Source: Bradyrhizobium sp. Ec3.3
GTDB lineage: Bacteria; Pseudomonadota; Alphaproteobacteria; Rhizobiales; Xanthobacteraceae
Length of the DNA: 64,000 nucleotides
Assembly: GCF_000472925.1 (NCBI RefSeq)
Contig: NZ_AXAS01000010.1
Span: 124,001-188,000, forward strand
Direction of reading: 5' to 3'
Shown here: positions 1 through 64,000 of the stretch, piece by piece
How positions within the stretch are numbered: the stretch's first letter is position 1
Layout of the letters: every line of letters begins with the position of its first letter
Made by a program: the position numbers and the translations under genes
The notes under the pieces: generated by a model
Databases searched by the model: none
Told to the model about the DNA's origin: nothing
The model's input: only the letters and a program-made list of their open reading frames with translations

Positions 1-1365
1 CGGGCCGCCGAGGCGGGCCAGTTCAAGGGCAAGACGGGCGCGGCGCTCGACATCCTGGCTCCCGAGGGGCTGAACGCGAGCCGGCTGATTGTGATCGGGG
101 CCGGCAAGACTTCGGCGCTGAAGCTCAACGACTTTCTGAAGTTCGGCGGCGTGGCGGCCGGCAAGCTGAAGGCTGGCGCGAGCGCCATGACCATCATGGC
201 CGAACTGCCTGACGGGGCCATGACCGCGGAGCAGACGGTCGCGATCGGCTCGGGCCTGCGGCTGCGCGCCTATAAATTCGATCGCTACAAGACGAAAAAG
301 AAGGACGGCGAGGAGGGCGGTGCGTTGCGCGCCGACGTCGCGTTCGCTGTCGCTGACTTGGCTGCTGCGAAAAAGGCCTTCGCGCCGGCGGGCCATGTCG
401 TCGAAGGCGTGATCATTGCGCGCGATCTCGTCAACGAGCCGCCGAACGTGCTCTTCCCGGAGGAGTTCGCGCGGCGCGCGAGCCAGCTCCGCAAGCTCGG
501 CGTCAAGGTCGAGGTGCTCGACGTCAAGGCGATGCAGAAGCTCGGCATGGGAGCGCTGCTCGGCGTCGGTCAGGGCTCGGCGCGGCCGAGCCGTACCGTG
601 ATCATGCGCTGGGACGGGGCCAAGAAAGGCGAGGCGCCCGTCGCTTTCGTCGGCAAGGGCGTCTGCTTCGACACCGGCGGCATCTCGATCAAGCCGGCCG
701 GAAGCATGGAGGACATGAAGGGCGACATGGGGGGAGCCGCCTGCGTCGTCGGCCTGATGCACGCGCTCGCGGCGCGCAAGGCAAAGGTCAACGCGGTCGG
801 TGCCATCGGCCTCGTCGAGAACATGCCCGATGGCAACGCCCAGCGTCCGGGCGACATCGTCACCTCGATGTCGGGCCAGACCATCGAGATCATCAACACC
901 GACGCCGAAGGGCGTCTCGTGCTGGCCGACGTGCTCTGGTATGTCGCGAAGAGGGTGAAGCCGAAATTCATGGTGGATCTCGCAACGCTCACCGGCGCAA
1001 TCATGGTCGCGCTCGGCACCGAGCATGCCGGCATGTTCTCCAACAATGACGAACTCGCCGAACGTCTCCTGACGGCCGGCATCGAGAGCGGCGAAAAAGT
1101 CTGGCGCATGCCGCTCGGGCCCGAATACGACAAGCTGATCGATTCCCAGTTCGCCGACATGAAGAACACCGGCGGCCGCCATGGCGGCTCGATCACCGCG
1201 GCGCAGTTCCTCCAGCGCTTCGTCGACGGCACGCCCTGGGCGCATCTCGACATTGCCGGCACCGCCATGGGCGCCCCGAAGACCGACATCAACCAGAGCT
1301 GGGGCTCCGGCTATGGCGTGCGCCTGCTGGACCGTCTGGTCGCCGACCACTACGAGCGCAAATGA
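1..1365 (+). CDS. pepA: Leucyl aminopeptidase (M17), 5' end outside window
   Basis: Cytosolic di-metal aminopeptidase that removes N-terminal residues from peptides. The reading frame is open from base 1, so the true start lies upstream; 454 residues are visible against about 500 for the family. The M17 signature NTDAEGRL is present, as is the upstream metal and catalytic-lysine block [16 protein letters not shown]. The C-terminus is intact. The stop overlaps the start of holC by four bases (ATGA), which predicts translational coupling; a pepA-holC pair is usual in alphaproteobacteria. Confidence 0.96.
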
Positions 1366-1814
1366 CCGAAGTGCTGTTCTACCATCTGCAAAACATGACG
1401 GTGGAGAACGTTTTGCCGCCGCTGCTCGAGAAATCGCTCGAGCGCGGCTGGCGCGTCGTGGTGCAGTCGACGTCGGAGGAACGCGCCGATGCGCTCGACG
1501 CGCATCTCTGGACCTATCGCGACGATTCCTTCCTGCCGCACGCGACATGGCGGGTGAACGACGCCGCGGAGCAGCCGGTCGTACTGGCGGTCGAGGAGGG
1601 CAATCCCAACGGCGCCAATGTCCGCTTCCTGATCGACAACGCCGCGCTGCCTCAGGATTCGGAGACTTATGAGCGCATGGTGCTCCTGTTCAACGGCGAC
1701 GATCCGGACGCGCTCGCGCTGGCGCGCAGCGCCTGGACGGATTGCAAGGCGCGCGGATTTGATGTCACCTATTGGCAGGCTGACGAGCGGGGCCGATGGC
1801 AGCGGCGCAATTAG
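1362..1814 (+). CDS. holC: DNA polymerase III chi subunit
   Basis: Clamp-loader accessory subunit that links the replisome to single-strand-binding protein. The 150-residue length and the opening [10 protein letters not shown] fit the HolC family, as does the conserved C-terminal part with [18 protein letters not shown]. It begins inside the pepA stop codon, so it probably depends on pepA translation. No promoter of its own is apparent. Assignment rests on overall family resemblance; chi proteins have few invariant residues. Confidence 0.9.
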
Positions 1815-1944
1815 GTGTTGGCTGTCAAATTAATGATAATTTGCGCCTTTCGGGGGAAAGCTGGCCTTCGTCACGGTCGTGCCGCAAAGTGATGTTGGGA
1901 CAATCGTTTAGGGCTGGTCCTTAACGCGGGGATTTGGGTTTATC

Positions 1945-2478
1945 GTGCGACATCAAAAGCTTCCTTCGACGCTTCTACTGGCGTTGTGCACGGTTGCGCC
2001 GCTGATCGCGGGCTGCGCGGGCGGCTCGGATCTGCTGTCGAAGGATGCCGAATGGTTCAACAAGCCGGCCCGGCTCTTCATCAAGAACATCTCGATCGAA
2101 TCGCCGCCGCTGACTCCCGACAAGCCGGTGACGGCGGAGGATCTGGTCAGTGCCGACGGCGCCTGCCCGGGCATGGCGCCCGCGGGTGCGCCGGCTGACG
2201 CCAATGCCTCGACCACGGCACCCGCGCCGTCGGGCGGAACGGTCGCGCTCGGTCACACCGAATGCGACGTGGTGCGCGGCATCGGCGCGCCGAGCAACGT
2301 CAATCTCTCTAATGATGCCGGCGGCAGGCGCGTCGCCGTCATCAGCTGGGCGAGCGGACCGCGTGCCGGCATCTACACCTTCACCGCAGGCCGCCTGACC
2401 TCGATCGAGGGCGGCCCCGAGCCGGCACCGATGCCGAAGGCGGCCAAGCCGAAGCCGAAGAAGAAGGCGGCGACCTGA
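1945..2478 (+). CDS. Putative lipoprotein of unknown function
   Basis: 177 residues starting at GTG. A hydrophobic signal segment ends in a lipobox (LIAGC, Cys about residue 23), so it should be lipidated and exported. The middle is Ala/Pro-rich and low in complexity, followed by a short conserved-looking block with a Cys pair region (HTECDVVRGIG). The tail is Lys/Pro-rich (KAAKPKPKKKAAT). I do not recognise the family. It stands alone, 130 bases after holC on the same strand. Confidence 0.75.
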   Translation: MRHQKLPSTLLLALCTVAPLIAGCAGGSDLLSKDAEWFNKPARLFIKNISIESPPLTPDKPVTAEDLVSADGACPGMAPAGAPADANASTTAPAPSGGTVALGHTECDVVRGIGAPSNVNLSNDAGGRRVAVISWASGPRAGIYTFTAGRLTSIEGGPEPAPMPKAAKPKPKKKAAT

Positions 2479-2487
2479 GCGGCCCCA

Positions 2488-3138
2488 TCAGCCAGTCGAT
2501 GCGGCGGCGAAAACCGCCAATTGAGCATCGAAAGCACGCCTGAAGGTCGGACGCGCTTCGCCGCGGGCCACATAGGCGGAGAGGTTCGGATATTCGTGCA
2601 GAATGTCCGATCCATTCAACCGGCGCAGCACGGTCACCATCAGAAGGTCGCCGGCGCTGAACGCACCATCGAGCCAGTCGGAATTTCCCAGGCGACTGGA
2701 AAGTTCGGCAAGCCGGACCCGGATGCGATCCTCGACGACAGGCAGGCGCTGCTCGTACCAGGTCTCGCCGCGCTCCACGAGCATGGCGATTGCCCGATCG
2801 ACGATCGGCGGCTCCAGCGTGTTAAGCGCGGCAAATATCCATGTGATCGCGCGCGCCCGGCCATGCGCATCGTCTGGCAGCAGTCCACCATGGCGCTCCG
2901 CAATATGGAGCACGATCGCCCCCGACTCGAACAGGGCAAGACCGCCTTCTTCGTAGGTCGGAATCTGCCCGAAAGGATGAAGCGCACGATGCGCCGCTTC
3001 CTTCATCTCGCTGAACGAAACGAGACGAACGTCGTAAGGTTGGCCCACTTCTTCGAGCGCCCACCGAACACGCATGTCACGTGCTTGTCCTCTGCCGCGG
3101 TCGGGCGACTTTTCGAAGGCAGTAATGACGGGGATCAT
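2488..3138 (-). CDS. Glutathione S-transferase family protein
   Basis: 216 residues with a thioredoxin-fold N-terminal half, including the glutathione-contact region GQIPTYEEGGLALFESGAIVLHIAE (given here in part as LFESGAIVLHIAE), followed by an all-helical C-terminal half. The usual cis-Pro (IP) and Glu-Ser pair are present. The substrate cannot be told from sequence. It converges on the lipoprotein gene, with a gap of only nine bases. Probable cytosolic detoxification or thiol-transfer enzyme. Confidence 0.88.
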   Translation of the reverse strand: MIPVITAFEKSPDRGRGQARDMRVRWALEEVGQPYDVRLVSFSEMKEAAHRALHPFGQIPTYEEGGLALFESGAIVLHIAERHGGLLPDDAHGRARAITWIFAALNTLEPPIVDRAIAMLVERGETWYEQRLPVVEDRIRVRLAELSSRLGNSDWLDGAFSAGDLLMVTVLRRLNGSDILHEYPNLSAYVARGEARPTFRRAFDAQLAVFAAASTG

Positions 3139-3367
3139 GGGAAGCCTCCGTGAAATTGCATGACGCCGACGATAAGTCTTCGGTTCTTGCGCTTTGTGCC
3201 CAGAGGACGAACGGGTGGGGCAGCTCCCGACAACATACGTCGCTTTTCCAGCGGGAGATTCGCAGTGCGACTCCTCAGCCGTTCTGGACCAGGGGTTCGT
3301 GGGCTCAACAGAGAGCCGTCAAGATGATCGACGCAACGAAGGTCGGATCACGGAATTGCCGGGCGAG

Positions 3368-3748
3368 CTACGCGACGCAGATGCCGGGCACAGCGACCTT
3401 CTGGAACAGGTGCGGAGAAGCGATGGCGGAAGATGGATAGGCGGAGATCTTCGATCGGAACTCGGGGTGCGTGAAGGCGGCCCGGAAGTGGGCGGTCGAT
3501 TCCCAGACGGCGCAGTTCAGATAGGTCGGGCTTTCGCCGATCGCGCGATGAAGCTGGGTGGCGATGAAACCCGGCTGCCGCTTCATGAAGGCAGCATCGT
3601 CTTGCCAGACCTGGAGGAATGTTTCCTCATCGGCTTTGTCGAGCGTGAACAGATTCACGAGCACGACAGGGCTGGTATCGATGCCGAGCTGACGTTCGAT
3701 CGGAAACGCGGGATCCAGTGGGCGCAGGTGCGACATGAGAGCCTTCAT
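3368..3748 (-). CDS. Antibiotic biosynthesis monooxygenase (ABM) domain protein
   Basis: 126 residues with the compact ABM ferredoxin-like fold: a first strand VVLVNLFTL, the central MKRQPGFIATQLHR, and a C-terminal strand/helix pair with the NCAVWES block. Family members are cofactor-free oxygenases or polyketide-tailoring and haem-degrading relatives, so the substrate is unknown. It is divergent from a MarR regulator 85 bases away. The shared intergenic region holds repeats that look like operator sites, so the regulator probably controls this gene. Confidence 0.8.
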   Translation of the reverse strand: MKALMSHLRPLDPAFPIERQLGIDTSPVVLVNLFTLDKADEETFLQVWQDDAAFMKRQPGFIATQLHRAIGESPTYLNCAVWESTAHFRAAFTHPEFRSKISAYPSSAIASPHLFQKVAVPGICVA

Positions 3749-3760
3749 TCGGTTGGTTGC

Positions 3761-3815
3761 ATGATGTCAATGTGGCATTATATTTAGACTGCCAATTTGG
3801 CATTATGATGTCAAT
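3761..3815. promoter_or_regulatory. Candidate MarR operators between divergent genes
   Basis: The 85-base divergent intergenic region is AT-rich and repeats itself. The 11-mer ATGATGTCAAT occurs at 3761-3771 and again at 3805-3815, 44 bases apart, about four helical turns. TGGCATTAT occurs at 3773-3781 and 3798-3806. An imperfect palindrome, TTGGCAT-N4-ATGTCAA, covers 3797-3814. The arrangement fits binding of a MarR dimer next to both start codons. Confidence 0.55.
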
Positions 3816-3833
3816 CTAGATTTATGGTGACGA

Positions 3834-4310
3834 ATGCTGAAATCCCGACGAACGCCTGCTGGCGATGCCCTGAGCAACCTCATGCTTGACCTGTTCCGGC
3901 TGAATAGCCTGGTCCTGACCGCAGGTGACCGCCTGGTCGCCGCGCTCGGGCTCACGAGTGCCCGCTGGCAGATCCTTGGCGCCATCGTGCACGCGGAGCG
4001 AGCGCAGCCGGTCGCATGGCTCGCCCGCGACCTCGGTGCCAACAGGCAAAACGTGCAGCGGATCGTCAACGACCTTCAGGCGGAAGGGCTCTTGGCGTTC
4101 GAGGCCAACCCGCACCACCGGCGCGCACAACTCGTGGTCCTGACTGACAAGGGAAGGCGCACGTTCGACGCCGCGATGGCGTTGCAGGCCCCGTGGATCA
4201 ACGACCTCTCGGAAGGGCTTTCGGTCAAGGACCTGCAAACGGTTCACCGCCTCGTCACGGCCCTACGCAAGAAGCTCGAGAGCAATGAAGGAACTGAAGA
4301 TCGGGTGTAG
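3834..4310 (+). CDS. MarR family transcriptional regulator
   Basis: 158 residues with the MarR winged-helix layout: an N-terminal dimerisation helix, a helix-turn-helix around residues 55-80 (VAWLARDLGANRQNVQRIV), the wing with the typical RRAQLVVLTDKGRR, and a C-terminal dimerisation helix. It is divergent from the ABM-domain gene, so it is probably its repressor as well as its own. The ligand is unknown. The ATG at 3834 is the first in-frame start. Confidence 0.9.
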   Translation: MLKSRRTPAGDALSNLMLDLFRLNSLVLTAGDRLVAALGLTSARWQILGAIVHAERAQPVAWLARDLGANRQNVQRIVNDLQAEGLLAFEANPHHRRAQLVVLTDKGRRTFDAAMALQAPWINDLSEGLSVKDLQTVHRLVTALRKKLESNEGTEDRV

Positions 4311-4459
4311 TGGTGGCGCGAGATGGTCGCGCTCTGAAACTGATGCTGATCAAGCTTCTTATTGCTGGCATCGGCTTCCCTCCGTACACTCGACATGCGC
4401 GCCTGCGCCACCATTGAAACCCGCCTGACCGGTTCAACAGCGAGCGGAGCAGGGGACAA

Positions 4460-5617
4460 ATGCTCGGATTGCGCAAATGGATTGGCCTTTGCGGCTTGCC
4501 GGCGGCGCTCGCGTTGCAGATCGTCTCCGGTGCGCCGGCTGTCGCCGAAGACAAACTGCTCAACGAGGTGGTCAATTTTGCCGGCACGCTGAGCTTTCTG
4601 GCCGGCAAGCTCCCGGGCTTCATCCTCGTTGCGGTGCGTGACGGCGAGACAGCCATTGCCGGCTTCGGCAGCACGGCCGACCATGACGGCAAGACGCCCG
4701 ATGGCGATACGATGTTTCGCATCGGTTCCGTGAGCAAGGTGTTTTGCGGCGAGACGCTCGCCAGCATGGTGCTCGACGGCAAGCTGCACTTCGCCGATCG
4801 CCTGCAGGACAGGCTTGGCTATGACGTAACCTTGCCCGAGAAGGATGGCCGTCCGATCCGGATCATCGACCTCGTGACGCAGTCATCGGGCTTGCAGCGC
4901 GAAGTGCCGCGCGCTGATGGGCCGGCGGATGATCCGTTTGGCACCAACACCAGGGACGCGCAGATCGCCGCTCTCAAGACGGAGCCTCTACTGTTTCCAC
5001 CCGGCACGGCTGCGCTCTACTCAAACTTCGGTTTCGACCTGCTTGGCGCCGCGCTCGCGAAGTCAGGCGGAAAACCCTATGCGGATCTGCTGAAGGAGCG
5101 GGTTCTCGATCCGGCCGGCATGAAGGATACCGTGTTCAACCTGCGTCCGGGTGATGAACTGCGCTTCATGCGCGGACACGATTTCGACGGATCACAGATG
5201 GCGATCGCGAAGACGCCAATCAGCATCGAATGCGCCGGCGGTATGATCACCACCGCCAACGATATGGCGCGTTGGATGAAGTGGCATCTTGATCGGCTTG
5301 CGGCCACAGATCACGACCTGCGCCTGCTGGACCATGCCGCCTATCTCTACCGCGACGGCCTCTCTGTCGTGTCGGGCCTGGACGACGCGGGGCCGATGGA
5401 TGCAATGGGGCTCGGCTGGGTAATCAATATGCCCGCTGGCAACCGGCCGCTGATCCTGCAAAAGACGGGCGGTCTGCAGGGCAGTTTCGCCTATCTCGCG
5501 ATCGCGCCGACACGCGGGGTGGGCGTATTCTTCGTCATGAACGCATTCAACATTCCCGCCTTCACGGCAGCCGTGGCCACGGCCAATGGACTGATCACGC
5601 AGCTCGCGCCGCGTTAG
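4460..5617 (+). CDS. Serine hydrolase, beta-lactamase/AmpH-like
   Basis: 385 residues with an N-terminal signal peptide (cleavage expected near AVAED), so periplasmic. All three penicillin-binding motifs are visible: SVSK near residue 91, YSN near 187 and KTGG near 335. The set and the length fit AmpH-type DD-carboxypeptidase/endopeptidases or class C beta-lactamase relatives. AGGGGACAA lies just before the ATG. It stands alone without an AmpR-type regulator. Peptidoglycan or peptide hydrolysis is more likely than antibiotic resistance, but that is inference. Confidence 0.85.
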   Translation: MLGLRKWIGLCGLPAALALQIVSGAPAVAEDKLLNEVVNFAGTLSFLAGKLPGFILVAVRDGETAIAGFGSTADHDGKTPDGDTMFRIGSVSKVFCGETLASMVLDGKLHFADRLQDRLGYDVTLPEKDGRPIRIIDLVTQSSGLQREVPRADGPADDPFGTNTRDAQIAALKTEPLLFPPGTAALYSNFGFDLLGAALAKSGGKPYADLLKERVLDPAGMKDTVFNLRPGDELRFMRGHDFDGSQMAIAKTPISIECAGGMITTANDMARWMKWHLDRLAATDHDLRLLDHAAYLYRDGLSVVSGLDDAGPMDAMGLGWVINMPAGNRPLILQKTGGLQGSFAYLAIAPTRGVGVFFVMNAFNIPAFTAAVATANGLITQLAPR

Positions 5618-5772
5618 TCGTGCGGGAAAGGGAGTTTGTGCGCCCTGCCGACAATCCCTGATGAATCCGTCGAAAATGGTCCGAAGCGGACGTGTTTGAG
5701 AGTCCAGAAGTTGCCAATTCTGCGAGAACTCGCGTATGCACTACGTGTAGGATCGTAGTGTGAGACATTCAA

Positions 5773-6744
5773 ATGGCGATGGAGCTGAGGGGCGCGAGAG
5801 GCGAGGGATTTGCGACGATTGCCGCTGACGGTCGCGTGTTAGATTCCTGGTTTCTTCGGCTACGCCTGGTTGAGCAGGCCGACAAGTCGGCAACGGTACG
5901 GCTGACGAGCGACGAGATCAACAGATCGTTGGGTGAGTCGGCGGACGGATATGCGCGACAGGACGACATCCGCAATGTCGACATCGTTTCCATTCATACA
6001 AAAATTGACTCGCTTGCATCTGCGCCGACTGATGTGCACGACGCATATCTTCGACTTCATCTCCTGAGCCACCGGCTCGTCCAGCCGAATTGCCTGAACC
6101 TTGAAGGACTCTTCAGTCTGTTGCCTAACGTTGCCTGGACGACACTCGGTCCCTGTGAATGCTCTCGTGTGCCGGAAGCGCAAATGGTAGCGCGAAAGCG
6201 TGCCCTTGCGTTTGAGGTGACAGGCGTGGACAAGTTTCCGCGCATGACTGATTATGTGACGCCTGCGGACGTGAGAATTGCAGATGCGGATCGCGTAAGG
6301 CTCGGAGCCTACTTGGCTCCGGGCACAACCGTTATGCATGAAGGCTTTTGCAATTTTAATGCGGGTACGCTCGGTCCCTGCATGGTCGAAGGCCGGATAA
6401 GCGCCGGTGTGGTCGTGGGAAGCGGCAGCGACGTTGGTGGCGGAGCGTCGATCATGGGCACTCTGTCCGGAGGAGGGAAAGAGAGGATTACAGTTGGTGA
6501 GCGCTGCCTGATCGGAGCCAACGCCGGTATCGGCATTTCATTGGGTGACGATTGTGTCGTCGAAGCGGGCTGTTATGTCACGGCAGGCGCGCGCATCCTT
6601 TTGGAAGATGGCCGAGTACTGAAAGCTAAAGAACTCTCGGGCCAGAAGGGCCTTCTTTTTCGTCGTAATTCCCAGAGCGGCGCTCTTGAGGCAACCAGAC
6701 GTACACCAAATTGGGACGGCCTCAACTCGCAACTTCACAGCTAG
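5773..6744 (+). CDS. dapD: DapD of actinobacterial type (tetrahydrodipicolinate N-succinyltransferase)
   Basis: 323 residues. The N-terminal domain is followed by a left-handed beta-helix from about residue 175, with FCNFNAGTLGPCMVEGRISA, GSDVGGGASIMGTLSGGG and GISLGDDCVVEAGCYVTAG (hexapeptide repeats). These blocks fit the mycobacterial/actinobacterial DapD family and not the shorter proteobacterial enzyme. The reaction is succinylation in the lysine/meso-diaminopimelate pathway. Codon use has many A/T third positions (TTA, AGA, GGA, CTT), unlike most neighbours, which suggests transfer. No other dap genes lie nearby. It could have taken on another acyl-acceptor. Confidence 0.82.
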   Translation: MAMELRGARGEGFATIAADGRVLDSWFLRLRLVEQADKSATVRLTSDEINRSLGESADGYARQDDIRNVDIVSIHTKIDSLASAPTDVHDAYLRLHLLSHRLVQPNCLNLEGLFSLLPNVAWTTLGPCECSRVPEAQMVARKRALAFEVTGVDKFPRMTDYVTPADVRIADADRVRLGAYLAPGTTVMHEGFCNFNAGTLGPCMVEGRISAGVVVGSGSDVGGGASIMGTLSGGGKERITVGERCLIGANAGIGISLGDDCVVEAGCYVTAGARILLEDGRVLKAKELSGQKGLLFRRNSQSGALEATRRTPNWDGLNSQLHS

Positions 6745-6935
6745 GCAGTCACTCGAAGAATTCGTCGCGACAATTGTGGCGCGTCAGCGATGTCGCCTTC
6801 TGGCCCATCGCGACACTTGCTGCGGTTGCACAAGGCGGTCGGTGTCGCGGCGAACCGGACATCGACAAAGATTTATGGTACGCGCGCTAGTGGGGGAAGG
6901 TGATCGGCGGGCAGAAACCGCCGACACTTCAACGA

Positions 6936-7064
6936 TTATCGATCGGACTTTTTGCCGTTCGCCTGGCCGTAAGCCGGCTTGTTGTCGGGCTCATGCTCAA
7001 ATGCGCACGCACTCACTGAGATGCCGATCAAAATCAGCCATGTCGCGGTCGTCAGAAACTTCAT
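6936..7064 (-). CDS. Small putative lipoprotein (42 aa)
   Basis: Starting at the ATG at 7064, which follows a G-rich ribosome-binding stretch, the product is 42 residues. It has a hydrophobic signal segment ending in a lipobox (SVSAC) and a short polar mature part (EHEPDNKPAYGQANGKKSDR). The frame stays open upstream, but that extension looks non-coding. No function is recognised; it resembles small entericidin-like or spacer lipoproteins in size only. Confidence 0.5.
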   Translation of the reverse strand: MKFLTTATWLILIGISVSACAFEHEPDNKPAYGQANGKKSDR

Positions 7065-7219
7065 TTGCCCACCCCAGGGGATCGATGGGTCATTCCCCGA
7101 AAAACACAGGTCTTTGACGTCGCGGGCCGGGATGGGGTTCAAAGCCGCGCGCCCTGGGGAGCTGCGCGGCCTCTATGACGGCCGTGTCGATGCTTCCAGC
7201 TTGAGTGTCCTCGCTCGAT

Positions 7220-7978
7220 TCATCCGAGATAACCGGAAACTCCGTCCCACAGCAGCTTCAATGCCGTGACGGCCAGCAATCCGTAGCAGGCCCGGTAGAC
7301 TTGTTGCTGGTCCAGCTTGCCGTGGAGGCGCCAGCCAAGCCAGACACCACTGGGAACGGCGAGCAGGCACGCCGCCATCACGATCCAGACGTTGCCGCTC
7401 GGCTTTACCAGGAGCAGCCACGGCACCGCCTTGGTCGCGTTGCCAACGGTGAAGAAGAGGCTCGTCGTTCCGGCGTAGACTTCCTTGCTGAGCCCGAGTG
7501 GCAGCAGATACATCGCAAGCGGCGGACCGCCGGAATGCGCGACCATGGTCGTGACGCCCGAGGCGAGACCGGCAGCAACCGCCTTCGGCGACGAACGCGG
7601 CTGACCAGTCACCTTCGACGCACGCAAGAGCCATAGGCCGACAAAGACCAGAGTGACGACCGCCATCAGAATCGCCACGGCACGATGGTCCAGCACCCGG
7701 AATAGCAGATAGCCGAGCCCGACGCCTGTCACGAGCCCGGGCAGCAGAAGCACGAGGTCGGGCTTCGACCAGGTCGAGGGTTTCCAGTAGCGAAGCGCGA
7801 ACAGATCCATCGCGATGAACAGCGGCGCGAGCAGGCCTCCGGCCGTGACCGGGTCCATCACGAGCGACAACAGTGGAATGCCCACGATGGAGAACCCGCC
7901 GCCGAACGCGCCCTTCATGAAGCAGATCAGGAACACGCCGGCAAACGCGATGAGAACTGTGGTGACCGTCAGATCCAT
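7220..7978 (-). CDS. TSUP family (TauE/SafE) membrane exporter
   Basis: 252 residues, nearly all hydrophobic, with about eight membrane segments. Starting at the ATG at 7978 puts the first helix (TVLIAFAGVFLICFMKGAFGGG) at the N-terminus, typical of TauE/SafE proteins. The GGGFSIVGIPLLSLVM block is the first of the two family repeats; the second is ASGVTTMVAHSGGPPLAMYLL. The family moves sulfite, sulfonates or organic acids. No linked sulfur gene shows the substrate here. Confidence 0.88.
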   Translation of the reverse strand: MDLTVTTVLIAFAGVFLICFMKGAFGGGFSIVGIPLLSLVMDPVTAGGLLAPLFIAMDLFALRYWKPSTWSKPDLVLLLPGLVTGVGLGYLLFRVLDHRAVAILMAVVTLVFVGLWLLRASKVTGQPRSSPKAVAAGLASGVTTMVAHSGGPPLAMYLLPLGLSKEVYAGTTSLFFTVGNATKAVPWLLLVKPSGNVWIVMAACLLAVPSGVWLGWRLHGKLDQQQVYRACYGLLAVTALKLLWDGVSGYLG

Positions 7979-8247
7979 ATGGCCTCTACGATCGTCGTGC
8001 CACCGGCCCGGCTCGCCAAATGCAGCGTGCAATCGAGTTCATGTCGCCATATTGTTCCGACGATTGTCTCGGTTCAATGGAAACATTGCCATCGGTGCAA
8101 TTTACCTGGAGTGTCTTCGGGGAGGGGCCGCGCTGGGTGCGATGCGCAAGGGCACAGCTAACCGGCAGTCACGGCGGATCTTGTGTGGCGTATCTCTTGA
8201 GTCTGAAGGACTTGGGAGCCGCATCCGGGGCCGAATGCAATCGCCTG

Positions 8248-8931
8248 CTAGGCCGATCGGAGACCGTCCTCGTGCTCGCGCTCGTCAACTTGCGTTATCA
8301 ACCCGCTTCGCAGCCCAAAAAGCACAAGCTCGACATCGGAAGAAACGCTGAGCTTCGATTTGATGGCGTAGTGGTAGTTCGAGACCGTCTTCGGACTGAG
8401 ATTGAATGCGGCGGCTATTTCCTCGGCCGACCGGCCAGCGAGCAGCATGCGCAGGATCTCGAATTCACGTGGAGACAAACTATCGACGGCACTTGCATCG
8501 TCCTGCAAGCTGTTCCTCGCAAGGGCTTCACTGATCTCGGGGCAGATGGCAACACGGCCGGCAGCGGCGTCACGTACCGCGCTAACGAGCAGCTCGGGCG
8601 GGCTGCTCTTTGTGACAAAGCCCTTTGCACCGGCCCTGAAGGCCTGGAGAGCGAATGTCGCGCTCAAATGCATGGTGAAAACGAGCAGGCGCGCTGCCGG
8701 ATCCCACTGACGTATCTGGCGAATGGCATCGATACCGCCGCGACCTGGCAATGAAACGTCCATCACCACAACATCGGGCTGTTTGCTCTTATAGGCTTGA
8801 TAGGCACTCGCCGCATCGGCGGCCTCGGCGACTACTGTAATGCCCTCATGCTTTTCGAGAAGCCGACGGTATCCCTCACGTACGACCGCGTGGTCATCGA
8901 CAAGCAGGACGCTGATACTTCGCGGCGTCAT
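8248..8931 (-). CDS. LuxR/NarL-type response regulator (MoxX-like)
   Basis: 227 residues. The receiver domain covers about 1-120, with the acidic pocket DDH near the start, the phospho-acceptor Asp in VVVMDVSLPG (about residue 56), and TMHLS and KG (AKGFVTKSS) at the switch positions. The C-terminal LuxR helix-turn-helix is LSPREFEILRMLLAG to LSPKTVSNYHYAIKSKL. Its start overlaps the end of the kinase gene by four bases, so the pair is one translationally coupled transcript. Target genes are unknown; the small secreted proteins just upstream are candidates. Confidence 0.93.
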   Translation of the reverse strand: MTPRSISVLLVDDHAVVREGYRRLLEKHEGITVVAEAADAASAYQAYKSKQPDVVVMDVSLPGRGGIDAIRQIRQWDPAARLLVFTMHLSATFALQAFRAGAKGFVTKSSPPELLVSAVRDAAAGRVAICPEISEALARNSLQDDASAVDSLSPREFEILRMLLAGRSAEEIAAAFNLSPKTVSNYHYAIKSKLSVSSDVELVLFGLRSGLITQVDEREHEDGLRSA

Positions 8932-10379
8932 GATGCTGCACCCCGGGCATTCGTAACGGGAATGATGGCGCTGAGGATGAGGCCCTTCTCTGGCCTCGAC
9001 ACGACTTTCATCTGCCCACCCAGCGCGAGCGTCCTCTCGCGAATCCCGATCAGCCCGAGCCCAAAGCCAGTCTCTCTCCTGATCTCATGCGCTAGTCCGG
9101 CTCCATCGTCTTCAACCGTTGCCTCGACCAAGCCGCTGCCTGACCGTGGCGCACCGCCTTGGGCAAGGTCGATCCGCACCACGGCACGCACGTTGGCCGC
9201 CTGCGCATGCTTCGCCGCGTTCGTGAGACCCTCCTGAACGATATAAAAGACGTGAACGGTAATCGCCGGGGGTAGCGCGTCGAGGTCGCCGTGCGTCTCG
9301 AGAAAGAACCGGGTCTTCCCGCAACAGCGGCGATTATGATCGCCGATCAATCCCTCGAGGCTCGTGAGCAGGCCGACGTCGTCGATCTCCTGCAGTCTCA
9401 ACTCTTGCACGGTCCTGCGAAGCCCCTTCATGATATTGCCGGCAGTTTCCGTCAGGGCCTGAGCTTCGGCGACAAGAGATGGACAATCAGTCGTGGCGGT
9501 GAACTTGATCGAAGCCGCCGTCGCACTCATGGCACTGAGGCTCTGGGCCAGCTCGTCATGAAGCACCCGTGCGAGGTGACGCCTTTCCTGCTCGCGGGCT
9601 TCCACCAGACGTCGCGCAAGCTCGGCGCGCTCGGAAGTCGCGACTTCCAGGGTGTTCGCCAGATCGTTGAAGACGCCGCGTATTCTTTGCAGCTCGGCAA
9701 GTCGGAAGGGCGGAAGACGGCACTTCAGATCGCCCGCAGCCAACCTGTTGAGCCCGCTGACGACATCTCTCGTCGGACGCAGCGCGCGCTCGACGACAAA
9801 ATACACCAGGGTGCCAAGAGCGCCGATTGTCGCTGCCGAGAGGCCGAGCATCCGTGAGATCTCGGACCACGCGCGCGCCGTCACGGCTGACGGGTCCGTG
9901 CTGACGACGACCGAGCCAAATACATGACTTTGGTACCCGATGGGACGCTCGTAAGTCATACGACTGCCGACCGCCCGCTGATATGCAGCCGAAAACCATG
10001 CCGGCGCCTCGTCCACCTGGCTGCGGAAGCCCAGACAACTGGAGATGACATCCTTCCCGGCTTCATGGAGCCGCACGCACTGACCGGGGCTCATCACCTG
10101 GTCGAGATAGCCATCCAACTGACGAAAGCGTCCTTGCAGGTCGAAGCGCCTTCCGAAGAAATTCCGCATGTCGGGATGGAATGCAATCGGCATTTCCAGA
10201 AACCTGCCGACAGTATCGCCTACTGCGCGATTGGCCTTCAATGTCTCCTGTCCCGCTCGGTAGACGGAGACCGCTGCTCCGCCAAGAAAACAGAGTAGCG
10301 CAACGGCCGCTACCTGCCTCAACAGCGACCATTTGAGATCGATGACCGGCCGGTGCCGAAGAAGCCTTATCTTCCGCAT
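8928..10379 (-). CDS. Sensor histidine kinase, LapD/MoxY N-terminal type
   Basis: 483 residues from the ATG at 10379 (MRKIRLLRHR); the open frame extends further upstream, but that part lacks coding character. Order: a membrane helix near residue 25, a periplasmic LapD/MoxY-type sensor domain with CVRLHEAGKDVISSCLGF, a second helix near 180, a HAMP linker, and a HisKA_3 dimerisation domain. That domain carries the phospho-His in RHLARVLHDELAQ (about residue 273). An HATPase domain with DDGAGL and GLGLIGIRER follows. It is partner of the response regulator immediately downstream. The stimulus is unknown. Confidence 0.92.
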   Translation of the reverse strand: MRKIRLLRHRPVIDLKWSLLRQVAAVALLCFLGGAAVSVYRAGQETLKANRAVGDTVGRFLEMPIAFHPDMRNFFGRRFDLQGRFRQLDGYLDQVMSPGQCVRLHEAGKDVISSCLGFRSQVDEAPAWFSAAYQRAVGSRMTYERPIGYQSHVFGSVVVSTDPSAVTARAWSEISRMLGLSAATIGALGTLVYFVVERALRPTRDVVSGLNRLAAGDLKCRLPPFRLAELQRIRGVFNDLANTLEVATSERAELARRLVEAREQERRHLARVLHDELAQSLSAMSATAASIKFTATTDCPSLVAEAQALTETAGNIMKGLRRTVQELRLQEIDDVGLLTSLEGLIGDHNRRCCGKTRFFLETHGDLDALPPAITVHVFYIVQEGLTNAAKHAQAANVRAVVRIDLAQGGAPRSGSGLVEATVEDDGAGLAHEIRRETGFGLGLIGIRERTLALGGQMKVVSRPEKGLILSAIIPVTNARGAAS

Positions 10380-10681
10380 GGCGAGGGGCCCGTAATGCTT
10401 TGCGCAGATTACAGCATCTGCTCGCCGCTCGATACTGTTTGGTTCCACGTCGGGCAAATTTCCCAGGGCCTCGCATGGAGTCCGCCGTTTCCCTGATTGA
10501 AGGTCTGTCAGATGCTGCGCGTGCGGTCCCGATGAAACGACCGTTGAGGAGCAGGCGCCCGGTCCCATCCTTGCTTGGGGCGGCTTACCCGTCTCTCCTC
10601 GCCATAATGCATTGATGATTTGAGGCAGGATGACTGTGAAATTCGTGGTGGGACGAACTCTGATCCAGGAGGGATGTCATC
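10380..10681. other. Divergent intergenic region, no gene seen
   Basis: About 300 bases lie between the kinase gene (minus) and the small secreted-protein gene (plus). It must hold both promoters, but I cannot point to a clear -35/-10 pair. Near the right end there is a strong ribosome-binding site, CCAGGAGGGATGTCATC, directly before the plus-strand ATG. I see no convincing open frame in it. Confidence 0.5.
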
Positions 10682-11038
10682 ATGAAAAATCTATTTGTGA
10701 TCACCATTGCCGTCGCCGCCATCGGAGGCACATGGAGCAACAAAGCCGGCGCGTGCAGCCTGAATTTTCCGACTTTTGAACTCATGGGCTTCCCGATCTC
10801 CCGACACCAGGTCGCGGTGGTGGGATCGGCCCATGTTGAGGAGAGTTCGGCTACAGCGCAGCTAATGTTAGCTGGTATGCCCGCTTCTCCTCATCAGATT
10901 GCGGTCCTCACTCCGCGCGCGAAAGCCCCGAAAATGGTTCAGGCCACGGTTGGTATTCGAGAACCAATCACCGTTGGCTTGACGCCGCCTGGCTTGCCAA
11001 TAGGCGCGACTGGCGCTGCGCTTTGTGCCGCTGATTGA
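10682..11038 (+). CDS. Small secreted protein with internal HQ-A-V repeat
   Basis: 118 residues with a signal peptide ending near NKAGA. The mature part carries a degenerate repeat: GFPISRHQVAVVG followed by GMPASPHQIAVLT, about 35 residues apart, and a weaker third GLPIGATGA near the C-terminus. It keeps one Cys right after the signal region and one near the end. The family is not recognised. It has an excellent ribosome-binding site and is divergent from a MoxXY-like two-component system, which may control it. Confidence 0.65.
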   Translation: MKNLFVITIAVAAIGGTWSNKAGACSLNFPTFELMGFPISRHQVAVVGSAHVEESSATAQLMLAGMPASPHQIAVLTPRAKAPKMVQATVGIREPITVGLTPPGLPIGATGAALCAAD

Positions 11039-11114
11039 GCACACACCGCTTCAAGGCCGCTCGATGGCCTCGAAGTCTTCCATTGAGCCGAGACCAGATC
11101 GCGGAGGCGAAGAC

Positions 11115-11468
11115 ATGCTGGCGATGAGGCAGGCGACGGTTTCGATCTGTCTGCTGCTGCTGTTCACGACCGCGGCGCTCGCGCGAGATGACGGCCGCTA
11201 CGCGAATTCCCCGCTGAAACCCTGGTTCGAAAGCCTGGAGAGCGAATTCGGGAAGTGCTGTGAGGATTCCGACGGCTACGTGGTCTCCGAACCGGATTGG
11301 GAGTCCGATCACGGGCGATATCGCGTCCGCATCGATGGCGAATGGGTTCTGGTGCCGGACGGCGCTCTCCTCACGCAACCCAACCTCGCCGGACGGACGA
11401 TGGTCTGGAAGTACTACATCGACGGCCATCCCCGTGTCCGCTGTTTCATACCGGGCAGCATGACCTGA
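11115..11468 (+). CDS. Small secreted protein, unknown function
   Basis: 117 residues from the ATG at 11115, chosen because GGAGGC lies eight bases upstream and a signal peptide (LLLLFTTAALA) starts right after. The mature part has a paired Cys (GKCCEDSDGYVVSEPDW), an aromatic WVLVPDGALL block and a late Cys (HPRVRCFIPG). The pattern looks like a conserved small exported family common in rhizobia; no function is known to me. It follows the HQ-repeat gene and may share its transcript. Confidence 0.65.
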   Translation: MLAMRQATVSICLLLLFTTAALARDDGRYANSPLKPWFESLESEFGKCCEDSDGYVVSEPDWESDHGRYRVRIDGEWVLVPDGALLTQPNLAGRTMVWKYYIDGHPRVRCFIPGSMT

Positions 11469-11589
11469 TGCGTCCAGCGCCGGACCGACGCGAAAAAGCG
11501 TCCTCTCCGGCAGATCGCATTTTGACCCATCTCGGAAGTCGTGCCTTGATGGAAGAGCTGCGCTAGTGCAGCGCAACACGGAGGCGGCG

Positions 11590-12873
11590 ATGAACAGGGC
11601 AACAGGGCGGGGTTCGATCATCGCGATGGTTGTGCTCGCGACCTTCGGCATCGCAAGTGCGCAAGAAGCCGCCAAGCGTGCCGCTGCCGGACCGGTCTTG
11701 TCGAACACCGGTCATGATGCGGCCGCTTACGGCGCTGATGAGGGATATCCCCTTGGCACATTGTCGACCGGCGCAGAGATGCGGCATCTCGTGGCGACCT
11801 ATAGTCATTTTGACGAACTGACACCGGCGCGCATCGTTGCACGTGCAGCCACATCCTGGTCGTTTCAGCGCGCCACCGAACCCGAGATTTACTACAGCTT
11901 TGGCGGCGAGCGCCGCACGATCGCGGATTATCTTGAACGGCAGCCGACGACCGGACTGCTCATCGCCAGAGACGACACTATTTTATACGAACATTATCAA
12001 TACGCGCGATCGGACCACGATCGCTTTCTCTCCCAGTCGATGGCGAAGACCATTACTGCGATGCTGATCGGAATCGCTGTGGCCGACGGTGTCATCAAAT
12101 CGATCGACGACGACGTCGCCACCTATGTCACCGCACTCGCAGGTACCGAGTACGGCAAGACGCCGATCCGCTCGCTGTTGCACATGTCTTCCGGTGTCAA
12201 CTTCGAAGAGCGGTACGATGGACAGGACGATATTGCGCGTCTCGGGCGCGATCTGTTCGGCCGTCCCGGCAAGGCCCCTGTGGTCAGCATCGCGCAGTTC
12301 AATACTCGCGTCGCGCCGCCTGATACGCGATGGCACTATGCCAGTTCCGAGACCGAGATCCTTGGCCTCATCCTGCGCTCGGTGACCGGCACTCCAGTCG
12401 CGGATTACCTCAGTGAGAAGATATGGCAGCGGATCGGCACCGAAGCCGATGCCTCGTGGGCGATCGACGGAACCGGCCAGGAGGTGACCTTTTGCTGCTT
12501 TAACGCCGTGTTGCGCGACTACGCCCGTTTTGGACGCCTACTGGCGCATGGCGGCGTGTGGAATGGGCGCGAGGTCATTCCACACCAATGGCTGATTGAT
12601 GCGACGACGGTGAGTTCAACCGACGCCCATCTCGCGCCTGGTGTGGCCACGAAGTATTACGGCTATGGCTATCAGGTCTGGCTACTGCCCGGCGCCGAAC
12701 GCCGGTTCGTGTTGCTCGGCATCCGCGGCCAGATGATCTTTGTAGATCCTGGGACCAAGCTGGTGATGGTGCATACAGCTGTGCGTCCCGAAGCGGTCGA
12801 TAGGACTGCGTCAGCAGAGACTATAGCATTGTGGCTGGCCGTGGTGGACCAGCTCGGTCGCACCGCGCGATAA
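11590..12873 (+). CDS. Serine hydrolase, beta-lactamase fold (NylB-like)
   Basis: 427 residues with a signal peptide ending near ASAQ. The catalytic SxxK motif is in LSQSMAKTITAM (about residue 150), and the second-motif Tyr is in WHYASSETEILGL. This arrangement matches the 6-aminohexanoate-dimer hydrolase branch of class C beta-lactamase-like enzymes. The ATG at 11590 is preferred over the upstream GTG because CGGAGG sits just before it. It probably cleaves amide or ester bonds in the periplasm; the substrate is unknown. Confidence 0.85.
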   Translation: MNRATGRGSIIAMVVLATFGIASAQEAAKRAAAGPVLSNTGHDAAAYGADEGYPLGTLSTGAEMRHLVATYSHFDELTPARIVARAATSWSFQRATEPEIYYSFGGERRTIADYLERQPTTGLLIARDDTILYEHYQYARSDHDRFLSQSMAKTITAMLIGIAVADGVIKSIDDDVATYVTALAGTEYGKTPIRSLLHMSSGVNFEERYDGQDDIARLGRDLFGRPGKAPVVSIAQFNTRVAPPDTRWHYASSETEILGLILRSVTGTPVADYLSEKIWQRIGTEADASWAIDGTGQEVTFCCFNAVLRDYARFGRLLAHGGVWNGREVIPHQWLIDATTVSSTDAHLAPGVATKYYGYGYQVWLLPGAERRFVLLGIRGQMIFVDPGTKLVMVHTAVRPEAVDRTASAETIALWLAVVDQLGRTAR

Positions 12874-12994
12874 GCGTCCCCATCTTGTGGGCCCATAGCG
12901 GACATCGGTTGTCGATGGCAGATGGCCTGCCTTTGGGGCTAAAGTCCCCACGTCCGGACGCGTCGCGCCGGATCGCCGGGCGGAGGGTACCAGC

Positions 12995-14251
12995 ATGGCA
13001 GCGCGTGGATCAGGTGGACTGCTGGTTTGCATGAGTCTCCTGCTTGCGATGCCGGTGCAGGCCGCCACGCTGGCCGACCGGGACGGGTGCGCCGCCAGCG
13101 CCGACAAGCCCGAGGTCGGGGGCACGGCATGCAGCCGCATCATCGACGATGCAAGCGAGTCGGTGGCAGCACGCGTCGAGGCACTCAAGAACAGAGGCCG
13201 CGGCTCCTTCAACAGGAGGGATTTCGACCGCGCGATTGCCGACTACGGCGAGGCCATCAAGCTCAACCGAAAAGACGCCTGGGCCTTTGCTCACCGGTGT
13301 GAGGCCTACGAGAGCAAAGAGGACCACGACGCGGCCGTCGCCGATTGCACCGAGGCGATCAGGATCGATCCCGGATATGGCTGGGCCTACAACAACCGTG
13401 GCGTCGCCTATTACGGTCTGCATGAATACGACGCAGCCCTGGCTGACCACGCCGAGGCGATCGGGGTCGATCCCAAGGACGCGTGGGCCTATGCCCGCCA
13501 CGGCATGGCCTGCATGGAAAAGGGCGAATTCGACCAGGCAGTCGTCGATCTCACCAAGGCGGTGACCATCGATCCGAAATACGCCTTTGGTTTCGGTCAA
13601 CGGGGTCAAGCGCTCTTCAGAAAGAGGTTGATCACGAAAAAAGGCGGATGGGAGCCCGCAATCGCAGACTACGGCGAGGCCATCAGGCTCGATCCAAATC
13701 TGGTTTGGCTCTACAGTTCGCGTGGCGTCGCCTACAGCAACAATTTCCAATACGATTTGGCCGTTCCGGATTGCAGCGAGGTCATCAAGCGCGAGCCCAA
13801 CAATTCCGGCGGGTACAATTGTCTCGGCGTCGCCTACGAAGGCTTGAAGGAATATAGCCGTGCGATCGCCGGCTATAACCAGTCGATCAGCATCAATCCA
13901 AGGAACGGTGTGGCGTATTGGAATCGCGGCAATGCCAATGTGGGGCTGCGCAAGATCGATGACGCGATCGCCGACTATGACCGGGCAATCGCGATCAACC
14001 CCAAGGACTTCAACGCTTTCAACTCCCGCGGCAAAGCCTACGTTTTGAAGCGCGACCGCAACCACGCGATTGCCGATTACACGCAAGCGATCGAGCTCAA
14101 TCCGTCCTATGTCGAGGCCTACAACAACCGCGGCCTCACCTATGAAGCGCAAAACCGCCGCACTGATGCGATCGCCGATTTCCGCAAGGCGCAATCGATC
14201 GACCCGGCCGACCAGATCAGCAAGCAACAGCTCCACGTGCTCGGATTCTGA
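12995..14251 (+). CDS. Exported TPR-repeat protein (about ten units)
   Basis: 418 residues with a signal peptide ending at VQAAT. About ten tetratricopeptide units follow from residue 55 to the end. They are recognisable by the recurring AIADYxxAIxLNP...A(Y/W)xxRGxAY pattern; the fifth unit carries a small basic insert (RLITKKGGW). TPR arrays are protein-interaction scaffolds, so this is probably a periplasmic or outer-membrane-associated adaptor. A pair of Cys occurs at the N-terminus (DGCAAS, TACSR). No partner can be inferred from the neighbours. Confidence 0.85.
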   Translation: MAARGSGGLLVCMSLLLAMPVQAATLADRDGCAASADKPEVGGTACSRIIDDASESVAARVEALKNRGRGSFNRRDFDRAIADYGEAIKLNRKDAWAFAHRCEAYESKEDHDAAVADCTEAIRIDPGYGWAYNNRGVAYYGLHEYDAALADHAEAIGVDPKDAWAYARHGMACMEKGEFDQAVVDLTKAVTIDPKYAFGFGQRGQALFRKRLITKKGGWEPAIADYGEAIRLDPNLVWLYSSRGVAYSNNFQYDLAVPDCSEVIKREPNNSGGYNCLGVAYEGLKEYSRAIAGYNQSISINPRNGVAYWNRGNANVGLRKIDDAIADYDRAIAINPKDFNAFNSRGKAYVLKRDRNHAIADYTQAIELNPSYVEAYNNRGLTYEAQNRRTDAIADFRKAQSIDPADQISKQQLHVLGF

Positions 14252-14381
14252 AGAGCGTGGCGCGAAGCCGCTTGCAGCAAGGATGTCTGCAAGTACCATC
14301 GGTTTTGTCAGCGCGTGTCTTGTTCACGCCGTTGTGCGGTGTACCATCATCCACTTAAATAAACGGGGCTCGTATTCGAAA

Positions 14382-14798
14382 ATGTTGAATTGTGCGCTGG
14401 CGGCGGTGCTTGTTGTTGCACTCGGCGGGATTTTGTTCGGCGTGAGGTATATGCGGCGCGAAGCATATTTGCCGTATCATGCCGTCGTGGCCAGAAAGCC
14501 GTTCGCCGAACTCGATCCCGGAGTTCAGGCCGTCATTCTCGGTATGCTGAAAATCATTGGGGGCGGCTTCGCTACGCTTGGTGTCACCTTGCTGTGGCTG
14601 TGTTTTGCGCTTCATGAGGGTGCGCGCTGGGCACCGTCGGCAATCCTGACCATCTCGGCTGCCGCGCTCATCCCGATGTTGTATGTCGCCACCACGCTGC
14701 GGACGTTCCGGCCCGGCGCGCCAACACCTGTGCGGCCGACACTCGTCATGATGATCTTGATCGTCGTCGGTGTCGGGCTGTCTCTGCTGGCACGCTAG
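14382..14798 (+). CDS. Small integral membrane protein, four helices
   Basis: 138 residues from the ATG at 14382 (MLNCALAAVLVVALGG). Hydrophobic segments lie at about 4-22, 47-70, 77-97 and 113-137; the loop after helix 1 is basic and polar. No known family is recognised. It is on the same strand as the TPR gene, 130 bases downstream, and the gap contains AT-rich sequence (CACTTAAATAAA) that could be part of a promoter. Confidence 0.6.
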   Translation: MLNCALAAVLVVALGGILFGVRYMRREAYLPYHAVVARKPFAELDPGVQAVILGMLKIIGGGFATLGVTLLWLCFALHEGARWAPSAILTISAAALIPMLYVATTLRTFRPGAPTPVRPTLVMMILIVVGVGLSLLAR

Positions 14799-14981
14799 CG
14801 CCGGCGCCGCCTGTTCGAGGAGGCGAATGCACGCTACGAGGCGATTCAACGGTAGCGCGAGCAGTCAAACTGAATCGATGGGTGGCCCGCTATGGCCCTT
14901 CGAACCTCACGTGATGCTTCTTGTGAGTCCGAAGAGCATGGGAGCGGAATGACGCAACGCCATCGCGCGGGTGCTGAATAT

Positions 14982-15488
14982 CTAGCGGTTCGCCTTGAAA
15001 GCTTCCCACCGCGCCTCGCGCTCTCGCTGGTATTTGGGAGCCCGCTCGGCGACCAGATCCTCGCGATGAAGCGGTTTGCCGCAGGATTCGCAGGCTGGAC
15101 CAAGGCCGGCCGGCTTGCCACAGGTGAGATGCGTTAAGTTCACTGCGCGGCCTTCCCTCGGCGACTTGCACCAGGTCTCCCCCCAGGCGCGTAGCGCCAG
15201 GATCACGGGATAGAAGGCCTCGCCTTTCTTTGTGAGTTGATATTCGTGACGCAGCGGCCGCTTGTTGTAGACACGCCGCTTCACCAGCCCGTCCGCTTCC
15301 AGCTTCTTCAGTCGCGCCGCGATCATTTGCGGTGTCGCACCCGTCTGCGCCTGAATCTCCTCGAAGCGGTGCATCCGCATGAACAGCTCGCGTAGGATCA
15401 ATACGGTCCAGCGATCGCCTACGACTGTCTCGGCGCGTGCCACGGGGCAGAGCGTTTGGTCAGCAGTGTTGTCATTCATCGTCTTCAT
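14982..15488 (-). CDS. HxlR family transcriptional regulator
   Basis: About 168 residues. The HxlR winged helix starts at CPVARAETVVGDRWTVLILRE, with the recognition region TPQMIAARLKKLEADGLVKRR and the wing HEYQLTKKGEAFYPVI. The N-terminal Cys before VARA is typical of redox- or quinone-responsive HxlR members. A C-terminal extension with CGKPAGLGPACESCGKPL looks like a zinc-knuckle addition. It is divergent from the cysteine hydrolase/epoxide hydrolase operon, so it probably represses it. The exact start is uncertain (GTG 15491, ATG 15488 or ATG 15479). Confidence 0.88.
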   Translation of the reverse strand: MKTMNDNTADQTLCPVARAETVVGDRWTVLILRELFMRMHRFEEIQAQTGATPQMIAARLKKLEADGLVKRRVYNKRPLRHEYQLTKKGEAFYPVILALRAWGETWCKSPREGRAVNLTHLTCGKPAGLGPACESCGKPLHREDLVAERAPKYQREREARWEAFKANR

Positions 15489-15513
15489 CACGTTTGCTTC
15501 ATCGCGCTTGTGC

Positions 15514-15528
15514 CTATGAATTCCATAG
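15514..15528. promoter_or_regulatory. Candidate HxlR operator
   Basis: An inverted repeat CTATG-AATTC-CATAG lies in the AT-rich stretch between the HxlR gene and the divergent hydrolase operon. It is the only clear dyad in this region. Its size fits an HxlR dimer half-site pair. Assignment is by position and symmetry only. Confidence 0.4.
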
Positions 15529-15601
15529 TAACATGGGACGGCGTCGGTTCAATTGCAACGGGCCGCCTTTGGCGCCCGGTTCGTCACCACAGGAGCGAAC
15601 C

Positions 15602-15661
15602 ATGACCACCGCAAGCACAAAAGGGAGCAAGGTCGACATGAAGCTGGAGGGGCGACAATGA
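15602..15661 (+). CDS. 19-aa mini-ORF coupled to the hydrolase operon
   Basis: ATG at 15602 opens a 19-codon frame (MTTASTKGSKVDMKLEGRQ) with its own ribosome-binding site (ACAGGAGCGAACC). It ends in a TGA that overlaps the ATG of the next gene (ATGA). It could be a leader peptide that couples translation, or just the region carrying the strong GGAGGGG site for the next gene. There is no resemblance to known leader peptides. Confidence 0.4.
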   Translation: MTTASTKGSKVDMKLEGRQ

Positions 15662-16308
15662 CCGAGACCATCTATCCACGCGGGAGAACCGGTCTGCTTT
15701 TCGTCGATCCATACAATGATTTTCTGTCCGAGGGCGGCAAGATCTATCCACGCATCAAGCCGATCGCCGATGAGGTCGGGCTGCTCGACAACATGCGTCG
15801 GCTGGACGGCGCCGTACGTGCGGCAGGCGTCCAGGTCATCATCGTCCCGCACCGACGGTGGGAGCCGGGCGACTATGAGCACTGGGACCATCCCAACCCC
15901 ACGCAGCGGAAGGTCATGCAGGTACACCACTTCGCGCGTGGCGAATGGGGCGGCGAGTGGCATCCTGACTTCGCGCCAAAACCAGGCGATATCGTCGCCA
16001 GCGAACATTGGGGTCAAAGCGGCTTCGCCAACACCAACCTGGATTTCCAGCTGAAGCAGAAGGGGATCACCCACGTGATCGTGGTAGGGCTGCTCGCCAA
16101 TACCTGCATCGAGTCCACTTCCCGCTACGCCATGGAGCTCGGTTATCACGTCACGCTGGTGCGCGACGCCACCGCCGCTTTCACCCACGAAATGATGCAT
16201 GCCGCTCACGAGCTGAACGGCCCGACCTACGCCCACGCGATTCTGACAACCACCGAAGTCATCGCGGCGTTGCCCACCGCAGCTCATTCCGAGGAACCCG
16301 CCAAATGA
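15658..16308 (+). CDS. Cysteine hydrolase, isochorismatase family
   Basis: 216 residues from the ATG at 15658, with GGAGGGG close upstream. The three catalytic elements are visible: Asp in LLFVDPYNDF, a central Lys region, and Cys in LANTCIESTSRYAMELGY. The cis-peptide Val-Ala region is ITHVIVVGLLANT. The family covers isochorismatases, nicotinamidases and N-carbamoyl hydrolases, so the substrate is open. The stop overlaps the next gene's start (ATGA). It is likely controlled by the HxlR regulator. Confidence 0.87.
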   Translation: MTETIYPRGRTGLLFVDPYNDFLSEGGKIYPRIKPIADEVGLLDNMRRLDGAVRAAGVQVIIVPHRRWEPGDYEHWDHPNPTQRKVMQVHHFARGEWGGEWHPDFAPKPGDIVASEHWGQSGFANTNLDFQLKQKGITHVIVVGLLANTCIESTSRYAMELGYHVTLVRDATAAFTHEMMHAAHELNGPTYAHAILTTTEVIAALPTAAHSEEPAK

Positions 16309-17678
16309 CCACGCAATCACAGAACCCAATTGCAATCGCCGCAGTGCAGCCAAACCATGAGACTATCGATCATGAGAGGCGCAAGCTGCTCGTCGGGGCT
16401 GCCACGGGACTTGCCGCTGCAGGCGTCGTCAACCTGTTTGCGATACGTCCGGCGCCGGCCGCAACGAACGACGAGATCCGTCCGTTCCACGTCGATATTC
16501 CCGAAGCCGATCTCGTCGACCTACGCCGTCGCCTTGGGGCGACCCGGTGGCCTGAGAAAGAGACGGTTGCCGACGACTCCCAGGGCGTGCCGCTCGCTAT
16601 GCTGCAGGACCTCGTCCGCTACTGGCAAACCGATTACGACTGGCGGAAAGTCGAGGCGCGGCTCAATGCCCTGCCGCAGTTCATCACCGAGATCGACGGG
16701 CTCGACATCCACTTCATTCACGTCCGCTCTAAACATGAAAATGCGTTGCCGATGATCGTGACGCATGGCTGGCCTGGCTCCGTCATCGAGCAGATGAAGA
16801 TCATCGATCCGCTGACCAATCCGACTGCGCACGGCGGCAACGCGGAAGACGCCTTCCATCTGGTGATTCCTTCGATGCCCGGCTACGGGTTCTCGGGTAA
16901 GCCAACCACGACGGGCTGGGATCCGCAGCGCATCGCGCGCGCCTGGGTCGTGCTGATGAAGCGGCTCGGCTACAAAAGGTTCGTCGCGCAGGGCGGCGAC
17001 TGGGGCTCGCCGGTCTCCAATGAAATGGCAAAGCTGGGCGCGCCGGAATTGCTCGGCATCCACGTCAACCTGCCCGGCGTCGTTCCCCCCGAGATCTTCA
17101 AGGCGGTTGCATCGGGCAATCCCGCTCCGGACAATCTTGCTCCGGATGAAAAACGCGCCTTCGACCAGCTCAGGATTCAATTCGCAAAGCGGCGCGCCTA
17201 TGCGCAGATCATGGGGACGCGTCCGCAAACGCTGGCAGCCTTGACGGATTCGCCAGCTGGCCTTGCGGCCTGGCTGCTCGACCACGGCGACGGCTTTGCG
17301 CAGCCGGCCTCGGCGATGCAATCGGCGGTGCTTGGGCGCGCCGTCAACGGGCACTCCGCGGGAGCACTGACCCGCGACGACGTGCTCGACAACATCACGC
17401 TGTACTGGGTGACCAACACCGCGATTTCCTCTGCGCGGCTCTACTGGGAGAACAAGACAAACCTTTATCTGCCTGCCAACGTCCCGATCCCGGCCGCCGT
17501 GACAGCATTTCCCGGCGAGAGCTTTGTTGCGCCCCGGAACTGGGCCGAGAAGGCCTATCCCAAGCTGATCTACTTCCATCAGGCCGAAGCCGGCGGTCAC
17601 TTTGCAGCGTGGGAGCAGCCCGAGATCTTCAGCCGGGAGGTCCGCGACGCGTTCCGGCCTCTTCGCAAGGCAACTTGA
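16305..17678 (+). CDS. Epoxide hydrolase with Tat signal
   Basis: 457 residues. The N-terminus carries a twin-arginine motif (ERRKLLVG) and a hydrophobic stretch, so export is expected. The EHN domain follows from about residue 58 (FHVDIPEADLVDLRRRLGATRW), then an alpha/beta-hydrolase with the oxyanion block HGWPGSVIE. The nucleophile Asp is in AQGGDWGS, and the base His is near the end in EAGGHFAAWEQPE. It opens strained rings by adding water. Four-base overlap with the cysteine hydrolase indicates joint translation. The substrate is unknown. Confidence 0.88.
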   Translation: MTTQSQNPIAIAAVQPNHETIDHERRKLLVGAATGLAAAGVVNLFAIRPAPAATNDEIRPFHVDIPEADLVDLRRRLGATRWPEKETVADDSQGVPLAMLQDLVRYWQTDYDWRKVEARLNALPQFITEIDGLDIHFIHVRSKHENALPMIVTHGWPGSVIEQMKIIDPLTNPTAHGGNAEDAFHLVIPSMPGYGFSGKPTTTGWDPQRIARAWVVLMKRLGYKRFVAQGGDWGSPVSNEMAKLGAPELLGIHVNLPGVVPPEIFKAVASGNPAPDNLAPDEKRAFDQLRIQFAKRRAYAQIMGTRPQTLAALTDSPAGLAAWLLDHGDGFAQPASAMQSAVLGRAVNGHSAGALTRDDVLDNITLYWVTNTAISSARLYWENKTNLYLPANVPIPAAVTAFPGESFVAPRNWAEKAYPKLIYFHQAEAGGHFAAWEQPEIFSREVRDAFRPLRKAT

Positions 17679-17741
17679 GACTCGGCGGCGCGCGCCATGC
17701 GCACCGATGTTCGGGAGCGTTCCCCCAATCAGGTCGCCGTT

Positions 17742-17759
17742 GAGGTAATTTGATACCTC
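17742..17759 (+). terminator. Weak hairpin after epoxide hydrolase
   Basis: GAGGTA-N6-TACCTC lies 64 bases past the stop of the epoxide hydrolase gene. The stem is only six pairs and the following T-rich stretch is loose, so this is a weak candidate. It lies between convergent genes. Confidence 0.25.
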
Positions 17760-17827
17760 TACTTTGCATGGGGTTGTTTTTCAGATTTTGATGAGAGCCT
17801 CGTTTGGCGCGCACCCGCGGAGAGCCT

Positions 17828-19690
17828 CTAACCCGCCGCCTCATCATACTGCGCGCTGGCCTCGAGCCATTGCTCCTCCGCACGTGCCAGGGCGTCGGCG
17901 GCGTTGGCGCGTGCTTTCGAAAGCTGCGCGGCCTGCTTGGGATCGCGGGTGAAGATGTCGGGCAGGGCGAGCGCGGTGTCGATCTTGGCGATGATCTCGC
18001 TGACGCGCGCGATCTCTGCCTCGGCTTCGGCGATGCGTTTCTTCAGCGGGCCGCGATTGTCCGATCGTGCGCGCTGCGGCTTCTCGGCTGGCGCGCTGCG
18101 CTCGCGCGGGCTGTTGTCCGCGCTTGCTGCTGACAACACCACGCGCCGGTAGTCGTCGAGGTCGCCGTCGTAGTTCGTCACCGTGCGGTCGGCGACCAGC
18201 CAGAGCCGCTCGGCGCAGGCCTCGATTAGGTAGCGGTCGTGCGAGACCATGATGACGGCGCCGGGAAAGTCGTTGATGGCTTCCGCGAGCGCGGCGCGGC
18301 TGTCGATGTCCAGATGGTTGGTCGGCTCGTCCAGGATGATCATGTTGGGGCCGAAGAAGGTCGCAAGGCCGAGCAGCAGGCGCGCCTTCTCGCCACCGGA
18401 CAGTTTTCCGGCCTTGGTGTCGGCCGCCTTGCCGGAAAAACCGATCGCGCCGGCGCGCGCTCGCACCTTGGCCTCGGGTGCATCGCCCATCAGCTTGCGG
18501 ACGTGGTCGTAGGCGGAGGCATCCTCGTTCAACTCGTCGAGCTGGTGCTGCGCAAAGTAGGCGATCGACAATTTGTCGGCCCGTGTGACCCTGCCGGAGA
18601 ACGGCGCGAGCTTGCCTGCGAGCAGTTTCACCAGCGTCGACTTGCCGTTGCCGTTGGCGCCCAAGAGCGCGATGCGATCGTCATTGTCGATGCGCAAGGT
18701 GACGCGGTTCAGCACGGGTATCGTCGGATCATAGCCGACCGAGACGTTGTCGACGGCGATGATCGGCGGCGACAGCGTCTTCTCCGGCGGCGGGAAACTG
18801 ATCTCGTGCACGTCCTGCGTCACCAGCGCCGTGATCGGCTTCAGACGCTCCAGCATTTTGACGCGCGATTGGGCCTGGCGCGCTTTCGAAGCCTTGGCCT
18901 TGAAGCGGTCGACGAAGGCTTGCAGGCGTGCGCGCTCGGCCTCCTGGCGCTTGACCTGCTTGGCATCGAGCAGTTCGCGCGCGGCGCGCTGCTCCTCGAA
19001 GGACGAATAGCTGCCGCGATAGAGCGTCAGCTTGCCGCGATCCAGGTGCAGGATCTGGTCGACCGAGCTCTCCAGCAGATCGCGGTCGTGGCTGATCACG
19101 ATCACGGTGCGCGGATAGTGGGCGAGGTGATCCTCCAGCCACAGCGTGCCTTCGAGGTCGAGATAGTTGGTGGGCTCGTCGAGCAGCAGCAGGTCGGGCG
19201 CTGCAAACAGCGTCGCGGCGAGGGCCACGCGCATCCGCCAGCCACCGGAGAACTCCGAGCAGGCGCGAAGCTGGTTTGCGGCCGAGAAGCCGAGGCCTGA
19301 GAGAATCGCGGCCGCGCGGGCAGGGGCCGAATGCGCATCGATGTCGACCAGCCGGGTCTGGATCTCCGCGATGCGGTGCGCGTCGTGCGCGGTCTCTGCC
19401 TCGCGCAGCAGCGCGTCGCGCTCGAGGTCGGCCTTGAGCACGACCTCGATCAGGCTTTCCGGGCCGTCAGGCGCCTCCTGTGCGAGGCTGCCAATGTGCC
19501 AGCGCGGCGGCAGCGTGACCGAGCCATGCTCGGCGGCGAGCTCGCGGCGGATCACCTTGAACAGCGTCGATTTGCCGGTGCCGTTGCGTCCTACGAGGCC
19601 GACACGTGAGCCGGGCGTGATCTGCACGGAGCTCTGGTCGATCAGGAGGCGTCCGGCGAGGCGGACCGAAAGGTCGGTGATGGTGAGCAT
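17828..19690 (-). CDS. ABC-F family ATP-binding protein (Uup/ABCF3-like)
   Basis: 620 residues with two ATPase cassettes and no membrane segment. Walker A motifs are GRNGTGKST near residue 35 and GANGNGKST near 340. Signature motifs are FSGGWRMR and LSGGEKAR, and both Walker B motifs carry LLDEPTNYLDL or ILDEPTNHLDI. The charged linker (residues 230-290) and the coiled C-terminal end suit ribosome-associated ABC-F proteins, which rescue or tune translation. It ends close to the start of a small conserved gene upstream. Exact subfamily is inferred only. Confidence 0.93.
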   Translation of the reverse strand: MLTITDLSVRLAGRLLIDQSSVQITPGSRVGLVGRNGTGKSTLFKVIRRELAAEHGSVTLPPRWHIGSLAQEAPDGPESLIEVVLKADLERDALLREAETAHDAHRIAEIQTRLVDIDAHSAPARAAAILSGLGFSAANQLRACSEFSGGWRMRVALAATLFAAPDLLLLDEPTNYLDLEGTLWLEDHLAHYPRTVIVISHDRDLLESSVDQILHLDRGKLTLYRGSYSSFEEQRAARELLDAKQVKRQEAERARLQAFVDRFKAKASKARQAQSRVKMLERLKPITALVTQDVHEISFPPPEKTLSPPIIAVDNVSVGYDPTIPVLNRVTLRIDNDDRIALLGANGNGKSTLVKLLAGKLAPFSGRVTRADKLSIAYFAQHQLDELNEDASAYDHVRKLMGDAPEAKVRARAGAIGFSGKAADTKAGKLSGGEKARLLLGLATFFGPNMIILDEPTNHLDIDSRAALAEAINDFPGAVIMVSHDRYLIEACAERLWLVADRTVTNYDGDLDDYRRVVLSAASADNSPRERSAPAEKPQRARSDNRGPLKKRIAEAEAEIARVSEIIAKIDTALALPDIFTRDPKQAAQLSKARANAADALARAEEQWLEASAQYDEAAG

Positions 19691-19737
19691 GCGGCCTTGT
19701 CACCGCAGCGCGAGGCAAACGCAACCCCGTTTTATGC

Positions 19738-19920
19738 CTAGTTCTGCGGATCGCCGTCGCGATCCCGCTTGCGCAGCTCGTTCACGAGGTGCTCGAGATA
19801 AGTCGGAAGCCGCGGCTCGGGCCGAAGGCTCTGCTGGAGCCGTTCGCCGATGGCGTCGCAGATCGATCGGCTGGTCCGCCGGTCCATCTGTTCGCTGTCA
19901 TTGGCGGATTGGCGAGGCAT
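19738..19920 (-). CDS. Small conserved protein (60 aa), unknown
   Basis: 60 residues from the ATG at 19920 (MPRQSANDSEQMDRRTSRSI). It is highly charged with one central amphipathic helix (ICDAIGERLQQSLRPEPRLPTYLEHLVNELRKRDRD). No membrane segment. It has the look of the small helical proteins conserved across Bradyrhizobium, but no function is known to me. It lies 47 bases upstream of the ABC-F gene on the same strand and may share its promoter. Confidence 0.6.
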   Translation of the reverse strand: MPRQSANDSEQMDRRTSRSICDAIGERLQQSLRPEPRLPTYLEHLVNELRKRDRDGDPQN

Positions 19921-20081
19921 CACGGGGTTCCATCGTGAAAAGCAAGGACACCCTACCAAGTCACTGACCGCGAAATAGTTTCGGCCCCAATGGGGACCGC
20001 CTTCCATTCTCGTAACAATTGTATGAACGGGGGTGATGTGGGCCCAAGGCAGATCAGCCCAGGCAAATCATCCAAGGCAAA

Positions 20082-20107
20082 GCCCCGGCGGCGGGGGACG
20101 CCGGGGC
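20082..20107. terminator. Strong GC hairpin, probable terminator
   Basis: GCCCCGGCG-N8-CGCCGGGGC forms a perfect nine-pair stem flanked by A-rich sequence on the left and TTCTTCT on the right. It lies downstream of the minus-strand gene at 20196-20447 and could stop transcription in either direction. Confidence 0.55.
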
Positions 20108-20118
20108 TTCTTCTGGTC

Positions 20119-20183
20119 GTTCTCTTGGGTAGTTCTCTTGGGAAGTTCTCTTGGGAAGTTCTCTTGGGTAGTTCTCTCGGAAG
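20119..20183. repeat. 13-bp tandem repeat, five copies
   Basis: Unit GTTCTCTTGGG(T/A)A repeats at 20119, 20132, 20145 and 20158, with a fifth degenerate copy at 20171. It sits between the terminator-like hairpin and the stop codon of the small secreted protein gene, so it would be in that gene's 3' untranslated region. Confidence 0.85.
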
Positions 20184-20195
20184 GTGCTGACGGGC

Positions 20196-20447
20196 TCAGT
20201 AGCAGCGGTTCACCAGCCGCCAGCGGGGTCCCCAGGGGGTCGGGACCAGCTGGCGCACATAGCAGCCGCCATAGCCGTAGGAGACGGGGCCGCCGGCATA
20301 GAAGCGCGGTGCGCCCCAGCCGTAGCCGTGCCAGCCGCCATGCCAGCCACCCCAGCCGCCATGCCAATGGGCGGAGGCGGAGGTCGGAGCCAGCGCGGCA
20401 CCCAGCGCGACCGCGGCGACTGCAGCAAGCGAAAGTTTCCTCAACAT
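20196..20447 (-). CDS. Small secreted Gly/Trp/His-rich protein
   Basis: 83 residues with a clear signal peptide (cleavage near SASAHWHG). The mature part opens with alternating HWHGGWGGWHGGWHGYGWG, then a Tyr/Gly stretch and a conserved tail with two Cys (GGCYVRQLVPTPWGPRW..NRCY). The tail is typical of small exported proteins widespread in Bradyrhizobium. The His-rich part could bind metal ions; that is inference. It has its own leader region. Confidence 0.75.
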   Translation of the reverse strand: MLRKLSLAAVAAVALGAALAPTSASAHWHGGWGGWHGGWHGYGWGAPRFYAGGPVSYGYGGCYVRQLVPTPWGPRWRLVNRCY

Positions 20448-20741
20448 GGTATCTCCTCAAAACTGCCGGCGCGGGCCTGCGCGTCGATGGAATGGCCGCC
20501 GAAACGCCTCATGAAGGGTAGAACGCGTCTCGATGGCGTCGACCTTAGGCCCGTGATCCTGAACCGGGGCCTGAACGTGCCGTGCAGATTGGGTTCATCT
20601 CGGTGAAATTATCGTAATTCAGGAGTCCGGCCCCGCGGCGAGCCGCCCGTGAAGCCCTTATCGCCGGTCGCTTGCCGTTCGCCGATAGCGCCGATATAAG
20701 CCCGGCAACTCCAAATCACCCCCCTTCTCAAGGATAGAACC

Positions 20742-21164
20742 ATGGCGATTGAACGCACCTTCTCGATCATCAAGCCCGACGCGACCGAGCGTAACCTGAC
20801 CGGCGCGGTCAACGCCGTGATCGAGAAGGCGGGCCTGCGCATCGTCGCCCAGAAGCGTATCCGCATGACCAAGGGCCAGGCCGAGACCTTCTATGCCGTG
20901 CACAAGGCCCGTCCGTTCTTCGGCGAGCTCGTCGAGTTCATGACTTCCGGCCCGGTGGTCGTGCAGGTGCTGGAAGGTGAGGGCGCGATCGCCAAGTACC
21001 GCGAGGCGATGGGCGCGACCGACCCGTCGAAGGCGGCCGACGGCACCATCCGCAAGCTCTACGCCAAGTCGATCGGCGAGAACTCGGTGCATGGCTCCGA
21101 CGCCCCCGAGACGGCCGTGATCGAGATCGCCCAGTTCTTCTCGGGCAACGAGATCGTCGGCTGA
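20742..21164 (+). CDS. ndk: Nucleoside diphosphate kinase
   Basis: 140 residues, the usual bacterial length. It transfers the gamma phosphate between nucleoside triphosphates and diphosphates through a phospho-His. Expected opening [16 protein letters not shown] is intact, with the active-site region [17 protein letters not shown] containing the catalytic His. AAGGATAGAACC provides the ribosome-binding site. A TerC-family gene follows after 15 bases and may be co-transcribed. Confidence 0.97.
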
Positions 21165-21179
21165 TCGGAAGGACGCATT

Positions 21180-22040
21180 GTGAACTGGCTCTGGCAGATC
21201 TTCGACCCCGCCACGCTCGGGTCGTTCTTCACCCAGTTCCGCAATGAAATGGCCGAACCGGCCTTCTGGGTCGCGGTCGGCAAGATCATCTGGATCAACA
21301 TCCTGCTCTCCGGCGACAACGCGCTGGTGATCGCGCTCGCATGCCGCGGGCTGAAGCCGCGGCATCGGCTCTGGGGCATGGTGCTCGGTGCGGGGGCGGC
21401 GGTACTGCTGCGCATCGTCTTCACCGGCATCGTCGCGAGCCTGATGGCGCTGCCATACCTCAAGCTGGTCGGCGGTCTCGCGCTGATCGTGATCGCCGCC
21501 AAGCTCCTGGTGCCGGAAAACGAGGACGAGGACGACGTCGCCTCGGCCTCGCATCTGTGGCAGGCGGTGCAGATCGTCGTTGTCGCCGACATCATCATGA
21601 GTCTGGACAACGTGATCGCGGTCGCGGCCGCCGCCAATGGCAGCGTGCCGCTCCTGGTGCTCGGCCTTGCCATCAGCGTGCCGCTGATCGTCGCCGGCGC
21701 TGCGCTGATCATGGCGCTGTTGTCAAAACTGCCGATCCTGGTCTGGGCCGGCGCGGCGTTGCTCGGCTGGATCGCCGGCGAGGTGATCGCGACCGATCCG
21801 GGCGTCGAGCCGAAGCTGCATGCGCTGTCCGACGGTCCGTTCGGCATTTCACTGGATGCGCTGCTCGCGGGCTTGCGCATCCCGCCGCAATTTACCCATG
21901 GCGGCGCGGGCGCCGAATATCTCTGCGCCCTGCTCGGCGTCATCGTTGTGCTGGTCGTCGGCTATATCTGGCGCCGGCGCAGCCTGCATGTTGCCGCACT
22001 CGAAGCATCCGAACGCCACGCCAAGGTGTCAGCCGAGTAG
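21180..22040 (+). CDS. TerC family integral membrane protein
   Basis: 286 residues starting at GTG, with about seven hydrophobic segments. The two TerC-type acidic motifs are present: ILLSGDNALVIALAC near residue 42 and DIIMSLDNVIAVAAA near 140, each with an Asp in a membrane segment. The loop between them is acidic (PENEDEDDV). Members of this family are linked to manganese or other metal export and to tellurite resistance. It lies right after ndk; no yybP-type riboswitch is seen before it. Confidence 0.85.
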   Translation: MNWLWQIFDPATLGSFFTQFRNEMAEPAFWVAVGKIIWINILLSGDNALVIALACRGLKPRHRLWGMVLGAGAAVLLRIVFTGIVASLMALPYLKLVGGLALIVIAAKLLVPENEDEDDVASASHLWQAVQIVVVADIIMSLDNVIAVAAAANGSVPLLVLGLAISVPLIVAGAALIMALLSKLPILVWAGAALLGWIAGEVIATDPGVEPKLHALSDGPFGISLDALLAGLRIPPQFTHGGAGAEYLCALLGVIVVLVVGYIWRRRSLHVAALEASERHAKVSAE

Positions 22041-22090
22041 TTGCGCCACCAAGCAGTGGAATGCGTCAGCGACACCCAATCGTCACGTTT

Positions 22091-22580
22091 CTAGAATTTC
22101 TCGGCGGTTTCGCTTGAGAGCCACTCCTCGAAGGCCTGAGCTGCCCGGCTCGACTCGTCGTTCAGTGCTATAAGGTAGGGATCGAGCGGCCGGCTCAGCC
22201 TTGGCAGCACATGACATAACCGGTTCGACGCGATGTCATGGGCGACCAGGCTGGCGGGCCCAACAGCTATTCCCAATCCATCCGCTGCCGCGCGCAGGGC
22301 GAAGCCGAGGTGATCAAATCGCATTTCGTCGGCTGGATGGATCCACTCAACCCAAGCGAAGCTGAGCCATTCGTGCCAATCGTTGGCTCGCGTCTCGCTG
22401 TGCAGGAAGACATGGCTGGTCAGGTCTTCGACCTTTTCGATGGGGTTGGCCTCCAGCAACGACGGCGCAGTGACAAGATATGCTTGATCGGCCATGAAAC
22501 GGCGCGGCTTGAGATAGGATGGCCAGCCGGCCCTCGTCCGGCGAATGACGACGTCAAAGTCGCGGCCCAGGCGCGCCGGC
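22091..22580 (-). pseudogene. LysR-type regulator remnant (C-terminal part)
   Basis: A 134-codon frame from 22495 reads as the effector-binding domain of a GcvA-like LysR regulator (FALRAAADGLGIAVGPASLV, EEWLSSE). The same frame continues upstream of that ATG without stop, RLGRDFDVVIRRTRAGW to about 22580, still matching the domain. Then it meets a stop in unrelated sequence. The helix-turn-helix half (about 170 residues) is absent. The gene is therefore a 5'-truncated remnant and probably not functional. Confidence 0.7.
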
Positions 22581-22740
22581 TCTTCCGCTGGCCGCCAACC
22601 ACCTCGCGTTCGTCAAGTTGCATCGAGTGCGCAGCCGTAGCCGAATTCGTGCGAGGAGGAGGGCCAAGTGATTGGCCGCGAATTTCCTCGGGTTCGACGC
22701 GTGGCGGCGTCAGTCGGTCGACTTCGGCTTCATCCAGCCG

Positions 22741-23226
22741 CTACAGCTTGTACCCAATTTTTCGCAGCAGGTCTTTCCGCCACGCAATGTCGGCGTCGGT
22801 TTCAACGCCCATCGGCGAGGCGCCATCGACGACGCCGAGCACGCCGCGGCCAAGCTCCGTTTGCGCGACGATCACTTGCGTGGGGTTGGCCGTCGCGCAG
22901 TAGATGCGGCAGACCTCCGGCACGGCGCGTACAGCAGCCAGGACGTTGACGGGAAAGAACCCGTCGCCCAGGAAGATCAGGAAGGTGTGGCCGGCGCCGA
23001 TGGCCGATGCGTTGTCACGCGCGAGAGCGAGCGCGACGTCGTCATTACCCGACCAGCGAACCAGCCGTTTACCAGAGGCCTCGCAGAAGGCGAGCCCGAA
23101 GCGGATGCCCGGAACCGCGCCCACCAGCGCCTCGTGGAGATCTTCCACGGTTTTGATGAAATGAGATTGACCGAAGATGAAGTTGGCCGTGTCCGGCTTG
23201 GCGATGGGCACCACGGTGAGTTCCAT
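22741..23226 (-). CDS. Adenosine-specific kinase family protein
   Basis: 161 residues resembling the small adenosine-specific kinase family (Pfam Adenosine_kin, first described from archaea). Recognisable blocks are MELTVVPIAKPDTANFIFGQSHFIKTVEDLHEAL at the start (first part quoted as PIAKPDTANFIFGQ), FGLAFCEASGKRLVRW in the middle, and CRIYCATANPTQVIVAQT. It has no membrane segment. It probably binds nucleosides; the physiological role is unclear. It lies just upstream of the LysR remnant on the same strand. Confidence 0.8.
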   Translation of the reverse strand: MELTVVPIAKPDTANFIFGQSHFIKTVEDLHEALVGAVPGIRFGLAFCEASGKRLVRWSGNDDVALALARDNASAIGAGHTFLIFLGDGFFPVNVLAAVRAVPEVCRIYCATANPTQVIVAQTELGRGVLGVVDGASPMGVETDADIAWRKDLLRKIGYKL

Positions 23227-23366
23227 GGCTGCAGGCTCCTATGAGAAGAGCTACGCAATCCATGTTAGGCCGCCGGAAAGTGATTGCAAGCCGCACGGGC
23301 GGCCGATTTCGCTCGTTGCCGCGCTGCCACCCACGGTCAGGCTCAAGGCCAGGCTAGTGATCGCAG

Positions 23367-23519
23367 TTACCGCACCCGATATTTGCTCGCGTAGTGCTTG
23401 CCGAGAATCTTGCGGGTCTGATCGGCCAGCCGCTTGTTGCCGGTCGCAGGTGCCCCGGCGTGGCGCATTTTCGGCTTCGGCAAATCCGCTGTTGGGCTCC
23501 GCTTTCTTGGCATGCGCAT
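23367..23519 (-). CDS. Possible 50-aa basic protein downstream of glnA
   Basis: Frame of 50 codons from the ATG at 23519 (or 23513). The product is Lys/Arg-rich, with the tail GNKRLADQTRKILGKHYASK. It follows the glutamine synthetase gene by 37 bases on the same strand. The regular codon use and strongly basic, hydrophobic-free sequence are suggestive, but the ribosome-binding site is weak. Function unknown. Confidence 0.4.
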   Translation of the reverse strand: MRMPRKRSPTADLPKPKMRHAGAPATGNKRLADQTRKILGKHYASKYRVR

Positions 23520-23556
23520 GGCTGCAGATCTCGTAGTAACAAAACGGGCGTAGCCC

Positions 23557-24987
23557 CTAGATGTCGTAGTACAGATGGAACTCGTAAGGATGCGGTCGCA
23601 GCCGGATCGGGTCGATCTCCTTCTTTCGCTTGTAGTCGAGCCAGGTTTCGATCACGTCGGCGGTGAAGACGCCGCCGCGTAGCAGGAACGCGTGATCGTG
23701 CTCGAGCGCGTCGAGGGCCTGGTCCAGCGATCCCGGTGTCGACTTCACCTCTTTCGCTTCGGCAGGTGGGAGGTCGTAGAGGTTCTTGTCGATGGGGCTG
23801 CCGGGGTCGATCCGGTTGTCGATACCGTCGAGGCCGGCCATCAGCATCGCGGCAAACGCCAGGTAGGGATTGCAGGATGGGTCGGGCGAACGAAACTCGA
23901 CGCGCTTGGCACGCGGGTTCGGCGAATACATCGGAATCCGACAGCACGCCGAGCGGTTGCGCTGGGAGTAGACGAGGTTGATTGGAGCCTCATAGCCCGG
24001 CACCAGACGCCGATAGGAGTTCGTTGTGGGAGCGCAAAGCCCGCACAACGCCCAGGCGTGCGTCAAAAGCCCGCCGATGTAGTGGCGGGCGAACTGGCTC
24101 AATTCGGCATAGTCGCCCTTGTCGTAGAACAGATTGGTCTCACCCTTCCACAGCGACTGGTGAACGTGCATGCCCGAAGCGTTGTCCTCGAAGAGCGGTT
24201 TCGGCATGAACGTCGCAGTCTTGCCGTGCTTATGCGCGGTGTTCTTCACCACGTATTTGTAGATCATCAAATTGTCGGCCATGCGGGTCAGCGTGGTGAA
24301 GCGCATGTCGATCTCGTTTTGGCCGCCGGTTGCCACTTCATGGTGATGGGCTTCGATCTGGATGCCCAGCTCTTCCATCGTCAGCACCATTTCGGTGCGC
24401 AGCGCCTGCATGCTGTCGGTCGGAGGAACGGGAAAGTATCCTTCCTTCGGGCGCGGCTTGTGACCCAGATTCGGCTCTTCCTCCTTGCCCGTATTCCAGC
24501 TGCCTTCGCTGGAATCGATGTCGTGGAAGGCGTGGTTGATGCCCTGTCCGTAGCGCACGTCGTCGAAGACGAAGAACTCAGCTTCCGGCCCGAAGTAGCT
24601 GGTATCGGCGCGTCCGGTGCCCTTCAGATAAGTTTCGGCCTTTTGGGCGATATAGCGGGCGTCGCGGCTGTAGGATTGGCCGGTCACGGGATCCCTGATG
24701 TTGCAAATCAGGACCAGCGTCTTCGCCGGACTGTAGGGATCGACGAAGGCCGTCGTCGGATCGGCGACGACCAGCATGTCGCTTTCCTGGATCTCCTGGA
24801 AGCCGCGGATCGACGAGCCGTCGAATCCAATGCCTTCGTTGAAAGCATCGACATTTACTGCGCTCGGTGGGACGGAAAAATGTTGCCACACCCCCGGCAA
24901 GTCGGTGAACCGCAGGTCGATCATCTGGACGTTCTCGTCCTTGATTGCCTTCACGAGGTCTTCGGCTGTTGCACAATTTCGAACCAT
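23557..24987 (-). CDS. glnA: Glutamine synthetase, type I
   Basis: 476 residues, type I length. It makes glutamine from glutamate and ammonia with ATP. Motifs: the substrate Asp/Ser loop [11 protein letters not shown] near residue 53, metal ligands in [15 protein letters not shown] and [19 protein letters not shown], the ATP region [13 protein letters not shown], and the adenylylation Tyr in [11 protein letters not shown]. The last shows control by adenylylation is possible. No glnB lies upstream, so this is not the usual glnB-glnA operon and is probably an extra paralogue. Confidence 0.94.
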
Positions 24988-25153
24988 GGCTTCGCTCCCA
25001 GCATCATGCGTCTTGCGCGTCGCGTCGCGTTGCCGTTCAGCCGCAGCCGAACGGCTTGCGACGAATTGTGGTCCATATTCTGTGTTGCCGCCGCTCCAGC
25101 CTCAATCCGGTTTGGCGGCACTCGGAGTCAGGCAGCCAGGCGCGCCGGCTGCT

Positions 25154-25336
25154 TCAGCTTTGGTGCGGTCCGCGCATAAGCTTCATCGCGTCTTCGATAT
25201 GCCGCCAGGTCTTGGCCAGTTCGAACTCGCCCTTTGACTCGAGATCGATGGCATTCTGGGCGGCCTCCGCAATCGCCTTGGGGCCATGTGCTTCCAGCAA
25301 CTGCCGCGCATAGTCGTGGATTTCGATTTCTCGCAT
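25154..25336 (-). CDS. Small conserved helical protein (60 aa)
   Basis: 60 residues from the ATG at 25336, with GAGGGAGATG upstream. The sequence MREIEIHDYARQLLEAHG then AAQNAIDLESKGEFELAKTWRHIE forms a compact helical pair, typical of small conserved proteins in rhizobia. No membrane segment or signal. The function is unknown. It lies upstream of glnA on the same strand (gap about 166 bases). Confidence 0.65.
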   Translation of the reverse strand: MREIEIHDYARQLLEAHGPKAIAEAAQNAIDLESKGEFELAKTWRHIEDAMKLMRGPHQS

Positions 25337-25577
25337 GGCGTCATCTCCCTCTTGTGCCGGGCAGCACGCGAACCAAGTGGGGCCGAGAGCAGTAGTCGAC
25401 ACCTGTCAAGCGCAGCAAGTGTGCATCCTGGTGCGGCGCACTCGCAAGGGCTCTTTCCGGTGCCGGCCAGGTTGATTGGAAGCGCATCGGATCGCATGAG
25501 CGGCAACACATCGCAGGTTGGACGGATGCATTTTCATCAATGAATCCCCACATAGTGGGGGAAGGGAGGTGAGCATC

Positions 25578-25940
25578 ATGCGCATCCAACATTGGCAGGA
25601 TGCTGCCAGCCTGTTGGTCGGCGTGTGGCTGGTCCTGTCGTCCTTCGTCCTGGGCTTATCGGGGGCGGCCGTCTGGATGACCATCGCGCTCGGACTCGGC
25701 GTCATGCTGTTTGCCATAGAGGCATTTGTCATCCCGTCCTATCTGGAAGAGTGGGGAGAAATGCTGCTGGGTCTGGCTCTGGTGCTGGCGCCTTGGACCA
25801 TTGGCTACGAACCAGTATCAGCCATGGTGAGTAGCGTAGTCTCGGGCATCTTGGTGATCTTGTTCGGCGGTTGGGAGCTGATAACCGATCGTGATTTCAG
25901 CTCCTGGTGGCACGATCGCTGGCATCACCTAGTCGGCTGA
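25578..25940 (+). CDS. SPW-repeat membrane protein
   Basis: 120 residues from the ATG at 25578, preceded by GGGAGGTGA. It has four hydrophobic segments in two related halves, each with the aromatic SPW-type pattern (HWQDAASLLVGVWLVLSSFVLG; LLGLALVLAPWTIGYEP). The C-terminus is rich in Trp/His (SSWWHDRWHHLV). Members are small membrane proteins without known activity; they often appear with stress genes. No neighbour explains its role. Confidence 0.8.
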   Translation: MRIQHWQDAASLLVGVWLVLSSFVLGLSGAAVWMTIALGLGVMLFAIEAFVIPSYLEEWGEMLLGLALVLAPWTIGYEPVSAMVSSVVSGILVILFGGWELITDRDFSSWWHDRWHHLVG

Positions 25941-26037
25941 CAGAGCAGTCAGCCGAGCCTCTTGCCGGCCGCTATCCGCTGGCGGTCGGGGAGGCGGAGA
26001 TTGGCCTCGCTCGTGCGAAAAGCAGACCCGTTGGGCC

Positions 26038-26066
26038 TGGTGCAGGGCGCTTGCGGTCCTGCACCA
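26038..26066. terminator. Hairpin between convergent genes
   Basis: TGGTGCAGG-N11-CCTGCACCA is a perfect nine-pair stem between the SPW gene and the convergent MFS gene. It lacks a T tract, so any terminator role would be bidirectional and inferred from position. Confidence 0.4.
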
Positions 26067-26080
26067 GCATCCTTCCATCG

Positions 26081-27400
26081 CTAGGCGGCTCTCGGCTCGG
26101 TCGGTTGCCAGATGCTGATCTTTCGCGTCTCTGGCATCAGGAAAACCGCGAGCACGAAGCAGATCGCGGGGACCACGATCGGGTAGAGTAGTGCGTAGCC
26201 GATGCTGCCGGTCGCGGCGAAAGCTGCTGACGTGATGAACGGCACCAATCCGCCACCCCAGCCGTTACCGATGTGGTACGGCACGGAGACCGACGTGTAC
26301 CTGATCCGGGCGGGGAAGTATTCCGCCAGAAACGCGCCGACCGGCCCGTAGACCATCCCGACATAGCAAACGAGGATGAAGATGATGAAGGTCGCGGTTG
26401 CGTAGTTGATGTTTCCGGGCTGCGTCACCGTTCCCAACCACAGATACAGCGGATAATACGTGACCGCGGCGAGCAGCATGCCGCCGAGGATCACTGGCTT
26501 GCGGCCGATCTGATCCGACAGCCAGCCAAAGAAGATCAGGCTCGGCGTTGCAATGAGCAGGGCGGCTCCCACGATGTAGGCGGAGGTCAGCGCGTCCACC
26601 TTGGAGACCTGCTGCAGGAAGTACAGCGCCCAGAACTGACCGCTGTACCAGACCACGCCCTGTCCGATCAGGACCACAGTGGCGATCCCAATATATTTGA
26701 TGTTCGAACTGAGGAAGGCCTCTTTCCACGGATTCGTCGTCATCTGGCCGCGGGCCCTGATCTCCTGGAAGATCGGCGTCTCCTGGAGCTGGAGCCGGAT
26801 ATAGATCGCGATCGCCACCAGCAGGAAGGACAGCAGGAACGGAACGCGCCACGCCCATGCGTCGAAGGCCTCAGTGCCGGCATAGGTCCGCGTGAGGATG
26901 ATCACGGCCAGCGATACCACGATGCCGAGCGTCGGAGAGGTCTGCAGCCAGCCGGTGTAGTAGCCGCGCTTGTCGTCCGGCACATGCTCGGCAACGTAGG
27001 TAATGGCACCGCCATATTCGCCGCCAAGGCACAGGCCCTGAATCATGCGCAGACCGAACAGAACGAACGCGGCTGTCAGGCCGATCGACTGGTAGGTCGG
27101 GATCAATCCGATCGCGCCTGTGCCTAGTCCCATTCCGCTGAGCGTAATGAGAAACGTATATTTGCGGCCGACCCGGTCACCCATCCATCCGAACAGGAAC
27201 GCCCCCAGCGGACGGATCAGAAATCCTGCGGTGAAAAGCGCGATCGTGCTGAGCAGCGCTGCAACCGGGTGGGATTGCTCGAAGAACTTGACCGACAGAA
27301 CCGCGGCCAGGCTGCCAAAGATATAGAAGTCATACCATTCGATGACGTTTCCCACCGATGCAGCAATGATCACGCGGCGAAAATCACTCGGTACCTGCAT
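26081..27400 (-). CDS. MFS transporter, metabolite:H+ symporter (MHS) family
   Basis: 439 residues with twelve membrane segments. The opening ASVGNVIEWYDFYIFG is diagnostic of the MHS family (ProP, ShiA, KgtP relatives). The loop 2-3 motif is GWMGDRVGRKYTF and the later GGEYGGAITYVAEH is also typical. The likely substrate is an organic acid or aromatic. The ATG at 27400 is chosen over an upstream TTG because GGAG lies six bases before it. Confidence 0.92.
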   Translation of the reverse strand: MQVPSDFRRVIIAASVGNVIEWYDFYIFGSLAAVLSVKFFEQSHPVAALLSTIALFTAGFLIRPLGAFLFGWMGDRVGRKYTFLITLSGMGLGTGAIGLIPTYQSIGLTAAFVLFGLRMIQGLCLGGEYGGAITYVAEHVPDDKRGYYTGWLQTSPTLGIVVSLAVIILTRTYAGTEAFDAWAWRVPFLLSFLLVAIAIYIRLQLQETPIFQEIRARGQMTTNPWKEAFLSSNIKYIGIATVVLIGQGVVWYSGQFWALYFLQQVSKVDALTSAYIVGAALLIATPSLIFFGWLSDQIGRKPVILGGMLLAAVTYYPLYLWLGTVTQPGNINYATATFIIFILVCYVGMVYGPVGAFLAEYFPARIRYTSVSVPYHIGNGWGGGLVPFITSAAFAATGSIGYALLYPIVVPAICFVLAVFLMPETRKISIWQPTEPRAA

Positions 27401-27763
27401 GTGCAACTCCTATCGTTTCATAACGTCTCCTCGCTTGTTTCAGCGGTCATCTTCTCGCGGGAAGAGCGTGATGCGCGGCGTTGCAGGCGCCAGTTCAAAG
27501 AGTTGCGTCTGCAACGTCTGACCTCAGGCGCGTTTTCCGTCACCTGAGGAGAGCTCCAGCGGCCTTAGAACCGCGAGCCACCACTGCCTTGCCCGTCTGT
27601 CGGGGAGGCGGGGAACACATAGTGTAGTCCCACCAGGGGCTGGCAACTTATGAGACTTTCGGCGCAATCGACTTGACACGGCGCGTTTGCGAAGGAGGTC
27701 GCAAGGGCAACGAACAGAAAAGGCGTTCCAGGCGTTGTGAGGGGACCAGAGAAGGATACTGGC
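27401..27763. other. Intergenic region, no gene seen
   Basis: About 360 bases between the MFS gene (minus) and the DUF2171 gene (plus). I find no convincing frame. It should hold two divergent promoters. A TTGACAC hexamer at about 27671 lies upstream of the plus-strand gene and could be its -35 element, but no clear -10 follows. Confidence 0.4.
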
Positions 27764-27997
27764 ATGCAAAACATCGCAGAACATATGGAAGTGATCGGCG
27801 CCGACGGCGTTCATATCGGTACCGTCGACCGTGTCGAAGGCAACCGCATCAAGCTGACCAGGAAGGACAGCGGTGAGGGCAGCTACAAGGGCCATCATCA
27901 CTTCATCGACAAGGGCCTCGTTGCCGATGTCGAGGGCAACAAGGTCCGGCTCTCCGCCAAGGCGGCGGTTGCCGTGACGATGGAAGAGGAAAAGTAG
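27764..27997 (+). CDS. DUF2171 family protein
   Basis: 77 residues from the ATG at 27764, preceded by AGAAGGATACTGGC. It has the short beta-barrel-like repeat seen in DUF2171 proteins: EVIGADGVHIGTVDRVEGNRIKLTR then HHHFIDKGLVADVEGNKVRLS (quoted in part). No signal or membrane segment. The fold resembles PRC-barrel-type domains. The role is unknown; relatives are often stress-induced. Confidence 0.75.
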   Translation: MQNIAEHMEVIGADGVHIGTVDRVEGNRIKLTRKDSGEGSYKGHHHFIDKGLVADVEGNKVRLSAKAAVAVTMEEEK

Positions 27998-28090
27998 CGG
28001 TCCTCGAGCTGGTTCCCTTTCCGTTCCGCTATTCGCGTCCCAACACCTTCCGGTAGCCTCCGCACCCGTCGCGTATTGTAAGGTGCAGGA

Positions 28091-30370
28091 ATGGCGGAGC
28101 CTTCCCGGCCACACCGCTCGCAAGGGATCGCCGGGACATGGCCTGTAGGCCGTGCGGCTTCGGCCGGCGGCCTTGTGCCGGCGGGCTTTGGCGCGTGGTC
28201 GTCGCTGGCCGAGACGTTGCGTGGATGGGCCAGGGCGGAAGCCGGCGCGGGGCGGCTGCTGCCGTGGGTGCCCGTGGCCTTCGGTACCGGAATTGCTCTC
28301 TATTTTGCCGCCGACCACGAACCCGTGCTCTCGGTCGCCGCGATCACGGCGCTGGTGCTCATGGTGGGTAGCGTGCTGTTGCGGCGGAGCCGGTTGTTCG
28401 CCCCCGCCATCATGATCGCAGCGATCGCCGCAGGCTTTGCCACGGCGACCTGGAAGACCGCGCGCATCGCGCACACCGTGCTGGCGAAGCCGCTCTATTC
28501 GGTGGCGCTGTCCGGCTTCGTAGAGACGCGCGATATCCGCGAGCGCACCGACCGCTTCGTGCTGCGGGTGACTGCGATGGAGGCGCCGCGCGGCGAGATT
28601 CAGCTCGAGCGTGTGCGGCTGTCGGTGCGCAAGGGCACGGCACCGGAGGTCGGCAGCTTCGTGCAACTCAAGGCGCGCCTGATGCCGCCGCTCGCGCCCT
28701 TGCGGCCCGGCAGCTACGATTTCGCCCGCGACATGTTTTTTCAGGGCATCGGCGCCTCCGGCTTTGCGATGGGGGCGATCACGATCGCTGAGCCACCGGA
28801 GACCGGAGGCCTGCGGCTGCGCTATGCTGCGATCATGCAAGGCCTGCGCGACGCGATCGACGCGCGCATCCGCGCCACGCTCGACGGCGACAACCGCGCG
28901 ATCGCCACCGCGCTCCTCACTGGACGGCGCGACGCAATCACCGAGCCCGTGAACGATGCCATGTTCATCTCGGGCCTCGGGCACGTGCTGTCGATCTCCG
29001 GCTATCACATGGCCGTCGTCGCCGGCGTGGTGTTCTTTGCGGTGCGCGCGCTGCTGGCGCTGATCCCGGGATTTGCAGTGGGCTATCCGATCAAGAAATG
29101 GTCGGCTGCGGCTGCGCTGGTGGCGGCCGCATTTTACCTGCTGCTGTCCGGCGCCGAGGTTGCGACGCAGCGCTCGTTCTTCATGACGGCGGTGGTGCTG
29201 ATCGCGGTGATGGTCGATCGGCGTGCCATCACCTTCCGCACGCTGGCAGTCGCGGCGTTGATCGTGCTCGCGGTCGCGCCGGAGGCTCTCGGGCATCCGA
29301 GCTTCCAGATGTCGTTTGCTGCGACCCTCGGCCTCGTCGCGCTGGTGCAGATCGGTATGCCGAACCTGTTTGCCTCGCCCGATCACTCCGCTACAGCGCG
29401 CATCGCGCTGTGGGGCGGCCGCGAGCTCGTCATGCTGCTGATGGCCTCGCTGATCGCGGGGCTTGCGACGACACCTTATGCCGCCTTCCATTTCCACCGC
29501 GTCACGCCTTACGGGGTGCTCGCCAATCTCGCGGCGATGCCGGTGGTCTCGGCGCTGGTGATGCCCGCCGGACTTTTGGGGTTGATCGCAGCGCCGTTCG
29601 GGCTCGATGGCGTGTTCTGGTGGCTGATGGGGATCGGCATCGACTGGATGGTCGTTGTGACGCGCTGGGTCGCGGCGTTGCCGGGCGCGGTCGGCCGCAT
29701 CGCCGCGTTCGGCACCGGTCCGCTGATTGCCGCCAGCATCGGCCTCATCGTGATGGGCCTGTTGCGCACGCCGCTGCGCTGGACGGGCGCCATCGTGCTC
29801 GCGCTCTCGATTGGTTCGACGCTGCACGTGCGCCAGCCCGACATCCTGATCGCGGGCGACGGCCACAGCGTCGCGGTGCGCGGCAGGGACCGCCAACTGC
29901 ACCTGATCCGAACCGGCAAGGACAATTTTCTCCTCAAGGAGTGGCTTGCAGCCGATGCCGATCCGCGCAGCGCAACCGCTACCTCGCTCGCCGACGGCGT
30001 CTCATGCGACGAGGCCGGCTGCGTGACGCCGCTCGCTGATGGTCGTCTGGTCGCGCTCTCGCTGCGTGTCGACGCGCTGGCGGATGATTGCAGCCGCGCC
30101 GCGCTGGTGGTGACGGCGAAGCCGGCAGCAACCGATTGCGCGGCAATGGTCGTGGATCGCGAGCGTCTGAAGACGCAAGGCGCGCTCACCCTATCGCGCG
30201 AGGGCGACGGTTTCACGCTGCAAACGGTGAGAGCAAGGGGCGCAAACCGCCCCTGGTCGCCGGCTGAGGCCGGCGATAGCGATTTCGAGCTCAGCCTCGC
30301 ACCGCGGCCGGCTACTCCACGCAGCAAGGACGCTACGCCGTCGGAGGCCGACCTGCAGGCCGAGGATTGA
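28091..30370 (+). CDS. comEC: ComEC/Rec2 family DNA-uptake channel
   Basis: 759 residues, a multi-pass membrane protein. After an N-terminal part and membrane segments there is an OB-like soluble domain (residues 140-230, LSGFVETRDIRERTDRFVLRV), and then the Competence domain with LLTGRRDAI, FISGLGHVLSISGYHMAVVAG and GAEVATQRSFFMTAVVL. The C-terminal metallo-hydrolase domain of longer homologues is not present; a short unrelated tail (from about 590) replaces it. It predicts DNA transport across the inner membrane. lexA is convergent downstream with two small genes between. Confidence 0.92.
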   Translation: MAEPSRPHRSQGIAGTWPVGRAASAGGLVPAGFGAWSSLAETLRGWARAEAGAGRLLPWVPVAFGTGIALYFAADHEPVLSVAAITALVLMVGSVLLRRSRLFAPAIMIAAIAAGFATATWKTARIAHTVLAKPLYSVALSGFVETRDIRERTDRFVLRVTAMEAPRGEIQLERVRLSVRKGTAPEVGSFVQLKARLMPPLAPLRPGSYDFARDMFFQGIGASGFAMGAITIAEPPETGGLRLRYAAIMQGLRDAIDARIRATLDGDNRAIATALLTGRRDAITEPVNDAMFISGLGHVLSISGYHMAVVAGVVFFAVRALLALIPGFAVGYPIKKWSAAAALVAAAFYLLLSGAEVATQRSFFMTAVVLIAVMVDRRAITFRTLAVAALIVLAVAPEALGHPSFQMSFAATLGLVALVQIGMPNLFASPDHSATARIALWGGRELVMLLMASLIAGLATTPYAAFHFHRVTPYGVLANLAAMPVVSALVMPAGLLGLIAAPFGLDGVFWWLMGIGIDWMVVVTRWVAALPGAVGRIAAFGTGPLIAASIGLIVMGLLRTPLRWTGAIVLALSIGSTLHVRQPDILIAGDGHSVAVRGRDRQLHLIRTGKDNFLLKEWLAADADPRSATATSLADGVSCDEAGCVTPLADGRLVALSLRVDALADDCSRAALVVTAKPAATDCAAMVVDRERLKTQGALTLSREGDGFTLQTVRARGANRPWSPAEAGDSDFELSLAPRPATPRSKDATPSEADLQAED

Positions 30371-30378
30371 AAGACGCG

Positions 30379-30816
30379 TCAGCCGATCGGCAGGCGTGTC
30401 GTAGGCGTCGTGGTCGTGTGCTGCTCGACGGCGGGCTGCTCTGTCTTCTCGCCGAGCGGCTGCGTCACCGGCAATTGCAGAACGGTGGCACGCTGTCCCT
30501 CGACGAGCTGCGTCACCAGCACGTAGTTGCCGTCGGGGAATTCGATCGCATCATGATGACGATCGGGAATGTGCGGATCGACCTTGCCGAACTTGCCGAC
30601 GCGGGAATTGACGGTGCGTGTCCAGATCCAGCGATTGTCGTAGCGGACGTTGTCGGCGAAGGCGAGCTCGGTGCCCGGCAGGAGGCAGACGGCAACCGAG
30701 AGATCACGCTCCGACGCAAATCCACGCGTCGAGGTGCCGCGGAAGGTTGTCGTGACGATCGTCTCGCCGACTTGAGCGGGGCGGGTCGCAACGGCATGTA
30801 GGCTGTAGTCACACAT
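30379..30816 (-). CDS. Conserved protein, unknown function (145 aa)
   Basis: 145 residues from the ATG at 30816, with GAGGAGCAC close upstream. Opening MCDYSLHAVATRPA is distinctive. The central region has RGFASERDLSVAVCLLPGTELAF and DPHIPDRHHDAIEFPDGNYVLVTQL, a mostly beta fold. The tail is Thr/Pro-rich. I recognise it only as a conserved cytosolic protein in Bradyrhizobium-type genomes, without function. It converges on comEC with eight bases between stops. Confidence 0.7.
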   Translation of the reverse strand: MCDYSLHAVATRPAQVGETIVTTTFRGTSTRGFASERDLSVAVCLLPGTELAFADNVRYDNRWIWTRTVNSRVGKFGKVDPHIPDRHHDAIEFPDGNYVLVTQLVEGQRATVLQLPVTQPLGEKTEQPAVEQHTTTTPTTRLPIG

Positions 30817-31030
30817 CGGAGTGCTCCTCATGCGAGATAGCAGGTCCGCGCCCCCCCGGAGGCGCAGGCCTCTATCAGAGTTGGAAGCCTTCGAGTGTAT
30901 CGCGTTTGTGGGCAAATCTGCGGCCCGTCTGCGCGTCGTCCGATCACATTATCTTTCCTGGCAAACCAGGAACAAAGCCTCTCGCTGCTAGTCTATCTTG
31001 GTTCACACCATTCACTCACGCGAGCTTCCA

Positions 31031-31237
31031 TCAGCGGCCGGCAGGAGCGGAGTACCCTGAATAGGGCCAGCTCACCTGCGGCGCGGGTGCGATCGCATTG
31101 TTGGAATTGCGGAATGGCGCGCTGGTTACCGCGTGCTCCGTCTTGCGGATGGCACAGTGGTGTTGCGCTGCATCGCTCGCGGAGGCCGAGCCCGCGAGCA
31201 AGGCCGCCGAGAACACGCCCAAAATCATCTGTCGCAC
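31031..31237 (-). CDS. Small secreted protein (68 aa)
   Basis: 68 residues from the GTG at 31237, chosen because AGAGG lies eight bases upstream. A short signal peptide (LGVFSAALLAGSASASD) is followed by a mature part with one Cys and many Asn/Pro/Ser (SWPYSGYSAPAGR). No family recognised. It stands alone between a conserved gene and lexA. Confidence 0.5.
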   Translation of the reverse strand: MRQMILGVFSAALLAGSASASDAAQHHCAIRKTEHAVTSAPFRNSNNAIAPAPQVSWPYSGYSAPAGR

Positions 31238-31404
31238 GGTTTTTTCCTCTTTATCGTGCACCGCGCATTCGCGCTTGCGGTGCTTGAGGATTAGCTCTGC
31301 GCAGGTGTGAGGATAATCGCGGTGGAAGCGGAAACACCATTCCGCCGGAGCGGACAATCCGTCCGCCCGCGTCGCTGCGCGATGGCCGGCAATCTGCCGG
31401 GCAA

Positions 31405-32103
31405 TCAGTACTTCCGGTACAGCCCGATCAGCTTGCCCTGAATCTTCACCCGGTTCGGCGGCAGGATGCGCACCTCATAGGCGGTGTTCGCGGGCTCCAA
31501 CGCGATCGACGCACCGCGGCGGCGGAAGCGCTTGAGCGTCGCTTCCTCGTCGTCGATCAGCGCCACCACGATGTCGCCGGTATCCGCGGTCTCGTTGCGC
31601 TGGATCAGCGCCATGTCGCCATCCAGGATGCCGGCGTCGACCATCGAATCGCCGCGCACTTCGAGCGCATAGTGCTCGCCCGAGCCGAGCAGGTCCGGCG
31701 GTACGCTGATGGTGTGGCTGCGGGTCTGCAACGCCTCGATCGGCGTGCCGGCCGCGATCCGTCCCATCACGGGCACGGCGACCGGACGCTCGCCCTCGTC
31801 GACAGTAGCGCTTGGGCCCCGCACCTTGCCGAGATTGCCTTCGATGACGCTCGGCGTGAAGCCGCGGCGGCCGGCGCCTGCAGCCTGAAGCTCGGGCAGC
31901 TTGATGACCTCGATGGCGCGCGCGCGGTTGGGCAGGCGACGGATGAAGCCGCGCTCTTCCAGCGCGGTGATCAGGCGATGGATGCCCGACTTCGAGCGCA
32001 GATCGAGCGCGTCCTTCATTTCGTCGAAGGAGGGCGGCACGCCGCTTTCCTTGAGGCGCTCACTGATGAACCGCAGAAGCTCGTATTGTTTGCGCGTTAA
32101 CAT
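31405..32103 (-). CDS. lexA: LexA repressor (SOS response)
   Basis: 232 residues from the ATG at 32103 ([12 protein letters not shown]); a TTG nine bases upstream is less likely. The N-terminal winged helix reads [23 protein letters not shown]. The self-cleavage site is the Ala-Gly in GRIAAGTP. The catalytic Ser is in [11 protein letters not shown] and the Lys in [15 protein letters not shown]. It represses DNA-damage genes and itself. A matching operator lies 98 bases upstream. Confidence 0.97.
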
Positions 32104-32201
32104 CTCGACCAAGTCCCCCGGTTGATGTCGTTCGATTCCGAGACGTCAGATTCAGCAGAAGCCGCTAGATGCTCGAAACAAATCATGAACGGACACTATA
32201 T

Positions 32202-32216
32202 GTTCGATATGTGTTC
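32202..32216 (-). promoter_or_regulatory. LexA box, autoregulatory SOS operator
   Basis: GTTCGATATGTGTTC on the plus strand equals GAACACATATCGAAC on the minus strand. It fits the alphaproteobacterial LexA consensus GTTC-N7-GTTC exactly. It is upstream of lexA and downstream of moeA, so negative autoregulation of lexA is expected. Confidence 0.88.
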
Positions 32217-32278
32217 CGCAACCACTTAATTTTGTGTGAACGCGGCGAAGTTCGCGTCACGCGCGAATCAGATCGCAC

Positions 32279-33490
32279 TCACAAGGGCAGCCGCAACACC
32301 TCGCAAGGCGTGCCTGCTTCGGCCTTTGGCGCGAATGGCGCGCGCACGAGAAGTGCCTGTGCCATAGCGAGATTCGCAAGCAGCGAGGAGTCCTGGTGGT
32401 TGACCGGAACGGCCACGAGCGTGCCGTCCTCGCGCTCCTCGAGCCTGGCACGCAGATAGTCCTCGCGGACATCGTTGGGCCCGACGTCACGCCCGAGCAC
32501 GGCGCGCTCGCGGCGGTGATGAACGCGCGAGCGGCCCGCAAGCGCGCGAATCAACGGCACCATGAACAGGAAGCCGCAGACATAGGACGACACCGGATTG
32601 CCGGGCAGGCCGATCACCCGCATCGCGCCGAGATGGCCGTGCATCATGGGCTTGCCCGGCCGCATCGCGATTTTCCAGAACGCCATTTCGAAGCCTTCGG
32701 CCTGAAGCGCAGGCCTGACCAGATCGTGGTCGCCGACCGAGGCCCCGCCGGTCGTGATCAGGATGTCGGCGCCGCTCTCGCGGGCCCGGCGGATACCGGC
32801 GGTGGTCGCCGCAACGGTATCGGCTGCAATGCCGAGATCGAACGTTTCGGCGCCCTCGGCCCGCGCCAGCGCGTGCAAGGCGTAGCCGTTGGAAAAAACG
32901 ATCTGGCCCGCGCCGGGCGTCGAGCCCGGCATCACCAGTTCGTCGCCGGTCGCGAGAATCGCGACCCTGGGCCGGCGGCGGACGGCAAGCTCAGGATGGT
33001 TCATGCCGGCGGCGAGTGAGAGGTCGCGTTCGGTCAGCCGGGCTCCCTGTCGGAGCAGCACGTCGCCCTCGCGGAAATCGACGCCGGCGGGGCGGATGTG
33101 CCGTCCGACGATCGCGGCCTCCTTGATCGTGACGCACTTGCCGTCAGCGACGGTGTCCTCCTGGATCACCACCGCGTCCGCGCCATCGGGCACCACGCCG
33201 CCGGTGAAGATCCGCACCGCCTGGCTCGCGCCGACCGTTCCCGCAAACGGCCGGCCGGCCGCGACCTCGCCGATCACGGTGAGCTCTGCGCCCACCTTCG
33301 CCGCGTCGGTGGCGCGCACCGCATAGCCGTCCATCGCCGACATCGCCTGCGGCGGCTGCGTGCGCCTGGCCGCGACGTCGCGCGCGAGCACGCGGTGCCA
33401 GGCCGCATCCAGCGCGACCATCTCCTCAGCCACGGGCACGACGCCCGCAAGCACCGCGGCGAGGGCATCGGACACCGGCATCAGGGCCAC
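32279..33490 (-). CDS. moeA: Molybdopterin molybdotransferase
   Basis: 403 residues. It inserts molybdate into adenylylated molybdopterin in molybdenum-cofactor synthesis. Recognised blocks: AMSAMDGYAVRA, the FTGGVVPDGADAVVIQEDT region, the MoCF-domain loop DILITTGGASVGDHDL, and the GLPGNPVSSYVCGFLF end. The start is set at GTG 33490 because CAGGAG lies eight bases upstream; ATG 33481 is the alternative. lexA lies downstream on the same strand after 175 bases. moaC, often adjacent, is about 10 kb away here. Confidence 0.94.
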   Translation of the reverse strand: MALMPVSDALAAVLAGVVPVAEEMVALDAAWHRVLARDVAARRTQPPQAMSAMDGYAVRATDAAKVGAELTVIGEVAAGRPFAGTVGASQAVRIFTGGVVPDGADAVVIQEDTVADGKCVTIKEAAIVGRHIRPAGVDFREGDVLLRQGARLTERDLSLAAGMNHPELAVRRRPRVAILATGDELVMPGSTPGAGQIVFSNGYALHALARAEGAETFDLGIAADTVAATTAGIRRARESGADILITTGGASVGDHDLVRPALQAEGFEMAFWKIAMRPGKPMMHGHLGAMRVIGLPGNPVSSYVCGFLFMVPLIRALAGRSRVHHRRERAVLGRDVGPNDVREDYLRARLEEREDGTLVAVPVNHQDSSLLANLAMAQALLVRAPFAPKAEAGTPCEVLRLPL

Positions 33491-33719
33491 GGGCAAAACT
33501 CCTGCAGAGCAAATCGTAAGGACAGGTCGCGTTGCGTTCTAGCCGAGTGCGGGCGTCGAGGCAAAAGGGGTGATCACGAAGGTGGAGATGGAAATGTCGC
33601 TCCAGCAGCAGGATGGCGGGATGCCCTTTGGGACAATATCGCGTCGTCCCGCCTCCGGCTCAGAATTGCCGCGCGCCACAGCACGAAAGGCGCGTCAGGA
33701 GACGTCCGGGAGAACCCTG

Positions 33720-33896
33720 ATGGCAGAGACTTCAAAGCTGTCGGTCGAGAAGGCGCTCGAGAAGCTGCGCGGCGATGAGCCGCCGAAATCCAGGAGCGCA
33801 AAGCTCGACGAGGAGATCGAGGCACTCAAGGAGAAGACGAGCCGCATGCGCGCGCAACGGCAGCGTCTCGATCGGCCCCAACCCAAGCGCGGTTGA
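33720..33896 (+). CDS. Small coiled-coil protein (58 aa)
   Basis: 58 residues from the ATG at 33720, with CGGGAGAACC before it. Charged throughout, with a heptad-like helix (KLDEEIEALKEKTSRMRAQRQRL) and a basic tail. No signal or membrane segment. The family is not recognised. The frame is open further upstream, but that part is not coding-like. It converges on the small-protein pair at 33903-34201. Confidence 0.55.
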   Translation: MAETSKLSVEKALEKLRGDEPPKSRSAKLDEEIEALKEKTSRMRAQRQRLDRPQPKRG

Positions 33897-33902
33897 ATGC
33901 GC

Positions 33903-33998
33903 CTAGTGCGGCCGCCGCGCGATCGTCTCGATGACGAGAAAGACGGGGATGACGGTGGCCAAACATGCCACGGCGACGACCAGGCTCACGGCTAGCAT
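33903..33998 (-). CDS. 31-aa membrane microprotein
   Basis: The ATG at 33998 overlaps the stop of the preceding gene (TGATG), so the two are translationally coupled. The product is MLAVSLVVAVACLATVI followed by PVFLVIETIARRPH: one membrane helix with a short basic C-terminus. It resembles small inner-membrane regulators in form only. The precise overlap supports it as real. Confidence 0.5.
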   Translation of the reverse strand: MLAVSLVVAVACLATVIPVFLVIETIARRPH

Positions 33999-34201
33999 CA
34001 GGTGGCTCCCGTTTCATTGTCCGGATCGACGTCGGGCGCTCTCAGGCTGTGATCCATCTCCGGCAGCGGGTCGCCCTGCGCTTTCAGATCGGCCGCCTTG
34101 CTGACCAGCTTGGCGGAGAGTTCCTTGTCCGATGTTGACTTCGCGAATTGGAGAAGGATCGAGGCTTGTTTGGTGAAATAGGCTTTGCCCAACACGATCA
34201 C
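33998..34201 (-). CDS. Small helical protein (67 aa or longer)
   Basis: 67 residues from a GTG at 34201: MIVLGKAYFTKQASILLQ, then FAKSTSDKELSAKLVSKAADLK, an alpha-helical pair typical of small conserved rhizobial proteins. The frame stays open upstream of this GTG (reading YARWDLYNGR just before it), back to the HAD stop codon at 34370, without another ATG. So the true start may lie further upstream. The stop overlaps the microprotein's ATG. Confidence 0.6.
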   Translation of the reverse strand: MIVLGKAYFTKQASILLQFAKSTSDKELSAKLVSKAADLKAQGDPLPEMDHSLRAPDVDPDNETGAT

Positions 34202-34369
34202 GCGTCCGTTGTAGAGATCCCAACGGGCATATGACTCCCGACGCGCTGATCCGTTCCGGGAACTCTGTGCAAAAATACACAGAGCGAGTTGGTTCCACAG
34301 TTGCCTAAGAAAGTTCCTGGAGAAGGCGGGAACCAGACCCTTTGCTAACGCAGCAATGCGGCCATGCTC

Positions 34370-34999
34370 TCAGATACCGAGCGCCCTCAGGGCCTCGCCG
34401 ACGTCGCGAGGCGACGTCACGTGGACCGCGGTCAGCCCTCGTGCCCGCGCGCCTTCGACGTTTTCCGCGAGGTCGTCGAAGAATACGATTCGCTGCGCCG
34501 GCAGGCCGATCGCGGCGACGACATGGTCGAAGGCTTCCGCATCGGGTTTGCGCAGGCCGATGCTGGAGGACAGATAAAGGTCGCGGAAATGGCCGAGCAC
34601 GTCGGCATACTCCTTCGAGAAATATTCCACGTGTGGCCGGTTGGTGTTGGAGAAGGCGTAGAGCGGCACGTGCTGCGCGGCGCGCGGCAACAGGTTTGCT
34701 ATGTCGGGCATCTCGCCAGCGAAGATCGCATTCCACCCCTCCAGGAACTGCGCGTCGGAAATTTCGATCCCCAGCGAGCGCCGCAGCGAGTCGAAATAGG
34801 CCTCGTCGCTGATCTTGCCCATCTCGTGCAGCCGATAGGCTTCGCTGTCCCGCACATAGCGCGCCACGATCGATTGCGGCTCGCAGCCGGCATGTCCCGC
34901 CCAGCAGGTGATCGCCTTGGAGAAATCGATGTCGAGCACCACGCGACCGAGATCGAACAGAAGCGCATCCGCGCTGCCGGGAGAGAGGAGGGAGGTCAT
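34370..34999 (-). CDS. HAD family phosphatase (YihX-like)
   Basis: 209 residues. Motif I is LLFDLGRVVLDID, where the nucleophile Asp is followed by Gly at the +2 position. This DxG form is seen in the YihX glucose-1-phosphatase branch. Motif II Ser/Thr is in LYAFSNTNR, the Lys is in SSSIGLRKPDAEAF, and motif IV is IVFFDDLAENVEGA. Cytosolic phosphatase with unknown substrate. It lies nine bases downstream of the FMN dehydrogenase gene, so the two are probably an operon. Confidence 0.88.
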   Translation of the reverse strand: MTSLLSPGSADALLFDLGRVVLDIDFSKAITCWAGHAGCEPQSIVARYVRDSEAYRLHEMGKISDEAYFDSLRRSLGIEISDAQFLEGWNAIFAGEMPDIANLLPRAAQHVPLYAFSNTNRPHVEYFSKEYADVLGHFRDLYLSSSIGLRKPDAEAFDHVVAAIGLPAQRIVFFDDLAENVEGARARGLTAVHVTSPRDVGEALRALGI

Positions 35000-35008
35000 T
35001 GCATCCTT

Positions 35009-36142
35009 TCAGTAGCGATAAGGCTCGATATCTAGCAGCGGAAACGCGCTGAATACGCTTGGTGCGTTGGTGGCTGTCGCCGGATGCAGGCAGGATGCGT
35101 TCACCTCGGCAAACGAGGCGGCCCCTAATAGCCCGAGACAGCGCAGCACTTCGTCTTCCAGAAGCTCCAGCATCCGCGTGATCCCGGCTTCTCCGGCCGC
35201 GGCCAGCGCCCAGCACTGCAGGCGCCCGATGCCGACGAGGTCCGCGCCCATGGCGATCGCCTTGACGATATCGGTGCCGCGGCAGAAGCCGCCGTCGACC
35301 ATGATCTTCGCGCGTCCCTTCACGGCATCAACGATCTCCGGCAGCACGTGCATGGCGCCGCGGCCGTGATCGAGCTGGCGGCCGCCGTGGTTGGAGACGT
35401 AGATCCACTCGACGCCGTGATCGAGCGCGATCAGCGCGTCCTCGGCCGTCGCAATGCCCTTGATGATGAGCGGGATCTTGAATTTGTCCTTGATCAGCTT
35501 CACGGTTCGCCACTCAAGGCCCTTCTGGTAGTCGCCGCCGGTGGCGCGCAGCCGGCTCTCGCGAACATAGCGCTTGGCGATGTCGCGTTCGCGACGGCTG
35601 TAATGGGCGGTGTCGACCGTCAGGCAGAACGCGGCGTATGTGCTTTTCACGGCGCGGGCGACGACATCCTCGACGAAAGCGTCATCGCCGCGGACATAGA
35701 GCTGATAGAAGCGTAGCGCATCGGGGGCCGCTTCCGCGGTCTTCTCGAGGCCCGGGTCCGACACCGAGCTCAGCATATGCGCCGCGCCGAAGGCGCCGGC
35801 GCCGCGAGCAACGGAGGCCGCGCCGTGCGGATCGAAGATCTCGAGCGCGCCGACCGGCGCCAGCACCACCGGCAGGCGCATCTTGCGGCCGAACTGCACG
35901 ACGGAACCATCGACGTTGCGCATGTCGCGCAGCACGCGCGGGCGGAAGGCGATCTCGTCCAGCGCCATACGGTTGCGGCGCATCGTGGTCTCGGTCTCGG
36001 CAGCACCGACGATATAGTCCCAGGCGTTCTGGTTGAGGTTGGAGCGCGCCTTGCGGATGAATTCGTGCAGGTTCTGGAACGGCTCGTCGCTGGCGCCGAG
36101 TTCGACGTTTCGTTGGGGCCGGATGCGGGGCGCTTCGTTCAT
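35009..36142 (-). CDS. FMN-dependent alpha-hydroxy acid dehydrogenase (lactate type)
   Basis: 377 residues, family length. It oxidises a 2-hydroxyacid such as L-lactate, glycolate or mandelate to the keto acid. Diagnostic parts: LPVVLAPVGALEIFDPHGAASVARGAG (in part LAPVGALEIFDP), YQLYVRGDDAF, LTVDTAHYSRRERDI, and the catalytic His in YVSNHGGRQLDHGRG. The FMN phosphate-binding MVDGGFCRGTDIVKAIAMGAD is intact. It precedes the HAD phosphatase on the same strand; divergent from an S41 protease. Confidence 0.92.
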   Translation of the reverse strand: MNEAPRIRPQRNVELGASDEPFQNLHEFIRKARSNLNQNAWDYIVGAAETETTMRRNRMALDEIAFRPRVLRDMRNVDGSVVQFGRKMRLPVVLAPVGALEIFDPHGAASVARGAGAFGAAHMLSSVSDPGLEKTAEAAPDALRFYQLYVRGDDAFVEDVVARAVKSTYAAFCLTVDTAHYSRRERDIAKRYVRESRLRATGGDYQKGLEWRTVKLIKDKFKIPLIIKGIATAEDALIALDHGVEWIYVSNHGGRQLDHGRGAMHVLPEIVDAVKGRAKIMVDGGFCRGTDIVKAIAMGADLVGIGRLQCWALAAAGEAGITRMLELLEDEVLRCLGLLGAASFAEVNASCLHPATATNAPSVFSAFPLLDIEPYRY

Positions 36143-36436
36143 TGTTATCCTCCCGAGAATTTGAAGCCTTAATCCATCGCCTATCCGGTTCGGCCCGCCA
36201 AAACCATCCTAAAATCGCATAGCTTGAACGCGTGGCCGGACGGGGCCGATTCCCGTTTGGCGCAAACCGGCCGGCGAACGTTGCCAAAAGTTTAGGCTGG
36301 AACGAAGGGATTTCTGCCGGATGCCCGCCGACGTGGCGGACCGGCCTTGAAGAAACCAGAATGGTATTGTGAGACACGGGCTGGATCGCCATTTGCATGG
36401 CGCCTCCCAACCGCCAGCAAAAAGGCCATTTAATCC
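36143..36436. other. Divergent intergenic region
   Basis: 294 bases between the FMN dehydrogenase gene (minus) and the S41 protease gene (plus). No frame is convincing. It contains TTATCCTCCC as the ribosome-binding region of the minus gene, but no clear promoter hexamers or dyads. Confidence 0.4.
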
Positions 36437-37777
36437 ATGCGGAAAACCCTGCTGTTCCCCCTCGGCGCGCTGACCGGCGCGTGTTTGACTCTGCTGGCGA
36501 CCTCTCCGCAAGGCGGGCAATGGGTGGCAAGAGCGGCGGCGGGCGCGGACGATGCCTATTCGCAACTGAACCTGTTCGGCGAGGTCTTCGAGCGGGTCAA
36601 GGTGAGTTACGTCGAGAAGCCCGACAACGCCAAGCTGATCGAGGGCGCCATCAACGGCATGGTCACCTCGCTCGATCCGCATTCGCGCTACATGAACGAC
36701 AAGGCCTGGACCGAGATGCAGGAGACCACCTCCGGCGAGTTCGGCGGGCTTGGCATCGAGGTCACCATGGAGGAGGGCCTCGTCAAGGTCGTGGCGCCCA
36801 TCGACGACACGCCGGCCTCCAAGGCCGGCCTCCTGTCCGGCGACCTCATCAGCAAGATCGACGGCGAGGCGGTGATGGGCATGACGCTCGAGCAGGCCGT
36901 CAACAAGATGAAGGGCCCGGTCGATACCAAGACCAAGCTCACTATCGTGCGCAAGGGCGCAGACGCGCCGCTCGACGTCGCGATCACACGCGAGATCATC
37001 CATGTGCGCCCGGTCCGGTTCCACACCGAGGGCGGCGATATCGGCTATATCCGCGTCACCTCGTTCAACGAACAGACCACAGACGGCTTGCGCAAGGCCA
37101 TCGCGTCGATCTCCAAGGAGATCCCGCAGGAGAAGCTCGCAGGCTATGTCGTCGATCTCCGCAACAATCCGGGCGGGCTGCTCGACCAGGCAGTCTCGGT
37201 GTCGAGCGCCTTCCTCGCCCGTGGCGAGGTGGTGTCGACCCGCGGTCGGAACCCGGAAGAGACCCAGCGCTTCAGCGCGCATGGCGGCGACCTCACCAAG
37301 GGCAAGCCGCTGGTGGTGCTGATCAACGGCGGCTCGGCTTCCGCGTCCGAGATCGTGGCCGGCGCGCTGCATGACCACAAACGTGCCACGCTGATCGGCA
37401 CGCGCTCGTTCGGCAAGGGCTCGGTGCAGACGATCATCCCGCTCGGCACCGGCAGCGGCGCGTTGGCGCTGACCACCGCGCGCTACTACACGCCGTCGGG
37501 CCGCTCGATCCAGGCGCAGGGCATCGCGCCCGACATCGAGATCCTCCAGGACGTCCCGCCGGAGCTGAAGGGCCGTGTCGACACGATGGCCGAATCCCAG
37601 ATGCGCGGCCATCTCTCTGCAGCCGACGGCAGCGAGCAGACCGGCTCGCAATCCTACGTGCCGCCGGAGGAGAAGGACGACAAGGCGCTGCACGCCGCTT
37701 TCGACTTCCTGCACGGCGTGACCGCGAACGCCGCCACGGCAGCGCGACCGACGCCGAAGGCGGCGGTGCCGAACTAG
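36437..37777 (+). CDS. ctpA: S41 family C-terminal processing protease
   Basis: 446 residues. An N-terminal signal or anchor is followed by a PDZ domain (about 95-170, GGLGIEVTMEEGLVKVVAP) and the S41 catalytic domain. The active-site Ser lies in INGGSASASEIVAGAL (about residue 300) and the Lys in GTRSFGKGSVQT about 25 residues later. The tail is Ala/Pro-rich. It is periplasmic and degrades or trims proteins by their C-termini. The typical rlmH/obg neighbourhood of the main Ctp is absent, so this may be a second copy. Confidence 0.9.
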   Translation: MRKTLLFPLGALTGACLTLLATSPQGGQWVARAAAGADDAYSQLNLFGEVFERVKVSYVEKPDNAKLIEGAINGMVTSLDPHSRYMNDKAWTEMQETTSGEFGGLGIEVTMEEGLVKVVAPIDDTPASKAGLLSGDLISKIDGEAVMGMTLEQAVNKMKGPVDTKTKLTIVRKGADAPLDVAITREIIHVRPVRFHTEGGDIGYIRVTSFNEQTTDGLRKAIASISKEIPQEKLAGYVVDLRNNPGGLLDQAVSVSSAFLARGEVVSTRGRNPEETQRFSAHGGDLTKGKPLVVLINGGSASASEIVAGALHDHKRATLIGTRSFGKGSVQTIIPLGTGSGALALTTARYYTPSGRSIQAQGIAPDIEILQDVPPELKGRVDTMAESQMRGHLSAADGSEQTGSQSYVPPEEKDDKALHAAFDFLHGVTANAATAARPTPKAAVPN

Positions 37778-37912
37778 GATGTAGGCCGGGATGCGGTAGG
37801 GTGGGCAAAGGAGCGTAAGCGACGTGCTCACCGCTTCTGCATCCGCGGACTAGACACGAGGTTGGCACGCTTTGCTTCGTCCACTCTACGAACTACGACG
37901 CGAAGGCCTCGC

Positions 37913-40633
37913 CTAGCCCGCTTCGCGGCGGCGGCTTTCGTGGCCGGTCCTCTGGGCAAGCCGGCTGCGGTGGAGCGTGAACAGCTCCTGCACCTTGTCG
38001 GCCGGCTTCGCCGCGCTGAACAGATAACCCTGCATTTCGCTACAGCCGAGTGAGCGGAGCAGCCGCTGCTGCTCCTCGGTCTCCACGCCCTCCGCGGTCG
38101 TGGTCATGCGCCGCGCAGCGGCGAGGCCGACCACGGCCTGCACGATGCTGGAGGAGCCGTCGGGTCCTGCAATGTCCTCGACGAAGCAGCGGTCGATCTT
38201 GATCTTGTCGAACGGGAACCGGTGCAGGTAGCTCAGCGACGAGTAGCCGGTGCCGAAATCATCGAGTGCGATGCGTACGCCGATGGCGCGGAGCTGATGC
38301 AGGATGGCAAGCGCGGTGTCGTCGTCGCGGATCAGAACGGCCTCGGTGATCTCGAGCTCGAGCCGGCTTGCCGGCAGGTTGGAGGCGGCGAGCGCCGCCA
38401 TGATCTTCAGCGCCAGCGTGCCGCTCTTGAACTGTACGGGCGAGACGTTGACCGCAAGGCGGATGTCATCCGGCCAGATCGCAGCATCCCGGCAGGCCGT
38501 CGCGAGCACCCACTCGCCGATCTCGTTGATGAGGCCAGTGTCCTCCGCGATCGGGATGAATTCGGCGGGCGAGACCATGCCGCGCTCGGGGTGCCGCCAG
38601 CGCACCAGAGCCTCGCAGCCCGTGATGGTGTCGTCCTTCAGGCTGAGGCAGGGCTGGTAGAACACTTCGAGCCCGCCATGGGCGAGAGCATGCCGGAGAT
38701 CGGTCTCGAGCTGCCGCCGCTCGCGGACTTTGGCATCCATCTCCGGCTCGAAGAAGCGATAGGTGCGACGTCCGGCGGCCTTCGCAGCGTACATCGCCAG
38801 ATCTGCATTCTTCAGGATCTGATCGAGCTCGGTGCCATGGTCCGGCGCCAGCGCAATGCCGATCGAGGCGTCCGTTGTGAGATGGTGGCCCATGCAGTCG
38901 AACGGCTCGCGGATGGCGGCGAACACCCGCGCCACGAGGTCGGTGACGTGGTCAGGCGAGGTCACGGTGCTCTGCACGATCGCGAATTCGTCGCCACCGA
39001 GGCGGGCGACGAATTCGGTCTCGCCGGCGCAGCGGTTCAGATGCGCTGCGATCGATTTCAGCAGTTCGTCGCCGACGAGATGGCCGAGCGCGTCGTTGAC
39101 GCCCTTGAATTCGTCGATGTCGATGTAGTGCACCGCGATCTGTTCGCCGTCGGCGATCGCGCCCAACGCTTCCCGCAGATGCTCGTGGAACATGGCGCGG
39201 TTGGGCAGATCGGTCAGCGCATCGTAGTGCGCAAGATGCGTGATGCGCTCCTCGGTGCGGCGGCGCTCGGTGATGTCCTCATGCGTCGCGACCCACCCGC
39301 CGTCCGCGAGCGGCTCGTTGACGATCTGGATCGAGCGGCCGTCCGAGGTGTCGATGACCATGGAGTTGCGCAGGTGGATGTCGCGCAGCACGCGCGCGGC
39401 ATATCGGTTGACGTCGCCGGCGAACGAGCCGGTCGCCTTGCGGTGCGCGATGATGTCGTGGAAACTGCAGCCGGGCTTCACGACATCGGCCGACAATCCA
39501 TACATTTCCAGATAGCGCTGGTTACAGACCACCAGCCGTCGCGAGTCGTCGAACAACAGAAGCCCCTGGGTCATGTTGTTGACGGCGCGGTCGAGTCGTT
39601 GCTTCTCCAGCGTCAGCCGTTCCCGCGAAAGACGGTGCTGTGCGGACAGTTTGCGAACCACGGCAATCAGGAGCCCGGCGATGGCGAGCGCCGAAGCGAT
39701 GGCGATCGAGATCAGGAATCCGATCTGCTCGTGCCAGGCTGCGAGCGCGGCCGCTCTCGTGTTGGTCGCGACCATTACGATCGGGAAGTGGGGCAGGGCG
39801 TGTGATGAGATCAGGCGGTCATCACCGTCGACCGTGCTCGTGAAGCGGCCGGTGAAGTGATCGAGATCGAACATCTTCTGCTGCGCCTCGGGGCCGGTCT
39901 TGAAGTTCTGGCCCATGGCTTCGTCGACATGGGGATAGCGGGCGAGCAGCGTGCCGTCGCGGTGAAGCATCGAGATCGTCGCGCCTTCGCCGAGCGCGAC
40001 GGACGCGAAGAATTTCTCGAAACTGGCGGGCTCGATGCCGCGCCCGACCAAGCCCAGGAACTCGCCGTTCGGGTCCGTGACCTTGCGGAGGATCAGGATC
40101 GTCCACATGCCGGAGACACGGCTGTGCACGGGTTGGACCAGCATGTCCGGCGAGCGCGGGTCGAACTTGAAGGACCTAAAATAGGCGCGGTCGGCGACAT
40201 TGACCTTCGGCGGAGGCCAGACGAGCGAGGAGTTGATCAGCTCGCCGTCGGCGTCGAAAATGTTGACGCCGCCGACATAGGACAGCGCCTCCATCTTGGA
40301 GCGAAGCGTCCGATGGACGTCCTGGGTGGACAGGCGCCGGCGGTAGTCTTCGACGCTCGCAATCCCGCTGGCGCGCACGTTCGTGATCAGGTCTTTCTGG
40401 ATGACCTCGAAATCCTGGAGCTGCTGGTCGAAATGATGAGCGAGGAGCAGCGCCGTGTTATCCAGCTCGCGCGCACTGTTGCGCAGCGCCCGCTCGCGGA
40501 AGTTCTGCGCCATCAGCGTTGCGCCGATCGCGATCGCCGCAATCAGCAGCATGCCGCCCACCACCAGCCAGCGGATCGGTCCGCTGCGGATCATTGCCGT
40601 TTGGTCGAGGAGGCGACTGCCGAATCCCGTCAT
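37913..40633 (-). CDS. Membrane GGDEF-EAL protein with Cache and PAS domains
   Basis: 906 residues from the ATG at 40633. Order: membrane helix (about 20), a periplasmic Cache/PDC-type sensor (about 45-285), second helix (near 290), a PAS domain (about 340-450) ending in HEDITERRR, then GGDEF (LGGDEFAIV, near 545) and EAL (EALVRWRHP, near 674). Both catalytic signatures are intact, so it could make or break cyclic di-GMP. A later DDFGTGYSSLSYL supports an active EAL. The ligand is unknown. Confidence 0.93.
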   Translation of the reverse strand: MTGFGSRLLDQTAMIRSGPIRWLVVGGMLLIAAIAIGATLMAQNFRERALRNSARELDNTALLLAHHFDQQLQDFEVIQKDLITNVRASGIASVEDYRRRLSTQDVHRTLRSKMEALSYVGGVNIFDADGELINSSLVWPPPKVNVADRAYFRSFKFDPRSPDMLVQPVHSRVSGMWTILILRKVTDPNGEFLGLVGRGIEPASFEKFFASVALGEGATISMLHRDGTLLARYPHVDEAMGQNFKTGPEAQQKMFDLDHFTGRFTSTVDGDDRLISSHALPHFPIVMVATNTRAAALAAWHEQIGFLISIAIASALAIAGLLIAVVRKLSAQHRLSRERLTLEKQRLDRAVNNMTQGLLLFDDSRRLVVCNQRYLEMYGLSADVVKPGCSFHDIIAHRKATGSFAGDVNRYAARVLRDIHLRNSMVIDTSDGRSIQIVNEPLADGGWVATHEDITERRRTEERITHLAHYDALTDLPNRAMFHEHLREALGAIADGEQIAVHYIDIDEFKGVNDALGHLVGDELLKSIAAHLNRCAGETEFVARLGGDEFAIVQSTVTSPDHVTDLVARVFAAIREPFDCMGHHLTTDASIGIALAPDHGTELDQILKNADLAMYAAKAAGRRTYRFFEPEMDAKVRERRQLETDLRHALAHGGLEVFYQPCLSLKDDTITGCEALVRWRHPERGMVSPAEFIPIAEDTGLINEIGEWVLATACRDAAIWPDDIRLAVNVSPVQFKSGTLALKIMAALAASNLPASRLELEITEAVLIRDDDTALAILHQLRAIGVRIALDDFGTGYSSLSYLHRFPFDKIKIDRCFVEDIAGPDGSSSIVQAVVGLAAARRMTTTAEGVETEEQQRLLRSLGCSEMQGYLFSAAKPADKVQELFTLHRSRLAQRTGHESRRREAG

Positions 40634-40954
40634 GATCTGAAACGCTGCCGTGCACACGCCAGGATCAGTTCTTGAGCCTGGAAACATCCGTCGGTTTACG
40701 GGAACGATGTGGAGGCGACGTTAGGAAGCGCGGTTAACGAAGGGTGAATCGACGCGAGAGTCCTGGGGCGCGCGCGATGAGCAAGGCCAGCAGATATTGC
40801 CGGTGCGGTGTATCTGAGCGGTCAATTCTTGCCGGTTGCGCCCGCATCAACCGAAACTTAACCACCTAACATGCTGGCGATGCTCACGCGCACTCTGGCA
40901 CGCGGCTTGCGAGTTGTCCCGTCATCCCAACGGAGAGGACAGGATAACAGGATC
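40634..40954. other. Intergenic region upstream of the Flp pilin
   Basis: 321 bases between the GGDEF-EAL gene (minus) and the pilin gene (plus). No extra gene is supported. It contains the sigma-54 promoter listed separately and the ribosome-binding site GGAGAGGACAGGAT before the pilin ATG. Between 40800 and 40880 the sequence is relatively AT-rich and could hold an activator site, though I see no clear dyad. Confidence 0.5.
40896..40910 (+). promoter_or_regulatory. Sigma-54 promoter for the Flp pilin gene
   Basis: TGGCACGCGGCTTGC carries the -24 GG and -12 GC elements at the required spacing and fits TGGCAC-N5-TTGC exactly. The pilin start codon is 45 bases downstream, which leaves a short leader with a good ribosome-binding site. 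Confidence 0.75.
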
Positions 40955-41119
40955 ATGAAGACGATGTTGCAGAAGTTCATTGCCGACGAGTCTGGCGCCA
41001 CCGCGATCGAATACGGCCTGATCGCCGCCGGCATCGCGCTTGCCATCATCACCGTCGTCAACGGGCTCGGCAGCAAGCTGAGCAGCAAGTTCGGATCAAT
41101 CAGCGCCTCGCTGCGCTGA
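40955..41119 (+). CDS. Flp family type IVb pilin
   Basis: 54 residues with the Flp layout: a short basic leader (MKTMLQKFIADESG), a processing site Gly-Ala next to the TAIEYGLIA hydrophobic core, and a short polar tail. The TadV-type peptidase cuts after the leader and the pilin assembles into adhesive pili. No tad/cpa assembly genes lie nearby, so it is an orphan gene. Its last 20 bases overlap the convergent MFS gene. Confidence 0.92.
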   Translation: MKTMLQKFIADESGATAIEYGLIAAGIALAIITVVNGLGSKLSSKFGSISASLR

Positions 41120-42356
41120 TCGTCCGCATTCCGCTCCACAACGCCGGCGCAGCCACGATCAGCGCCGCGACGACGTTCGTGGCCGCGCTGATCAGGATCG
41201 GCAGCGTGTAGCTGTGCGTGGCGTCGTAGACGAAGCCCGCGGCGCTCGGCCCGATCAGCGTGCCGAACGCGACGCTGGTATAGAGAATGCCGATGATGCC
41301 GCTGACGTTGCGCCCGCCGAAATGGTCCATCACCACGGCGGGCAGCACCGCGACCCAGCCGCCATAGAACACGCCATAGACGAAGGCGAAGGTTGCAAGC
41401 GCGAAAGCGCTTGCCGAAATCGCCCAGATGGCCATGGCGAGCGCCATGCCGAGCAGCACCATGATCAGCGAGAGATCGCGGCCGATCCGGTCGGCAAGCC
41501 CGCCGAGTAGGAAGCGGCCCGCGGTGCTGCCGACGCCGATCGTGCCAAGCAGCAGCACGGCGGACGAAGTCGAAACGCCGTGATCGCGTGCGTAGGGCAC
41601 GAGATGCACGAAAGGGACAAAAGCGCCGAACGAGCAGACCAGGCACGAAAGATAGAGGCCGGCGAACCGCGCCGAGCGCACGGCCTCCAGCACCGCGACG
41701 CCACCGCTTCCGTTAGCGCATGCTGCCTCAGGCGGGTCGCCGTCCGGGCCGAGGCCGCGGTCTTGTGGATCGTTCTCGAGCAGCAATGAAATCCCGCCGC
41801 CCAGTACGACGGCGAGTGCGGCCAGCACCAGATAGGCCCCGCGCCAGCCGAATGTCGCGATCAGCAGCGAAGCGATCGGCGGCATCGCCAGCGTACCGAG
41901 CCCGATGCCGCTGACGGCCAGTCCGGAAGCAAAGCCGCGGCGTTTGACGAACCAGCGCTGCACCGCTCCGATCGCCGGGACGTAGGCGCAGCCGACGCCG
42001 AGGCCTATTCCGAGTCCGTAGGCGAGATAGACCCCGGTGAGAGAGCGCGCTGCGCTTGCGGCCGCAAGGCCCGCGGCGACCACGATCATGCCAGTCACGG
42101 CCAGGGGACGAGCGCCAAAGCGGTCAGCGAGCGGGCCGCTGACGACCCCGAGCGCAAAATACAGAAAGCCCGCGATCGAGAACACCAGCGAAACCGCGCC
42201 GCGCGAGGCGCCGAAGTCGCGCTGGAGCGGTTCCAGGAACGCACTGAACGTGTAGGCGGAACCGAATCCAACGAACGTCACCGCGAAGGCCGCGGCGACG
42301 ACGAACCAGCCGTAGAACAGGTGGGGACGGGTGATTGTCGTTGTGTCCGTTGTCAT
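41100..42356 (-). CDS. MFS transporter (monocarboxylate/oxalate type)
   Basis: 418 residues with twelve membrane segments. Opening HLFYGWFVVAAAFAVTFVGFGSAYTFSAFLEPL fits the OFA/MCT-like branch (in part GWFVVAAAFAVTFVGFG). The inter-domain motif GGLADRIGRDLSL is present. The start at 42356 is preferred because GGAGG lies five bases upstream. It is divergent from a CGNR regulator with a palindrome between, which probably controls it. Organic-acid transport is inferred. Confidence 0.9.
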   Translation of the reverse strand: MTTDTTTITRPHLFYGWFVVAAAFAVTFVGFGSAYTFSAFLEPLQRDFGASRGAVSLVFSIAGFLYFALGVVSGPLADRFGARPLAVTGMIVVAAGLAAASAARSLTGVYLAYGLGIGLGVGCAYVPAIGAVQRWFVKRRGFASGLAVSGIGLGTLAMPPIASLLIATFGWRGAYLVLAALAVVLGGGISLLLENDPQDRGLGPDGDPPEAACANGSGGVAVLEAVRSARFAGLYLSCLVCSFGAFVPFVHLVPYARDHGVSTSSAVLLLGTIGVGSTAGRFLLGGLADRIGRDLSLIMVLLGMALAMAIWAISASAFALATFAFVYGVFYGGWVAVLPAVVMDHFGGRNVSGIIGILYTSVAFGTLIGPSAAGFVYDATHSYTLPILISAATNVVAALIVAAPALWSGMRTISAARR

Positions 42357-42426
42357 CTCGGCCTCCATGGTCTGACGCGATCTGTGACACCAGTAAACGA
42401 TTTATACGAGTGTCAGTTGCAGCAAA

Positions 42427-42447
42427 CCAGTAAAAATGATTTACTGG
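42427..42447. promoter_or_regulatory. Perfect palindrome in MFS/CGNR divergent region
   Basis: CCAGTAAA-N5-TTTACTGG, perfect eight-base arms, ends five bases before the CGNR start codon. The same half-site CCAGTAAA occurs again at 42390-42397, followed by a partly degenerate second arm. Binding here would block the CGNR start region and the divergent MFS promoter. Confidence 0.7.
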
Positions 42448-42452
42448 TGTCA

Positions 42453-43046
42453 ATGTCCAGGCAGTCCCGCAAATTCAGGGTTCCCGACGAGCTGGCGAAT
42501 CTCTACGAATTCGCCAATTCGCTCGATTTTCGCCATTTCACGCATTTCGGCGTGCAGCATCCGCAAAGCGATGCGCTTTCCGGCCCGAAGGCGCTCGGGG
42601 ATTGGTTGGCGGAGCACGGCATGGGCGAGGGCGGTGCGAAGATCACGCCAGCGATGTTCCATACCGCACTGCGACTGCGCGGGGCGCTGCGCGCCTATTT
42701 GCAATGCGAGCCGGCCGAGCGGCGCAGGAACAGGGATGTCCTTGGCGCGCTCGACGGCGCGCTCGAACCGTTTCCGTTGCGGGTGGAGGCGCGTGCGGGC
42801 CGCGGCGCAATGCTTGCAGCTGTGCGTCGGGATGCCCTTGCTGGTCTGTCGGCCATCGCCATCGAGGTTCACGATGGCACGCTTGCGGGTACGCTGGACC
42901 GGCTGAAGATGTGCGCCTCGGAGGAATGCCGCCGGGTATTCTACGACCGGTCCAAACCGTCCACCCGGCGCTGGTGCATGGCGACGCTGTGCGGCAATCG
43001 GATGAAGACGCGGGCCTACCGTGAGCGCCAGCGCGAGGCGAAATAG
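42453..43046 (+). CDS. CGNR zinc-finger regulator
   Basis: 197 residues from the ATG at 42453. The N-terminal part (residues 1-120) is the ABATE-type ligand domain. The C-terminal treble-clef finger reads LKMCASEECRRVFYDRSK then RRWCMATLCGNRMKTRAYRER, with the four Cys and the CGNR motif in place. Family members are transcription regulators, often with a divergent transporter. The ligand is likely that of the MFS carrier; not known. Confidence 0.9.
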   Translation: MSRQSRKFRVPDELANLYEFANSLDFRHFTHFGVQHPQSDALSGPKALGDWLAEHGMGEGGAKITPAMFHTALRLRGALRAYLQCEPAERRRNRDVLGALDGALEPFPLRVEARAGRGAMLAAVRRDALAGLSAIAIEVHDGTLAGTLDRLKMCASEECRRVFYDRSKPSTRRWCMATLCGNRMKTRAYRERQREAK

Positions 43047-43068
43047 TTCAGGGCGTGCTTTATTGATT

Positions 43069-43165
43069 GAGCATGATCTCCGCGCAAACGCGTTCCGCGT
43101 TTGTCGCGAGGAAAAACCGCCGCAAACTTTGCGCTAACGCGGCCCTTCGGGTCAGGATCATGCTC
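43069..43165. repeat. Interspersed inverted repeat
   Basis: GAGCATGATC at 43069-43078 pairs with GATCATGCTC at 43156-43165. Between them is a second hairpin (AAACGCG-TTC-CGCGTTT). It fills the gap between the CGNR gene and moaC, and may double as a bidirectional terminator. A related GCATGATC/GATCATGC pair occurs near 54040. Confidence 0.7.
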
Positions 43166-43674
43166 TAGGCGCGGTAGTGGCCGGACTTGCCGCCCTTCTT
43201 CTCGACGAGGTGGATGCCCTCGATGCGCACGCCGCGTTCCACCGCCTTGATCATGTCGTAGATCGTGAGGCAGGCGACCGAGACGGCGGTCAACGCCTCC
43301 ATCTCGACGCCGGTTGGACCTGTGACCTTTACGGCGGCACGGACGAGACAACCCGGCAGCTTGTCGTCGGGCTCGATGTCGACGGTAACCTTCGAGAGCG
43401 CGAGGGGATGGCAGAGCGGGATCAGCTCCGAGGTACGCTTGGCCGCCATGATGCCGGCGATGCGGGCGGTGCCGAGCACGTCGCCCTTCTTGGCGTTGCC
43501 GGAGCGGATCAGGTCGAGCGTCGCCCTGGTCATCACGACGTGCCCCTCCGCGACCGCGAGCCGCTCGGTCGCGGGCTTCTCCGACACGTCCACCATCCGT
43601 GCCTCGCCGGAGGTGCCGATATGGGTGAGGGCGGGTTTTGCCTTTGCTTTGGCCCTGGAGGGTGAACGCGCCAT
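43165..43674 (-). CDS. moaC: Cyclic pyranopterin monophosphate synthase
   Basis: 169 residues from the ATG at 43674. It makes cyclic pyranopterin monophosphate in molybdenum-cofactor synthesis. Signature parts: [17 protein letters not shown], and [20 protein letters not shown]. It follows trpC after a single base and is one transcript with trpD-trpC. Its stop is inside the interspersed repeat. Confidence 0.95.
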
Positions 43675-43675
43675 C

Positions 43676-44494
43676 TCAGCGCGTGCCCGTGGCGCGCGGG
43701 GCCTCGCGCGACAGCAGCGCACGGGTGGCGGCCGTCACGTCGGCCTGCCGCATCAGGCTTTCGCCGACGAGGAAGGTCGACATGCCCACGCGCTCGAGGC
43801 GGGCGAGGTCCGCCGGGGTGAAGATGCCGCTTTCGCCGACCATCAGCCGCCCCTCGGGGATCAGCGGCGCAAGCGCCTCGCTGGTCGCAAGCGTGGTCTC
43901 GAAGGTGCGCAAGTTGCGATTGTTGACCCCGATCATCGGCGAGCGCAGTTTTAGCGCGCGGTCGAGCTCGCTCGTGTCATGGATCTCGATCAGGACGTCC
44001 ATGCCGAGGGACAGCGCGGCGTCCTCGATATCTTTTGCGACCGCATCGTCGAGCGCCGCCATGATGATGAGGATGCAATCGGCGCCATAGGCGCGGGCCT
44101 CGACCACCTGATAGGTGTCGAACAGAAAATCCTTGCGCAGCACCGGCAGCGACGTCGCCGCGCGCGCTGCGACCATGAAGTCGATATGACCCTGGAAGGA
44201 GGGCGTATCCGTCAGCACCGACAGGCAAGCAGCGCCGCCGGCCTCGTAGGCCCTCGCGAGCAGCGGCGGGTCGAAATCGGGACGGATCAGTCCCTTGGAG
44301 GGGGATGCCTTCTTGACCTCGGCGATCAACGCATAGTCGCCATTGGCGAGCTTGTTGCGGATCGCACGCAGAAAACCGCGCGGCGCAGCTGCGACCTTGG
44401 CCTTGGCTTCCAAGGCAGCTAGCGGCTGCGCGCGCTTGGCTGCCGCGATCTCCTCACGCTTATACGCCTCGATCTTGGTCAGGATGTCCGACAT
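43676..44494 (-). CDS. trpC: Indole-3-glycerol phosphate synthase
   Basis: 272 residues, one TIM barrel. It closes the indole ring in tryptophan synthesis. [18 protein letters not shown] contains the catalytic Lys, with [23 protein letters not shown] and the phosphate-binding [11 protein letters not shown] and [10 protein letters not shown] loops. It sits between trpD and moaC on the minus strand; trpD's stop is eight bases upstream. Confidence 0.97.
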
Positions 44495-44502
44495 GCGAGG
44501 GC

Positions 44503-45516
44503 TCAGCTATTGGAGACCGCGATCAGGTGCTTTAGCCGCGCCGACGCCGCACCGCTGTCGATCGACTTGGTGCCGAGCGCCACACCTTCCTTGATGTCCT
44601 TGGCGCGGCCGGCCACCACCAGCGCGGCGGCCGCGTTGACCAGCGCAACATCGCGATAGGGGCTCGGCTTGCAGTCGAGCACGCTTTGCAGCGCGATCGC
44701 GTTGGCGTCGGCATCGCCGCCCTTCAAGCCGATCGCTTCGCAGCGAGGAAGGCCTGCGTCCTCGGGGGTGATCTCAAAGCTCTTGATCTCGCCATTGTGC
44801 AGCGAGCTGACGAAGGTTGGGCCGGTGAGGGTGATCTCGTCGAGCCCGTCGGAGCCGTGCACCACCCAGACCGAGTCGGAGCCGAGATTCTTCAGCACCT
44901 GCGCCAGCGGCTGCACCCATTGCCGGGAGAACACGCCGACCATCTGCCGCTTCACGCCGGCCGGATTGGACAGCGGTCCGAGCAGGTTGAAGATGGTGCG
45001 GGTGGCGAGCTCGACGCGGGTCGGGCCGACGTTCTTCATCGCGGGATGATGCGCGGGTGCGAACATGAAGCCGATGCCGCATTCGCGCACGCAGCGGCCG
45101 ACGTCCTCGGGCTTGAGATCGATCTTCACGCCGAGCGAGGCCAGCACGTCGGCTGCGCCCGAGCGCGACGACAGCGCGCGGTTGCCGTGCTTTGCGACGG
45201 GCACGCCGGCGCCCGAGACGATGAAGGAGGCGCAGGTCGAGACGTTGACCGAGCCCGAGCCGTCGCCGCCGGTGCCGACGATGTCGACGGCATCCGCCGG
45301 CGCGCTGACGCGCAGCATCTTGGAGCGCATCGCCGAGACCGCGCCGGTGATCTCGTCCACGGTTTCGCCGCGTACGCGCAGCGCCATCAGAAGCCCGCCC
45401 ATCTGCGAGGGCGTGGCCTCGCCGGACATCATGGCATCGAAGGCGGAGGCCGCTTCGTCACGCGACAGGCTGGCGCCGGTCGCCACTTTTCCAATAATCG
45501 ATTTCAGGTCGTCCAT
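44503..45516 (-). CDS. trpD: Anthranilate phosphoribosyltransferase
   Basis: 337 residues. It joins anthranilate to phosphoribosyl pyrophosphate. Visible: the PRPP loop [32 protein letters not shown], the [19 protein letters not shown] region and the GSDGLDEI loop. It is 17 bases downstream of the PpiD-like gene and eight bases upstream of trpC. trpG/trpE are not in the window. Confidence 0.97.
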
Positions 45517-45533
45517 CGCGTGCTTTCAACTGC

Positions 45534-47432
45534 TTACTGGTTCGCGCCCGTCACCTGCGCGAAGGCGGCCTGATTAATGGTGGTTCCGATGTCGGTTTCA
45601 AGCTTGTTGACGTAGGACGCGACCTGCTCCTCGGTGAGCGCGCGGTCGAGGCCCTCCTTCAGCTTGGCGATCCCTTCGGAAGCGAGATCGACCGGCGGAT
45701 CGACGATGTCGGTCACACGGAAGATGATGACCTCGCCGGCCGCACCCGGGGTCTGGCCGACGCCATCCTTGGCGGTGCGGAATGCAGCCGTGACCAGGCT
45801 CGATGGCACGCCGGCGGGCGTGTCCTCGCGCTTGAAGCCGGCGGCGGTCTCGACCTTGGCGTTGATGGCGGCGGCTTCGTCCGCGAGCTTGCCGCCCTGT
45901 TCGAGCTTCTGCACGATCTCGGTGGCCTTGGTCCGCAGCTTGGTCGTGATCTGGTCCTGACGCCAGCGCGCCTCGACCTGGTCGCGGACCTCGTCGAGGC
46001 TGCGTTCGCGCGACGGCGTGATGCCGAGCACGTCGTACCAGACATAGCCGCCGCGGAAGGAGATCGGATCGTTGTCGACGCCGACGTCGCTGTTGAAGGC
46101 TTGCGATACCACGTCGAGCCCTTGCGGGATGTTGGCAACCGGCTGGCCGCTGGGCGTGCGGCCGGAGCGGTCGACGGCCTCGATGGTCACGGCAGCAAGG
46201 CCGAGCTTTTGCGCGGCGTCGATGACGCTGGAGCCGCCGCCGCGCTCGTCTTCCATCTTGTCGCGCAATTCGGCAACCTTGGCGCGCGCGCGCTCAGCCG
46301 CGATCTCCCGTTTGATGTCGCCGGCGAGGTTGGCGTAGTTGGCCTCCGCGCCCGGCTCGATCTTGTCGACCTTGACCAGCGCCACGCCAAAGCGACCCTG
46401 GACGGGCTGGCTGATCTCGCCTGCGGGCAGCGCGAAGGCGGCGTCCGCCACGGCCGGATCGAGGATCGCGGATTTCGTCACGAGGCCGAGATCGCCATCC
46501 GCCGCGCTGAGCCCGCGCTCCTTGGCGATGTCCTCGAACGACGTGCCGCTTGCGAGCCGGGTGCGCGCAGCTTGCGCCTCCTCGACCGTCGGGAACACGA
46601 GCTGGTGCACCTGGCGCTTCTCCGGCGTGCCGAGCCGGTCCTTGCGCTGCTCGAACACCTTCTTGGCGTCGTCGTCGGAGACGTCAGTCCATTTGCCGAT
46701 CTCCTCGGGCGAGATCACGACGAAGGAGATCTTGCGGTATTCGGGCGCGCGAAACTGGACCTTGTGGTCCTCGAAATAGGCGGCGAGCGCCTCGGGCGAG
46801 GGCGGATCGATCGTGCCGGCCTGAGCCGCGTCGAGCTTGACGAATTCGATCGAGCGCTGCTCATTCTGATAGCGGCTCAGCGCGTCGATCATGGTCTTGG
46901 AAGGCTCGAGGCCCGCGCCGATCGTGCCGGTGATCTGCCGGCGCACCGACACCTTGCGCTGCTCAGCGGTGTAGCGCTGCTCGGTGTAGCCGAAATTGCG
47001 GATCATGGCCTGGAAGCGCTGCGCATCGAAATTGCCCGCGGCGCCCTTGAAGTTCGGGTCGTTCATGATCATGCGGCGGATCTCGTCGTCCGACACGCCG
47101 AGCCCGAGCCGGCGGGCCTCTTCATCGAGGGCGGCTTCCGCGATCGCCTGCTGGAGCACCTGGCGGTCAAGGCCGAAGGCGCGCGCCTGCTCAGGCGTCA
47201 GCGGGCGGCCGAACTGGCGGCCGATCTGCTGCATGCGGTCGGTATAGATCTGGCGGAATTCGTTCAGCGAAATCTCGGTGTGGCCGACTTTGGCCACCGT
47301 GGACTGCCCGAAGCCGCGGAAGATGTCGGCGATGCCCCAAATGCCGAAACTGATGATCAATACGCCCATCACGACGGCCATAATCGTTTTGCCGAGCCAG
47401 TTTGATGAGGCCTTGCGCATTCCTCGAAGCAT
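45534..47432 (-). CDS. ppiD: PpiD-like periplasmic peptidyl-prolyl isomerase
   Basis: 632 residues from the ATG at 47432. An N-terminal membrane anchor (LGKTIMAVVMGVLIISFGIWG), a SurA-like chaperone domain (about 35-190), a PpiC/parvulin-type rotamase region (RQVHQLVFPTVEEA to VQGRFGVALVKVD, about 265-370), and a second chaperone-like C-terminal part. It helps fold exported proteins at the inner-membrane surface. Lies at the head of the ppiD-trpD-trpC-moaC transcript. Start: TTG at 47441 is an alternative. Confidence 0.92.
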   Translation of the reverse strand: MLRGMRKASSNWLGKTIMAVVMGVLIISFGIWGIADIFRGFGQSTVAKVGHTEISLNEFRQIYTDRMQQIGRQFGRPLTPEQARAFGLDRQVLQQAIAEAALDEEARRLGLGVSDDEIRRMIMNDPNFKGAAGNFDAQRFQAMIRNFGYTEQRYTAEQRKVSVRRQITGTIGAGLEPSKTMIDALSRYQNEQRSIEFVKLDAAQAGTIDPPSPEALAAYFEDHKVQFRAPEYRKISFVVISPEEIGKWTDVSDDDAKKVFEQRKDRLGTPEKRQVHQLVFPTVEEAQAARTRLASGTSFEDIAKERGLSAADGDLGLVTKSAILDPAVADAAFALPAGEISQPVQGRFGVALVKVDKIEPGAEANYANLAGDIKREIAAERARAKVAELRDKMEDERGGGSSVIDAAQKLGLAAVTIEAVDRSGRTPSGQPVANIPQGLDVVSQAFNSDVGVDNDPISFRGGYVWYDVLGITPSRERSLDEVRDQVEARWRQDQITTKLRTKATEIVQKLEQGGKLADEAAAINAKVETAAGFKREDTPAGVPSSLVTAAFRTAKDGVGQTPGAAGEVIIFRVTDIVDPPVDLASEGIAKLKEGLDRALTEEQVASYVNKLETDIGTTINQAAFAQVTGANQ

Positions 47433-47643
47433 TGCGTCCAACTTGTTTGGCAGGAGGGAACCGGGCGCGCCTTAAAGCAGATTCCGCAAAAGCGCATCAC
47501 CGAATTGATATGGCATCATAAAGTGGCGGCTTTCCCCCCGCAACCTGCCGCTCCCTTAAGCTGTGTTAACAGGACCGGGTCTCTGGAACTGAGGCGCCCG
47601 GTCTGCTAGCGCATCCCGAACCTCATTTCGCTGGAATTTGGAC

Positions 47644-48399
47644 ATGACAGACGCCATCCGACCGCTGATCGCCGGAAACTGGAAGATGAATGGCCTGAAG
47701 GCCTCCGCTGCCGAATTCGACGCCATGCTCACCGGTGCGGCAGAGGTCGCCGCCAAGGCCGATCTCCTGGTGTGTCCGCCGGCGACGCTGATCGCGGCCT
47801 TTGCGGCCAAGGCGGCCGGCAACAAGGTCGCCGTCGGTGCCCAGGATTGCCACCCCAAGGCCTCTGGCGCCCATACCGGGGATATCGCGGCGGAAATGCT
47901 GGTGGATGCGGGCGCTTCCGCCATAATCGTCGGCCATTCCGAGCGCCGCGCCGACCACGGCGAGAGCGATGATTTGGTGCGGCAGAAGGCCGAGGCCGCC
48001 TGGCGGGCAGGGGTGATCGCGATCGTCTGCGTCGGCGAAACGCAAGGCCAGCGCGATGCCGGCCAGACCCTGGATATCCTGCGCGGCCAGCTCAGCCTGT
48101 CGCTGCCGGACGGCTCAAAGGCCGACAATCTGGTCGTGGCCTATGAACCGGTCTGGGCGATCGGCACGGGCCTGACCCCCACAGCCAAGGATGTCGAGCA
48201 GATTCATGGCTTTATCCGGGAACTGTTGATCTCCCGCTTCAGAGACGAGGGGGCGAAGATGCGCATCCTCTATGGCGGGTCGGTCAAGCCGTCGAATGCG
48301 GCCGAACTGATGGCGGTCAAGAACGTCAACGGCGCGCTGGTTGGTGGTGCCAGCCTCAAGGCGGCCGATTTCCTTGCGATTGCCAAAGGCTGCCCTTAG
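47644..48399 (+). CDS. tpiA: Triosephosphate isomerase
   Basis: 251 residues. Interconverts dihydroxyacetone phosphate and glyceraldehyde 3-phosphate in glycolysis. The catalytic residues are all visible: Lys in GNWKMNG, His in VGHSERR and Glu in [11 protein letters not shown]. Loop 6 is intact. It is divergent from the ppiD operon and starts at the ATG at 47644. Confidence 0.98.
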
Positions 48400-48555
48400 C
48401 TAACCGGCAAAGCGCAGGCGGCTCAAAGCGGAGTCCGGACCGATCGGGGGTGGCAATGCCAGTCCTGATCGTGTAACACCGCGCAACTTCAGGAAAACCC
48501 GCAAAGCGCGATGGCTGCCGGCACCGGCGCTGTCGGCTTGTGACGGAAGGGTACC

Positions 48556-48945
48556 ATGCAGACCGTTGTGATCGTTATCCATCTCATGATCGTCGCCGTG
48601 ATGATCGGCGCCGTGCTGCTGCAGAAGTCGGAAGGCGGCGGCCTCGGCATGGGTGGAGGCGCAGGCTTCATGTCGAGCCGCGGCACCGCAAATCTCTTGT
48701 CGCGCACGACCGCGATCCTGGCGGCCGGTTTCTTCCTGACCAGCCTCTTCCTGTCCTGGTATGCGGGGTATGACCGTAAGCCGTCTTCGATCATTGGCCA
48801 GCCGGCGTCGCAGTCTCAGCCCGCCGGTGGCGCGGCTCCGGTGGCGCCGCCGACCTCGGGCGGTGTCCTGGATACGCTGAAGAAGGCGGACGAGCAGCAG
48901 CAGAATCAGGCGCCCAGCGGTCCGCAGGCGCCACGTTCGCAATAA
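48556..48945 (+). CDS. secG: Preprotein translocase subunit SecG
   Basis: 129 residues. Two membrane segments (VVIVIHLMIVAVMIGAVLLQ; AILAAGFFLTSLFLSWYAG) flank the conserved cytosolic EGGGLGMGGGAGFMSSRG loop. The C-terminal tail is a long Pro/Gln/Ala-rich extension, usual in rhizobia. It helps SecYE translocate proteins. Lies between tpiA and pyrG, the common alphaproteobacterial order. Confidence 0.95.
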   Translation: MQTVVIVIHLMIVAVMIGAVLLQKSEGGGLGMGGGAGFMSSRGTANLLSRTTAILAAGFFLTSLFLSWYAGYDRKPSSIIGQPASQSQPAGGAAPVAPPTSGGVLDTLKKADEQQQNQAPSGPQAPRSQ

Positions 48946-48957
48946 AGCAGAGGGGCC

Positions 48958-48985
48958 ATGCAGGACGGTGCCTAGCGTCCTGCAT
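48958..48985 (+). terminator. Hairpin after secG
   Basis: ATGCAGGACG-N8-CGTCCTGCAT is a perfect ten-pair stem 12 bases after the secG stop. No strong T tract follows, so termination is probable but not proven. Confidence 0.45.
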
Positions 48986-49099
48986 CAAGAATCCCCATCA
49001 AGGTTCTGGCAACACACTCAGTTTTGGCTCACCCACAGGCCCGCAAATTGTTTGGGGCGGGACGCGAATCGCTTTGGCGAATCGAGTTCGGGGGATTAA

Positions 49100-50743
<1,644 letters not shown>

Positions 50744-50784
50744 GCACCTCTGGCCTTTGACGCGCGCGCAAATTGTTGCGACAA

Positions 50785-50815
50785 CTCCCTGCCGCAAGAA
50801 CAACAATGCAGGGAG
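50785..50815 (+). promoter_or_regulatory. Hairpin overlapping the NIPSNAP ribosome-binding site
   Basis: CTCCCTGC-N15-GCAGGGAG pairs perfectly. The right arm contains GGGAG, the probable ribosome-binding site nine bases before the NIPSNAP start. The structure could limit translation, or act as a terminator for pyrG. Confidence 0.4.
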
Positions 50816-50824
50816 TGAGCTCCA

Positions 50825-51151
50825 ATGATCTACGAAATGCGCCAGTATCGTTGCGTGCCGGGTCGGCTGCCGGCACTGATCAAGCGCTTTGACACGATCA
50901 CACTGAAAATCTGGGAGAAGCACGGCATCAAGCAGGCCGGGTTCTTCACCACGCTGATCGGCGAATCCAACCAGGAGCTGACCTATCTTCTAGCCTGGCA
51001 CTCGCTTGCCGAGCGCGAGACGAAATGGACCGCCTTCATGACCGATCCGGAGTGGCTCGAGGCGCGCGCCAAGACGGAGGCGGATGGCCAGATCGTCGCC
51101 AACATCGTCAGCCAGATTCTGGCGCCGACGGCATTCTCCGCGGTGAAGTGA
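50825..51151 (+). CDS. NIPSNAP family protein
   Basis: 108 residues of one ferredoxin-like NIPSNAP/ABM-related domain: MIYEMRQYRCVPGRLPALIKRF at the N-terminus, then KHGIKQAGFFTTLIGESNQELTYLLAW and KWTAFMTDPEWLEARAKTEADG (quoted in part). The function of bacterial NIPSNAPs is unknown. It lies between pyrG and kdsA. Its ribosome-binding site is in a hairpin arm. Confidence 0.88.
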   Translation: MIYEMRQYRCVPGRLPALIKRFDTITLKIWEKHGIKQAGFFTTLIGESNQELTYLLAWHSLAERETKWTAFMTDPEWLEARAKTEADGQIVANIVSQILAPTAFSAVK

Positions 51152-51235
51152 CGGCCGGCCTCGCCGGGGCGCCTTCGCAACCCTGATATTCGAGGGGTAG
51201 GGCCGAATAGGGTTGATCCGCCCCTCATCGCCGCT

Positions 51236-52129
51236 ATGGTCGCGCCGAAACGAGGGATCTTGGCCTTGAGCGCAGGCAAGTCGGCAGCAGCGGTGGTTGA
51301 GCTGGGGACGGTCAGGTTCGGCAATGACCTGCCGATCGCGGTCATTGCCGGCCCGTGCCAGCTCGAGAGCAGGGCGCATGCACTGGAGGTGGCCTCCGCT
51401 TTGAAGGAGATCGCCACCCGTCTGAAAGTCGGCCTCGTCTACAAGACGTCCTTCGACAAGGCCAACCGCACCAGCGCGTCGGCCGCGCGGGGACTGGGCT
51501 TGGCGCAATCGCTGCCGATCTTCGCCGAGATCCGCTCGTCGCTGGGCTTGCCAGTGCTCACCGACGTGCACGATGCGGCGCAATGCGCCGAGGTCGCGCA
51601 GGCCGTCGACGTCCTGCAGATCCCGGCCTTCCTGTGCCGGCAGACTGATCTCCTGCTGGCTGCCGCAGCAACCGGCAAGGTCGTCAACGTCAAAAAGGGG
51701 CAGTTTCTGGCGCCCTGGGACATGGCGAATGTCGTGACCAAGATCACGAGCGCCAATAATTCCAACGTGCTCGTCACCGAGCGCGGCGCCTCCTTCGGCT
51801 ACAATACGCTCGTATCAGACATGCGAGCGCTGCCGATCTTGGCACGCACCACCGGCGCGCCTGTGATCTTTGATGCCACGCATTCCGTGCAGCAGCCGGG
51901 CGGGAAAGGTGCTTCTTCCGGCGGCGAGCGCGAATTCGTGCCGGTACTGGCGCGTGCGGCAGTCGCGGTCGGCGTCGCCGGTGTCTTCATCGAGACGCAT
52001 CCCGATCCCGACCATGCGCCGTCCGACGGACCGAACATGGTGCCTTTGCTTGAGTTCGAAGGCCTCATCCGGACGCTGATGGCGTTCGACGCGGTGGCGA
52101 AAAATCCGTCGCAGGCCGGCGCGCGCTGA
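51236..52129 (+). CDS. kdsA: 3-deoxy-8-phosphooctulonate synthase
   Basis: 297 residues. Condenses phosphoenolpyruvate and arabinose 5-phosphate for lipopolysaccharide core synthesis. Recognised: VIAGPCQLESRAHALE, YKTSFDKANRTS, LTDVHDAAQCAEVAQ, FLCRQTDLLLAAA, KKGQFLAPWDM and DATHSVQQPGG. The start may instead be the TTG at 51263, which has GGGA upstream. The stop shares one base with the next gene's ATG (TGATG). Confidence 0.96.
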   Translation: MVAPKRGILALSAGKSAAAVVELGTVRFGNDLPIAVIAGPCQLESRAHALEVASALKEIATRLKVGLVYKTSFDKANRTSASAARGLGLAQSLPIFAEIRSSLGLPVLTDVHDAAQCAEVAQAVDVLQIPAFLCRQTDLLLAAAATGKVVNVKKGQFLAPWDMANVVTKITSANNSNVLVTERGASFGYNTLVSDMRALPILARTTGAPVIFDATHSVQQPGGKGASSGGEREFVPVLARAAVAVGVAGVFIETHPDPDHAPSDGPNMVPLLEFEGLIRTLMAFDAVAKNPSQAGAR

Positions 52130-53334
52130 TGCCGCAAGGGGAGGCGCGGCCGCACGATCACGGCTTGCCGCCAGCGCTCTACGTCATCTCAGGTGCGAGC
52201 TTTGCGGCGGCGCTCTCGGCCCGGGCGCTCGATCCGCTGCTGCCGCACATCGCCGAGGATTTTCAGGTCAGCATCGCGACCGCCGCGGGCTTTGCCGCGG
52301 TCTTCGCCTTCACTTTCGCGATCATCCAGCCGCTGATCGGCGCCGCCGCCGATCTCTTCGGCAAGACGCGGCTGATGATCGGCTGCCTCGCGGTGCTCGG
52401 CGTCGCCAGCATCCTCGGTGCGCTCTCGACCTCGTTCTCGCTGCTGTTTGCCACCCGTATCCTGGCCGGTATCGGCTCCGGCGGCGTGTTTCCGATTGCG
52501 CTCAGCCTGACCAGCGATCTCGTCGGTCCAGAGAAGCGGCAGATCGCGATCGGCCGCACGCTCGCCGGCGCCATGACCGGCAATCTCCTCGGTGCATCTG
52601 CGTCCGGCCTGATCGGCGACTTCCTCGGTTGGCGCGGCGTGCTCGCCGTGCTCGGTGTGCTGGTGATCATCGCTTCGGTCGCGGTTGCGGCCGGATTCAG
52701 TGGCGCCAGGATCAAGCATCCGCCGAGGACGAGCCTCTCGGCGCTGAAGACGGGCTATCGCACCATCTTCACCAATCCGAACGCACCGGTGTGCTACTCG
52801 GCCGTGTTCGTCGAAGGCTGCTGCGTGCTCGGCCTCTTCCCTTACGTCGCCTCGTTCCTGTTCGACCTCGGCGAGACCTCGCTCTCAATTGCCGGCATCG
52901 TCATCGCGGGCTTTGCGGTCGGCGGGCTGTTTTACACCATGACGGTGTCGCGCCTTCTGCCACGACTTGGCGTCAAGGGCATGATGATCGCGGGCACCGT
53001 GCTAGTGGCCTCGCAACTCGTCGCCGTCGCGTTCGGTCCGCGCTGGGAAGTCCAGACGCTCAACCTCGTCGTGATGGGCTGGGGCTTCTACATGGCCCAT
53101 GGCTGCCTACAGGTGTTTGCCAGCGAGCTATCGGTCGAGGCACGCGCCACCGCGCTGTCGCTGCACTCGTTCTTCTTCTTCATGGGCCAGACCGTCGGCC
53201 CGATCGCCTATGGCTTTGGCCTCGCGCATGGGGGCAAGGGGCCGACCCTGTTCGCAAGCGCCGGGATCATGGTGGTGCTGGGGCTGGTCTGCGCGAAGCT
53301 CCTCAAGCAGCGCGCTCCGGCGGATGCGCGCTGA
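52129..53334 (+). CDS. MFS transporter (drug:H+ antiporter type)
   Basis: 401 residues with twelve membrane segments. DPLLPHIAEDF, then FAIIQPLIGAAADLFGKTRLM in loop 2-3, and RILAGIGSGGVFPIALSL in segment 4 fit DHA-type exporters. The start codon overlaps the kdsA stop by one base, so translation is coupled to kdsA, an unusual partner. No regulator is adjacent. Substrate unknown. Confidence 0.88.
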   Translation: MPQGEARPHDHGLPPALYVISGASFAAALSARALDPLLPHIAEDFQVSIATAAGFAAVFAFTFAIIQPLIGAAADLFGKTRLMIGCLAVLGVASILGALSTSFSLLFATRILAGIGSGGVFPIALSLTSDLVGPEKRQIAIGRTLAGAMTGNLLGASASGLIGDFLGWRGVLAVLGVLVIIASVAVAAGFSGARIKHPPRTSLSALKTGYRTIFTNPNAPVCYSAVFVEGCCVLGLFPYVASFLFDLGETSLSIAGIVIAGFAVGGLFYTMTVSRLLPRLGVKGMMIAGTVLVASQLVAVAFGPRWEVQTLNLVVMGWGFYMAHGCLQVFASELSVEARATALSLHSFFFFMGQTVGPIAYGFGLAHGGKGPTLFASAGIMVVLGLVCAKLLKQRAPADAR

Positions 53335-53392
53335 GACCGACGCGGACATCTAATCTTCCCATATAGTAGGGGAGTATTCCGAGGAGGTCTGA

Positions 53393-53560
53393 TTGGACTG
53401 GTCCGAAGTGGTACGGAAAGCCGCCATCCTGGCGGAGAAGACGGGTCACATTACCTTTGATCAACTGAACGAATTGATCCCATCCAAGATGGAACCGGAA
53501 GACGTTGAAGCTCTACTGACGGCTTTGAGCGAACAAGGCATTTGGATTGCGGAGGAATAG
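53393..53560 (+). CDS. Stand-alone sigma-70 region 1.1 domain protein (55 aa)
   Basis: 55 residues from a TTG at 53393 with a strong GAGGAGG five bases upstream. MDWSEVVRKAAILAEKTG, then HITFDQLNELIPSKMEP and EDVEALLTALSEQGIWIAEE read as the sigma-70 region 1.1 domain (LxxLAxxxGYVTxDQINDxLP..xPExxEDIxxxLxxxGI), with no other sigma parts following. Region 1.1 is acidic and occupies the DNA channel of RNA polymerase. So a free copy could act on the polymerase; that is inference. It ends nine bases before queF's stop (convergent). Confidence 0.8.
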   Translation: MDWSEVVRKAAILAEKTGHITFDQLNELIPSKMEPEDVEALLTALSEQGIWIAEE

Positions 53561-53568
53561 GGCCACCT

Positions 53569-54024
53569 TTAGCCCCGCCCGCGATAGGGCGCCACACCCT
53601 GCTCCGGCACCCACAATCCCTTCGGCACGCGGCCGGTCTGCCAGAACACGTCGATCGGGATGCCGCCGCGCGGATACCAGTAGCCACCGATCCTTATCCA
53701 TTTCGGCTTGATCTCGGATGCGATGCGCTTGCCGATCATCACGGTGCAGTCCTCGTGGAAGGCGCCGTGATTGCGGAAGCTCGCGACGTAGAGCTTTAGC
53801 GATTTCGACTCCAGCAGCCACTGGCCCGGTGCGTAGTCGATCATGAGATGGGCGAAATCCGGCTGTCCCGTGACCGGGCAGATCGATGTGAATTCCGGCA
53901 CGGTGAAGCGCACCAGATAGTCTGTGCCCTTCTGCGGGTTGGGCACACGGTCGAGCTGGGCTTCTTCCGGTGTGTGCGGCCATTCGACCGCACGGCCGAG
54001 CTGGAGGGGTTTTTTCGCCATCAT
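53569..54024 (-). CDS. queF: 7-cyano-7-deazaguanine reductase (queuosine)
   Basis: 151 residues. Reduces preQ0 to preQ1 with NADPH in queuosine synthesis. It is the short type-I form with the catalytic Cys in [12 protein letters not shown] and the QueF motif [22 protein letters not shown] (in part [13 protein letters not shown]). The start is set at the ATG at 54024, six bases after AAAGG. No preQ1 riboswitch is evident upstream; an inverted repeat fills the gap. Confidence 0.95.
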
Positions 54025-54038
54025 TTGCATCCTTTTGC

Positions 54039-54084
54039 AGCATGATCCGGAAAAGTGGACACCGGTTTTCCGAAGGGATCATGC
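54039..54084. repeat. Interspersed inverted repeat (AGCATGATC family)
   Basis: AGCATGATC-CGGAAAA near 54039 faces TTTTCC-GAAG-GGATCATGCT at the right end, with ACCGG in the middle. It is related at its ends to the repeat at 43069-43165. Confidence 0.7.
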
Positions 54085-54096
54085 TCAATCAAAAAG

Positions 54097-54123
54097 CTAG
54101 AGCGCGATCGGATCGCGCTCTAG
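54097..54123. repeat. Perfect 13-bp inverted repeat
   Basis: CTAGAGCGCGATC and its exact complement are separated by one base. It lies directly after the AGCATGATC repeat and before the convergent-side lactonase-like gene. Likely part of the same repetitive element. Confidence 0.7.
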
Positions 54124-54156
54124 TGGATGCCGAGATGGACGCAATTGTCGTCGCCG

Positions 54157-55134
54157 TCAACCAGTGGCGACGGTCTGGATCATGACGATCCGGTCGTTGC
54201 CGGACTCGCAGCCCCACAGCTCGCCCGGCCTTCCGTCGAGCTGACGGACATTGGCGTTCGATTTGTCGCTGGCGAAGACGTTGAACTTCTCGGTCACTGG
54301 ATCAAAGCGCACGATGGCGTTGGCGGAAAAATCGGTGAGCCAGACCTTGTCCTTGTCGTCGACGAAAACCGCGTAGGCGCGGGGATGCTCGCCCGGCAGC
54401 TTCCAGGTTTTCCACGAGCCGTCGGCGGGATCGTGCACCGACACGTGCCCGCTGTTCCACTCGCTGACCCAGATCCGGCTCTTTGAATCCGACCAGACGC
54501 GCCGCGAACCGGCATTCGGTGTCGGCGGCTGCACGACACTGGCGCTACCGGTCGCAAGATCGATCCTGGCGATGTAGCTGCCGGCGAGCGAGGCGTACCA
54601 GATGTCGCCTTTGGGCGTCACAGTGATGCCATAGGGCCCGATGCCCTTCGGCGCCTTGAACACCGTCATCTCGCCGGATTTCGGCACGAGCCGGCCGTAA
54701 TAGCCGGACTGCCCGGTGAACCAGTAGGTACCATCCTTGTCGAACACGCCGGTGTTGAGATTGGCCTGGGCGAACTTTTCGGGCAGGCGGAACAGCGTGA
54801 CCTTGAGATCGCCGGGATCGACCCGCGCGATCGCGTTCTGGCCGCCCTCGGTGATCCAGGGCGCGCCATCGGGGCCGATCGTCACGCCGTGCGGGGCAGC
54901 GCCCTGGCCCAGGCTGACGGTCTTGAACGAGCCGTCCTTCGGATCGAGCTTGCCCAGCATGCCCTTGCCTTGCGCCGTGAACCACATCGTGCCGTCGGGG
55001 GCGGGTGTGAGGTCGTGCAGGCCGATACCGGGGCTGATCGGAAAATATTTCGCCCGGAACGGGCCCTCCTGCGCAAAACTTGGGCGGGCGGCAAGGAGGG
55101 CGGCGCTGGAAGCAAGAAACTGGCGACGATTCAT
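54157..55134 (-). CDS. Vgb-like beta-propeller protein with Tat signal
   Basis: 325 residues. MNRRQFLASSAALLAARPSFAQ is a twin-arginine signal (quoted in part), so export is folded. The rest is a beta-propeller with repeats such as GLHDLTPAPDGTMWFTAQG, GVTIGPDGAPWITEGGQN, GITVTPKGDIWYASLAG and SDSKSRIWVSEWNSGHVSV. This is the virginiamycin B lyase/streptogramin-lyase-like fold. Catalytic activity cannot be judged; it may be a binding protein. Confidence 0.82.
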   Translation of the reverse strand: MNRRQFLASSAALLAARPSFAQEGPFRAKYFPISPGIGLHDLTPAPDGTMWFTAQGKGMLGKLDPKDGSFKTVSLGQGAAPHGVTIGPDGAPWITEGGQNAIARVDPGDLKVTLFRLPEKFAQANLNTGVFDKDGTYWFTGQSGYYGRLVPKSGEMTVFKAPKGIGPYGITVTPKGDIWYASLAGSYIARIDLATGSASVVQPPTPNAGSRRVWSDSKSRIWVSEWNSGHVSVHDPADGSWKTWKLPGEHPRAYAVFVDDKDKVWLTDFSANAIVRFDPVTEKFNVFASDKSNANVRQLDGRPGELWGCESGNDRIVMIQTVATG

Positions 55135-55161
55135 GGCGTTACCCCGACTGTCTCAGATTGA

Positions 55162-56592
<1,431 letters not shown>

Positions 56593-56620
56593 GCACCTAA
56601 CAGAAAAAGGGGAGGTCGAC

Positions 56621-57760
56621 ATGAGCGACGGCGGAAACGGACTCCAGTTGCGTTCGCTGATCAAGAAGAGCGGCGAACTCGAAATCTCGCTGGTCGACGT
56701 GCCGACCCCCGAGCCTGCCGAGGACGAGGTCGTCGTTCGCGTCAAGGCGACGCCGATCAACCCGTCGGATCTCGGTTTGCTGGTCGGCGCCGCCGACATG
56801 AGCACGGCGAAGGCGTCGGGGACGAAGGATGCTCCCGTCATCACCGCCAAGGTGCCTGACGACGCGATGCAGGCGATGGGGGCGCGGCTCGACCAGTCCC
56901 TGCCGGTCGGCAACGAAGGCGCCGGCGTCGTCATCAGGACCGGCTCGTCGGACGCCGCGAAGGCGTTGATGGGCAAGACGGTCTCGATGATCGGCGGCGC
57001 GATGTACGCGCAGTACCGGACCTTGAAGGCGAGGGACTGCCAGCCGCTGCCTGAGGGCACGACCGCGGCGGAGGGCGCGTCCTGGTTCGTCAATCCGCTC
57101 ACCGCGCTCGGCATGACCGAGACCATGCGGCGCGAAGGCCACAAGGCGCTAGTGCACACCGCGGCCGCCTCCAATCTCGGACAGATGCTGAACAAGATCT
57201 GCATCAAGGACGGCATCCCGCTGGTCAACATCGTGCGCAGCAAGGAGCAGGCCGACATCCTGCACAAGATCGGCGCCAAGTACGTCGTCGATTCCACCGC
57301 GCCGAGCTTCCTTGACGATCTCACTAATGCGCTGGTCGAGACCGGCGCCACCATCGCCTTCGATGCCATCAGTGGCGGCAGGCTCGCCGGCAACATCCTG
57401 AGGTGCATGGAAGTCGCGATCAACAAGACCGCCAAGGAGTACAGCCGCTACGGCTCCAGCGTGCACAAGCAGGTCTATGTCTATGGCATGCTCGACACGC
57501 GGCCGATCGAGCTGCCGCCCGGCTTCGGCATGGCCTGGGGTGTCGGCGGCTGGCTGTTGACCCCGTTCCTGATGAAGATCGGTCCCGCGGAAATCGGACG
57601 CTTGCGCCAACGTGTCGCGAGCGAATTGAAGACGACGTTCGCCAGCCACTACACCAAGGTCGTGTCGCTTCCTGAAGTGCTCGATCCGGCCAACATTGCG
57701 GTGTTCGCCAAACGGGCGACCGGCGAAAAATTCCTCATCAACCCAAATAAATTTGCGTGA
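56621..57760 (+). CDS. Zinc-binding dehydrogenase (MDR superfamily)
   Basis: 379 residues, quinone-oxidoreductase-like. EDEVVVRVKATPINPSDLG is the N-terminal lobe, GNEGAGVVI the conserved active-site-side loop, and VHTAAASNLGQMLNKIC the dinucleotide-binding region. It lacks an obvious catalytic-zinc Cys/His set, so it is likely a zinc-free reductase using NADPH. GGGGAGGTCGAC provides the ribosome-binding site. It lies 28 bases after eno and may be co-transcribed. Confidence 0.85.
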   Translation: MSDGGNGLQLRSLIKKSGELEISLVDVPTPEPAEDEVVVRVKATPINPSDLGLLVGAADMSTAKASGTKDAPVITAKVPDDAMQAMGARLDQSLPVGNEGAGVVIRTGSSDAAKALMGKTVSMIGGAMYAQYRTLKARDCQPLPEGTTAAEGASWFVNPLTALGMTETMRREGHKALVHTAAASNLGQMLNKICIKDGIPLVNIVRSKEQADILHKIGAKYVVDSTAPSFLDDLTNALVETGATIAFDAISGGRLAGNILRCMEVAINKTAKEYSRYGSSVHKQVYVYGMLDTRPIELPPGFGMAWGVGGWLLTPFLMKIGPAEIGRLRQRVASELKTTFASHYTKVVSLPEVLDPANIAVFAKRATGEKFLINPNKFA

Positions 57761-57871
57761 CGCTGGAACGGTCGTGACCAAAGAAGGTCTTGCCTTCTGA
57801 GCGGCGGGGGAGAACATTCGCGCCGCAATTGAAAGCGGGAAAAACCGCAACGCTCAGAAGGGGACATTCCC

Positions 57872-58867
57872 ATGACCGAACTCAACCGCCGTCACCTGCT
57901 TGCCGGCGCCGCCGCCCTCGGTGCGGCCAGCCTTTCGCGCCTGGGCACGACGTCTGCCGATGCCGCAGTGCCGCAAACCGGCGCGCAGGCGCCGGGCTTC
58001 TATCGCTATAAGGTCGGTTCCTTCGAGTGCACCTCGATCAACGACGGGGCGCGAACCTTCCCGATGCCGGACAAGTTCGTCACCAACGTGCCGAAGGACG
58101 AGGCACTGGCCGCAGGCGATGCGGCCTACATGCCGAAGGGCATGGTGACGGTGCCGTTCAACCCGCAACTCATCAACACCGGCTCCAAGCTCGTGCTGAT
58201 CGACACCGGCAACGGCGTCGCCAATCTCGAGCCGAGCAAGGGCGCGGTCGGCCGCACGCTGCAAAACCTCGCGGCGGCCGGCGTCGATCCCAAGAGCATC
58301 GACATCGTCCTGCTCTCGCATCTGCACCCCGACCACACCAACGGCATACGCGCGGCGGACGGCTCGATCGCGTTCCCGAACGCCGAGATCATGGTGCCGG
58401 CCAAGGATTGGGAGTTCTGGGCGAGCGAGGAGAACGCCGGCAAAGCTTCCAGCGACATGATGAAGAACTACTTCGCCAACGTGAAGAAGACCTTTGCCGG
58501 CATCGAGTCCAAGGTGACCAAGTATGAGTGGGGCAAGGAGGTCGCGCCGGGCATCACCTCGATCGCGACGCCCGGCCATACCCCGGGTCACACATCGTTC
58601 GCGGTTGCCTCGGGCAACGCAAAGGTCCTGATCCAGTCCGACGTCACCAACATCCCGGAATTCTTCCTGCGCAATCCGGATTGGCATGTCGTGTTCGACA
58701 CCGATGCCGCGATGGCGCAAGAGACCCGCCACAAGTTCTACGACATGGCGGCAGCAGAGAAGGCGACGGTGGTCGGCTTCCACTTCACCTTCCCGTCGGT
58801 CGGCCACGTCGAGAAGGATGGTGCCAAATATCGTCTGATCCCGTCGGCCTGGAATCCGACGATCTGA
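57872..58867 (+). CDS. MBL-fold metallo-hydrolase with Tat signal
   Basis: 331 residues. NRRHLLAGAAALGAASLS is a twin-arginine signal. The metal site is LLSHLHPDHTNGI (HxHxDH), and later His ligands are in ATPGHTPGHTSF and VGFHFTF. It is probably a periplasmic lactonase- or hydrolase-type enzyme. AAGGGGACATTCCC precedes the ATG. A strong terminator follows. Substrate unknown. Confidence 0.9.
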   Translation: MTELNRRHLLAGAAALGAASLSRLGTTSADAAVPQTGAQAPGFYRYKVGSFECTSINDGARTFPMPDKFVTNVPKDEALAAGDAAYMPKGMVTVPFNPQLINTGSKLVLIDTGNGVANLEPSKGAVGRTLQNLAAAGVDPKSIDIVLLSHLHPDHTNGIRAADGSIAFPNAEIMVPAKDWEFWASEENAGKASSDMMKNYFANVKKTFAGIESKVTKYEWGKEVAPGITSIATPGHTPGHTSFAVASGNAKVLIQSDVTNIPEFFLRNPDWHVVFDTDAAMAQETRHKFYDMAAAEKATVVGFHFTFPSVGHVEKDGAKYRLIPSAWNPTI

Positions 58868-58892
58868 TCGGTTCGGTTCTTAGAGTCAGTTG

Positions 58893-58918
58893 ATCGGGCC
58901 GCCGCCTGGCGGCCCGAT
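58893..58918 (+). terminator. Rho-independent terminator
   Basis: ATCGGGCCGCC-GCCT-GGCGGCCCGAT is an eleven-pair GC-rich stem with a four-base loop, followed by TGTTTT. It closes the MBL hydrolase gene. Confidence 0.85.
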
Positions 58919-59049
58919 TGTTTTGGGCGACTGGTCGCTTTTGCGAAACGCTGCGTTTCCAAATCGAAACGGTTCATGCACTTGCATCCTCCCGCGGAGG
59001 TGGATTAAGTGCGCCGGCCTGTTTCCCGCTTAGAGGTTCAAGGACAACC

Positions 59050-59601
59050 ATGGCCTACAACATCGTCACGATCGCCGGCAGCCTGCGCAAGGAAAGCTTT
59101 TCGCTCAAGATCGCCAACGCGCTCGCAAAGCTCGCGCCGGCGTCCCTCAAGCTCGAGGTCATCACGCCGGCGGGTATCTCGTTCTTCAACCAGGACCTCG
59201 AGGGCGCCCCGCCCGCCGACTGGCTGGCTTTCCGCGAAAAGCTCCAGAAGTCGAACGGCGTCCTGTTCGTGACGCCTGAATACAACCGCGCAATCCCGGG
59301 CGCCCTGAAGAACGCCATCGACGTTGCCTCGCGGCCCTATGGCAAGAGCTCGTTCAACGGCAAGCCGGTCGGCATCGTCTCCAACTCGCCGGGTCCGCAG
59401 GGTGGAGTGAGTGCCGCGAAAACGCTCCAGAACATCCTGCCGGGCATTGCGGGGGCAATCATGCAGCAGCCCGAGACCTATCTGAACGCAGTCGGCGACG
59501 CCTTTGACGCCGCAGGCAACCTGACCAAGGACTCGCTGAAGACCGTGCTCCAGCAGTACATCGACGCCTTCGCCGCGCACGTCGCCAAGCATCAGGGCTG
59601 A
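59050..59601 (+). CDS. NADPH-dependent FMN reductase family protein
   Basis: 183 residues from the ATG at 59050. The flavodoxin-like fold opens with IVTIAGSLRKESFSLKIANAL, where GSLRKES is the FMN phosphate loop, then VLFVTPEYNRAIPGALKNAID and VGIVSNSPGPQGG. It belongs to the ChrR/azoreductase-like branch. It reduces quinones or metal ions. The AGGACAACC before the ATG is the ribosome-binding site. Confidence 0.92.
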   Translation: MAYNIVTIAGSLRKESFSLKIANALAKLAPASLKLEVITPAGISFFNQDLEGAPPADWLAFREKLQKSNGVLFVTPEYNRAIPGALKNAIDVASRPYGKSSFNGKPVGIVSNSPGPQGGVSAAKTLQNILPGIAGAIMQQPETYLNAVGDAFDAAGNLTKDSLKTVLQQYIDAFAAHVAKHQG

Positions 59602-59629
59602 GTGAGACGCCTGCGGCCGCGTTATAGAT

Positions 59630-59760
59630 CCTCATCCTGAGGAGGCGCGAAGCGCCGTCTCGAAGGATGGCCGCGGGGAAGACCCGGGCCTTCATGGTTC
59701 TCCCGGCGATGCGTAGCATCGTCCGGAGACGGCCGCTACGCGGCCTCCTCACCATGAGGG
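59630..59760. repeat. Imperfect long inverted repeat
   Basis: CCTCATCCTGAGGAGGCGCG at the left end is the approximate complement of the right end (CGGCCTCCTCACCATGAGG). Inner hairpins include GGCGCGAAGCGCC and CGATGCGTAGCATCG. It lies between the FMN reductase gene and ftsB. It looks like a member of a dispersed intergenic element family. Confidence 0.65.
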
Positions 59761-59827
59761 TCTGGCAGTCGGGCAGGGCGCTCCCAAATTAGCCTTCCCT
59801 TAACCAACCTGTCCCATCTTGCCGGAC

Positions 59828-60145
59828 ATGGTCACCCGTGCGCGCCTGAAATCGATTCTGACCGGCCTTGCCCTCTACACCATGGCGGCCGCGATCGTCG
59901 GCTATTTCGGCATCAACGCCTATACCGGCAAATACGGCCTCAACGCCCGCCAGGAGCTCGACCAGGAGATCATCGCTCTGACCAGCGAGCTTGCGCGGCT
60001 GAAGCGCGAGCGCGCCGAGGGCGAGCAGCGGGTGTCGCTGCTGCGCTCGGAAAAGATCGACCCCGACATGCTGGACGAGCGCGCGCGCTTCCAGCTCCAG
60101 TTCGTCAATCCGCACGATCTCGTGCGGATGAACAATTCGAACTAG
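59828..60145 (+). CDS. ftsB: Septum formation initiator FtsB/DivIC
   Basis: 105 residues from the ATG at 59828. A single membrane segment (SILTGLALYTMAAAIVGYFGI), a coiled coil (ELDQEIIALTSELARLKRERAEGEQRVSLL), and the conserved end PDMLDERARFQLQFVNPHDLV. It belongs to the FtsQLB divisome linker. The last four bases overlap the convergent binding-protein gene. In related genomes it usually follows eno and precedes pdhA, which is not seen here. Confidence 0.92.
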   Translation: MVTRARLKSILTGLALYTMAAAIVGYFGINAYTGKYGLNARQELDQEIIALTSELARLKRERAEGEQRVSLLRSEKIDPDMLDERARFQLQFVNPHDLVRMNNSN

Positions 60146-61155
60146 AGTGTCGCCAGCTGCGCCGCGCCCTTGGCGAGGACGTCGCTGAAACTCGTGTCCC
60201 AGAATTTTGCGACGTCGGTCTGCGCGTCGAGCACGCCGAGCTTGAGGAAAGTGTCGGCCACTTTCTGGTGGGTCTCCGGTACATCCGGCGTGACGCCCAC
60301 GAGTGAGAAATCGGCGCTGCGATGGGCGAACTGATCGAGGATGTCCTCGATCGGCAGATGCGTTTCCGCGACCTGCGCCGTCGCATAGACCTGGAAATTC
60401 TTGTTGGCGAAGGCATAGGCGCGCTGGATCCGCAGCAGGAAGTCGGCGAGCGCCGCACGCCGCAACGGATCGTCGATCGCCTTCGGATTGGCATAGATCG
60501 GAAAATTTCCGGAGAGATAGCCGACGCCGGTCTTGAGCAGGCGCGCGCCCTGTTTGGAGATCGCGAGCTGGCCGTTGTAGCCGTAGATCGCCCAGGCATC
60601 GAGCTTGCCGGAGGAGAAGGCCGAGTAGCCGTCCGATGGCGTCAGGTTGATGGCCTCGATGTCGTTGAAGGAGAGGCCCGCTTCCTCGAGTTGCTTGGCG
60701 AGGAAATAGTGCGCGGTCGTGGCGCGGACGTAGCCGACCTTCTTGCCTTTGAGATCGGCAATCGAATGGATCGGCGCGTCCCTGGCCGCGACGGTGACCT
60801 GGGTGTTGAGGTCTTCGTGGGTGACTGCGATGAAGCGCACGCTGGCGTTCTTGCGTGCGGCGAACATGGCAGGAATTTCGCTGCCCGACCCGAGATCGAG
60901 CGCGTCGCTGTTCAGCGCCTCGATATGCAGCACGCCGTTGTTGAGCTCCTTCCAGTCGATCTTGTAGGGCGTCTTGTCTTCGCCGGCAGCCCGGAGCAGG
61001 GCGGGCCAGCCGCCCTTGTAATAGGCGACGCGCAGCGTGACGCCGCTGAGATCGATCTCTGCCGGCTTGCCTTGCGCTTTCGCGCTGCCCGCAACGAGTC
61101 CGCCTGCTAGCGCGCCGAGCAGGGAACGTCTTGAGAGTGAGAACGGGCTGGTCAC
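60142..61155 (-). CDS. ABC transporter sulfonate/nitrate-type binding protein
   Basis: 337 residues from the GTG at 61155, with AGGAG five bases upstream. SPFSLSRRSLLGALAGGLVAG is a twin-arginine-type signal. The mature part is a SsuA/NrtA-like periplasmic binding domain (VTLRVAYYKGGWPALLRAAGE, AGLSFNDIEAINLTPSDGYSAF). No permease or ATPase gene lies nearby, so it is an orphan component. Ligand: alkanesulfonate or a similar small molecule. Confidence 0.88.
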   Translation of the reverse strand: MTSPFSLSRRSLLGALAGGLVAGSAKAQGKPAEIDLSGVTLRVAYYKGGWPALLRAAGEDKTPYKIDWKELNNGVLHIEALNSDALDLGSGSEIPAMFAARKNASVRFIAVTHEDLNTQVTVAARDAPIHSIADLKGKKVGYVRATTAHYFLAKQLEEAGLSFNDIEAINLTPSDGYSAFSSGKLDAWAIYGYNGQLAISKQGARLLKTGVGYLSGNFPIYANPKAIDDPLRRAALADFLLRIQRAYAFANKNFQVYATAQVAETHLPIEDILDQFAHRSADFSLVGVTPDVPETHQKVADTFLKLGVLDAQTDVAKFWDTSFSDVLAKGAAQLATL

Positions 61156-61445
61156 GACGGCTCCTGCTGAAAGTCTCTTGATGCTTCCAGCATAGGTGAC
61201 GCGCTGTTTGCGCTCTATTCTGTTTTTCGATCGCCGCGTGAAACGCGCGTTCCAACTTTTGCTACGGTGCGGTGTTATTCGGTTTTTTGCGCCTATGTCG
61301 AAGGTCGTAAGTGGATGCGGCACTTCCGTCTTGACGGCAACGGCGGTGCGGGTTCATGCCTTCTTGCGCGCGGCATTTTCAGGATTGACGCAGATCAATC
61401 GGGCTACGCCGGCAGCATCTAGACTGCCATCGGGAGGAAACAGTG

Positions 61446-62405
61446 ATGAATGGGCAAATGCACCCGCATCACGCGGCCCGTGTGGAGGCCGCCATTGCGT
61501 CAGGCCAGGCGGCACGCTCCGCGCTCGTGGCCTCGTGGTGCCGTTCCTCCCGATTGCACCATCTCGATCCCGGCGGCCGACGGCCGCCGATCCGCCTCAC
61601 CGAGGCCGAGCTATACCATGCGCGCGAGCGGATCGCGCCACTGCTCAATGCTGCCCAGGGCGCGATGGACCGTCTCTACCAGGCAGTTGGCGCTGCCGGC
61701 TGCTGCGTGCTGCTTGCCGACGGCGAGGGCACCCCGGTCGATCGTCGCGGCACGCCGGCCGACGACTCCACGTTCCAATCCTGGGGCCTGTGGACCGGCG
61801 CGCTCTGGAGCGAGGAGCATGAGGGCACCAACGGCATCGGAACGTGCCTCGTCGAGCAGCGGCCGCTGACCATCGACCGCGACCAGCATTTCTTCACCCG
61901 CAACACGCTTCTGAGCTGCACCGCTGTCCCGATCTACGATCATGACGGGATGCTGGCTGGCGTGCTCGACGTCTCCTCCTGCCGCGCCGACCGCACCGAC
62001 GCCTTCGCCAATCTGATCGCGCTCGCCGCGGGCGAGGCGGCAAAGCGTATCGAGGCTGATCTGTTCCGCAACGCCTTCGCCCATGCCCGCATCGTGCTGA
62101 CGCCGTCAGCCGACGGCCATGGCGGCGGTCTCGTCGCGGTCGATGCGGACGATCTCGTGATAGGCGCGACGAGATCCGCCCGGGTCGGACTCGGGATCGC
62201 GCCCGGCCGCCCGTTGCAGCCGGTGCCCGCAGCCGATCTTCTCGGTGGCGATGCCGCGCGCGACCACCTCGCCGGTGGCCAGCGCGCGGTCTTGCAGCGG
62301 GCGCTGTTGCGCGCGGGCGGCAATGTTTCCGCCGCCGCCAAGGCGCTCGGCGTCAGCCGCGCCACGCTCCACCGAAAGCTCAAGCGCTTCGAGCTGAAGC
62401 ACTGA
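61446..62405 (+). CDS. AcoR-like regulator without AAA+ domain
   Basis: 319 residues from the ATG at 61446, with GGAGG eight bases upstream. The N-terminal GAF-type part holds SWCRSSRLHHLDPGG (AcoR-family opening) and NGIGTCLVEQRPLTIDRDQHFF. It goes directly to the C-terminal Fis-type helix-turn-helix (LRAGGNVSAAAKALGVSRATLHRKLKRF). The roughly 240-residue AAA+ domain that contacts sigma-54 in AcoR is missing. It therefore cannot act as a normal enhancer protein. It is next to and likely controls the aldehyde dehydrogenase gene. Confidence 0.88.
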   Translation: MNGQMHPHHAARVEAAIASGQAARSALVASWCRSSRLHHLDPGGRRPPIRLTEAELYHARERIAPLLNAAQGAMDRLYQAVGAAGCCVLLADGEGTPVDRRGTPADDSTFQSWGLWTGALWSEEHEGTNGIGTCLVEQRPLTIDRDQHFFTRNTLLSCTAVPIYDHDGMLAGVLDVSSCRADRTDAFANLIALAAGEAAKRIEADLFRNAFAHARIVLTPSADGHGGGLVAVDADDLVIGATRSARVGLGIAPGRPLQPVPAADLLGGDAARDHLAGGQRAVLQRALLRAGGNVSAAAKALGVSRATLHRKLKRFELKH

Positions 62406-62426
62406 GCGTTTGCTCGTTTCCTCAAT

Positions 62427-62506
62427 CGTCATTGCGAGCGCAGCGAAGCAATCCAGGTTCTTTCCGCGGAGAGACACTGGAGTGCTTCGCTGCGCTCGCA
62501 ATGACG
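62427..62506. repeat. Long perfect inverted repeat (CGTCATTGCGAGC family)
   Basis: CGTCATTGCGAGCGCAGCGA begins at 62427, and its complement (ending TCGCTGCGCTCGCAATGACG) ends at 62506. The arms extend further inwards with few mismatches and enclose a 30-base centre. It is a dispersed element type, between the regulator gene and the dehydrogenase gene. Confidence 0.8.
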
Positions 62507-62562
62507 ATGTGGCTCAAGAGCGCGCTTCTCAGGATGATGTCTGAATGCGTGAGGGCTGCTTC

Positions 62563-62586
62563 ACCTGTCGCAGAACTGCGACAGGT
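62563..62586. promoter_or_regulatory. 24-bp perfect palindrome upstream of aldehyde dehydrogenase
   Basis: Two perfect 11-base arms (ACCTGTCGCAG and its complement) with a two-base centre. The core TGTCGC-N6-GCGACA resembles Fis-type enhancer sites. It is 111 bases before the dehydrogenase ATG and is a strong candidate binding site for the adjacent regulator. Confidence 0.7.
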
Positions 62587-62649
62587 CGCTTCCGTCATCG
62601 CTTTCATCCGGGCTGACAGAAAACGACTCCCGCTTCATCGTCTGCGCAA

Positions 62650-62665
62650 GTCGTGAACACACGAC
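62650..62665. promoter_or_regulatory. Second dyad upstream of aldehyde dehydrogenase
   Basis: GTCGTG-AACA-CACGAC is a perfect six-base dyad 32 bases before the dehydrogenase ATG. It could be an operator close to the transcription start or part of a leader hairpin. Confidence 0.35.
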
Positions 62666-62696
62666 GATCACGCAAACAGCAACATCGGGAGTGAAC

Positions 62697-64000
62697 ATGA
62701 ACAAGGTTGAATTCCTCAACGTCGCACAAGTGCCGTTCGCCGCGAAGTATGACAATTTCATCGGCGGCAAATTCGTCGCGCCGATCTCCGGCAAATATTT
62801 TGACAACGCCTCGCCCGTGAACGGTCAGGTCGTCTGCAAGATCGCGCGCTCTGATCACCAGGACGTCGAGGCCGCGCTCGACGCGGCGCATGCCGCCAAG
62901 GCCGCTTGGGGCAGCACCAGCGTTGCCGAGCGCGCCGCAATCCTGAACCGGATCGCCGACCGCATGGAAGAAAACCTCGAGCGGCTCGCGATCGCCGAGA
63001 CCTGGGACAACGGCAAGCCGATCCGCGAGACCCGCGCCGCCGACTTGCCGCTCGCGATCGATCACTTCCGCTATTTCGCCGGCGTCGTGCGCGCACAGGA
63101 GGGCTCGATCGGCGAGATCGATCACGACACGATCGCCTATCATTTCCATGAGCCGCTCGGCGTGGTCGGCCAGATCATCCCCTGGAACTTCCCGCTGCTG
63201 ATGGCGTGCTGGAAGCTCGCGCCTGCGCTCGCCGCCGGCAATTGCGTGGTACTCAAGCCCGCTGAGCAGACGCCGGCCTCGATCATGGTCTGGGCCGAGA
63301 TTGTCGGCGACCTCTTGCCGCCCGGCGTGCTCAACATCGTCAACGGCTTTGGCCTCGAGGCCGGCAAGCCGCTCGCGTCCAGCCCGCGCATCGCGAAGAT
63401 CGCCTTCACCGGCGAGACCACGACAGGCCGGCTGATTATGCAATATGCCGCCCAGAACCTCATTCCCGTCACGCTCGAGCTCGGCGGCAAATCGCCCAAC
63501 ATCTTCTTCAAGGACGTCACCGCCGAAGACGACGACTTCTTCGACAAGGCGATCGAGGGCTTCGTGATGTTCGCGCTCAACCAGGGCGAAGTCTGCACCT
63601 GTCCGAGCCGTGCGCTGGTCCATGCGGACATCTATGACCGCTTCATGGAACGAGCGCTGAAGCGCGTCGCGGCCATCAAGCAGGGCGATCCGCGTGCTGC
63701 CGACACCATGATCGGCGCCCAGGCCTCGGGCGAGCAGCTGGAGAAAATTCTTTCCTATATCGACATCGGCAAGAAGGAAGGGGCGAAGGTCCTCGCCGGC
63801 GGTGGTCGCGCGAGCCTCGGCGGCGATCTCTCGGGCGGCTATTACGTCCAGCCGACCGTGTTCCAGGGCCACAACAAGATGCGGATCTTCCAGGAGGAGA
63901 TCTTTGGGCCGGTCGTGTCGGTGACGACCTTCAAGACCGACGACGAGGCGCTCGCGATCGCCAACGACACGCTCTACGGTTTAGGGGCCGGTGTCTGGAG
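62697..64000 (+). CDS. NAD-dependent aldehyde dehydrogenase, 3' end outside window
   Basis: ATG at 62697 with GGGAGTG upstream; open to the window edge, 434 residues seen (family about 506). Motifs: [47 protein letters not shown] with the catalytic Glu, and the catalytic Cys in [11 protein letters not shown]. The Cys pair and opening [24 protein letters not shown] (in part) fit the AcoD/ExaC acetaldehyde dehydrogenase branch. It oxidises an aldehyde to the acid. Confidence 0.93.

Follow-up and report, generated by a model that had tools for sequence, protein, structure and literature searches.

A 55-codon ORF in the window, as we term the 64,000-nucleotide stretch of Bradyrhizobium sp. Ec3.3 DNA analyzed here, is by its substitution pattern a real gene under purifying selection, and its product reads as a free-standing copy of region 1.1, the autoinhibitory plug of the housekeeping sigma factor (Table 1). 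As judged by the phylogeny, the mini-genes of this kind are a small-protein family of Bradyrhizobium that forms a clade apart from region 1.1 of RpoD. Here, we propose that the mini-protein may be a trans-acting plug on core RNA polymerase and on holoenzymes whose sigma factor lacks region 1.1, a reading to which we give a probability of roughly 45%. A natural, selected free region 1.1 would provide a direct test of whether channel occupancy is regulated in trans, and also of discrimination between sigma factors, and the subfamilies with an upstream LexA box would tie region 1.1 mini-genes to DNA damage.

Table 1 Features of the window at and around the region 1.1 mini-gene
Feature	Position	Strand	Basis
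Free-standing sigma region 1.1 domain gene (predicted), 55 aa, TTG start, TAG stop	53393..53560	+	PF03979, conserved frame, dN/dS, predicted fold
Shine-Dalgarno GAGGAGG, 5 bases before TTG	53381..53387	+	Direct reading
Upstream neighbor, MFS-type transporter (named by reading)	52129..53334	+	
Downstream convergent neighbor	53569..54030	-	
Leader-plus-gene unit, up to ~210 bp, homologous to the unit beside the enoyl-CoA hydratase gene of relatives	53350..53561	+	
Conserved leader motif TCYYYCCnTWTAGTAGRRRC (last base A, not C, in the window)	53354..53373	+	Alignment A3

The coordinates, reading frame, TTG start, and stop given for this ORF in the earlier note were all correct when read from the sequence, as was its GAGGAGG site; GGAG-like sites occur at the same position in most of the relatives read. 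The earlier note had also described the product as an isolated region 1.1 domain with its own gene and with nothing of regions 1.2–4 following, and the Pfam check that it proposed agrees with this description. The 55-aa protein matched PF03979 (Sigma70_r1_1) at 26.8 bits against the curated cut-off of 22.5 (E = 5.1e-6; residues 14–55 on positions 14–56 of the 81 in the profile), the frame is conserved in relatives, and the stop codon at 53558–53560 is followed by the convergent gene from 53569. The protein thus has no regions 1.2–4 and does not belong with the sigma-70 factors. No Pfam family other than PF03979 appeared up to E = 10, and the NCBIfam rows were two sigma factor models (RpoD; RNA polymerase sigma factor), both far below their cut-offs. 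When ten further family proteins were compared with PF03979, seven passed and three failed (L053 with 20.8, L013 with 15.8, and L006 with no match). Rfam (gathering scores) and ARAGORN gave nothing within the window.

The nearest solved relatives by sequence were RpoD chains (best E = 0.001). The AlphaFold2 model built from a 26-row alignment (pLDDT 79.8, pTM 0.56) has the predicted order helix-strand-helix-helix-strand. In a Foldseek search of the PDB, the top three rows were sigma region 1.1 chains with E values of 0.15–0.45, none reaching 0.001. The top row of VIA was residues 7–58 of the Escherichia coli sigma factor (8to1; Z 6.8, rmsd 2.0, 51 aligned), followed by region 1.1 of Bacillus subtilis SigA (5mww; Z 6.3) and SigA–RpoC (9a58; Z 6.2), all Z scores being below 8 and therefore modest for a 55-residue model. 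The fourth row was a non-sigma protein, the uncharacterized mycobacterial orthologue of Rv0543c (3ol3; Z 6.0, 53 residues, 11% identity). The predicted sigma region 1.1 fold is thus drawn from sequence and structure jointly, and the main weight lies on the sequence match.

Nine close orthologues, 76 to 84% identical to the window protein, were compared with the window gene. Lack of conservation of the TTG-initiated frame in relatives had been named beforehand as evidence against the gene. The frame itself is kept in all nine; the TTG is not, as ATG stands at the same codon in every one of them and TTG occurs in the window copy only. The median dN/dS was 0.10 and the maximum 0.18 (NG86; 44 of the 45 pairs of the ten genes, with dS > 0.05), the single values being rough because dS exceeds 1 in 14 pairs. 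The window gene and the nine orthologues (486 codons) differ at 68, 28, and 213 sites at codon positions 1, 2, and 3, respectively. Some copies in the family are broken: that of G282 by a frameshift, L152 by the lack of an in-frame start, and L161 and L163 by truncation. Because of these broken copies and the patchy distribution of the family (68 of 265 genomes, see below), the gene is dispensable and not essential.

A PF03979 search of the same genome gave two matches above the cut-off, full-length RpoD (a 722-aa frame) and the 55-aa ORF. The start of this RpoD reads ...LLDLSDAAVKKMIKQAKKRGFVTFDQLNEVLPSDQTSPEQIEDIMSMLSDMGINVTEADDSEGEDDKDEG..., and the mini-protein aligns with it from LDLS to the A preceding the acidic run. 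By this alignment, the mini-protein is the globular core of region 1.1 without the acidic linker: it ends at ...WIAEE, where RpoD goes on with ADDSEGEDDKDEGGEDEND. The two resemble each other in sequence family (above the curated cut-off), predicted core fold, and acidity, whereas the mini-protein is encoded alone, lacks the linker and regions 1.2–4, belongs to its own clade, and has a more acidic core. Its net charge is −8 (mean of 26 members, −7.9), compared with −4 for the matched core of RpoD. The earlier suggestion that a free copy might replace the domain in the sigma factor is not supported; region 1.1 is still present in the RpoD of this genome, and therefore the mini-gene replaces nothing.

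The survey for conserved stand-alone copies proposed in the earlier note located the family in 68 of 265 Bradyrhizobium genomes with profile A2 (78 matches at E ≤ 3e-18, no frame longer than 442 aa). This cut-off admits no RpoD, the two listed RpoD rows of the genus lying at 1.0e-17 and 1.3e-17; the 78 matches include fusions (G077, G179, and G240) and the broken copy of G282, and starts were read for part of them. Nine genomes have two or three matches each. A single-query search matched 70 of the 265 genomes at E ≤ 1e-8. Of the 35 loci confirmed in the named collection, 30 belong to Bradyrhizobium records, one comes from a Xanthobacteraceae MAG, and one comes from a record labeled Frankia sp. 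RB7, a label that may be wrong; the remaining three are ordinary sigma factors from other phyla. In a survey of the class (385 genomes, 76 of them matching at E ≤ 1e-12, a threshold too strict for weak stand-alone copies), only the window gene had a short frame, and the other matches lay in frames of at least 407 aa. At least one short copy lies outside the genus, in another genus of the same bacterial family (G327). The earlier profile A1 contained a row of a ClpX fusion, so that the family survey made with it also matched ClpX-like proteins. In a tree of 44 rows, which has few columns and many unresolved forks, one branch separates all 33 stand-alone rows from the ten RpoD rows (100/100).

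Several members are fusions of ~120 to 126 aa, in which region 1.1 is followed by a ClpX-type C4 zinc finger (L045/L061 in G077, L062 in G240, and L063 in G179). L045 matched zf-C4_ClpX with E = 3.2e-14 and Sigma70_r1_1 with 2.3e-6; L062 and L063 were recognized as fusions from their profile matches and by reading. L061 is of the MDWSE type, while L062 and L063 have neighbors in common, and the fusion may therefore have arisen twice. L006 is a degenerate version of the zinc-finger fusion.

Fifty of the 78 genes had a placeable start and were sorted by N-terminal pattern, not by the tree. Sixteen are of type 1 (MDWSE; including the window gene and the fusion L045), 11 of type 2 (M.VPEI), 12 of type 3 (MRLQDAI-like), and seven of type 4 (MDLSAII-like), with four others. 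The sequence GTTC-N7-GTTC is given as the alphaproteobacterial LexA box in passages of two papers (PMC3323433, PMC8565304). It occurs within 150 bases upstream of ten of the 12 type 3 genes and all seven type 4 genes (17/19), at −70 to −99; of the two type 3 genes that lack it, one has a box with N8 spacing. No such box lies within this range in the 27 genes of types 1 and 2 (type 1, 0/16) or in the four others; the type 1 gene L049 has one at −163, beyond the range, and none was found within 300 bases upstream of the window gene. About 0.13 boxes would be expected by chance in 46 such stretches, and since the genes are related, 17/19 reflects a few events, not 17 independent ones.

In Pfam scans of the neighbors, one locus per type, the type 3 gene had DUF2865, a carbohydrate phosphorylase, and a protein with no Pfam hit nearby. 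The type 4 gene lies between carboxylase and nuclease-like genes, its neighbors being a subunit of the biotin carboxylase type, a PEP-mutase-like protein, a nuclease-like protein, and a histidine kinase. Because these are not repair genes, the small gene itself is the likeliest target of the putative LexA box in both types. The type 1 neighbor is an enoyl-CoA hydratase gene, and one type 2 copy adjoins an AraC-type regulator. Across the type loci no conserved partner gene or operon was found, and the subfamilies lie in unrelated places.

The window copy sits elsewhere than its orthologues. In ten relatives, one of which has a broken copy, the type 1 gene adjoins the same hydratase-family gene (enoyl-CoA hydratase by Pfam at L071). 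In the Ec3.3 genome, the corresponding hydratase (88% identical) and LysR genes are adjacent; the matches are ~84 bases apart, compared with 281 bases in G229, and no small gene separates them. The window copy lies between the MFS-type transporter gene and the convergent gene, which we take to be QueF-like. A search of 14 genomes located both of these flanks in every one (split over two contigs in G147), and the interval between them holds no copy in the ten relatives read, apart from a 15-base match of chance length in L123. The homology extends over 53350–53559 in L078, 53356–53561 in L075, and only 53394–53561 in L071; between the two places it covers at most the leader and the gene, give or take a few bases. 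Signs of a transposable element or MITE were sought in 53290–53620, and neither direct repeats nor terminal inverted repeats were found; the only inverted pair there is 10 nt long, inside the gene and not terminal.

Two repeat-like features were also noticed. A repeat-like stretch at 54039–54108 of the window, upstream of the presumed QueF-like gene, has an 84.5% copy in the MFS–queF gap of G282. The N-terminal 30 to 45 residues of an over-long hydratase frame match short unrelated places on contigs C14, C36, C63, and C65, which suggests that this part of the frame may be a dispersed repeat read as protein.

A phage or plasmid origin was considered and rejected: viral contigs gave 106 pattern stretches, none of which was confirmed as a relative, and the one match among phage records looks on reading like the beginning of a longer sigma factor. 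Matches in 18 plasmid records comprise six annotated as rpoD, one with a region1.1 name, and 11 unannotated at the match (nine with "none" and two in records lacking annotation). Two of the plasmid matches were read; one is a full RpoD and the other a 177-aa protein of Microvirga. The window protein matched neither PHROG nor PADLOC models. The L008 protein has a weak PADLOC match to the candidate PDC-M69B at its C-terminal end (E = 0.0082).

The leader motif listed in Table 1 was derived from alignment A3, in which GTRG is retained in 42 rows, the rows having been chosen partly for the motif. Loci without a clear motif, or which are copies or near-copies, were left out of A3 (L006, L013, L014, L036, L038, L044, L045, L047, L053, L133–L141, L143, L144, L146, L147, L151, and L153–L155), and the fusions L061–L063 and the loci L064–L070 were also unused. 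For 42 of the 50 genes, the 65 bases upstream contain a short form, C-N5-GTRGR, compared with one occurrence in a control stretch 300 to 365 bases upstream; it is missing from the leaders of L010, L013, L014, L045, L047, L053, L153, and L160. In the Ec3.3 genome, the core leader pattern is present at two places and a reversed control pattern nowhere. The second place, C58:174192–174209 (L168), lies ~65 bases before a tyrosine-phosphatase-like gene (named by reading) and may be due to chance.

By eye, the arms flanking TAGTA look complementary, as does the pyrimidine tract to the Shine-Dalgarno sequence, and an RNA hairpin was therefore tried as a candidate. RNAalifold predicted no pairs in the leader, no stem register covaried, and eight leaders taken singly did not clearly exceed their shuffles in stability (z from −1.47 to +0.40). 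Since these structure tests were negative, we report the leader as a sequence motif alone. A promoter reading, with TWTAGT resembling a −10 element, was likewise disfavored: no clear −35 element was seen by eye, and a sigma-70 scan of 53200–53700 found none. The sole terminator-like site in that stretch (53522–53539, plus strand) is inside the gene.

The proposed mechanism is as follows. The free, acidic, winged-helix-like core of region 1.1 would sit in the downstream-DNA channel of RNA polymerase as a plug that can be removed. It would have least effect on the RpoD holoenzyme because the mini-protein is untethered and RpoD's own copy fills the channel. The effect would be greatest on the core enzyme and on holoenzymes whose sigma factor lacks region 1.1, where DNA entry would be damped, and damping of these holoenzymes would shift transcription toward RpoD promoters. 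We infer that the protein is produced, that it binds the polymerase, and that it has this holoenzyme preference and direction of effect. In one report (PMC2613000), region 1.1 is believed to fill the primary channel until DNA enters. In passages of another (PMC3778932), isolated sigma70 region 1.1 added in trans restored full Gp2 sensitivity to polymerase with a sigma factor devoid of region 1.1, and it conferred full Gp2 sensitivity on the sigma38 holoenzyme. The free domain can therefore reach the channel if it is not already filled, and by analogy an action of the free mini-protein on the polymerase is plausible. Without Gp2, the same passages state that the isolated domain did not antagonize synthesis by the region 1.1-less holoenzyme, and thus a free plug may be weak or mild alone. 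The construct resembles the mini-protein in being a free region 1.1 that acts on a polymerase having none, but it is a laboratory fragment (residues 1–100) and not the product of a natural gene, it showed its effect in combination with Gp2, and it contains the linker that the mini-protein lacks. A wider picture is tentative: the Bradyrhizobium family might comprise stand-alone regulators of the polymerase channel, carried in self-contained leader-plus-gene units that move among intergenic sites, with two subfamilies under LexA and some members fused to ClpX-type zinc fingers, and might bias transcription against region 1.1-less sigma factors under stress.

Other readings of the same data were weighed. 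The mini-protein might bind free RpoD, taking the sites of its own region 1.1 and thereby altering RpoD loading. Region 1.1 compacts free sigma, and one of the fold matches, 2k6x, bears a title describing a group 1 sigma factor in a compacted structure induced by region 1.1. However, 2k6x aligns worse (Z 2.9) than the other sigma chains, and the tethered copy of RpoD should win intramolecularly, which leaves this reading unlikely. A winged-helix protein divorced from the polymerase, which binds DNA or RNA and perhaps acts on its own leader, would fit a leader motif that is kept across subfamilies of ~50% identity (42/50 leaders) and that, within the genome, is nearly confined to the family. 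We regard this as quite unlikely, because the strongly acidic protein (mean −7.9) is poorly suited to DNA binding and the leader had neither structure nor covariation in the tests run.

It is improbable that the protein is a decoy for phage or plasmid proteins that attack the polymerase through region 1.1, as T7 Gp2 needs to do. In the passages of PMC3778932, full inhibition by Gp2 depends on region 1.1. In the two subfamilies that have it, the LexA box would make expression coincide with damage. However, added region 1.1 raised the inhibition by Gp2 in those passages and did not relieve it, no defense-like setting was seen among the identified neighbors, and no PADLOC family was assigned to the window protein. 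The shortness of the gene, its variable neighbors, and the broken copies (G282, L152, L161, and L163) would suit a fossil without function that arose as a chance piece of a duplicated rpoD. This reading is very improbable given the dN/dS of ~0.10, the conservation of start, ribosome site, and leader, a descent distinct from that of RpoD, and the LexA boxes in two types.

The preferred reading, a free plug acting in trans, can be set beside sigma mimics and split sigmas such as PhyR of Alphaproteobacteria, SigO/RsoA of Bacillus, and T4 gp55/gp33, and also the delta subunit of Firmicutes. In each, a sigma-like or sigma-adjacent module on its own protein acts on transcription, as proposed for the mini-gene, but these proteins mimic regions 2–4 or are polymerase subunits. 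None of them is known to be a free region 1.1, a domain known as a part of the housekeeping sigma factor or as a laboratory fragment. A literature search over titles and the starts of abstracts, with few subscription journals covered, returned no natural stand-alone region 1.1 family. In the passages shown of a cyanobacterial sigma survey by Pfam domain (PMC11119718), region 1.1 is absent from cyanobacterial sigma factors and no free copy is reported, and those of a Bradyrhizobium small-ORF paper (PMC5082802) contain no such gene.

The domain is thus known, and one non-sigma region 1.1 protein has already been named automatically; the mini-genes appear to be a natural stand-alone family. The RefSeq name "RNA polymerase sigma factor region1.1 domain-containing protein" is exemplified by WP_157934620.1 on a plasmid of Microvirga ossetica. 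This protein resembles the mini-protein in having a region 1.1 domain outside a sigma factor, but it is 177 aa long with extra N- and C-terminal parts, has WGR-domain genes nearby, and is placed by the tree among the RpoD rows, not in the mini-gene family. At its locus (L130:5842–6375), the adjoining WGR-domain genes are small, and a recombinase gene and an IS110 transposase gene are not far away.
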